Assembly (NCBI GenBank): GCA_026398275.1
Contig: JAPLTF010000087.1
Coordinates: 1 to 33,671, forward strand
DNA length: 33,671 nt
Source of the DNA: Verrucomicrobiota bacterium
GTDB taxonomy: Bacteria > Verrucomicrobiota > Verrucomicrobiia > Chthoniobacterales > Terrimicrobiaceae
Reading direction: 5' to 3'
Part shown: piece after piece, positions 1-33,671 of the stretch
How positions within the stretch are numbered: the stretch's first letter is position 1
Layout: every line of letters begins with the position of its first letter
Program-made: the position numbers and the translations under genes
The notes under the pieces: generated by a model
What the model was told of the DNA's origin: nothing
The model's input: only the letters and a program-made list of their open reading frames with translations
The model's database searches: none

Positions 1-2
1 AC

Positions 3-116
3 GGAATCCTCCAGATCGCCAAGCGCATGGCGCGCGGCTTCCGTAACTTCCATTACTTCCGCATCGCTGCCTACCTCAAAGCGGGCGGTCTTCAACTCAA
101 TATTGTTCATGCTTGA
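3..116 (+). CDS. C-terminal end of a transposase-like protein (partial)
   Basis: An open frame enters from the left edge and stops at TGA 114-116, giving about 37 residues. The fragment has the pattern K-R-M-A-R-G-F-R-N-F followed by Y-F-R-I-A and a GGL-Q-L end. This resembles the C-terminus of ISL3-type DDE transposases, where an ARGFRN-like helix is typical. That is recognition from memory over a short stretch, so the family is uncertain. Its last 8 bases overlap the ATG (109) of the next gene. This leaves no room for an insertion-sequence end between them, so it may belong to the phage module rather than to an independent insertion sequence. Some filamentous phages do use transposases for integration. 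Confidence 0.4.
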   Translation, partial: GILQIAKRMARGFRNFHYFRIAAYLKAGGLQLNIVHA

Positions 117-576
117 ACCCACTCAAAACGTCGAAGCGGCTGAATTATCAGAGGCTCTTTTCGCTCGTCTGCAATCGGCTGACATCCATCGAATATCAAT
201 GCAAAAGGAGAAAAAGGGGTGGGTTAATCTAGGATTCTCAAACATTCCCGGTTACGGCATCGCAAAAAGCATTGTTGCTAACCTCTTCTGGAAAGCGGCC
301 ATCATTTCCGCTGTTCTGTTGTTCGTCGGTTTGGTTGGTGGGCAGTTCTTCACCGCAGGCGGTTTGACCGGTTGGGTATTAGGCGGTAGCGGACTTTTTC
401 AGTCGCTTGCAACTGCTATCCTTCCATCACATCCGGCTTTGCAAGGTTCGGTGTATTTGCTTTGCCTTTTCATTCCTATGGATCACGCTTTGAACTGTGG
501 GGCGATTTGGATGGCCGCTCACGCTATCAAACCTGCTCTATCGTTCATGTTCGGTTTCTACGCTCGCTTTGTATGA
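109..576 (+). CDS. Polytopic membrane protein, candidate minor coat protein (pVI-like position)
   Basis: A protein of 155 residues from ATG 109; a TTG at 103 is an alternative start. The N-terminal 50 residues are mixed and charged. The rest is hydrophobic with three or four likely membrane segments: an AAIISAVLLFVGLVGG stretch, a Gly-rich stretch around GWVLGGSGLFQSL, a VYLLCLFIP stretch and a C-terminal PALSFMFGF stretch. There is no cleavable signal peptide. I do not recognise a family. In Ff-type phages a small multi-spanning virion protein (pVI) sits between pIII and pI. Here it precedes a signal-peptide protein and the Zot gene, so a structural or assembly role is inferred from order only. 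Its stop overlaps the next start (ATGA, 573-576). Confidence 0.6.
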   Translation: MLEPTQNVEAAELSEALFARLQSADIHRISMQKEKKGWVNLGFSNIPGYGIAKSIVANLFWKAAIISAVLLFVGLVGGQFFTAGGLTGWVLGGSGLFQSLATAILPSHPALQGSVYLLCLFIPMDHALNCGAIWMAAHAIKPALSFMFGFYARFV

Positions 577-1010
577 AAAGAATTTTTCTCGCACTAATCC
601 TCTTAACCGCAACTGCCATTTGTGGCGACTACTCAACTATTCAAAACCGCACGGGCTACACGTTGCAATTTGTTACGAGGATTACCCCCGATGAAGATGG
701 ATGGTTTTTTTCTCCCCCCGGCTCTGATGTCTATCTTGCGCGTGATTCTAACTTTTACGCTTTGGCAGTTGACCCCGTTACCCATGTCGCTCTCGAACCA
801 ACAATGGAGTGGGATTTTCCTGTTGACTCGCCATTGTTAATTGTCGGCATGGCAGGCCAACCGATATCGCGCCTTGGCGAATGGCCATTAAACAAATGGG
901 AATGTTTTCGCCTCGGACTCGGCCTAGCCGTTCCTGTTTTCGGATGGGCTTTGGGATCATGGCTCTTTCGTCGTGGCATGGGCATAGGCGGCGGATTAGG
1001 GGAGGATTAA
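573..1010 (+). CDS. Secreted, C-terminally anchored protein, candidate adsorption/minor coat protein (pIII-like)
   Basis: A protein of 145 residues. The start is set at 573, where ATGA overlaps the previous stop and the product begins MKRIFLALILLTATAICG, a clear signal peptide. The middle is a polar, aromatic exported domain of about 100 residues. The C-terminus has a hydrophobic anchor (LGLGLAVPVFGWALGSWLF) followed by RRG and a Gly-rich acidic tail. A signal peptide with a C-terminal membrane anchor directly upstream of a Zot gene is the layout of the pIII adsorption protein in filamentous phages. At 145 residues it is much shorter than Ff pIII (about 400), so this is an inference from topology and position. 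A GGGGAGG-type ribosome-binding stretch for the next gene lies at its 3' end. Confidence 0.6.
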   Translation: MKRIFLALILLTATAICGDYSTIQNRTGYTLQFVTRITPDEDGWFFSPPGSDVYLARDSNFYALAVDPVTHVALEPTMEWDFPVDSPLLIVGMAGQPISRLGEWPLNKWECFRLGLGLAVPVFGWALGSWLFRRGMGIGGGLGED

Positions 1011-1013
1011 CCC

Positions 1014-2984
1014 ATGGCATCCCGTGCAATATCAGGCCGTCCCGGTGGTGGAAAAAGCCTCTACTCGGTCAAGCTCCTCCTGCGCGAGCTGTTCGAGACT
1101 GAAAGGCCGATTGTTACAAACCTTCCTCTGCGTCTCGAGAATATCGTCAAGTATTGCTTGGCTCATGATCGGGATGACATAGATGTCTATTCCCGCATCC
1201 AGATATTGCCGGATGATGATGTTCCTGAGTTCTGGCGTTTCCGTGGGAATGGGGTTGAGCCCTTGCCGGTCTGCTCCAACGAACAATATAAGAAGGGCGA
1301 GCGCCCCGCCTTTGATAGCGTTTTGCCGGGGGGCGTCTGCTACTTTATTGACGAGGTTCACGACTTTCTAAATTCCCGCAACTGGCAGAAAACCGGGGAT
1401 GGATGCCTCTACTACATTTCAAAACACCGGCATCTCGGGGATGATGTTTTCTGGATCACGCAAGCGGTCAAGAATGTTGATTCGCAATTCCGATCGGTAA
1501 CGCAGGATTATACCTACTGTCGAAACTACGCTAAGGAGAAATACCGGGGATTTACAAAGGGGAAATATTTCACAGCGTCAACGTATTTGGAGCCGCTGAC
1601 GTGGGCGCAATTGCATCTCAACGGCGATTATCAGGAGTCGGAAAAGTTCACCTTGGACAAGGAAATCGCCAATTGCTATTGGACTTCAAAGCAGAAGCTC
1701 AAAGCGGATTCTGGGGATTCCGCAAAAGGGATCAATATCAAATGGGTGTTTGGTGGGATCGGGCTCATCTGCGTTCTGCTGATACTTGTAGCGATTTACG
1801 GGCCGGGGCTGTTCGTGCGCAAGCTCATCAATGATCCTGTAAAGAAGGTTAACGCCAATTTGACCGCGAGCATGGCCGGGAATGGCTCGGTTTCCATTGG
1901 CGGTGTTGCTGGCAAGTATGATCCTTCGCGGGCCGGGGCTCCCCTTTCAACGCCTCCGATTGGATCACCGGCCAAAGATGTCTTCTCGGTTGGTGTTCCG
2001 CTCAACAGCATCACAGCGCGGGAGGTCTTGGAAAACATGGTTTCCGGTTCAACCTTCGGTGTGAACGTGGTCGGTTCACCGTTCGGTAACTCGGTTATTC
2101 TCACCGGCGATAATTTCCAGAATGTAACGGCCATTGCTGAGACCGTCCGGCTCATGGATCGGGCAAAACCGGAAACAATCGTGTTGCAAGCGGTTATCCT
2201 GCGAGTGAACAAGGGCAAGGGCTCAACCTTGGGCATCTGGGGCACTTTACAGGCCGTGGTTGCCGCAAATGGCTTTGGGTTGGGCAATCTTTCTTTTGAC
2301 CCTGTATCGGGTCTTGTGACTATGGGGAGCATTACCGCTGCTCAAGAGGTGGTCCGTTTGCTCGGAGCAAATGACGTTTCCAAATATGGTTTCACTGTCG
2401 AATCCCGCCCGATGCTATCGGCTACTTCTGGGCAAGAGGCGTGGTTTACATCTGGCCGTGAAATACCGGTCCCGGTTACAACGCAAGGCAATGTGAATAG
2501 CCAGACAAGCGTCAATTTTAAGCGCGTGCTGTTCTCCTTCGGTGTGCGTCCGTCTGTTCTGCCGGGGGATCGAATCGCGCTTTCTATCAACCAAACGAAT
2601 GATGACGTGATTGGCTCGGCCGAGGTGGGCGGTAATCCGGTTCCCACCATTGCAACACAGTCGCTTTATACCCGCATTGAGTTGCAGGAGGGCCAGATTG
2701 CAATTCTGGGCGGAATTGAGGTTACAAACAAAGGAGACGAGCAAAGCGGCTTGCCCTTGGTCGGTCGGATACCAGGTCTCTCGCTCCTTTTCGGCAATCG
2801 GAAAAAGAGCGACGAAAAAAGCGAACTCGTAGTTGCGATAACTGCCTTCAAGGTTCCATCAGGCGCAAACCCTTTTCCAGTAAGGAAAGCAGAGCCTGTC
2901 AATATAATTTCTGATAAAAAAGAAACCGCGCGGAAAGGCATTCCGCAAAAAACGCAAGTAAAAAAGAAAGAAAAAACACAATGA
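1014..2984 (+). CDS. Zot/pI-type phage assembly ATPase fused to a secretin (pIV-type) domain
   Basis: A protein of 656 residues with a strong GGGGAGG ribosome-binding site 9 bases before the ATG. Residues 1-230 are a Zot-like P-loop ATPase: Walker A G8-RPGGG-K14-S15 and a Walker B-like VCYFIDE (D113, E114), then a sensor-like WITQ. One transmembrane helix spans about 243-264. Residues 265-320 form a Gly/Ser/Pro-rich linker. Residues 322-395 look like a secretin N-domain (PLNSITAREVLENMV ... VILTG). Residues 460-615 are a secretin beta-domain. It includes the secretin signature GQIAILGGI, 11 residues, then LPLVGRIP, and ends LVVAITAFKV. A Lys-rich tail follows. In Ff phages these are separate proteins, pI (inner membrane) and pIV (outer membrane). 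The predicted topology, ATPase in the cytoplasm and secretin in the periplasm, lets one chain reach both membranes with no signal peptide. The 3' end overlaps the next gene by ATGA. Confidence 0.9.
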   Translation: MASRAISGRPGGGKSLYSVKLLLRELFETERPIVTNLPLRLENIVKYCLAHDRDDIDVYSRIQILPDDDVPEFWRFRGNGVEPLPVCSNEQYKKGERPAFDSVLPGGVCYFIDEVHDFLNSRNWQKTGDGCLYYISKHRHLGDDVFWITQAVKNVDSQFRSVTQDYTYCRNYAKEKYRGFTKGKYFTASTYLEPLTWAQLHLNGDYQESEKFTLDKEIANCYWTSKQKLKADSGDSAKGINIKWVFGGIGLICVLLILVAIYGPGLFVRKLINDPVKKVNANLTASMAGNGSVSIGGVAGKYDPSRAGAPLSTPPIGSPAKDVFSVGVPLNSITAREVLENMVSGSTFGVNVVGSPFGNSVILTGDNFQNVTAIAETVRLMDRAKPETIVLQAVILRVNKGKGSTLGIWGTLQAVVAANGFGLGNLSFDPVSGLVTMGSITAAQEVVRLLGANDVSKYGFTVESRPMLSATSGQEAWFTSGREIPVPVTTQGNVNSQTSVNFKRVLFSFGVRPSVLPGDRIALSINQTNDDVIGSAEVGGNPVPTIATQSLYTRIELQEGQIAILGGIEVTNKGDEQSGLPLVGRIPGLSLLFGNRKKSDEKSELVVAITAFKVPSGANPFPVRKAEPVNIISDKKETARKGIPQKTQVKKKEKTQ

Positions 2985-3283
2985 GAATGAGAGCGCAAGT
3001 CGTGAAGGACACAACCGAAAAGCGGACACCGAAGGGCAAAACCGAAGAGGTGGAATACCGCAACCTGTCCGTGATCGATCAGGACGAAAAAGGGGCAACT
3101 CTTGAAACCTTTATTCGGGTTTCAATTCCTGCTGACACGAACAAGGGCGGTACGTTGGCCGGGGCCGTCGTAATCCTCGCCCTTACCGATCTGGGCGAAA
3201 ATGGCTTCGGGGTCAATGCCCGCGCCAAGCTCGAAAGCATCGAGGGGCAAATCCGCATCGAGGCCACGAAAAAAGCGGCTTAA
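2981..3283 (+). CDS. Small phage protein, candidate single-stranded-DNA-binding protein
   Basis: A protein of 100 residues, starting by ATGA overlap with the Zot-secretin gene and ending 3 bases before the rep GTG. It is basic at both ends (MRMRAQVVK at the N-terminus, EATKKAA at the C-terminus). The middle is rich in alternating beta-type residues (TLETFIRVSIPA, GAVVILALTDL, GQIRIEA) with no signal peptide or membrane segment. Its size, predicted all-beta character and place next to rep fit a gp5-like ssDNA-binding protein that coats the phage genome. I see no diagnostic motif, so the role is inferred from context. Confidence 0.5.
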   Translation: MRMRAQVVKDTTEKRTPKGKTEEVEYRNLSVIDQDEKGATLETFIRVSIPADTNKGGTLAGAVVILALTDLGENGFGVNARAKLESIEGQIRIEATKKAA

Positions 3284-3286
3284 TCG

Positions 3287-4174
3287 GTGGAACCTGACTT
3301 TGCTCCAGAGTGGATCGCGGATGCGGGCGCAGCCCGCGCCGCGGTCACTCTGGGGCTTGTCAATCATACTATATTTTCACACGACACCCCGGTTTTAGGG
3401 GTTCGTGTCTTTCGGCGAGACGTTGTTTGCCGGAAGGAATTTCCCGCCGGAATTGTCCGCTCAAAGCACGGCAGGGCCGGTGCTGACGGAACAAAGGACG
3501 GCACAATCAAAGAATTTTCATTCCGCTCCCGCTATAATCTTCTTCATACCGTGAAAAACTGCGACACCGATTTTTTTTGCATGGTCACTCTGACATATCC
3601 CGCTAAATTTCCCTGCTCGGGACCACTGACGAAAAAGCATTTGAAACTGTTCAAGAAGCGTCTTCAACATCGGTGGCCGGGGGTCCGTGGCGTCTGGTTC
3701 TTGGAATTCCAGCGGCGGGGGGCTCCGCATTACCATGTCCTCCTGTCCCTCAAGCTCTGGGATCTGGGGCCGTTGGTCGAGAAAACGCGCCGGCATAACA
3801 AACTTGGGGTGCGTAAATTTCGGACATGTGACCTTGTTCAAGACCTCCTTTCCCGTTGGTGGTACGAGATCGTCAATTCGGGTGATGCGAAGCATCTTCG
3901 CGCGGGGGTGGCCGTTGAGGTGATCGAAGAAGAAGCGGGTGCTTTGAAATATGCGGCTTGCCATGCGGCAAAACCGCATCAGAAGACTGTTCCGCCTGAT
4001 TTTGCGGATGTGGGCCGGTTCTGGGGTGTTGTCGGGGATGTGGTGGCTTCCTGCGTCGAGGTTCAAGAGGCTGACGCGCACCGCATATTCGAACTCCTCG
4101 GCGTTGATGCCCTTTCTAAAAAAGGACGGGTGAAAAAATACCTTTGGGACGCCTCCGAAGCATTCACCGGCTAG
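3287..4174 (+). CDS. rep: Rolling-circle replication initiator (HUH endonuclease)
   Basis: A protein of 295 residues from GTG 3287, 3 bases after the preceding stop. Three motifs of HUH replication proteins appear in order. Motif 1 is FCMVTLTYP (98-105). Motif 2 is the metal-binding PHYH, with H148 and H150 separated by Tyr, in the context RRGAPHYHVLLSL. Motif 3 is a catalytic Tyr candidate, Y222, with K229 one helix-turn pair later (KYAACHAAK). The product would nick the double-strand origin and start rolling-circle replication of the phage genome. Only one Tyr is evident in motif 3. A GCGGGC/GCCCGC hairpin with a 3-base loop lies at 3323-3337, inside the 5' end of the gene. The gene ends 11 bases into the convergent zinc-ribbon gene. 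Confidence 0.85.
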   Translation: MEPDFAPEWIADAGAARAAVTLGLVNHTIFSHDTPVLGVRVFRRDVVCRKEFPAGIVRSKHGRAGADGTKDGTIKEFSFRSRYNLLHTVKNCDTDFFCMVTLTYPAKFPCSGPLTKKHLKLFKKRLQHRWPGVRGVWFLEFQRRGAPHYHVLLSLKLWDLGPLVEKTRRHNKLGVRKFRTCDLVQDLLSRWWYEIVNSGDAKHLRAGVAVEVIEEEAGALKYAACHAAKPHQKTVPPDFADVGRFWGVVGDVVASCVEVQEADAHRIFELLGVDALSKKGRVKKYLWDASEAFTG

Positions 4175-4463
4175 GTGGCGAAAACTGTATTGGCGGCACT
4201 CTGTAAATGTCCATCATGTCATTTTTCAGTGCGGACATTTGCCACCGAATGCTGATGTTGTAGCCGATTATAGCAATGATCATCAGGCTTGCCAGCATTC
4301 CGAAAATGCAGGCCATAAAAGCAATCGGCTTTTCTGCGATCAGGACCGAAAGTGTTTTTGCCTCCCGTCGTGTCTGGAATTGGGATTCCATTGGTTTGAA
4401 GCATTGTGGACAAGTGGCCGCTGTCTCCCTGGCATCTGCTCCGCATGAATAGCACGTTTTCAT
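4164..4463 (-). CDS. Zinc-ribbon, single-pass membrane protein
   Basis: A protein of 99 residues. The start was chosen at 4463 because the product then begins MKTCYSCGADARETAATC, with the cysteines at the very N-terminus and a GGAAG stretch about 12 bases upstream. The longer upstream frame is low complexity and crosses the intergenic hairpins. C4/C7 and C18/C21 form a CxxC-x10-CxxC zinc ribbon. A single transmembrane helix covers about 47-70 (PIAFMACIFGMLASLMIIAIIGY). The C-terminus is short and polar. Such zinc-ribbon membrane proteins occur in many bacteria and have no fixed function. It converges on rep with an 11-base overlap. It may be a phage cargo or control gene, or a host gene bordering the module. 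Confidence 0.65.
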   Translation of the reverse strand: MKTCYSCGADARETAATCPQCFKPMESQFQTRREAKTLSVLIAEKPIAFMACIFGMLASLMIIAIIGYNISIRWQMSALKNDMMDIYRVPPIQFSPPSR

Positions 4464-4693
4464 CTTCGAATTCTGCTTCCGTGGAGCACGGAAGAAAAGC
4501 AAGAAAAAACCGTCATGTCCGGCATGTTGGCATGAAACCTGCGGCGCAGGATGTGTGCCAATGTTCCACATGGAACAAAAATAAATATTCTTTTTTCTGC
4601 AATAATATCTTGACGCTATATGTAGTGTATAGTTGCATGGTGTGAGCGGCGGGAAACCACGAAGCGGGATTGTGTGTCCCCCTGGCCCGGAAA
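4464..4693. other. Intergenic region with hairpins, likely phage origin/packaging region or module border
   Basis: This 230-base gene-free stretch has no convincing ORF. It holds a perfect 8-bp stem with a 3-base loop (CTTCCGTG/CACGGAAG, 4476-4494), a 13-base palindrome CCTGCG-G-CGCAGG (4538-4550), three closely spaced CATG words (4514-4534), a parS-like palindrome (4562-4577) and an AT-rich tract. Filamentous phages keep their origins and packaging hairpin in such a region next to rep. I cannot tell which hairpin would serve which role, or where phage DNA ends and host DNA begins. Confidence 0.45.
4562..4577. promoter_or_regulatory. parS-like palindrome (candidate ParB-binding site)
   Basis: The 16 bases TGTTCCACATGGAACA have perfect 7-bp arms. 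They differ from the widely conserved chromosomal parS form TGTTCCACGTGGAACA at one central position (G to A). The site is intergenic, between the zinc-ribbon gene and the nucleosidase-like gene. It could be a true parS, a decayed site, or a plain operator. Confidence 0.4.
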
Positions 4694-5359
4694 TCAATCG
4701 ACCGGATGGCCACGCATGAGGATCGGCGGAATGATGCAACCTAGCGCCTTGGCGAGAGATTGCTGCGCTAGCCTGGCTCCGCTGACGAGTTGAGCGAACT
4801 GGGTCACCTTGGCGGGATGGCGGAAAAGGTATCGGAAAATGGCAGACGGATCAGACTTCCCGGTATCGGGATTGATCAAAACGAATCCTGGCACAGGCAT
4901 GTCCTGAGCTAGGACATCACTGATCGTGCGAACCGACAGCATCGGAATCCCGGCCTCGGAACAGATCCGAAATATGTGGGCGGACTCCAGATCGGCGGCA
5001 AGCGCCCCGGATCTCACCCCGATGTTCCTTTTGGCAGCAGCGGTTTCGAGAATATCCGGGACGGTGATGATTTGGCCGATTCGGTAGTCCGTGCGACCGC
5101 GAAGCGATCTGAGGAGTGTCGGATCTGAAACATTCTCCCCGATCACGATATCCCCCAAAGCCAGCCCCGGCTGGAGAGCGCCAGAAAATCCTGCCGAGAC
5201 GACGACCTCCGGACGGCTCTTCTCGATCATTCGCTTCAATGCCACAGCGCTCCGCTCCCCGGCCACCCCAAGAGTCCAAATCGAAACGCACAGACGACGG
5301 CGCTGACTGGCCCGGAACGAGGCACTTTCAAACTCAAGGGCAAAAACCGTGGCGATCAT
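4694..5359 (-). CDS. Nucleoside phosphorylase/hydrolase superfamily protein (MTA/SAH nucleosidase-like)
   Basis: A protein of 221 residues with the fold-defining pieces of the PNP/UDP phosphorylase superfamily. These are an N-terminal FALEFE (E9 region), the phosphate/ribose loop SAGFSGAL (55-62), GDIVIGE (69-75), an acidic DLES (E125, where MTA/SAH nucleosidases have a Met-Glu) and RTISD with D148 at the catalytic Asp position. It would cleave the N-glycosidic bond of a purine nucleoside. The substrate cannot be read from sequence; methylthioadenosine, SAH and futalosine-type compounds are all possible. It is the second gene of a pair: its ATG overlaps the stop of the membrane protein upstream (ATGA, 5356-5359). 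Confidence 0.75.
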   Translation of the reverse strand: MIATVFALEFESASFRASQRRRLCVSIWTLGVAGERSAVALKRMIEKSRPEVVVSAGFSGALQPGLALGDIVIGENVSDPTLLRSLRGRTDYRIGQIITVPDILETAAAKRNIGVRSGALAADLESAHIFRICSEAGIPMLSVRTISDVLAQDMPVPGFVLINPDTGKSDPSAIFRYLFRHPAKVTQFAQLVSGARLAQQSLAKALGCIIPPILMRGHPVD

Positions 5360-5853
5360 GGTGTAGACAGGATCAGCTCATACAGCCGGCTTTCCCCGGC
5401 CGGCTTTCCGCGTTGAGTTTCGGCAAACTCCCTCAGCGCCTGCGTTTCAAATGCCCTCGCATTGGTGCTGGGGATTTGCACGAGGACGCGTTCAGCCCCG
5501 CCTTCGCCGGTCGATGCCGGCAGGACGACGCCCTGGAGTTTTCGGGCGGTCAGTTCGACGGTTCTCCTTGCATGCGACGCATTGCCGGTTGCAGGCAGCA
5601 CAAAGACGCTGCGGCCGTCCGCCATCGCTTCGGGGGGCTGCCAGGTTTTCTCCGCAGCCTGCTCCAGCGCCGCACGCAACCCCTGCGTTTCGGGAGCCGG
5701 GGTTTTCGGCTTCGCGGTGAATTGCCTGATGCCGAGCGTCACCAGGGTCAGAGGAACGGCCAGCGCAACAAGAAGGATTCCGATCATCTGAAAGACCCGA
5801 AAATTCAGCCGGAAAGTGGATTGTTGGCGGCTCACTTGGAAGGAGGCGAACAT
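5356..5853 (-). CDS. Unrecognised single-pass membrane protein
   Basis: About 165 residues from ATG 5853, which has a GGAG 11 bases upstream; another ATG 8 codons earlier (5877) is possible. The first 23 residues are polar. A transmembrane helix follows (MIGILLVALAVPLTLVTLG), then a periplasmic Pro/Ala-rich linker (TAKPKTPAPE) and a soluble domain. The C-terminal half has alternating hydrophobic and polar strands. I recognise no family. It is translationally coupled to the nucleosidase-like gene and divergent from lepA, with 83 bases between the starts, so the lepA promoter must lie in that gap or inside this gene's 5' end. Confidence 0.6.
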   Translation of the reverse strand: MFASFQVSRQQSTFRLNFRVFQMIGILLVALAVPLTLVTLGIRQFTAKPKTPAPETQGLRAALEQAAEKTWQPPEAMADGRSVFVLPATGNASHARRTVELTARKLQGVVLPASTGEGGAERVLVQIPSTNARAFETQALREFAETQRGKPAGESRLYELILSTP

Positions 5854-5936
5854 GCCGCAATCTCCGGTTTCCCGCAAGAACGGACAACGCGGGATTGACC
5901 GTTCCCCTCCTCTGCCCGATATTCCCGATCCTTCTG

Positions 5937-7742
5937 ATGTCCATAAAAAACACCCGCAACTTCTGTATCATTGCGCACATCGATCACGGCAAGACCACAT
6001 TGTCCGATCGCCTCCTGGAATTTACCGGCACGATTCAAAAACGCGAGGCGCAGGAGCAGCTGCTCGATGCGATGGATCTGGAGCGCGAGCGCGGCATCAC
6101 GATCAAGGCGCACCCGATCGCCATGGACTACACGGGAAAGAGCGGTGTTCATTACCGGCTCAACCTCTCGGACACCCCGGGACACGTGGATTTTTCCTAC
6201 GAGGTCTCCCGCTCGCTCGCAGCCTGCGAAGGGGCACTGCTGATCATCGATGCCGCCCAGGGAGTCGAGGCCCAGACGGTCGCCAACGTCCACCTGGCGG
6301 AAAAACAGGGGCTCAAGCTCATCCCTGTCATCAACAAGATCGACCTTCCCAACGCGGATATCGAGACCGCCAAGAAGCAGCTCGAGGACATTCTGGCGAT
6401 CCCCGCGGATGAGGCGATCCTGGCCAGCGCCAAGGCGGGCATCGGGATTGAAGGCATTCTGGAGGCGATCGTTGACCGGATCCCCCACCCGTCCGGAAAG
6501 TCGGATGCCAGGCTGCAGGCGCTCACGTTCGACTCGACGTTTGATACCTACCGGGGGGTTGTGATTTACACCCGCGTGATGCAGGGCACGATCAAGGCCG
6601 GGGATGCTGTCAAACTGATGGCCACCAATGCCACCTACGACGTCAAGGAAGTCGGGGTTTTCAAGCCCCAGCACCCCAAGTTTTTCGTCCGGGAAAAATT
6701 GCAGGCCGGCGACATCGGCTACGTGATCGCCAATATCAAGACCAGCGCGGAGGTCAAAGTCGGCGACACCCTCACCAGCGCAAGGAATCCCGCAGACGCC
6801 CCGCTTCCGGGATTTCAGGTGGTCCAGCCCATGGTGTTCAGCGGGATTTATCCGATCAATACGGCAGACTTTGAAAAGCTCAAGGCCGCCATGGGCAAGC
6901 TCCAGCTCAACGACGCTGCCTTTCACTACATGGCCGAATCCAGCGTGGCGCTGGGCTTTGGATTCCGGTGCGGATTCCTCGGGCTCCTCCACATGGAAAT
7001 CATCATCGAACGCCTCCGCCGGGAGTTTGATATGGACATCATTGCCACCTACCCATCGGTCATTTATGAAATTGTTCGCACGAATGGCGAACTCCTCAAG
7101 GTGGACAACCCGGAGCAACTCCCGGACTTCAGCGTGATCGAAGAAATCCGCGAGCCTATCGTCGTCTGCTTCATCATGATCCCCAACGAATATATCTCCC
7201 CCATGATGCAGCTCATCATGGAAAAACGCGGCGAAATCAAGCATACCGAGTCCCTGGACACGAAGAGGGTCATGCTGACCACAGAACTTCCTCTCAATGA
7301 GATTCTTGTGGATTTTGTGGACAAAATGAAATCCATCACACGTGGCTACGGATCAATGGATTACGAGCATGGCGGATACCGCGCCAGCAAATTGGTGAAA
7401 CTCGACATCCTCGTCAATGGAGAACCCGTCGATGCCTTCAGCAGCATCGTCCACCGTGACAAAGCCGAATCCCGCGGCCGCGCCCTCGCCTCCAAACTCA
7501 AAGAGGTCATCCCCACCCAACTCTACCAAGTCGCCATCCAAGCCGCCATCGGTGGGAAAATTATCGCCCGCGAAAGCGTCAGCGCCATGCGAAAAAATGT
7601 CATCGCGAAATGCTACGGTGGAGATATTTCCAGGAAACGAAAACTCCTTGAAAAACAGAAAGAAGGTAAAAAGCGTATGAAAGCCTTTGGAACTGTGAAT
7701 ATTCCACAAGAAGCATTTATTGAGGTATTGAAAACAAATTAA
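5937..7742 (+). CDS. lepA: Elongation factor 4 (LepA), ribosomal back-translocase
   Basis: A protein of 601 residues from ATG 5937, matching the usual LepA length of about 600. The start was chosen because the product then begins MSIKNTRNFCIIAHIDHGK, as in the family. GTPase motifs are visible: G1 AHIDHGKTT, G3 DTPGHVDF and G4 NKID. The FRCGFLGLLHMEI block and the LepA-specific C-terminal domain (GGDISRKRKLLEKQKEGKKRMK) are intact. It binds GTP and acts on stalled or mistranslocated ribosomes. The last 100 or so codons shift to lower GC and AT-rich spacer follows. lepB lies directly downstream on the same strand, an arrangement also seen in E. coli. Confidence 0.97.
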   Translation: MSIKNTRNFCIIAHIDHGKTTLSDRLLEFTGTIQKREAQEQLLDAMDLERERGITIKAHPIAMDYTGKSGVHYRLNLSDTPGHVDFSYEVSRSLAACEGALLIIDAAQGVEAQTVANVHLAEKQGLKLIPVINKIDLPNADIETAKKQLEDILAIPADEAILASAKAGIGIEGILEAIVDRIPHPSGKSDARLQALTFDSTFDTYRGVVIYTRVMQGTIKAGDAVKLMATNATYDVKEVGVFKPQHPKFFVREKLQAGDIGYVIANIKTSAEVKVGDTLTSARNPADAPLPGFQVVQPMVFSGIYPINTADFEKLKAAMGKLQLNDAAFHYMAESSVALGFGFRCGFLGLLHMEIIIERLRREFDMDIIATYPSVIYEIVRTNGELLKVDNPEQLPDFSVIEEIREPIVVCFIMIPNEYISPMMQLIMEKRGEIKHTESLDTKRVMLTTELPLNEILVDFVDKMKSITRGYGSMDYEHGGYRASKLVKLDILVNGEPVDAFSSIVHRDKAESRGRALASKLKEVIPTQLYQVAIQAAIGGKIIARESVSAMRKNVIAKCYGGDISRKRKLLEKQKEGKKRMKAFGTVNIPQEAFIEVLKTN

Positions 7743-7870
7743 TGAGAACAACAACCGATATCGCAATAAACGCGAACACCGCTATCGTCACGATTCGCTT
7801 TGATTCTAAATAATCGAAAACAATACATACTACTGTATAGTATTTATTACTATTAAACATATATAATGCA
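7743..7870. promoter_or_regulatory. AT-rich lepA-lepB spacer with an inverted repeat, likely lepB promoter
   Basis: This 128-base spacer is far more AT-rich than the surroundings. It contains the inverted repeat ATACTA-CTGTA-TAGTAT at 7827-7843, in which TATAGT could serve as a -10 element for lepB. No ribosome-binding site stands out before the lepB ATG at 7871. The minus-strand open frame across it is not convincing as a gene. Confidence 0.35.
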
Positions 7871-9049
7871 ATGCTTTTTATAACTCCAAGATACATCAAA
7901 GAGGCGAAGCACTATCTACAAGGTGCGAGGAAGTTTCTTAGCTACAAGCGGGACATCTTACCTCAGGATCAAGTTGAGAAGGTGGAATCACGGATCTCGG
8001 AGTTAGTGGAGGCGATGGGGTCCAGAAGATCGGATTCTGTGCAGAAGGCCATTCATGAATTGGATGCACTGATTGGGAAAATCTCCCCTCCCCCCAAGGA
8101 CGCCGCATGGCGGGAAAACGTTGAGGTTTTCCTAGTGGCCATCGTCATAGCGGCTGGAATCAAAGCCTATATCCTGCAGCCGTTTCGAATTCCGACCGGG
8201 TCGATGCAGCCTACCCTCTTCGGGATCGTTGGCACCCCGACCACGACCCCTCCCCCGAATCTGCTGGTGAGAGCCTTTGAATTTGTCTGGCTCGGACGCC
8301 ACTACATTGACTTGAAGGCGAAGGAAGATGTGGTGGTTATCGATCTACATGAACGCACGTATGCGAATTTTTTCACGTTCACGGACATTGTGTGCCGGAC
8401 CCGTGTCGGCAAGAAGGAGATTTACTGGCTCTTTGTGCCGAGCAAACCGCTCGCTGATCATTTTCAGGTTCTGCCTGGCAAGGAATACAAGGAAGGCGAA
8501 GCGATAGCCTGCGGGCACATGGACACCGGGGACCAGGTCTTTGTGGACAAGGTCAGCTATAATTTCGTCAAGCCGGCCACCGGGGACGTCTTTGTCTTTA
8601 AGACAACAGGCATAGCTGAAATAGAGAGGCAACAATACAGAACTTACTCACAGAGCGCGAGGCAAAGCGGCGTAGTGCCACTTGAATTCACTGAGTATAT
8701 GGAATCCGTGGGATCCCAGCACTACATCAAACGCCTGGCGGGCATGCCCGGACAGACGCTGAGGATTGATCCCCCGCGGCTGTTCGTGAACGGGAATGTG
8801 CCACAGCAATTTGTCTTTCAGCGCGTCATGAGCGAAAAAAACGGCTACAATGGATATTCCAATATGGCAAGGTTGGGCTCCCCGGACGCGACTTACAAGG
8901 TGCCCGCCGACGGCTATTTTGCCCTTGGTGACAACAGTTACCACTCGAGCGACAGCCGGGTCTGGGGATCGGTGCCCGAGCGGAATGTGGCCGGCCGGGG
9001 GCTTTTTGTTTACTGGCCGTTCACATCGCGCTGGGGTCTGATCAGGTAA
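7871..9049 (+). CDS. lepB: Signal peptidase I
   Basis: A protein of 392 residues, longer than typical bacterial type I signal peptidases. An 80-residue coiled, charged N-terminal extension precedes the single transmembrane helix (about 85-100, EVFLVAIVIAAGIKAYIL). The catalytic Ser is S111 in RIPTGSMQPTL and the general-base Lys is K287 in YIKRLAGMPG. The C-terminal GDNSYHSSDSRVWGSVP box is intact. A long insertion separates the Ser and Lys boxes. The enzyme cleaves signal peptides at the outer face of the inner membrane. It would process the many exported proteins of this window that carry non-lipoprotein signals. Confidence 0.93.
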   Translation: MLFITPRYIKEAKHYLQGARKFLSYKRDILPQDQVEKVESRISELVEAMGSRRSDSVQKAIHELDALIGKISPPPKDAAWRENVEVFLVAIVIAAGIKAYILQPFRIPTGSMQPTLFGIVGTPTTTPPPNLLVRAFEFVWLGRHYIDLKAKEDVVVIDLHERTYANFFTFTDIVCRTRVGKKEIYWLFVPSKPLADHFQVLPGKEYKEGEAIACGHMDTGDQVFVDKVSYNFVKPATGDVFVFKTTGIAEIERQQYRTYSQSARQSGVVPLEFTEYMESVGSQHYIKRLAGMPGQTLRIDPPRLFVNGNVPQQFVFQRVMSEKNGYNGYSNMARLGSPDATYKVPADGYFALGDNSYHSSDSRVWGSVPERNVAGRGLFVYWPFTSRWGLIR

Positions 9050-9183
9050 TGTCTCGACCGCCAAAAGGATCCTCGGAAAAATATTTTTGTTCTGGTGTGG
9101 ATTGCGGCACGCCGTATGCAGTAGGTTGTCGCGCGGACCCATTCCGTTCCATTTATAAAACATCCTGAACCCATCAGAAAACC

Positions 9184-10470
9184 ATGAGCGAAAAAGCCAC
9201 TCTTACCTATGACGGAAAAACCACGGAACTGCCGGTCATCATCGGCAGCGAAAAGGAGCATGCCGTCGATATTGCCAAGCTTCGCGATCAGACCGGCCTG
9301 ATCACCTACGACGACGGTTTTCGGAATACCGGCTCCTGCACCAGCGACATCACGTTCATTGACGGGGAGGAAGGCATCCTTCGCTACCGGGGGTATCCGA
9401 TCGAGGAACTCGCCGAAAAAAGCACTTTTGTCGAAGTGGCCTGGCTTCTGATCTACGGAAACCTCCCCACCCGCACCGAACTGCGTTCGTTTTCCGACAT
9501 GTTCACGGAGTATCAGGTCCTCCATGAGGATATGAAATATCACTTCGAGGGATTTCCCCCGAACGCCCACCCGATGGCCATCCTCTCCTCGATGATCAAC
9601 GCGTGCGGATGTTTCACCCGCGAATTGACCGGCCCTTACGACCCGTCGAAATTCAAACGGCATACCGCCCGGCTGATCTCGCAGGTCCGGACGATCGCGG
9701 CATTTGCCTACCGCAAGTCGCTCGGTCTCCCGATTGTTTATCCCAAACCGGAATACAAATACACGGCGAACTTCCTGCACATGATGTTCTCGATGCCCTA
9801 CGGCGACGTCGATCTTGAACCCGAGGCCGTCGCCGCCCTCGACCAGATTTTCCTCCTTCACGCGGATCACGAGCAGAACTGCTCGACGTCCACCGTGCGG
9901 ATGGTGGCATCCAGCCGGGCGAACATCTTTGCGAGCGCCGCGGCAGGAGTCTGCGCCCTGTGGGGCCCGCTTCACGGCGGAGCCAACCAGGCGGTCCTGG
10001 ACATGCTCGGCCAGATCCGGAACTCGGGGGACGACGGATCGAAGTTTCTTGAAAGCGTGAAATCCAAGGAGGGCGGGAAGCGTCTCATGGGATTCGGACA
10101 TGCCGTTTACAAGAACTACGATCCGCGCGCAAAAATCATCAAAGCCAGCTGCGACAAGCTTCTGGCTCGCCTTAAGCAGAACGACCCGCTCCTGGATATC
10201 GCATTGAAGCTCGAGGAAACCGCTCTCAAGGACCCCTACTTTCTCGAACGCAAACTCTATCCGAACGTGGACTTCTACAGCGGGATCATCATGCGCGCGC
10301 TCGGAATCCCCACAGAAATGTTCACCGTCATGTTCGCCATCGGACGCATGCCGGGATGGATCGCGAACTTCAAAGAGGTCATGGATGATCCCAAGTCCCG
10401 CATCTACCGCCCGCGGCAGATCTATACAGGACCCACCATGCGGACTTACGTCCCGCTCGATCAGCGATAG
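9184..10470 (+). CDS. gltA: Citrate synthase (type II, hexameric type)
   Basis: A protein of 428 residues, the standard length of the NADH-sensitive type II enzyme. It condenses oxaloacetate with acetyl-CoA at the entry of the TCA cycle. Catalytic elements are visible: LHGGANQAVL and MGFGHAVYKNYDPRA carry the two active-site His residues, and PNVDFYSGIIM carries the catalytic Asp. The 134-base gap from lepB contains no strong ribosome-binding site. The 3' end abuts a fossil hsdR fragment on the opposite strand, but the enzyme's own C-terminus (TYVPLDQR) looks normal, so the coding region appears undamaged by the rearrangement. Confidence 0.97.
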   Translation: MSEKATLTYDGKTTELPVIIGSEKEHAVDIAKLRDQTGLITYDDGFRNTGSCTSDITFIDGEEGILRYRGYPIEELAEKSTFVEVAWLLIYGNLPTRTELRSFSDMFTEYQVLHEDMKYHFEGFPPNAHPMAILSSMINACGCFTRELTGPYDPSKFKRHTARLISQVRTIAAFAYRKSLGLPIVYPKPEYKYTANFLHMMFSMPYGDVDLEPEAVAALDQIFLLHADHEQNCSTSTVRMVASSRANIFASAAAGVCALWGPLHGGANQAVLDMLGQIRNSGDDGSKFLESVKSKEGGKRLMGFGHAVYKNYDPRAKIIKASCDKLLARLKQNDPLLDIALKLEETALKDPYFLERKLYPNVDFYSGIIMRALGIPTEMFTVMFAIGRMPGWIANFKEVMDDPKSRIYRPRQIYTGPTMRTYVPLDQR

Positions 10471-10640
10471 GGCGCGGGGAATCGCCGCCCGGATGTTCAT
10501 GGCCAGCGTGTCGTATTGGCTCCGGTGGGATTCGTCGGTCATCGCGATCACGTCTGACCGGTCGCAGAGCACCTCTGGCGACTGGAATTTCTGGATGAGG
10601 GTGAAGACGTAGCGGTGGTTCCCGCGCAGGAGTTCCCGCA
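10466..10640 (-). pseudogene. Fossil fragment of a type I restriction subunit (HsdR)
   Basis: The minus strand encodes about 58 residues that read like the motor domain of HsdR: HLRELLRGN, then YVFTLIQKF, then VLCDRSDVIAMTDESHRSQYD and LAMNIRAAIPRA. In intact HsdR proteins this is the stretch with the DEAH-type Walker B motif (here DESH), followed by a FTGTP box. Homology stops dead at the gltA stop codon. The upstream part loses similarity after about 10640 and there is no plausible start. It is a truncated, non-functional remnant, probably cargo of an earlier element at this tRNA site. Confidence 0.75.
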
Positions 10641-10804
10641 GGTGCTGTGGGTTACGGCGGTGGGTTGCCTGACTGGTGTGCTGCTCCCCGCGAACGACTG
10701 CGGAAAACCAGAAAAAGTATTCCCGCTCCTGTTCCCGCCCAAAGCATTTGAAGCGGATTTTTTTATCACAAACCCCTGCAATTATCAGGGAGAGCGCGGG
10801 TGAA

Positions 10805-10915
10805 TTGCCCCCCAGGACATAAAGAAATGAGGGGGGACCTTGAGGCAAAACTACCAAGCAGCTACCAAACCACAAAATATTTCACACCCTCATTTGTCTG
10901 TGTAACTACCTCATT
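10805..10915. repeat. Diverged copy of the element's right end, outside attL
   Basis: The bases before attL align with those before attR (about 17100-17212). Shared landmarks are a G-run followed by CCTTG, then an AAAA-rich stretch, then CAAGCA-N-CT-N2-CAAACCACAAAATATTT, then CAC-CCTC, TTGTAACT and CCTCAT. The resemblance is imperfect, so this is a related and not an identical end. It is best read as the right end of an older sibling element left behind after the newer one integrated in the same tRNA gene. The integrase arm-like site here (10847-10878) reads CTACCAAGCA...CTACCAAACCA where the present element has TGGCAAGCA...TGGCAAACCA. Confidence 0.65.
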
Positions 10916-10966
10916 ATGAGGGAGAGCCGAAGGCGGGGATCGAACCCGCGACCTATTGTTTACGAA
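10916..10966. repeat. attL, displaced 3' fragment of tRNA-Thr
   Basis: This is an exact 51-base copy of 17213-17263. It contains 42 bases of the tRNA-Thr gene, from the discriminator base back to the anticodon loop, and then diverges. The tRNA 5' half is missing, so this copy is not a functional tRNA. It is the host end displaced when the element integrated. Confidence 0.9.
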
Positions 10967-11010
10967 TTAAATCATTGCCGTTGTTCTGATATGTTCTAAA
11001 GTGCTCCCAT

Positions 11011-12450
11011 ATGAGCACAGGAAAACCCATCATATCAGCCACAGTAAAGGCTTTGAAGGCGAATGACATTCCGAACAAAGCGGAACAAACGGGAACAGGG
11101 CGGCGCGGAAAAAGTGGCAAGCAAGTGGCAAACCAAAATCGCGGGGGAGTTGGCAAGAACTCCGCGAACTACTGGAAGGCGAGACTTTTCAAGCCCGTGA
11201 ATGACCGGGGCGAGGCATCCCCTCACTTCTCCATGAAGATTCAATTCAAGGGGAAGCGGGTAGCCTTCACCCTCGGAACGTCGAACCAAGAGGCGGCTGC
11301 GGCAAAGGCGGCGGGCATCTACAACGATCTGCTCGCCCTAGGAATCGAAGGGACTCTTGCCAAGCATCGCCCGACCGGCAAGGGCGAGGACGTTTCCACC
11401 CTTGGGGCATGGATCGAGGCGGCGCGGAAGGTGTTCGACAAAAGCCCGACAACCTTCGATTCCTACGCACGGGCGGCGCGGAACATCGCGGCATCCATCC
11501 TGAAAGTTGAGCGGACCAAGAAACGCTTTGGCCGGAAGGGTGGATCATTCCGCCAACAGGCGGACAAGACGCCTGTTTCTCTGTTCACCCCTCGGGCGGT
11601 TCAGGAATGGAAAATCAGATACGTGAAGGAGCGGGGCGCGAATAACCCGGCGCGGCAGCGATCGGCGCGTATCTCCTGCAACTCCTACCTTCAATCTGCG
11701 CGTTCACTGTTCCAAGAGGACATTGCAAAGCATCTTCCGCCCTTGGAAATGGAGGAAAGACCTTTCGAGAAGGTGGACTTCTACCCTCGGGAATCCATGA
11801 AGTATCACAGCAAAATTGATCCTTCCATCCTACTCGGGAAGGCGCGGGCGGACCTCGCGGAAGCAAACCCGGAAGCGTTCAAGATTCTCCTTCTGGCACT
11901 TGGGGCCGGACTTCGCCGGGGCGAAATTGATCGCCTGCTCTGGCGGCAAATTGATTTCGATGGCGGGGAAATCCATATCGAAATCACGGAAGCCGGGGGG
12001 CTGAAATCGGCATCCAGCACGGGCAAGGTTGCGATTGATTCCACGCTCTGCGGCCTGCTTCGCGGGTTCAAGGCAAAGGCAACTTCGCAATACGTGGTTG
12101 TCGGCGGCGCGGGTGAAGGCGGATCGCGGGCATGGGGCCAGCGTTACCGTTGCCAAGATGCGTTTGATTCTCTGCTTTCATGGCTTCGCAAGAATGGCGT
12201 TGAAGATCGTCGGGCCTTGCACACCCTCCGCAAAGAAGCCGGGGCAATCATCGCCACAAAGAGCGGCATCTATTCCGCTTCCAAGTTCCTGCGTCACTCG
12301 GACATCAAGACCACAGCGCAACACTACGCCGACAACAAGGAGCGCGTTTCGATTGACCTCGGGGCACTCATGCCAGCGGAGGGAACTATCCCCTTCCCTT
12401 CCGGCCAGCCTGAAACCAAGAAGCCCGCAACCCGGAGGAAATCAGCATGA
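11011..12450 (+). CDS. int: Tyrosine recombinase (element integrase)
   Basis: A protein of 479 residues, starting 44 bases inside attL. The N-terminal 120 residues are basic and include a strand-rich segment (YWKARLFKP, FSMKIQFKGKRVAFTLG) suited to arm-site DNA binding. A core-binding helical domain follows (about 130-260). The catalytic domain has R302 in AGLRRGEI, a beta-hairpin Lys candidate K332, H404-x-x-R407 in LHTLRKEAG, H429 in LRHSDIKTT and the nucleophile Y439. It would integrate and excise the element at tRNA-Thr. Its own 5' coding region contains one of the repeated arm-type sites (11109-11139), so binding there could repress int. It is coupled to a small downstream gene by ATGA with a GGAGG site. 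Confidence 0.93.
   Translation: MSTGKPIISATVKALKANDIPNKAEQTGTGRRGKSGKQVANQNRGGVGKNSANYWKARLFKPVNDRGEASPHFSMKIQFKGKRVAFTLGTSNQEAAAAKAAGIYNDLLALGIEGTLAKHRPTGKGEDVSTLGAWIEAARKVFDKSPTTFDSYARAARNIAASILKVERTKKRFGRKGGSFRQQADKTPVSLFTPRAVQEWKIRYVKERGANNPARQRSARISCNSYLQSARSLFQEDIAKHLPPLEMEERPFEKVDFYPRESMKYHSKIDPSILLGKARADLAEANPEAFKILLLALGAGLRRGEIDRLLWRQIDFDGGEIHIEITEAGGLKSASSTGKVAIDSTLCGLLRGFKAKATSQYVVVGGAGEGGSRAWGQRYRCQDAFDSLLSWLRKNGVEDRRALHTLRKEAGAIIATKSGIYSASKFLRHSDIKTTAQHYADNKERVSIDLGALMPAEGTIPFPSGQPETKKPATRRKSA
11109..11139. repeat. Integrase arm-type site, left copy (inside int)
   Basis: The motif AAAGTGGCAAGCAA followed by TGGCAAACCA and AAAAT sits in direct orientation at codons 33-43 of int. 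A near-identical copy occurs at 17144-17175 by attR. Two TGGCAA words spaced 11 bases apart, one helical turn, make a paired arm site for the integrase N-terminal domain. Confidence 0.55.
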
Positions 12451-12620
12451 GCGCGGGCATCTATGCGGCAACCGTGGTTGACCCGCCCCGCCCCCTCGTT
12501 CATCGAGCCCCACCGCACGGGGGGCGGGAGCGGCAGGAAATCAATCTCTCCACTCGCTCCAAAGTGAGAACGGATTTTCAGACACCCCCCCCCCATCCCG
12601 CGCAAAATTTCACGGAATGA
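12447..12620 (+). CDS. Small protein of 57 residues downstream of int
   Basis: The ATG overlaps the int stop (ATGA) and has a perfect GGAGG 8 bases upstream, a strong sign of real translation. The product starts MSAGIYAATVVDPPRPLVHRAPPHG, is rich in Pro, His and Arg and ends AQNFTE. I recognise no family. The 3' half crosses a run of ten C (12585-12594), which encodes consecutive prolines and could be unstable. The 49 bases from its stop to the next gene hold nothing evident. Confidence 0.55.
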   Translation: MSAGIYAATVVDPPRPLVHRAPPHGGRERQEINLSTRSKVRTDFQTPPPHPAQNFTE

Positions 12621-12669
12621 CTACCTCCCGACATTCCAAAAAAACTGAAAACAGATTTTCAAAAACAAG

Positions 12670-13398
12670 ATGAAACCAGCACAACAAAAGAAATCCTCCG
12701 CTGTCTCACCATTGCCGAGAAATAAAAAGGGCAAGGCGGGGCGTATAACGAAAAGCACCCGCAAACCTGCATCAACACAAGGCGGGCGGGCGGCGACATC
12801 GCAAACCGAAAAGGGATTTGAAACTATCAAACGGAAGCGGATTCCATTTGTGCGGTACACCTACCCTGGGCGCGGGAATCCGGGGACATACATCGTGACT
12901 ACTTACGGCAGCCAAGATGCAACCGGCCATGTAAACGGGATCACGCTACTTATGAAGCATGAGAGGCGCGGCGGGACTATGTGGTCAACCGTGGCGGCGG
13001 GGCACGTTCTGGAAAAAGGCGAGGCGACCCGCAAGCTGCAAGGGCTCGAAAAATCTCACAACAACCTTTGGCATGCCGTGCAAATGGCTCGGCGTAATCC
13101 GAACGACGAATATGCGCGGGATGTTATTTACGGGTTCCTTCTTCGGGGCATCGCGGGAGGGAATCCGCACAACTGCAAAGTGCTCGCCAAGTGCATCGAG
13201 GCCGCGCCGGAGCGGGAGAAGGAAACCAAGCGCGAAAAGATTCTGGCGGCATTGCTTGTGCTCGCCGGGAAGAAGAACCGCATCCCGACACGTGAGGAGC
13301 TTTTCCAAGAATGGGGGAATGGGGAGAAAGATGTGCGGGACTCCCGCAACTTTGAGAAGGAACTGAAAGACATGGGGCTGGGCTGGCTTCCGGTATGA
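12670..13398 (+). CDS. Basic hypothetical protein of the element
   Basis: A protein of 242 residues. The first 55 are extremely rich in Lys, Ser and Thr (MKPAQQKKSSAVSPLPRNKKGKAGR onward) and probably disordered and nucleic-acid binding. A compact central part has GNPGTYIVTTYG and GITLLMKHERRGG strands. The C-terminal third is helical and charged, with a possible winged-helix-like stretch (ILAALLVLAGKKNRIPTREELFQEW). No transmembrane segment or signal is seen and I do not recognise it. The ribosome-binding site is weak (AAAACAAG). It sits between the int pair and the excisionase-like gene. Confidence 0.65.
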   Translation: MKPAQQKKSSAVSPLPRNKKGKAGRITKSTRKPASTQGGRAATSQTEKGFETIKRKRIPFVRYTYPGRGNPGTYIVTTYGSQDATGHVNGITLLMKHERRGGTMWSTVAAGHVLEKGEATRKLQGLEKSHNNLWHAVQMARRNPNDEYARDVIYGFLLRGIAGGNPHNCKVLAKCIEAAPEREKETKREKILAALLVLAGKKNRIPTREELFQEWGNGEKDVRDSRNFEKELKDMGLGWLPV

Positions 13399-13463
13399 CG
13401 TAGAAGGTTCCGACCCCTTGCACCGTCCAAGGTGTGACGAATTGCGCTAATCGTCGCGGCGCA

Positions 13464-13658
13464 ATGAAACCAGCACCTAAGTCAGACCAGCAAATGTTCA
13501 CCCGGCGCACCCTTGCGGGCCGCTGGGCGAAATCCACAATGACGTTGAAGCGCATGGAGAAATCCGGGCAGCTTCGTTTTTTGAAAATCGGCAACAGCGT
13601 TCGCTACTTGCCCGACGAAATCGAGCGCATCGAACGGGAGGCGATGGTTTCCCGATGA
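13464..13658 (+). CDS. Excisionase-like helix-turn-helix protein
   Basis: A protein of 64 residues with the MerR/excisionase-type HTH pattern: FTRRTLAGRWAKSTMTLKRMEKSGQLRFLKIGNSVRYLPDEIERIE. The WAKSTMTLKRM stretch is the turn and recognition helix, and IGNSVRYL-DEIE is the typical wing and tail. An ATG at 13494 (MFTRRT...) would give just the domain, and a GTG at 13434 is a third option; none has a strong ribosome-binding site. By family and place it would control excision or the replication genes that follow. Its stop overlaps the next start by ATGA. Confidence 0.75.
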   Translation: MKPAPKSDQQMFTRRTLAGRWAKSTMTLKRMEKSGQLRFLKIGNSVRYLPDEIERIEREAMVSR

Positions 13659-13858
13659 TTGCGCATCCCGACCCCGGACCCCGGAAACGAAAAGCCCCGT
13701 GCGCTAACACGGGGCGGCTTTCGCTCTTGGAACTTCGGGCAATATACATCCTTCTGGAAACGCTGCAATTCCCATTCAAGATTTGCTTCTGGCAGTTGGA
13801 GCAATGGCGGGACCTCGTGGACGTTGAGATCATGCGGCGCACGGAGGGCATGAAATGA
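13655..13858 (+). CDS. Small hypothetical protein of 67 residues
   Basis: The frame is joined to both neighbours by ATGA overlaps (13655-13658 and 13855-13858), the main evidence that it is translated. The first 20 residues are Pro/Lys/Arg-rich (MIAHPDPGPRKRKAP). The rest is a likely helical pair with many aromatics (LLELRAIYILLETLQFPFKICFWQLEQWRDLVDVEIMRR). I recognise no family. A strong terminator-like hairpin lies inside its 5' part (13694-13715), so its translation could decide whether transcripts continue into the replication genes. Confidence 0.5.
   Translation: MIAHPDPGPRKRKAPCANTGRLSLLELRAIYILLETLQFPFKICFWQLEQWRDLVDVEIMRRTEGMK
13691..13722 (+). terminator. Terminator-like hairpin inside a small gene
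   Basis: A perfect 8-bp stem GCCCCGTG/CACGGGGC (13694-13701, 13708-13715) with a CGCTAA loop is preceded by AAAA and followed by GGCTTTCGCTCTT. This is the shape of a Rho-independent terminator with a short, interrupted U-tract. It sits between the excisionase-like gene and the primase-like gene. Confidence 0.55.
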
Positions 13859-14724
13859 ACATCTGCGAAATCGAACCATGCCCGCAATCGGGAACAGGCG
13901 TTCATGCGTGGATCATGCGAACCGCTCATGCGTGCCGTAGAGCCGGGATGCCCCCGGATCAAGCAGCCCGCGAAATCGAATCCCGCATCACCCGCAGGCC
14001 GGACCCATCGAACGAAATCCCGCAGGCCGTCACCAAGGCATTCAACACACCCCCGGCGACCGGAGTCATTGGCTCGCGTGTGTGGGCGGCTGCTCCGAAA
14101 TGGCCATCTGTGAATCAGGAACAGCGCGAGGCCGTCATTGCGTCCGGGCTGGGGCTGGTGGACTTGTGGGAGGCATCGCCGTTTCGCTGGGAGAATTCCG
14201 ACCAGCACACGGAGGAGATTATAGACGCGATGTTTCCGGGCGACCCGCTCTTGTGCGTAGGTCAATCCAAGTCGCGTTTTGCGACCCGCCCCCGCGAATC
14301 CTTCCGGGGGAGGCTGGCGGGATGCCAGCTTATCGTGCCGTCTCCGATGTTCACCCGCACCGGAAGGACACAGGACGACAAGGAATCCGAACACGCGCTA
14401 TCGAACACTGGCAACCGTAGGTTTCTTGTGATCGAACAGGATGCCGGGACACCGGATGAACAGGCAGCGGTTCTACTGCATCTCGCGACCTCCGCACCGC
14501 TGGTGCTCGCCGTCCACAGCGGATCGAAATCTATTCATGGCTGGTTCTACTGCTCCGGGCACCCGGAGGACAGGCTACACGGCTACATGAGGCGAGCCGT
14601 CACCCTGGGCGCGGATCATCGAATGTGGACCCGCTCACAATTCGCAAGGATGCCGGACGGCACCCGCGACAATGGCAACAGACAGACAGTTTATTTTTTC
14701 AACCCGGAGAACATCAAACAATGA
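13855..14724 (+). CDS. Primase-polymerase-like protein (archaeo-eukaryotic primase type)
   Basis: A protein of 289 residues. The C-terminal half resembles the AEP/prim-pol proteins found next to DUF3987 genes in phages and plasmids. It has a strand ending in paired acids FLVIEQDAG (E194, D196) as motif I, HSGSKSIHGWF with H228 as motif II, and WTRSQFARMPDGTRDNGNRQTVYFF (R265) as motif III. The N-terminal 130 residues are a helical domain with two cysteines (C5, C9). It would make primers for element replication. Motif I has Glu where Asp is more usual. The ATGA overlaps at both ends place it in one operon with the ATPase. Confidence 0.65.
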   Translation: MNICEIEPCPQSGTGVHAWIMRTAHACRRAGMPPDQAAREIESRITRRPDPSNEIPQAVTKAFNTPPATGVIGSRVWAAAPKWPSVNQEQREAVIASGLGLVDLWEASPFRWENSDQHTEEIIDAMFPGDPLLCVGQSKSRFATRPRESFRGRLAGCQLIVPSPMFTRTGRTQDDKESEHALSNTGNRRFLVIEQDAGTPDEQAAVLLHLATSAPLVLAVHSGSKSIHGWFYCSGHPEDRLHGYMRRAVTLGADHRMWTRSQFARMPDGTRDNGNRQTVYFFNPENIKQ

Positions 14725-16109
14725 GACTTCAAGATCAACTTTCACCCGTCTGGAAGGACGAGGAAAACGCGGCATATCAGGAACCGGAGACGGCACAACC
14801 GGACTTCCGGGGACTTCCAACACCCTACGAAATAAACGAAAGAACGAAAAAAGGGGGGGCTTCTTTTGTTAATTCGTTTCTTTCGTATGCAGTAGAACCG
14901 CCGAAACTGGCGGACGTGGCTCTTTTTGGCGTGGCTGGGTCCATCGTCAAGAAGATCGAACCACACACGGAAACTCACCCGGCAGCGGTCCTGCTGCAAC
15001 TTCTGATCGGTTTCGGCAACATGATCGGACGAGGACCGCACTTTGTGACAGAATGCGATAAGCAAACAGCAAATCTGTTTTGCGTTGTAGTCGGGGAATC
15101 GTCGCGCGGGCGAAAGGGCACGTCATGGGGACACGCAAGCAGGCTCCTGAAACTGGCGGACTCAACTTGGTTTGATACCCGGATCATGGGCGGGCTGGCT
15201 TCGGGCGAGGGAGTGATTTCAGAGTTGAAGGATTCCGACGACGAGGAGAACGAACCGCCGAAAGATAAGCGTCTCCTCCTATTCGAAGGCGAGTTTGGAA
15301 GCGTGCTCCGGGTAATGCAGCGCGAGGGCTCAACCGTTTCGTCCATGCTCCGAAACGCATGGGACACCGGAACCCTCCGCAATCTGGCGAATGCTCACAG
15401 AAACAAAAAGGGTGAATCCCTACGGGCCAGCGATTGCCATATCAGCATCATCGGACATATCACCCGCGCCGAACTGTCGAAGCTCATCAGCGAGAACGAT
15501 TCCGCGAACGGGTTCGCCAACCGGATCCTCTGGGTTCATTCCGCTCGGACCAAACTCTTACCCGACGGCGGGAGCATCAAGAGCGTGAACTTCGACACGG
15601 AAATCAAAATGTTGAAGCTCGCTACTTCTCACGCAAGAACAAAAGGGGAACTGGCATGGAGCCCGGAGGCCAAGGCGTATTGGCGGCATATATACGGTGC
15701 GCTGACACAGGATCACCCCGGACGGTGGGGACAAGTCACCAGCCGGGGCGAGGCACAAGTTGTCCGATTGTCCCTCCTGTATGCGCTGCTCGACGGCGGG
15801 GAGCAAATCGGAATCGAGCATTTGAAAGCGGCGGAATCCGTCTGGAAATATTGCAGCGAATCAGCGCGATGGGCGTTCATGGAATCCAGGTTTTCCCGTC
15901 ATGCTCAAAGCATCCTCAATGCTCTGGCGCAAGGGCCGATGTCCCTTACCAGAATATCGGCGGATGTTTTCAAGGCCAACGTCCACAGGAACGAAATCGA
16001 GGAGTGTATCAGAGAGATCGAAAACGAAATCACGATCACAAAACAGCCAACAGGGGGACGGGATGCAACCGTTATCTCCCTGCGGGCTCAACAGGAGGAA
16101 CAAAAATGA
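14721..16109 (+). CDS. DUF3987-type replicative ATPase/helicase-like protein
   Basis: A protein of 462 residues from ATG 14721, overlapping the primase-like stop (ATGA). A P-loop variant is visible at 125-135 (GESSRGRKGTS), preceded by the strand NLFCVVV, and a Walker B-like strand with acids is at RLLLFEGEFGS. Segments such as SDCHISIIGHIT and SANGFANRILWVHS match the DUF3987/RepA-like family I know from plasmids and phages. The C-terminal 80 residues form a winged-helix-like tail (AQSILNALAQGPMSLTRISADVF). With the primase-like gene it should form the element's replication module. It ends in an AGGAGGA-led overlap with a 19-codon frame. Confidence 0.75.
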   Translation: MRLQDQLSPVWKDEENAAYQEPETAQPDFRGLPTPYEINERTKKGGASFVNSFLSYAVEPPKLADVALFGVAGSIVKKIEPHTETHPAAVLLQLLIGFGNMIGRGPHFVTECDKQTANLFCVVVGESSRGRKGTSWGHASRLLKLADSTWFDTRIMGGLASGEGVISELKDSDDEENEPPKDKRLLLFEGEFGSVLRVMQREGSTVSSMLRNAWDTGTLRNLANAHRNKKGESLRASDCHISIIGHITRAELSKLISENDSANGFANRILWVHSARTKLLPDGGSIKSVNFDTEIKMLKLATSHARTKGELAWSPEAKAYWRHIYGALTQDHPGRWGQVTSRGEAQVVRLSLLYALLDGGEQIGIEHLKAAESVWKYCSESARWAFMESRFSRHAQSILNALAQGPMSLTRISADVFKANVHRNEIEECIREIENEITITKQPTGGRDATVISLRAQQEEQK

Positions 16110-16165
16110 GACGGCACAAGGTGGGCAACGTTGCCATCACCAAGAAGAACGCACTTGATCATTGA
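16106..16165 (+). CDS. Possible 19-residue peptide
   Basis: The ATG overlaps the stop of the ATPase gene (ATGA) and has AGGAGGA about 8 bases upstream, the best ribosome-binding site in the operon. The product MRRHKVGNVAITKKNALDH is basic and short. It could be a real micropeptide or the stump of a truncated gene. Its end overlaps the convergent lipoprotein gene by 29 bases. Confidence 0.35.
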   Translation: MRRHKVGNVAITKKNALDH

Positions 16166-16505
16166 TGGAATTTCCCATCCAAAAATCAAACTTCTCGCCG
16201 TCGCTTGCTTTCCCGACACCCATGCCACTGATGCCCGACAAATCTCGGGCAATTATGGCGTGGCCGCTTCTGCCGTCTGAAAGCTGAAAGCTTACTGGCA
16301 GATCGGGGGATGAGTCCCACTGATTGTATGTTCCCCAGCACCGCACGCCATTGAGTGACGATGCGCGAAAGGTTCCACTGAATGGCGTTGCCGTAGCTGA
16401 TCCGAGAAACTTTTCGCCATTTGCGGACTTGGCTGCGATAGGAACCGAGATGCACCCTTGCAATGCAAACACCACAACCGCAAGAAGTGTTTGTGTATAC
16501 CTCAT
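16137..16505 (-). CDS. Small lipoprotein, candidate cargo (moron) gene
   Basis: A protein of 122 residues with a lipoprotein signal: MRYTQTLLAVVVFALQGC, C18 being the lipidated Cys. The mature part has FLGSATATPFSGTF, GVRCWGTYNQ, LSDGRSGHAIIARDLSGISGMGVGKASDGEKFDFWMG. This Gly-rich, all-beta pattern with a SDGRSG loop is one I have seen in small envelope proteins of diverse bacteria, with no known function. It is the only exported product of the element and is transcribed against the replication operon. That is the usual position of a cargo gene expressed in the integrated state, for example for surface change or exclusion, which is speculation here. Confidence 0.65.
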   Translation of the reverse strand: MRYTQTLLAVVVFALQGCISVPIAAKSANGEKFLGSATATPFSGTFRASSLNGVRCWGTYNQWDSSPDLPVSFQLSDGRSGHAIIARDLSGISGMGVGKASDGEKFDFWMGNSINDQVRSSW

Positions 16506-16630
16506 CTCGTTACGGAAAGGGTTGACTGGGGGCTTCTCATGGATGGGGTTTTATCTCCCCCGGAGCGGATGGGCAACGCGGAATATCCCGCCTTTTTCGG
16601 GACTGCGTTCACGATTTGCATAAAAAGTAT
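16506..16630. other. Spacer upstream of the lipoprotein gene
   Basis: This stretch of 125 bases between two minus-strand genes has no convincing ORF. It should hold the lipoprotein promoter. No strong -35/-10 pair or terminator was seen. Confidence 0.3.
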
Positions 16631-16972
16631 TCACCCCCAAGGGTTTGAACTGAGCAGCCCCAAGGCATCCATCATCCCGAAATGCTTTCGCTTCTCTTCC
16701 GGCGACATAGGCACGGCGGAGGGCTCGCCATGTGTGCCAGCCGGAAACCGTTGATCCCATCCAAGCTCGGCGGCAAGGGCGGCTTGTCGCTTCGCGGCAG
16801 ACTTGCGGGCAATCCCCTTCCAAGCGGCTTCAAGCCCTTTACGGCTTCGGGCCTTCATTGCTTCCGTTGGAGGGCGGCGCGGACCAAGCACGCGCACCCG
16901 CTGCCAGTTCTTCATGGCGGCTTCCCTATCCTTCCAGAAACCAATCTGTCCCTTGGGAATATCGCAACTCAT
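16631..16972 (-). CDS. Basic hypothetical protein of the element
   Basis: A protein of 113 residues from ATG 16972. The first 45 residues are Trp/Lys/Arg-rich (GFWKDREAAMKNWQRVRVLGPRRPP), followed by an Ala/Arg-rich helix (EAAWKGIARKSAAKRQAALAAELGW) and a Pro-rich tail with a short helix (MSPEEKRKHFGMMDALGLL). There are no cysteines beyond C3, no signal and no membrane segment. I do not recognise it. A perfect 8-bp-arm palindrome covers its start codon, suggesting an operator there. It could be a DNA-binding regulator of the element, but there is no motif to prove this. A later start at M20 is possible. Confidence 0.45.
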   Translation of the reverse strand: MSCDIPKGQIGFWKDREAAMKNWQRVRVLGPRRPPTEAMKARSRKGLEAAWKGIARKSAAKRQAALAAELGWDQRFPAGTHGEPSAVPMSPEEKRKHFGMMDALGLLSSNPWG

Positions 16973-16999
16973 GCGAAGCAGCTTCGCAACTCACGCGAA
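16962..16999. promoter_or_regulatory. Repeat/palindrome cluster at the start of the 113-residue gene
   Basis: Two 16-base direct repeats, TCGCAACTCATGCGAA (16962-16977) and TCGCAACTCACGCGAA (16984-16999), lie 22 bases apart, two helical turns. Between and across them runs the palindrome TGCGAAGC-A-GCTTCGCA (16972-16988), which covers the start codon of the minus-strand gene. This is a plausible repressor or recombination-accessory binding site. Confidence 0.5.
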
Positions 17000-17143
17000 C
17001 AATCACAAGATTTTTGATGTTCTGGAAAACCAAGATCACACTGAGCGAGACGAAATTTTCGCACGCTTCCGGCAATCTTTCGTCACAATTCAGGCGCGAG
17101 CGTCTCCCGAAAAGCCAGAAAATCAAGGGGGGGGCCTTGCCGT

Positions 17144-17175
17144 AAAAGTGGCAAGCAACTGGCAAACCACAAAAT
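17144..17175. repeat. Integrase arm-type site, right copy
   Basis: AAAAGTGGCAAGCAACTGG continues into CAAACCACAAAAT. It is nearly identical to 11109-11139 and in the same orientation. It lies 37 bases from attR, as expected for an arm site of a lambda-type integrase. A diverged third copy is outside the element at 10847-10878. Confidence 0.6.
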
Positions 17176-17212
17176 ATTTTCACTCCTCGTTTTCCTTTGT
17201 AACTCCCTCATG

Positions 17213-17263
17213 ATGAGGGAGAGCCGAAGGCGGGGATCGAACCCGCGACCTATTGTTTACGAA
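17213..17263. repeat. attR within tRNA-Thr
   Basis: This exact 51-base match to attL covers the tRNA from the discriminator base to the anticodon loop (42 bases) plus 9 bases beyond the 3' end. The identity ends at tRNA position 32, so strand exchange probably occurs in or near the anticodon stem-loop. The element supplies a perfect 3' half, keeping the tRNA whole. Confidence 0.9.
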
Positions 17264-17293
17264 ACAATTGCTCTACCACTGAGCTACTTCGGC
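17222..17293 (-). tRNA. tRNA-Thr (anticodon CGT)
   Basis: A 72-base cloverleaf on the minus strand. The acceptor stem GCCGAAG/CTTCGGC is perfect and the D-arm is GCTC-AGTGGTA-GAGC. The anticodon arm is ATTGT-TTCGTAA-ACAAT, with anticodon CGT at 17259-17261. The T-arm is GCGGG-TTCGATC-CCCGC with discriminator T. CCA is not encoded. It reads ACG codons. The gene is intact although it is the element's integration target. Confidence 0.95.
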
Positions 17294-17406
17294 GGAGAGA
17301 ACGGATATTACTGCCATAATGGAGTGCTGCTGCAAATGCAAAAGTCGGAGATCTTCATTTGGGGTCCGGGCTCAGTATTTCGGGATAAAATTGCCAGCGG
17401 TCATAT

Positions 17407-18411
17407 TTATGGCACGCCCCCTGCTGACTGATTATTCAAAGGGATCTTCCTGGGAGCGGCAGCGGAATGATCCGCTGACCCGTGCAGGATGTGCAGGGTG
17501 ATCTCCGGCGGACAGTTGAGCCTGGCGGCAACCCCGCAGCTTCCAGTTCCGGGCGAGGTGTAGCCCTGGAGCCGTCCGTGCCGCCATGCGCCGCGGACAA
17601 ACTGCCGGTCGACCTTGCACGGCAGAACCAACGGGATCCCGCCTGGCAGGCAGAGCTGTCCGCCGTGCGTGTGCCCGCTCAACTGGAGGTCGAATCCGAA
17701 CGGCTCCGCTTCGGCATAGATTTCCGGGCTGTGGGAAAGCAGGATCATGCAGGCATCCGGCGGCGCGGCCGCACTCACCTTTTCAAGGTCGTGGGTTTTG
17801 TAAAAATGCGGGTCATCGATGCCGGCGATCCAGAGTTTCTGACCGTGGCGCTCGATGGTTGCCATCTCGTTCAGCAGCATGGGAAGGCCGGCGGATTCCA
17901 GCGAGGGAACCATCTCGATAAAGTCGTGGTTTCCAAGAATTCCCCAACGCTGCGGAGCGAGCGCCCGGATCACCCGCCCGGTCTCGCGAAGGCAGGGCTG
18001 GTAGTCGCCGTCGGTTTTGTTTCTGAAATCCCCGGTGACGACGGCGGCATCGTGTGCGACCGAGCGCACCTGGCGTTCGATGACTGGCGTCAGCGCAGCG
18101 TCGAGATCGAGGTGAAGATCGGTCAGGTGCAGCAGTCGGAATCCTTCGAAGGCCACCGGCAGATGCGGCAGGGTCCACTCGCGCGTCGTGAGCCTCACAT
18201 TCAAAAAATTCCGCCGGGTGAGGAGCCCGAGTCCGGTCACCGCCAGGCCGAAGGAGACGAGAGAATCCAACGGAATATACCGTTCCAATCGAAAGATCCC
18301 CTCCCCCTGGTGCAGAAGGTGGGCCGTTTTCCTGGCCTGCTGCATCAGCCTCTCGGCCAGGAGCTTCCGCCCCATTCTTGCCTCCAAGGCGGGATAATCG
18401 GAATTCTCCAT
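17407..18411 (-). CDS. Calcineurin-like metallophosphoesterase
   Basis: A protein of 334 residues. The start is set at ATG 18411 (MENSDYPAL) with GCAGGGA upstream, because the longer frame reads through a hairpin-rich repeat region. A short hydrophobic segment (DSLVSFGLAVTGLGLL) around residue 55 probably anchors it to the inner membrane. Metallophosphoesterase motifs follow in order: LHLTDLHLD, VVTGDF (Asp), LGNHDF (Asn-His), LLSHSPE (His) and SGHTHGGQ (His-x-His). This resembles the YkuE/YaeI branch of membrane-associated phosphodiesterases, some of which act on UDP-diacylglucosamine. The substrate here is not certain. Canonical motif II is GD-x-x, here GDFRNK. Confidence 0.85.
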   Translation of the reverse strand: MENSDYPALEARMGRKLLAERLMQQARKTAHLLHQGEGIFRLERYIPLDSLVSFGLAVTGLGLLTRRNFLNVRLTTREWTLPHLPVAFEGFRLLHLTDLHLDLDAALTPVIERQVRSVAHDAAVVTGDFRNKTDGDYQPCLRETGRVIRALAPQRWGILGNHDFIEMVPSLESAGLPMLLNEMATIERHGQKLWIAGIDDPHFYKTHDLEKVSAAAPPDACMILLSHSPEIYAEAEPFGFDLQLSGHTHGGQLCLPGGIPLVLPCKVDRQFVRGAWRHGRLQGYTSPGTGSCGVAARLNCPPEITLHILHGSADHSAAAPRKIPLNNQSAGGVP

Positions 18412-18754
18412 TCCCTGCAGCCCGCCTGCTAGTGCAGTCCGCCCAACGGATTGCGGGTTATGTTGTGGAGGCAGCCGACGCGGAGCGGAGACAGCTTGCC
18501 GCAGGCAATCCGTAGGGCGAGCGCAGCGAGGCAATTGTGCCAACCGCCAGTCGATTTTCCCCAGACCCTTGGCCCATGGGTCCCTACAACAAGCCCTGTC
18601 GCGCAATGTGGAGAATATGTCATCTGCTTGGCGGTTTGCCCTGGAGCGGTTTAATTAACGTTGCAGCCACGGCTCTCTGTCGCCGTGACTCTGCTGCGCC
18701 TCGACAGGGCGAGGCGGCTGCAACGATGTCCACGATCATGACTTAAACAGTGCC
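18412..18754. repeat. Gene-free stretch with hairpin-forming sequences
   Basis: This stretch of 343 bases has no believable gene. It holds a long-range stem CGGATTGC (18447-18454)/GCAATCCG (18505-18512) enclosing a GC-rich segment, GAGCGCAGCGAG-type words (18519-18530) typical of dispersed intergenic repeats, and a 67-base three-way-junction structure (18659-18725). It separates the metallophosphoesterase start from the stop of the glgC-linked lipoprotein. Confidence 0.5.
18659..18725. repeat. Three-way-junction palindromic element
   Basis: The outer stem CGTTGCAGCC/GGCTGCAACG has 10 perfect bp. Inside are two hairpins: ACGGC/GCCGT (loop 18674-18681) and GCCTCG/CGAGGC (loop 18704-18709). The stems are perfect and occupy nearly the whole 67 bases. 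This could be a short mobile palindromic repeat, a structured RNA or a transcript-end structure. It lies 29 bases past the 3' end of the lipoprotein gene (stop at 18755, minus strand). Confidence 0.55.
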
Positions 18755-19393
18755 TTAATGGGACAGGCTGCGTAACAGCTTCCGGTTCGGGTCTTTCGTG
18801 CTGTCCGCATCCCAAATCATCAGCCCCATGTCATTGCGCAGCGGCTTGAAGGCCGGATCGCTTCCGTCAGTGCTCCAGAAGACCTCCTCGACGCGGGACC
18901 ATGCGACGCTCGGGGCCCCCTCGTAAAGCGTCAGATCCTTGAGCTTGCTGCGGACCTCTTTGCGTAGTTCAAAGCTGGTTGCGGAGGGTGCGGAGTCCAG
19001 CTTCAGACCGCGCGCCCTCGCATGGTTCTGATCGAGCAGCTGGACCTGCGCGAAAACATGCGCCCCGGTCGGAATGTCACCGGGGCTCGTCAGGCAGCGC
19101 AGGGACAGGAAGAGGGTGCCGCCCACCCTGGAGGGCCATGCCTCGAATTCATACCGCTTGACCTCGCGCGGCTTTTTTCCCGGCACCGCAAGCTGAACCG
19201 CGTAGTGGTCGGCATTGATCGGCGTCACCAGCGCGCGGGAGACGCGCCCCTTGTCATCCTTCGATTCCCAGACCCCCAACAGCCAGGTGTTGATGTCCTT
19301 GGTCGGACCGCCGGTCAGCGGATGATCGAAATAGCAACCGGCGAGCGTCAGAACGAAAAAAGCGGCCGGGACAAGACGAGCGAAAAATTTCAT
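18755..19393 (-). CDS. Lipoprotein of unknown function in an operon with glgC
   Basis: A protein of 212 residues from ATG 19393 (MKFFARLVPAAFFVLTLAGC); a start 6 codons earlier is possible. The lipobox LAGC is clear, so the mature protein is lipid-anchored. The mature domain has LLGVWESKDDKGRVSRALVTPI and ADHYAVQLAVPGKKPREVKRYEFEAW, a beta-rich pattern like small barrel lipoproteins, and ends with a polar C-terminus. I recognise no specific family. Its start lies only 8 bases after the glgC stop, so the two are probably co-transcribed. A link with glycogen metabolism is not obvious. Confidence 0.7.
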   Translation of the reverse strand: MKFFARLVPAAFFVLTLAGCYFDHPLTGGPTKDINTWLLGVWESKDDKGRVSRALVTPINADHYAVQLAVPGKKPREVKRYEFEAWPSRVGGTLFLSLRCLTSPGDIPTGAHVFAQVQLLDQNHARARGLKLDSAPSATSFELRKEVRSKLKDLTLYEGAPSVAWSRVEEVFWSTDGSDPAFKPLRNDMGLMIWDADSTKDPNRKLLRSLSH

Positions 19394-19401
19394 GCCCACC
19401 G

Positions 19402-20697
19402 CTATATCCAAGTTCCGTCCTTAATGACACTGTTTTTCGGCACGACGACGATCCCGTCACGGATGTAGTAGCCGTCCCCGTCGAGGTCCTGGGATTTTCC
19501 CTCCGGGCTGATGACGACGTGGCTTCCGATCCGCGCATTCTTGTCGATGATCGCGCCGTTGATGACGCAATCCCTCCCGATGCCGATCGCGGGAACCCCC
19601 GCGTCGGGCTTGTGAACTTGCGCCTCGTAGAAGTCGGCTCCCATCATGATCGTGTTTTTCAGCGTCGATCCGGACTGGATGATGCTCCGGATCCCCAGGA
19701 TGCACCGCTCGATGGTGGCGTCCCCGATGATGCAGCCGTCCGAGATCATGGCGCTGGTGACTTTCGCCGAGTTGATCGTGCTGGCCGGCAGGAAGAGCGG
19801 CTGAGTGAACACCGGCGACCCCGGCTCAAAAAAGCTATACTGCGGGTTGGCGTCGACGAGGTTGAGGTTGGCCTCAAAAAATGCGTCGATCGTCCCGATG
19901 TCCTCCCAGTATCCCTGAAAAATAAACGCCATCACCTTGTATTGGCTGATCGCGGCGGGGATGATGTTTTTCCCGAAATCCACGTAGTCGTTGTCGAGGC
20001 ACGCCTCGAGAACCGAGCGCTTGAAAATGTAGATCCCCATCGAGGCCTGATACAGGTCGGCATCTGCGGGCTGCCCGATCTTTTTCAGCAGGTCGGGAGG
20101 AACGCGCAGCCCGTCGAGCACCTCGGGATCTTTGGGCTTTTCCACAAACCGTTCGATCCGACGGTTTTCGTCCGTGAGCATGATGCCGAACCCGGTCGCC
20201 GGGTCGCGGGCCACGGGGATCGTCGCGATCGTCAGGTCGGCTCCTGTCTCCACGTGCTGGCGCAGCATGTCGCGGTAGTCCATCCGGTAGAGCTGGTCCC
20301 CGCTCAGGATCACGTAATATTCATACGGATGCTCGAGGAAATACCGCATGTTCTGCCGCACGGCATCCGCGGTCCCCTGATACCACCGCGAGCCTTCGGG
20401 GGTTTGCTGGGCCGCGAGGATCTCGACGAAGCTCGGCGTGAAATCATCGAACTTGTAGCTCGAGTTGATATGCCGGTGGAGCGACGTGCTGTTGAATTGG
20501 GTGAGGATGTAAATCCCGCGGAGGCCGGAATTCAGGCAGTTGCTGATCGGAATATCCACCAGGCGATATTTCCCGCCGAGCGGAACCGCCGGCTTCGACC
20601 GCTCTTTCGTGAGGGGAAAAAGCCGCGTTCCCGCTCCTCCACCCATGATGATGGCGAGCGTCTTGGCTGTCGGCAGGGCATTCAACGGAAGACTCAT
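19402..20697 (-). CDS. glgC: Glucose-1-phosphate adenylyltransferase (ADP-glucose pyrophosphorylase)
   Basis: A protein of 431 residues from ATG 20697 (MSLPLNALPTAKTLAIIMGGG). It has the nucleotide-binding GGGAGTRLFPLTKERSKPAVPLGGKYRLVDIPISNC, the catalytic-site region LSGDQLYRMDY, the sugar-binding FVEKPKD, GIYIF and YWEDIGT. A left-handed beta-helix C-terminus follows (SDGCIIGDATIERCILGIRS, GIGRDCVINGAIIDKNARIG). It makes ADP-glucose for glycogen synthesis and is normally allosterically controlled; effector specificity cannot be judged here. It is divergent from glmS with 55 bases between the start codons, so the two sugar-nucleotide pathways share one promoter region. Confidence 0.95.
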   Translation of the reverse strand: MSLPLNALPTAKTLAIIMGGGAGTRLFPLTKERSKPAVPLGGKYRLVDIPISNCLNSGLRGIYILTQFNSTSLHRHINSSYKFDDFTPSFVEILAAQQTPEGSRWYQGTADAVRQNMRYFLEHPYEYYVILSGDQLYRMDYRDMLRQHVETGADLTIATIPVARDPATGFGIMLTDENRRIERFVEKPKDPEVLDGLRVPPDLLKKIGQPADADLYQASMGIYIFKRSVLEACLDNDYVDFGKNIIPAAISQYKVMAFIFQGYWEDIGTIDAFFEANLNLVDANPQYSFFEPGSPVFTQPLFLPASTINSAKVTSAMISDGCIIGDATIERCILGIRSIIQSGSTLKNTIMMGADFYEAQVHKPDAGVPAIGIGRDCVINGAIIDKNARIGSHVVISPEGKSQDLDGDGYYIRDGIVVVPKNSVIKDGTWI

Positions 20698-20752
20698 AGA
20701 GGGAAATGCATCTTGCCCATCGGACCACAAATTGTCACGGTTCAAAATCTTT

Positions 20753-22600
<1,848 letters not shown>

Positions 22601-22735
22601 TCCCGAAACAGCAAAACTCCTCGTTGAACATCTGCTGGAGGGAATGCGGGGCATCGAATCCCGCGGGCTGGTGGCGGGCGGGGAGTTCCGCTTTCGCATC
22701 GCCGCTTTCCGCTCTGGATTGACTCTTTTCTCGAC

Positions 22736-22757
22736 ATGGTGTTCATTTGAACACCAT
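22736..22757. promoter_or_regulatory. LexA-type operator (SOS box) at the start of the polymerase fusion
   Basis: A 22-base palindrome with perfect 10-bp arms (ATGGTGTTCA/TGAACACCAT) around TT contains TGTTC-ATTT-GAACA (22740-22753). TGTTC-N4-GAACA is the LexA motif I recall for Verrucomicrobiota. It overlaps a likely promoter: TTGACT at 22719-22724, with the -10 position 17 bases on, inside the palindrome. It ends at the ATG (22756). Binding would block transcription until DNA damage. Confidence 0.8.
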
Positions 22758-25700
22758 GATCCTCCACCTCGATGCCGATGCGTTTTTTGCCTCTGTCGAG
22801 CAGGCGTCGGATGCGCGGCTGCGGAGGAAGCCGGTCGCGGTCGGAGGTTCGGCGCGGGGAGTGGTGGCGTCGGCTTCGTATGAGGCGCGGCGGTGCGGGA
22901 TCACGTCCGCGATGCCGGTGGCGCGGGCGCGGAGGCTTTGCCCGCAGCTGATCGTGATCCCGGGGGATTTTGAAAAATACGAGCACTTCTCGCGGATGAT
23001 GTTCAGCTACGCGTATGACTTCACGCCGTCGGTCGAGGTGGGATCGATTGACGAGGGATATGCGGACCTGGGGGGAAACAGAAAAAAACAACCCGAAGAC
23101 ATCGCGGCGGCGATCCGGCGGGCGGTGCGCGAGACGCTCCGGATCACGCTCTCGGGCGGGGTCGGTGCGAACAAGCTCGTCTCGCAGGTGGCCAGCAAGC
23201 TCCGCAAGCCGGATGCCCTGATCGCGGTCCCGCCCGGCACCGAGCGCGAATTCCTCGCGCCGCTCGACAACCACTGGCTCCCGGGCATCGGGCCCCAACT
23301 CGCCCGCACGCTCCGCGAGGCCGGGCTCCCGCGCATCACCGACATCGCCGCCACCCCGCCGGACCAGCTTTCGCTTTTCGCCGGAAAATCCGCCCGCGCC
23401 CTTTGGAATTTCGCCCACGGACGCGACGAGCGCCCGGTCGTGCCCGAGTCCCCGTCCGCCAAATCGTATTCCGAGCAGACGACGTTCGAGAGCGACATCA
23501 CCGACGAGGCCTGCGCGCTGGCGATCCTGCGCGGGATGGCGGACCGCCTGTTCGCCAAAGCCCGCGCGGAAGGCCAGACCGCCCGCACGATCACCGTCCG
23601 CATCCGCTACAACGACTTCGACGAATCCACCCGCAGCCAGAGCCTCGACGAGCCGACAGACCTCGAAACCCAGGTCTTCGGCCTGATCGCCGCGCTGCTC
23701 CGCAAAGCCTGGGAGCGCCGCGTCAGCCTCCGCCTCGTCTCGCTCAAGCTCGGCAACCTCTACAAGGCCTGCCTGTTTCAGGAACTCGATCTCTTCCCGT
23801 CCGCCCGGAACTCCACCGTCCTCCACCGCGCCGCCAACGCCGTGGATGCCATCCGCGAGCGCCACGGAAAGTCCGCCATCCTCCGCGGACACGACCTCTG
23901 GCTGCGCAGCCAGGACGGTCGACCACGCGAGACGCTGCGCGAGGAACCGCCGGAATACCTGAAGGAGCGCGGGCGTCCCGCCCGCATGGGTAAGGTTAGC
24001 GGGCAGGATGCCCGCGCTTCTGTGAGCAGCTCTCCGGTAGTTGCCTCCCCGGCTACACATTCGACTGGCAGGCACGAAGCGCTGGCGCGCGGGTGTTGTT
24101 TCTTGAACTTCCGCTCCTGCTACAGCTTCATGGATTCCCTGCTGACTCCGGAAAAAATCGTCATGCTGGCGGCGGATGCCGGATGCGAAGCTGTCGGGAT
24201 CTGCGACCCGAACCTCCATGCAGCGGTGCCGTTTTACCAGGCGGCGAAGGCGGCGGGGCTGCGTCCGCTCATCGGGGCCGAGCTGGCGGTTGCCGGGACG
24301 AAGCGCTGCGCCTATGCGCAAAATCAGACCGGCTACGCGAACCTCTGCCGCCTGCTCTCGGCAAAATCCATCACGAGCGATCTTTGGGAAACCCACCGCG
24401 ACGGGCTGACAATCGTGAGCGATCCGACTCCGCCGATCCGCATGGGAAGCCCGTCCGACGCCCGTGCGCTGCGGATCCTGCAAAGCATCCGGACGCTCAC
24501 GCTTTTCGACGAGGCGCATCCGGAGAAGACCGGCGGGGCGTCGTTCGCGGAGGCGCGGCCCTCCGGCGAAATCATCGAAAGCGATTTCGCGTTCGATTTC
24601 GAGACGCTCCGGTTTCCCCGTTTCGATCCGCCGGACGCCTGCACGCCGCAGGAATTTCTTTCGCGCCTCGCGCACGCCGGATTGAAGGATCGCTACCCCT
24701 CCGCCGACCACCGCGCCCAGCTCGAGACCGAGCTCGCGATCATTGCGGAGGTCGGCTACGCGGAATATTTTCTCACCGTCTGGGACCTGCTCCAGGGCTG
24801 CCGGCGCGCGGGGATCGGGTGGATCACGCGCGGCAGCGCGGCGGACTCGCTCGTCTGCTATTGCCTCGGGATCAGCGATGTCTGCCCGGTCCGGTTCGAG
24901 CTGTATTTCCAGCGGTTCCTGAACCGCGACCGGATGGCGCTGAACAAGCTGCCGGATATCGACGTGGACTTCCCTCACGACCGGAAAGACGAGGTCGTCG
25001 ACATGCTTTTTCGCAAGCACCCCCCCGGCCATGTCGCAGCGGTCGGCGGGTTCAACACCTTCCATGCCCGCTCCGCCCTGGCCGAAATCGCCAAGGTCCT
25101 CGGACTCTCCGACCACCAGGCCCGGCGGCTCACCGAACATCTGCCATTTGCCTCCGCCAGAAATGCGGAAGAAGCCGCCGGCGTGACCACCGCCGCCGCA
25201 GACGGACTCTTTGATGACGAGCCCGCGAAGTCCGCCCTGCGCCTTGCCGCCTTGCTCGACAGCCTGCCGCGCCACGCGAAGATCCATCCGTGCGGGATCG
25301 TCCTCTCCCGGCATCCGATCCACGAGCTCACCCCGACATTCTTGAGCAACAAAGGCCGGCCGGCCACCCACTTCGACATGGACGCCGTCGAGGAGGTCGG
25401 CCTCGTCAAACTCGACATCCTCGCCCAGGGCGGGCTCGCGGTCCTCCGCGATGCCACACAAACGCTCGCCGCACGCGGGCTCCCCGTGAACTTCGACAAT
25501 CGCGGCCCGTGGAACGACCCCGCCGTCTGGGACATCATCGCCACCGGCCGCGCACGGGGAGTCCACCACATCGAAAGCCCGGCCATGACCAGCCTCGAAA
25601 AAATGTGCGGATGCCGGGACATCGACACCCTCATCGCGATCGTGTCCGTCATCCGCCCGGGCGCCGCCAACACCCTGCGCAAGGAAACCTTCGCCCGCCG

Positions 25701-26967
25701 CGCCCTCGGCCTCGAACCGCCCGCGTTCCCCCACCCCTCGCTCGAACCCTGCCTCCGCACCACCCACGGGGTCATCGCCTACGAGGAGCACATCCTCCAA
25801 ATCGCCGACGCCTTCGCCAGCATGCCCGCCGGACGCGCGGATATCCTTCGCCGGGCATTGGTGAAGGTGCAGGATGCCAAAATCGAGGAAATGCGCGGCG
25901 AATTCTTCGGCTTCGCCCGCCGCCGCGGACGCACGGAGGAAGAAATCCGCGCCGTCTGGGAACTCGTCCACGGATTCCGCGGCTACGCCTTCTGCCGCGC
26001 CCACTCGACCGCCTACGCCCTCGAAGCCTGGCAGGCCGCCTGGATGAAGACCTACCACCCCGCCGATTTCATGGCCGCCATCCTCACCCACGGCAAGGGG
26101 TTCTACTCCCCGCTCGCCTACTCGCTCGAATGCCGCCTCCTCGGCATCGGATTCCTCCCGCCAGACGTCAACCGGCGGATGCCTGGCGGGACAACCTCGT
26201 TTCTTCCCGAAGGACCCAACGCCATCCGCGTCCCCGTCTCAGCCATCAAGGGGCTTTCAGAAAAACTGATCACCCTGCTGAAGGGAAAAAAATTCCCATT
26301 ATTCGCATCCATCGCTGACTTTGCTGATAAAACGAATTGCACAGAGTGTGACCTGCGGCTTTTACTGCATGCCGGAGCCTTTGATTCCCTTTGTTCGAGT
26401 CGGGCGGATGGAATATGGAAAATTCGTAAATATATTGTCCAAGGAATTCAAATGAAGCGATTTGATAAAACAAATTTCACTTCCGGATTGGTGGATGGAG
26501 CGGCGCTGTCCGGTCCCACTTATTCAAGGGCCGACACAGCGGTCGTCCCTCCAGTTCGGAAATGGATTTCGGCAGATGTTTTAAAAGACGAGATGGAGCT
26601 TCTCGGATTTACGGTTTCCGGGCATCCGTTGGAGCTCTGGCCGGATGTGCCATGGGAGACGTATTGTCCGATCCGCGAGATTGGTTCCCACGCCAACCGG
26701 CGAGTGACAATCTGCGGGCTCGTCATTGCCGACCGCTTCCACCAGCAGAGCGACGGGCAGGCGATGAAGTTCCTGAGCCTCTGCGACCACACCGGGATGC
26801 TCGAGACGGAGATGTTTGCGGACGCGTTCCGCCGGTTCGGTCTCGAAACCCTGCGCCATCCGGTCCTGGAAATCACCGGCACGGTCATCCCCTTCGAGGG
26901 AGACCGGGGGTTCTCCCTGCGGATCGAAGCCGTCCGCCGCCCGCGGCACCGCGCGGCTTTTTCCTGA
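22756..26967 (+). CDS. Fused DinB-like (Y-family) and DnaE2-like (C-family) error-prone DNA polymerases
   Basis: About 1403 residues from ATG 22756; TTG 22747 is less likely, and residue numbers here count from it. Residues 4-385 are a Y-family polymerase: LDADAFFASVE (D9), SIDEGYAD (D102, E103), helix-hairpin-helix LPGIGPQLARTL and a little-finger domain ending in a clamp-binding motif QELDLF (345-350). Unlike ImuB, the catalytic acids are present. Residues 386-450 are a linker. From about 452 a DnaE2-type polymerase runs to the end. It has a PHP domain whose metal-binding HxH is replaced (FLNFRSCYSF), PDIDVDF with D739/D741, and LVKLD with D890, so the polymerase triad is complete. Fingers and helix-hairpin-helix regions follow, then an OB fold (VTICGLVIADRF ... 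LEITGTVIPF). In many bacteria ImuA, ImuB and DnaE2 are separate SOS genes. No stop codon or strong internal start separates the modules. A leaderless mRNA is likely. Confidence 0.9.
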   Translation: MILHLDADAFFASVEQASDARLRRKPVAVGGSARGVVASASYEARRCGITSAMPVARARRLCPQLIVIPGDFEKYEHFSRMMFSYAYDFTPSVEVGSIDEGYADLGGNRKKQPEDIAAAIRRAVRETLRITLSGGVGANKLVSQVASKLRKPDALIAVPPGTEREFLAPLDNHWLPGIGPQLARTLREAGLPRITDIAATPPDQLSLFAGKSARALWNFAHGRDERPVVPESPSAKSYSEQTTFESDITDEACALAILRGMADRLFAKARAEGQTARTITVRIRYNDFDESTRSQSLDEPTDLETQVFGLIAALLRKAWERRVSLRLVSLKLGNLYKACLFQELDLFPSARNSTVLHRAANAVDAIRERHGKSAILRGHDLWLRSQDGRPRETLREEPPEYLKERGRPARMGKVSGQDARASVSSSPVVASPATHSTGRHEALARGCCFLNFRSCYSFMDSLLTPEKIVMLAADAGCEAVGICDPNLHAAVPFYQAAKAAGLRPLIGAELAVAGTKRCAYAQNQTGYANLCRLLSAKSITSDLWETHRDGLTIVSDPTPPIRMGSPSDARALRILQSIRTLTLFDEAHPEKTGGASFAEARPSGEIIESDFAFDFETLRFPRFDPPDACTPQEFLSRLAHAGLKDRYPSADHRAQLETELAIIAEVGYAEYFLTVWDLLQGCRRAGIGWITRGSAADSLVCYCLGISDVCPVRFELYFQRFLNRDRMALNKLPDIDVDFPHDRKDEVVDMLFRKHPPGHVAAVGGFNTFHARSALAEIAKVLGLSDHQARRLTEHLPFASARNAEEAAGVTTAAADGLFDDEPAKSALRLAALLDSLPRHAKIHPCGIVLSRHPIHELTPTFLSNKGRPATHFDMDAVEEVGLVKLDILAQGGLAVLRDATQTLAARGLPVNFDNRGPWNDPAVWDIIATGRARGVHHIESPAMTSLEKMCGCRDIDTLIAIVSVIRPGAANTLRKETFARRALGLEPPAFPHPSLEPCLRTTHGVIAYEEHILQIADAFASMPAGRADILRRALVKVQDAKIEEMRGEFFGFARRRGRTEEEIRAVWELVHGFRGYAFCRAHSTAYALEAWQAAWMKTYHPADFMAAILTHGKGFYSPLAYSLECRLLGIGFLPPDVNRRMPGGTTSFLPEGPNAIRVPVSAIKGLSEKLITLLKGKKFPLFASIADFADKTNCTECDLRLLLHAGAFDSLCSSRADGIWKIRKYIVQGIQMKRFDKTNFTSGLVDGAALSGPTYSRADTAVVPPVRKWISADVLKDEMELLGFTVSGHPLELWPDVPWETYCPIREIGSHANRRVTICGLVIADRFHQQSDGQAMKFLSLCDHTGMLETEMFADAFRRFGLETLRHPVLEITGTVIPFEGDRGFSLRIEAVRRPRHRAAFS
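23969..24015. repeat. REP-like double hairpin within the polymerase linker
   Basis: Two perfect 7-bp hairpins, GCGGGCG-TCC-CGCCCGC (23969-23985) and GCGGGCA-GGA-TGCCCGC (23999-24015), are separated by 13 bases. On the other strand the stretch reads as SAGILPANLTHAGGTPAL, a translation typical of a widespread intergenic repeat. Here it is in frame and encodes linker residues of about 409-423. Such repeats normally lie between genes. Confidence 0.65.
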
Positions 26968-27095
26968 TTATTTCTCAGGTTCTCAGTCCGGCGGCCCGGA
27001 TTTATTGCCGCCTCTGAAGAGCAGCTTTGCCACGACGAGAACAAGGATCGGAAGCATGACACGGGAGACTGACCGGACCCCGTCGTCAAATCCCC

Positions 27096-27539
27096 TCACC
27101 TATGCCAGGAACCGGAGCCGCCGCGCGAGCCATGCCACGAGCCGGAACCGCCCCCCCATGATGCCGATCCGCCGCGCCAACCGTTGGCGCTTCCGCTGCC
27201 GTCGTTCCAGGATGCGGAGCCACCGCGCCACCCATTGGCGCTGCCTGAACCATTGTGCCAGCTCGCGGAACCACGCGCACCGTTGTAGTAGCCGCCATTT
27301 GAGTAGGGCGTGCGGTAGGCCACTCCACCTCCGCGGTAATAGGGGCTGCCGTAGTAGGCGCTGCTGCTGCGGTAGTATGTGCCGCCGTAGTAGCCGGCAC
27401 CGCCCCAGGCGATGACCGGCGAGGAACCGTAATAGACCGGCGCGGGGCCGCTGGCGTAGTAGCCGGTGCAGCCGGTCTGGCAGAGGGACAGGGCTCCGGT
27501 GAGAACCGTCATCGCAAGGAGAGCGAGGGAATGTTTCAT
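27096..27539 (-). CDS. Exported Gly/Ser/Tyr/Trp-rich repeat protein
   Basis: A protein of 147 residues with an N-terminal signal MKHSLALLAMTVLTGALSL followed by CQTGC, a weak lipobox. The mature part begins Tyr-rich (YYASGPAPVYYG, YYGGTYYRSSSAYYG) and ends in tandem repeats of about 18-19 residues built on GSASW, (N/D)GSGSANGWRG and GSGSWHGSRGG. There is no enzyme motif. Such low-complexity secreted proteins are usually surface or matrix components. The DNA encoding the repeats (about 27100-27270) is itself tandemly repeated and may vary in copy number. It lies 23 bases after the DUF2092-like gene, probably the same operon. Confidence 0.65.
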   Translation of the reverse strand: MKHSLALLAMTVLTGALSLCQTGCTGYYASGPAPVYYGSSPVIAWGGAGYYGGTYYRSSSAYYGSPYYRGGGVAYRTPYSNGGYYNGARGSASWHNGSGSANGWRGGSASWNDGSGSANGWRGGSASWGGGSGSWHGSRGGSGSWHR

Positions 27540-27562
27540 GGCAGGTTTGTGGGTTGGAGGTC

Positions 27563-28330
27563 TCAGCGGCCGGTGGATTTCAGCACGGAAAGAAACGGGA
27601 TTTCGGTGGTGCCTTTCGGCTTGTGGAAAACGAAATCTCCCGCCCCGAGCCAGGGATGGAAATTCCAGCTGGTGAATTCCACCAGCGTGCGCGGATAGTC
27701 CGGCCGGTCGGTGAACGTGACCGCGAGCCGCCGCGGGACGGGATTCGCGCCGCTTTCGATCCATATTTCCCAATTCACGCCGGGCGCGCGGAAAGCAAGA
27801 TGCTCGCAGGCGATGCCGCGCACCGTGGTGGGTCCGACCACGACCGCGCTGGTGAGTCCGCGAGTCAGTTCACGATTGGGATTGCTGAAGAGCAGCGGCG
27901 CCGTTGCGAAGCGGATGCCGGTCTCCTCCTCCAGGCCGGACAGCATGGCGTCTATCGTCGCAGGGGCTTTGGTCAGGGAATAGACCTTCGTGGCGGGGGC
28001 AAACGCGGCAACCGTTTTGCCATCGTAGTAAAAATCAAATGGCGGCGCCTCCCCGGCGATGCGCGCGCGCAGTTGGTTCGGTCGCTTGAGGGCGACATCG
28101 GCGCTCGAAAAAAGCGTGAGCAGCTGGCCGTTCCTGGCGGGAACCTCGATGATGGAACGGGAGCTGTAGGTGAATGCCTTCGCCCCCGCGAGCCTGTCGC
28201 TCATGCGTTTCAGCGTGGCGAGGGCGTTCGGGCTGAGCGGGGAACCGGATGGCGCGGCCTGGGCCATGAGAGGAAGCAGCAGTGCGGCGGCGCAGCCGGG
28301 CGGGAGAATTTTGAGGAGGATCGTTTTCAT
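27563..28330 (-). CDS. Periplasmic DUF2092-like protein
   Basis: A protein of 255 residues with a cleavable signal peptide (MKTILLKILPPGCAAALLLPLMAQA). The mature part resembles DUF2092 proteins, which have a LolA-like half-barrel: ALATLKRMSDRLAGAKAFTYSSRSIIEV, then RPNQLRARIAG, FDFYYDGKTVAAFAPATKVYS, RGIACEHLAFRAPGVNWEIWIE and PRRLAVTF. The C-terminus ends with WLGAGDFVFHKPKG. It probably binds a lipid or another hydrophobic ligand in the periplasm. The downstream repeat protein may be its partner, judged by spacing alone. Confidence 0.75.
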   Translation of the reverse strand: MKTILLKILPPGCAAALLLPLMAQAAPSGSPLSPNALATLKRMSDRLAGAKAFTYSSRSIIEVPARNGQLLTLFSSADVALKRPNQLRARIAGEAPPFDFYYDGKTVAAFAPATKVYSLTKAPATIDAMLSGLEEETGIRFATAPLLFSNPNRELTRGLTSAVVVGPTTVRGIACEHLAFRAPGVNWEIWIESGANPVPRRLAVTFTDRPDYPRTLVEFTSWNFHPWLGAGDFVFHKPKGTTEIPFLSVLKSTGR

Positions 28331-28636
28331 GTGTGGTATGCGGGGACGGTGCTGCCGGGGGCAGGGAGAAGAATTCGTATCCCATTCCCTCGATGAATGC
28401 CAGCTATAACGCGGCGCATACCGGGATCATCTCCGATAAGTGCAAACTCCATTTGACGCGGCTTCGCCGCACAATGTTTTCCCTACGCTGCGCTCGGGTT
28501 GCCCTCACTGGGCCAACGCTACTCATCCCTGTTCTCGAAGCGCTTCCGCGCGGGTTTTCCCATCGCGCCCGGAGGTCGCGATCCACCGGCTTCGCCAATC
28601 CAAAGTGGGACGGCACGGCGGCCATCCCTCCAAGGT
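28331..28636. other. Gene-free stretch, repeat-like
   Basis: This stretch of 306 bases lies between two minus-strand genes. No plausible gene was found. It contains a small perfect hairpin GCGGC-TTC-GCCGC (28458-28470) and GC-rich words (GCTGCGCTCGGG, CGCTTCCGCGCGGG) like the dispersed repeat at 18412-18754. The promoter of the DUF2092-like gene should be in the left part. Confidence 0.35.
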
Positions 28637-29014
28637 CTACTTTGCCAGCTTCTGCGCGAAGTCGCCGAACCTCTTTGCGGCGTAGGCGGAGAGCGCGGGG
28701 CGGACCAGCGGGAGCGCCAGCTTGAAGAGCGAAAGGAGCACCGCAAAAAAGCCGCGCGGCTTTTTCCCCTTTTCGCGGGCGGGCTTCCCGGGCTTCCCGC
28801 CAACATATTTTGTTACGGTCTTCGTGCGGGTTTTCGGACCGGCAAAAAAGTATCCGATCGCAGCGGCTCCGCCCAGCCAGGCGAACGGGCGGGAGCGGAC
28901 GGAATTCCGGATCCTCGCGGCGACGTCCAGTTCGGCGCGGACGGCAACGGTATCGCGCAGGATCGCTGCGCGGCTGCGGGCGACATTCGCGAGGAGTTGG
29001 GCCTTGCTGCTCAT
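28637..29014 (-). CDS. Small inner-membrane-associated protein (YqjK-like position)
   Basis: A protein of 125 residues. It starts with a helical charged segment (MSSKAQLLANVARSRAAILRDTVAVRAELDVAARIRNSVRSRP), then a short hydrophobic helix (FAWLGGAAAIGYFFAG). A very Lys-rich stretch (TRTKTVTKYVGGKPGKPAREKGKKPRG) and a second amphipathic hydrophobic helix (FFAVLLSLFKLALPLVRPAL) follow. It is the third gene of the set with the YqjD- and YqjE-like genes and overlaps the YqjE-like stop by ATGA. In E. coli the equivalent slot is yqjK. Similarity is positional and compositional only. Confidence 0.6.
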   Translation of the reverse strand: MSSKAQLLANVARSRAAILRDTVAVRAELDVAARIRNSVRSRPFAWLGGAAAIGYFFAGPKTRTKTVTKYVGGKPGKPAREKGKKPRGFFAVLLSLFKLALPLVRPALSAYAAKRFGDFAQKLAK

Positions 29015-29445
29015 GGGTTGCGGCCTCCGCTCAGCGCATTGAGATCACGCGAGATCTCGCTTTTGGTTGCGGAAAATACCGGCGTCCGCCAATGGGTTTT
29101 CACATGGGTCGCACAGACGACGGCCACAAGAAAATGGAGGCCAGTGAACACCAGAAGGATCCAGATCCACGCCACATGAAAAATTGTCGCGATGAGAAAT
29201 GCGGCGAAGAGCAGGAGGAGGATGTAGCCGAACGCCGCGAAAAAGAGCGCGGCGGCGAGCATGATCGCCAGGCGCAGATAAAGCGCCCCGGCTTCCCGGG
29301 CCTCCTCGCCGGCGAGCGCGCCGATGGCCTCGAAATACCGCCCGAAAGAACCGAACAGGCTGAGCAATACATCAACCAGCCCGCGCGGCCCGGGAACCGG
29401 GCGACCGCCCGGAACCGAGCCTCCAGTATGGCCCGTCGTTTCCAA
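29011..29445 (-). CDS. YqjE-like inner membrane protein (phage-holin-3_6/DUF1469 type)
   Basis: A protein of 144 residues. The N-terminal 30 residues are Gly/Pro-rich and cytoplasmic. An amphipathic segment follows (LLSLFGSFGRYFEAIGALAGEEAREAGALYLRLAIM), then two transmembrane helices (LAAALFFAAFGYILLLLFAAFLI and WIWILLVFTGLHFLVAVV) and a polar tail. This is the layout of the YqjE family. It follows the DUF883 gene by 6 bases and couples to the next gene by ATGA. These envelope proteins are often induced by stress, and the YqjD partner can bind ribosomes at the membrane in E. coli. Confidence 0.8.
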   Translation of the reverse strand: METTGHTGGSVPGGRPVPGPRGLVDVLLSLFGSFGRYFEAIGALAGEEAREAGALYLRLAIMLAAALFFAAFGYILLLLFAAFLIATIFHVAWIWILLVFTGLHFLVAVVCATHVKTHWRTPVFSATKSEISRDLNALSGGRNP

Positions 29446-29451
29446 GCGGGA

Positions 29452-29853
29452 TCAGCGGCGGAAGATGACTCCGAGAAGGAATCCGATCCCCACGGCAATG
29501 CCCACGGCCTTCAAGGGATTCTGACGGATGTAATCCTCGGTTTCCCCCTGGTAGGTCTGGGCTCGCGATGCGGCATCCCCCCAGGCGGCTTTGGCTTTGC
29601 TCTGGTATTCGTCGGCTTTGGTCTTGGCCAGTCCGCGAACGTCCTCGTAGGTGGCGCTGGCGGCATCGCCGAGATCCTTGGCAGCCGCGCTGATGTGCTC
29701 CTTGCCGGTTTCGAAGGCGACCTGGGCGTGTTGCTTGACAGTTTGTCCGACCGCTTTGGTCGCTTCCGTAGCGGCATCGAGCGCCTTTTTGGCGTGTTCG
29801 GTGCTGCTCTCGAGCTTCTTGGCGGCGATTTTGGTTTCAGTGGATTCAGGCAT
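29452..29853 (-). CDS. YqjD/ElaB-like DUF883 protein
   Basis: A protein of 133 residues. The start at ATG 29853 is supported by CGGAGAA 6-9 bases upstream; a start 10 codons earlier lacks this. The body is a long Ala/Lys/Glu/Thr-rich helix (AAKKLESSTEHAKKALDAATEATKAVGQTVKQHAQ ...) with a coiled-coil character. It ends in the family hallmark of a single C-terminal transmembrane helix with a Gly zipper (NPLKAVGIAVGIGFLLGVIFRR). It is the first gene of the three-gene envelope operon and is divergent from galK, with 86 bases between the starts. Confidence 0.85.
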   Translation of the reverse strand: MPESTETKIAAKKLESSTEHAKKALDAATEATKAVGQTVKQHAQVAFETGKEHISAAAKDLGDAASATYEDVRGLAKTKADEYQSKAKAAWGDAASRAQTYQGETEDYIRQNPLKAVGIAVGIGFLLGVIFRR

Positions 29854-29939
29854 AATATTCTCCGCGTTGAGTTGCATATTCAAACTGGCAGAGAATTGTC
29901 GCTTGGCAAGCCCCGATGCTGCGGGAATGATGTCCGGGC

Positions 29940-31025
29940 ATGTCGGACATCATTACTTTCGCGCCCGGACGGGTTGAACTTCTCGGAAACCACACGGACT
30001 ACAACGGGGGAGTCGTCCTCTCCGCAGCGATCCAGCTGGGGATCACCGCAAAGGGAAGGCACCGGGATGACGAAAAAATTGTCCTCACCACCGAGGGCAT
30101 CAACGGGGTCGTCGCGGTCAGCAGAAAAGACGGGCTCAAACCCCGCGACAGCTGGGAGGACTATCCGCTTGGCGTCGCAGAAATGCTGGCAAAAGCCGGC
30201 GCGCAACCCGGCGGGTTCGAGGCCCATTTTTCCGCGACCCTCCCCCTCGGGGCCGGACTGTCGAGCTCGGCGGCAATCGAGGTTTCGACCGCCGTCCTCC
30301 TCAACAGGCTCTACCCGTTCGAGATCTCCCCGCTCGATCTCGCCAAGGTCTGCCGACGCGCGGAAAATGAATTTGTCGGCGTGAGCTGCGGGCTCCTCGA
30401 TCAGGTCTCCTCGATCTTCGGAAAGAAGGACCATGTGATCCACCTGGATTGCCGCGCGGAGACTGTCGATCTCATCCCCTTCCCCACGGATCTCGGGCTC
30501 CTCATCGTGCACTCCGGCGTCAAGCACGCGCTCACGGGCGGCGAATACAACGAGCGACGAGCCCAGTGTTTCGAAGCCGCCAGGAAAATGGGGGTGGCCG
30601 CACTCCGCGATGTCACCTCCGCCGAACTCGCCGCAGCCAAACTTCCCGCCCTCGTCAAAAAACGGGCCGCCCATATCGTCGGAGAAAATGAACGCGTCTT
30701 CCAGGCGCTCACATTCCTCCGCGAGGGCAAGGGCGATGAATTCGGCCAGCTGATGACCGCCTCCCACCGCAGCTCGATGGAAAATTTCCAGAACAGCACG
30801 CCCGAGCTCGACGCGCTCGTCGGCATTGCCACCCGCCAAAAAGGCTGCCACGGTGCCCGCCTCACCGGCGGCGGATTCGGCGGAGCCATCGTCGCCCTCG
30901 TCGACCTCGCGGAGATTGACCGGCTCTCGGAGGTCATCGCCTCCGAATATCTCTCAACCACCGGCCACACCGGAAAAGCCTTCCGCTGCCTCGTCAGCGA
31001 CGGGGCCCTCGCCGCTTCGACCTGA
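29940..31025 (+). CDS. galK: Galactokinase
   Basis: A protein of 361 residues of the GHMP kinase family. The galactokinase signature GRVELLGNHTDYNGG is at the N-terminus, the ATP-binding PLGAGLSSSAA motif is near residue 105, and the third motif GARLTGGGFGGAIVAL is near the C-terminus. The catalytic-region GLLDQVSSIFG and HSGVKHALTGGEYNERR are intact. It phosphorylates galactose at C1 in the Leloir pathway. No other gal gene is in the window, so it may stand alone. It converges on the sensor kinase with a 35-base gap that holds no clear terminator. Confidence 0.93.
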   Translation: MSDIITFAPGRVELLGNHTDYNGGVVLSAAIQLGITAKGRHRDDEKIVLTTEGINGVVAVSRKDGLKPRDSWEDYPLGVAEMLAKAGAQPGGFEAHFSATLPLGAGLSSSAAIEVSTAVLLNRLYPFEISPLDLAKVCRRAENEFVGVSCGLLDQVSSIFGKKDHVIHLDCRAETVDLIPFPTDLGLLIVHSGVKHALTGGEYNERRAQCFEAARKMGVAALRDVTSAELAAAKLPALVKKRAAHIVGENERVFQALTFLREGKGDEFGQLMTASHRSSMENFQNSTPELDALVGIATRQKGCHGARLTGGGFGGAIVALVDLAEIDRLSEVIASEYLSTTGHTGKAFRCLVSDGALAAST

Positions 31026-31060
31026 TTTCATGCGTTGAGGACCCCGGTGGTTCGGCTCCC

Positions 31061-33671
31061 TTATCGATGTGCCGCGCATGCAATCTTCGCGGCCAGCTCG
31101 GCCCGCTTGAACGGCTTGGGGAGGAAGTCGTCCATGCCCGCGGCGAGGCATCGCTCCCGGTCGCCGGGCATCACATTTGCGGTGAACGCGATAATCGGTG
31201 TGCGGCATTCCGTGCCCGCCTCGGCATCACGGATCTTTGCTGTGGCCTCAAGCCCATCCATCACTGGCATGGCCATGTCCATGAGGATGGCGGAGAATTT
31301 TCCCGGCTCGAACGCCTTGAGTGCCTTGGCCCCATCGGCGGCAAATTCGGCGCGGTATCCGAGGCTCTGAAGCATTTTGCCCGCGAGCACAGTGCTGTTC
31401 TGCTCATCATCAGCGACGAGCACCAGGCCTGACGGTGGTGTGGAAGCCGGATCGCAGGGAGTTGGGGCGGCCGGGGAAGCAGAAGGAACTGAAATTTCCA
31501 GAGGCAGGCGGAATGTAAATGTGCTGCCTTTGTCCGGGGTGGAAGTGACGGTGAGCGTTCCCCCCATGGCTTCGGCGATGCGTTTCGAGATGACAAGCCC
31601 AAGCCCGGTGCCTCCAAACCGGCGGCTTGTCGTCGAGTTGGCCTGCGTGAACGGTTTGAACAAACGGGGGAGCGTTTCGGGAGAAATTCCGATGCCTGTG
31701 TCCTCGATGGAAAAGTCCAGGAACCGACCCTCTGCATCGGGCATAATGCGAAACACAACCGAGCCACTTGCCGTGAACTTAACAGCGTTGCCGAGAAGGT
31801 TGAGGAGGATCTGACGGAGGCGGCGCTCGTCGGCGGTGATTTTGCCAGGGACACCGTCCGCCACTTCGCAGCGGAATTCGATTCCTTTTTCGGCGGCGGC
31901 CTGCCGGATTGCGACATCTGAGGACTCCACGAGTTCGGCGAGGTCGATCTGGTCCGGTAGAATCGCCATGGCCCCGTGTTCAATACTGGATAAGTCCAGG
32001 ATGTCGTTGACGATGGCAAGGAGGTGCTCGCCGCTGGAGCTGATCGTCTTCGCGAAGGATTTCTGCTCATCATTGAGCGGGGTGTCGGCGAGGAGTTCCG
32101 CGAACCCGAGCACTCCGTTGAGCGGGGTGCGCAGCTCATGGCTCATCACGCCGAGGAATTCGCTCTTCGCAACGGCAGCCGCCTCGGCGTGGCGGAGGGC
32201 CTCTTTCAGGGCGGCGTCCATGGTTTTCCGCTCGCTGATGTCCCGGATAATTCCCACGGCATGCCAGGCACCATGAACCTGGACGGAGGAAAGCGAGAGT
32301 TGAACGGAGATTTCGCTGCCGTCCTCACGCAGGGCCTCCATATCAAGCGTCTTCCCTATGGCGTTCCCCGAGCCGGTTTTTAAGAATGCGGGGAAGGCGG
32401 CGTGGTGAGCTTCATGGTATCGTGCGGGGGTTATTAGTGCATGCAGGTTCTTGCCAAGCGCTTGCCCGCTGGTGTAGCCGAAAATAAGCTCGGCCGCTGC
32501 ATTCCAGTAGCAGATCCTCCCTTCCGGATCCATCATCAGAATTGCATCCTGGGCCGAATCCGTGATGGCTCGCATCCGGTTTTCACTCTCCTGCAAGGCC
32601 TCCTCCATCTTCTTGCGCATGATCGCCTCTCCGATGTGCTCCGCGATGCCTTCGAGGATCTCCACTGTTTCGAGGGTAAAACGGTCTTTTCTCCGATCGT
32701 TGAACTGCACCAGACCCGTAATCCGCTCCTGGATGCGAATCGGGATGAGGGCGACCGAGGCAAATCCATGGTGGATGCATTGGTTGCGCGGATGGTGGCG
32801 GGGATCTTCGCCGGGTGGGATGCCCAGCAGAGTGAATGAGTCGTTTGTCCAGCAGCTCCCGCCACGCGTGAAGAGCGGATTGGCCGGATCGGTCTGGCCG
32901 GAAATGACCAGGCCGCAGGTGCATTCCAGGCAGACGTTGCCACCTTGGTCACGGCATATCCCGCCATCCGCAGTTCGCGACAGCAGCGAGTTTTCCTTCA
33001 GCAAAAACCCCTCGGGAAAGCCCTCTTGAACAAAATACGGGAAGTCGTCGCCGTCTTGCAGGCGGATACCCACGGCATCAAAACCGGTCCGCTCCTTCAA
33101 TGTGGCGAGCGTGCGCTGAATCGAACCTTGCAGATCTTCCGAGTGGAGAAAAATCTGAATCACTTCACCGTCGATCTCCCGGTATGCCTGCGCCTGCTTG
33201 CGATCCGTGATGTCACTCAACACGACCCGGCACGCAGGCTCACCATCTGGGGATTGCGTGGCTGTGGATGAGAGTTGCGCCCAGAATGTCGAGCCGTCTG
33301 CCTTCACCAGCCGCAGCTCGCATTTCTGCGGTTCGCCGGCTTCAAAGAGCTGCTGGCGGTGCTTGTAGTAGGTGTTCTGATCCTCTTTGAGGATGATCCG
33401 GGAGATCGGCTGTTTGACCAGCTTGCCGCGGCCCAAGCCTAGCAGCGTGGCGGCTGTGAGGTTGGCTTCCAGGATCAGCCCCCGCTCGCTGACGGTGAGA
33501 TAGCCCACCGGGGCCAGATCGTAGAGGTCGAAATAGCGCGCCCGCGAAGTGTCCGCCTCCGCCTCCGCCCGGCGCAGTTCCTCGTTCTGCATCTCCAGTT
33601 CGATCTGGTGGACCCGTAGCTCGTGGAGAATCGTCCGCATGGTTTCCGGCGACAGGGCATCGATGTGCTCA
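31061..33671 (-). CDS. Hybrid sensor histidine kinase with PAS, GAF and receiver domains (5' end beyond window)
   Basis: At least 869 residues; the frame continues past the right edge. The first internal ATG is at 33640, but the in-frame residues before it (EHIDALSPET) match the usual start of this N-terminal helix, so the true start lies outside. Numbering from 33640: helix HELRVHQIELEMQNEELR, PAS (about 33-150), GAF (about 165-340) with a Cys cluster (C229, C237, C240, C242, C263), PAS (about 352-472), HisKA with phospho-acceptor H501 in MSHELRTPLNG, HATPase (NLLGNAVKF, DTGIGI, GGTGLGL), and a receiver (about 738-855) with DD744-745, phospho-acceptor D788 and K842. There is no transmembrane segment, so it is a cytoplasmic sensor. 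Its output partner is not visible. Confidence 0.92.
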   Translation of the reverse strand, partial: EHIDALSPETMRTILHELRVHQIELEMQNEELRRAEAEADTSRARYFDLYDLAPVGYLTVSERGLILEANLTAATLLGLGRGKLVKQPISRIILKEDQNTYYKHRQQLFEAGEPQKCELRLVKADGSTFWAQLSSTATQSPDGEPACRVVLSDITDRKQAQAYREIDGEVIQIFLHSEDLQGSIQRTLATLKERTGFDAVGIRLQDGDDFPYFVQEGFPEGFLLKENSLLSRTADGGICRDQGGNVCLECTCGLVISGQTDPANPLFTRGGSCWTNDSFTLLGIPPGEDPRHHPRNQCIHHGFASVALIPIRIQERITGLVQFNDRRKDRFTLETVEILEGIAEHIGEAIMRKKMEEALQESENRMRAITDSAQDAILMMDPEGRICYWNAAAELIFGYTSGQALGKNLHALITPARYHEAHHAAFPAFLKTGSGNAIGKTLDMEALREDGSEISVQLSLSSVQVHGAWHAVGIIRDISERKTMDAALKEALRHAEAAAVAKSEFLGVMSHELRTPLNGVLGFAELLADTPLNDEQKSFAKTISSSGEHLLAIVNDILDLSSIEHGAMAILPDQIDLAELVESSDVAIRQAAAEKGIEFRCEVADGVPGKITADERRLRQILLNLLGNAVKFTASGSVVFRIMPDAEGRFLDFSIEDTGIGISPETLPRLFKPFTQANSTTSRRFGGTGLGLVISKRIAEAMGGTLTVTSTPDKGSTFTFRLPLEISVPSASPAAPTPCDPASTPPSGLVLVADDEQNSTVLAGKMLQSLGYRAEFAADGAKALKAFEPGKFSAILMDMAMPVMDGLEATAKIRDAEAGTECRTPIIAFTANVMPGDRERCLAAGMDDFLPKPFKRAELAAKIACAAHR

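Follow-up and report, generated by a model that had tools for sequence, protein, structure and literature searches.

Organization of the Fused Polymerase Gene

The window analyzed here, a stretch of 33,671 nt from a Verrucomicrobiota bacterium (contig JAPLTF010000087.1 of assembly GCA_026398275.1), carries a gene in which a Y-family DNA polymerase (PolY) is followed, in the same reading frame, by a C-family DNA polymerase. The gene extends from an ATG at 22756 to a TGA and contains no internal stop codon in 22756-26967 (+). The features discussed below are the following:

22740..22753 (+): LexA box TGTTCATTTGAACA within the palindrome GGTGTTCATTTGAACACC, an exact match to TGTTC-N4-GAACA
22756..26967 (+): fused PolY-DnaE2B gene, 1403 aa (open frame, Pfam domains, 69 homologous fusions)
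22756..23760 (+): Y-family polymerase half (IMS and IMS_C), residues 1-335, with D6, D8, D99, E100 and the steric gate F11 (Pfam, alignment, AlphaFold2)
23779..23796 (+): clamp-binding-like motif QELDLF, residues 342-347 (canonical in one of 69 proteins, L-x-L position kept)
23830..23892 (+): RecA-NT-like helix and tail, residues ~359-379, ANAVDAIRERHGKSAILRGHD (conservation, RecA alignment, model)
23935..24084 (+): disordered linker, residues 394-443, ~50 residues (pLDDT <50, dN/dS)
23963..24021 (strandless): REP-like inverted repeat in the linker (GCGGGC...GCCCGC), 87% complementary (inverted-repeat search)
24109..24375 (+): PHP domain with degenerate metal site, residues 452-540 (Pfam, ligand comparison)
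24655..25923 (+): C-family palm and fingers, residues 634-1056 (Pfam, alignment, C-half model)
24961-24963, 24967-24969 and 25414-25416 (+): codons of the catalytic aspartates D736, D738 and D887 (each Asp in 69 of 69 proteins)
26143..26934 (+): HhH region (residues 1130-1217) and OB fold (1317-1393) (Pfam)
26480..26583 (+): 104-bp interspersed repeat, in frame, residues ~1242-1276 (translated match, DNA alignment)

Pfam assigns IMS (residues 5-148) and IMS_C (236-335) to the N-terminal part; these are the only domains before the PHP domain, and an ImuB-C domain is absent. The C-terminal part comprises PHP (452-540), DNA_pol3_alpha (634-890), DNA_pol3_finger (895-1056) and HHH_6 (1130-1217), followed by the OB fold as a sub-threshold match. 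The gene encodes a full Y-family polymerase and then a full C-family polymerase that lacks the C-terminal region of DnaE1. Searches against solved structures relate the first part to DinB-type polymerases (best match 7yll) and the second to Pol III alpha subunits. The open frame, the Pfam domains and the 69 homologous fusions described below bear out the first-pass annotation of this DNA, which had reported a stop-free frame leading from a complete Y-family polymerase into a C-family polymerase. The catalytic residues that it named were right; its numbers, counted from an in-frame TTG at 22747 upstream of the ATG, are three higher than those used here, which are counted from the ATG at 22756.

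AlphaFold2 was run on two separate parts of the protein, residues 1-640 and the C half. In the model of residues 1-640, the Y half is predicted with a pLDDT mostly above 90 (~95 in the Y core) and is followed by a helix (348-370), a short helix, the disordered segment 394-443 and a folded PHP domain; the pTM of this model is low (0.49), so that the placement of its two parts relative to each other is not fixed. The best structural neighbors of the Y-half model are polymerases of the DinB/Dpo4 type. The C-half model (pTM 0.85) matches the Pol III alpha subunits of Thermus, E. coli and M. tuberculosis. An open frame of 1188 aa also lies antisense to the gene (window 22525-26091, -) and is probably a by-product of GC-rich codon usage.

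Linker and In-Frame Repeats

The linker varies widely in length and sequence across relatives, and the frame is nonetheless open in all 69 proteins; neither a cleavage site nor a start site was found to be conserved in it across the fusions. The core of the REP-like repeat occurs 17 times in the window's genome with at most one mismatch. The 104-bp repeat was found by translated match at seven further places in the same genome, four of which were aligned and showed 84-89% DNA identity, and the C-half model is disordered at residues 1235-1266, which overlap this repeat.

In-frame repeats or low-complexity sequences recur at the same few loops in several lineages, namely at window positions 23963-24021 and 26480-26583 and, in the relatives L071, L074, L089 and L115, at residues ~538, 914 and 1152. 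Inteins were considered for the latter three positions in long relatives and rejected on inspection, as the inserted sequences resemble repeats or low-complexity stretches rather than Hint domains. In Rickettsia, palindromic elements are inserted into reading frames, and the repeats of the fusion genes are reminiscent of them.

Active Sites and Selection

The first-pass annotation had regarded both active sites as intact, which holds for the window protein and for the entire family save one D99E-type change. Among the 69 proteins, D6, D8 and E100 of the Y half are each invariant and D99 is found in 68, the remaining protein having a glutamate; the steric gate is F in 66 and Y in three. In the C half, the three catalytic aspartates are present without exception. 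The dN/dS ratios of the 25 closest pairs range from 0.03 to 0.21 in the Y half, mostly below 0.1, and from 0.04 to 0.23 in the C half, the Y half usually being under tighter constraint. In most of these pairs, the linker has a higher ratio than the folded halves. These values indicate strong purifying selection on both halves and weak selection on the linker.

The metal site of the PHP domain had also been described as degenerate, and the alignment agrees, D484 and E509 alone being generally retained among the ligand positions that DnaE1 conserves. The predicted PHP proofreading site is lost and the PHP domain is degenerate in the same manner as in DnaE2.

Distribution of the Fusion

Both halves were found in one frame in 69 distinct proteins from independent genomes, drawn from a one-genome-per-species scan (80 loci) and from loci of the window's relatives. 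The record titles of the 80 scan loci are nearly all verrucomicrobial. Identity of the relatives to the window protein is about 52-78% in the Y half and 44-64% in the C half. Among the carriers are a cultured type strain, Brevifollis gellanilyticus (L044), and a single-cell genome (L100), besides metagenome-assembled genomes (MAGs) of Prosthecobacter, Pedosphaera, Limisphaera, Spartobacteria and a Puniceicoccaceae bacterium. An even sampling of the phylum gave 5 positives among 388 genomes at a strict and insensitive cut-off, the window's genome included, which indicates that the gene is patchy rather than universal. None of the phage records covers 80% of the fusion protein, and no relative was found among viral contigs.

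Several individual records deserve mention. A Prosthecobacter MAG (L061; G440, contigs C9, C34 and C126) carries three different fused copies, and two copies occur in some other genomes (L072/L080, L043/L083). The public MAG entries behind L066, L051, L055, L087 and L099 bear the names Klebsiella pneumoniae or Akkermansia muciniphila; they contain the verrucomicrobial fusion gene and are probably mislabelled. In L085 (8001-10922) and L114, homology to the fusion ends near residue 914; in L085, the missing third is absent from the 8 kb of contig beyond this end.

The window is one contig of a 117-contig assembly and its linker contains a repeat, a setting in which an assembly or frameshift artefact might have joined two neighboring genes. 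However, dozens of independent assemblies share the fusion, including those of the type strain and the single cell, the frame is open across the linker repeat of the window, and relatives with different linkers are fused as well. At the level of the family, the artefact reading is already refuted, and we consider it highly improbable altogether. It had been asked whether the two parts are always separate genes in relatives; instead, relatives are mostly fused, and a few are unfused or secondarily split.

SOS Control and Upstream Genes

The LexA box TGTTCATTTGAACA starts 16 nt and ends 2 nt before the ATG of the fusion gene. Its sequence and place are identical in six fusion loci, those of the window and its five nearest relatives, and the genome's own lexA gene, coding for a LexA-like protein of 207 aa, has GTGTTCACATGGACAC directly before its start. 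The LexA motif of Verrucomicrobia is reportedly TGTTC-N4-GAACA. The exact box occurs at five sites genome-wide versus two for a reversed-pattern control; the box alone is thus a weak indication, and the case for SOS control rests on position and conservation. By sequence pattern, an S24 (LexA- or UmuD-like) gene lies directly upstream in 54 of the 69 fusion loci, and an exact LexA box was located near the S24 gene start in 19 of these 54. Taken together, the box before the start in six loci, its counterpart at lexA and the upstream S24 genes agree with the annotation as an SOS gene, and predicted SOS control of the fusion is well supported.

A single universal LexA motif was considered and rejected, the exact box being present upstream of the fusion in only seven of 69 loci. 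Upstream of a few fusions (L051, L054, L065), a GGACA-N5-TGTCC-like palindrome was observed, perhaps reflecting a second LexA specificity; it resembles GGA-N5-TCC, the SOS motif of Bacteroidetes (PMC8565304).

The upstream S24 proteins are of two kinds, with two of each examined by Pfam. The long ones are LexA proteins with a DNA-binding domain. Those of the Verrucomicrobiaceae comprise ~150-165 aa, consist of S24 alone and are UmuD-like; the stop codon of their gene lies directly at the start codon of the fusion. In three Verrucomicrobiaceae-type genomes searched, a LexA-type DNA-binding domain was found elsewhere in the genome. In L044, L045, L069, L072 and others, an exact LexA box is located close to the start of the UmuD-like gene coupled to the fusion. 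The fusion gene of the window has no UmuD-like neighbor, and the S24 genes of its genome are located on other contigs.

Clamp Motif and RecA-NT-Like Tail

A single clamp-binding motif between the two halves had been proposed for the window protein. QELDLF is indeed present there, and its canonical form is unique to this protein among the 69; most other fusions exhibit [ST]EL[PA]LE at that site. In about half of the fusions (39 of 69), the region of the C half between HhH and OB loosely matches a Q-x-x-L-[LF]-like motif, in some instances by chance; examples are QGWLL, QGYLF and QGLLF. The corresponding place is occupied by QVSLF in the genome's own DnaE1, by QMLF in the DnaE of Emticicia and, in the window protein, by the 104-bp repeat. 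In the alignment, the position of the putative clamp motif differs among the fusions.

The little finger is followed by a segment similar to the RecA-NT motif that a passage of PMC6511836 describes in PolYs. Conserved in the 69-protein alignment are D364, [LI]366, R/K367, [IVL]375, R377 and G378. The tail aligns without gaps with the N-terminus of the organism's RecA, ALQQIEKDYGSEAIRRLGD, A-x-x-I-R-x-x-x-G-x-x-A-I-x-R in the tail facing A-x-x-I-E-x-x-x-G-x-x-A-I-x-R in RecA. Profile-profile alignment recovered the expected register, and 3 of 100 shuffled controls scored above the true pair, which places it in about the top 4%; an HMM built from the Y tail did not match the N-terminus of the organism's RecA. 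Identification of the tail as a RecA-NT motif is only suggestive.

Origin of the Fusion

The C halves of 20 sampled fusions were placed in a midpoint-rooted maximum-likelihood tree, where they group as a single clade (support 100). The unfused verrucomicrobial sequences of G035 and G061 branch next to them, followed by a group that comprises the dinB-dnaE neighbors of Emticicia, Chryseobacterium and Persicobacter together with a Desulfosarcina pair. The clustering of fusion C halves with the dinB-linked DnaE of Bacteroidota received SH-aLRT values of 97-100 in this tree, which is our own and not the DnaE2B tree of PMC12926913, whereas DnaE1 falls elsewhere, as do the DnaE2 proteins of cassettes of the ImuB type. 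The NCBIfam model of error-prone DnaE2 scores the window protein at 444 bits against a cut-off of 939. The comparison with ImuB and DnaE2 drawn by the first-pass annotation is not borne out by this placement of the C half outside the ImuB-linked DnaE2 clade, which points to a pair of active PolY and DnaE2B as the parent. The dinB gene of Emticicia overlaps dnaE by one base, an arrangement in which loss of a stop codon would nearly suffice to generate a fusion.

Unfused arrangements exist within the phylum. In G035, lexA-polY and a PHP-less DnaE are located on different contigs, and G046 has lexA-polY without DnaE. The locus of the latter (L161; 1848-4143 and 821-1786, - strand) consists of a row of lexA, a stand-alone PolY of the same clade and a gene for a FEN-like 5'-3' exonuclease. 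In L091 (3086-6815), a DnaE half that falls within the fusion clade has no PolY upstream, which likely reflects later loss of the Y half. The Y tree does not recover the fusions alone as a supported clade, the stand-alone PolYs of G035 and G046 being placed among them on weak branches. Both trees divide the fusions alike into a Limisphaerales-type and a Verrucomicrobiales/Spartobacteria-type group, as expected if the halves were inherited together.

Proposed Mechanism and Alternative Explanations

We regard it as rather probable that the gene encodes an SOS-induced single-chain translesion polymerase, a fused DnaE2B-PolY(-RecA) mutasome that would have arisen in Verrucomicrobiota from neighboring lexA, polY and dnaE2 genes. 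By analogy with the families involved, DNA damage would activate RecA and trigger LexA self-cleavage, leading to expression of the fusion gene. The Y half would insert opposite the lesion, and the RecA-NT-like tail, which directly follows the little finger, would dock on RecA and thereby license the enzyme. The linker would then let the distorted primer end pass to the DnaE half, which lacks the proofreading site, for extension with no new recruitment, while the clamp would be held through a motif whose place varies by lineage. In Verrucomicrobiaceae, the UmuD-like S24 protein encoded directly upstream probably serves the enzyme, in the manner of Pol V, as an extra activator or subunit. Intramolecular hand-off between the two polymerases is what we infer from these analogies. 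In its most explicit form, the proposal is of a natural one-chain mutasome under SOS control, with both polymerases active, a flexible tether and a RecA-docking tail, in which the Y inserter and the C extender act within one molecule and the UmuD-like partner of the Verrucomicrobiaceae would turn it into a hybrid between the Pol V and DnaE2 systems; we advance this tentatively, as a serious possibility.

Alternatively, the fusion might serve ordinary gap filling or stoichiometry control, its two sites acting on different substrates without any hand-off from inserter to extender. Tethering at 1:1 could be useful in this way, and split relatives do exist, several lineages managing with split or single parts (G035, G046, G061, L091). 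However, the link to SOS and the loss of the PHP proofreading site speak for lesion bypass, and we consider this explanation unlikely. We assign a somewhat smaller probability to the Y half being mainly a recruiting scaffold that, like ImuB, provides clamp and RecA contacts for lesion synthesis by the DnaE half. ImuB and DnaE2 are thought to work in this manner (PMC12926913), and the candidate interaction motifs are located in the Y tail. Unlike in ImuB, the catalytic residues and the steric gate of the Y half are kept in the 69 proteins save for one D-to-E change, and this half is usually the more constrained one; strong constraint on its catalytic residues would not be expected of a mere ImuB-like scaffold.

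Slightly less probable again is a fusion at the level of the gene only, in which cleavage of the linker or an internal start giving a separate DnaE2 would yield two working proteins as in Bacteroidota. The disorder and weak constraint of the linker, the two-protein state of the Bacteroidota relatives and the LexA/UmuD-type peptidases encoded next door in most loci are in line with such processing, but a conserved site for it was not seen in the variable linkers, across which the frame nonetheless stays open.

Polymerase switching at lesions, from inserter to extender, is an open question, and complexes of DnaE2B and PolY have so far been predictions. In the single-chain translesion polymerase favored here, two different error-prone polymerases that other bacteria make as two proteins have been tied 1:1 by evolution, and the first enzyme could pass damaged DNA straight to the second. 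The fusion supports the partnership of PolY and DnaE2B independently of structure prediction. As one polypeptide, it can be expressed, either side can be made catalytically dead and the hand-off is testable.

Comparison With Known Systems

A survey of the polymerases of 3,070 genomes proposed 11 module types, including a predicted DnaE2B-PolY-RecA module with separate subunits in which PolY is already active (PMC12926913). A PolY-DnaE fusion is not mentioned in the main text of that study or in the available passages of PMC6511836, PMC3919608 and PMC3765255, and no paper on such a fusion was found in the literature searched, in keeping with the earlier suggestion that it is undescribed.

The C half shares its fold and catalytic Asp triad with DnaE1, the replicative Pol III alpha subunit, but is only ~30% identical to it, has a degenerate PHP domain and belongs to a separate clade, and the genome has its own DnaE1. 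Similarity to Pol V (UmuD'2-UmuC-RecA) is seen in the UmuD-like S24 gene that precedes the fusion in Verrucomicrobiaceae, as umuD precedes umuC, whereas UmuC has no C-family polymerase attached. With ImuA-ImuB-DnaE2, the fusion has in common the combination of a Y-family and a DnaE2-type polymerase under SOS control. In that system, however, ImuB is separate and catalytically dead and ImuA is required, while the PolY of the fusion keeps its active site and the C half falls outside the ImuB-associated DnaE2 (DnaE2A) clade. No ImuA or ImuB was found in the window's genome, where the searches gave one RecA-family match and, besides the fusion, one solo DinB. The closest counterpart is the DnaE2B-PolY-RecA module of Bacteroidota (PMC12926913; Emticicia L143, Chryseobacterium L144), which likewise shows an active PolY with a candidate clamp motif and a putative RecA-NT-like tail and a C-family partner of the same clade, encoded by adjacent genes beside a regulator. 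It differs in consisting of two proteins instead of one chain and is only ~26-36% identical. The best reading of these comparisons is that the fusion would represent a single-chain form of the predicted DnaE2B-PolY-RecA mutasome rather than of ImuA-ImuB-DnaE2.
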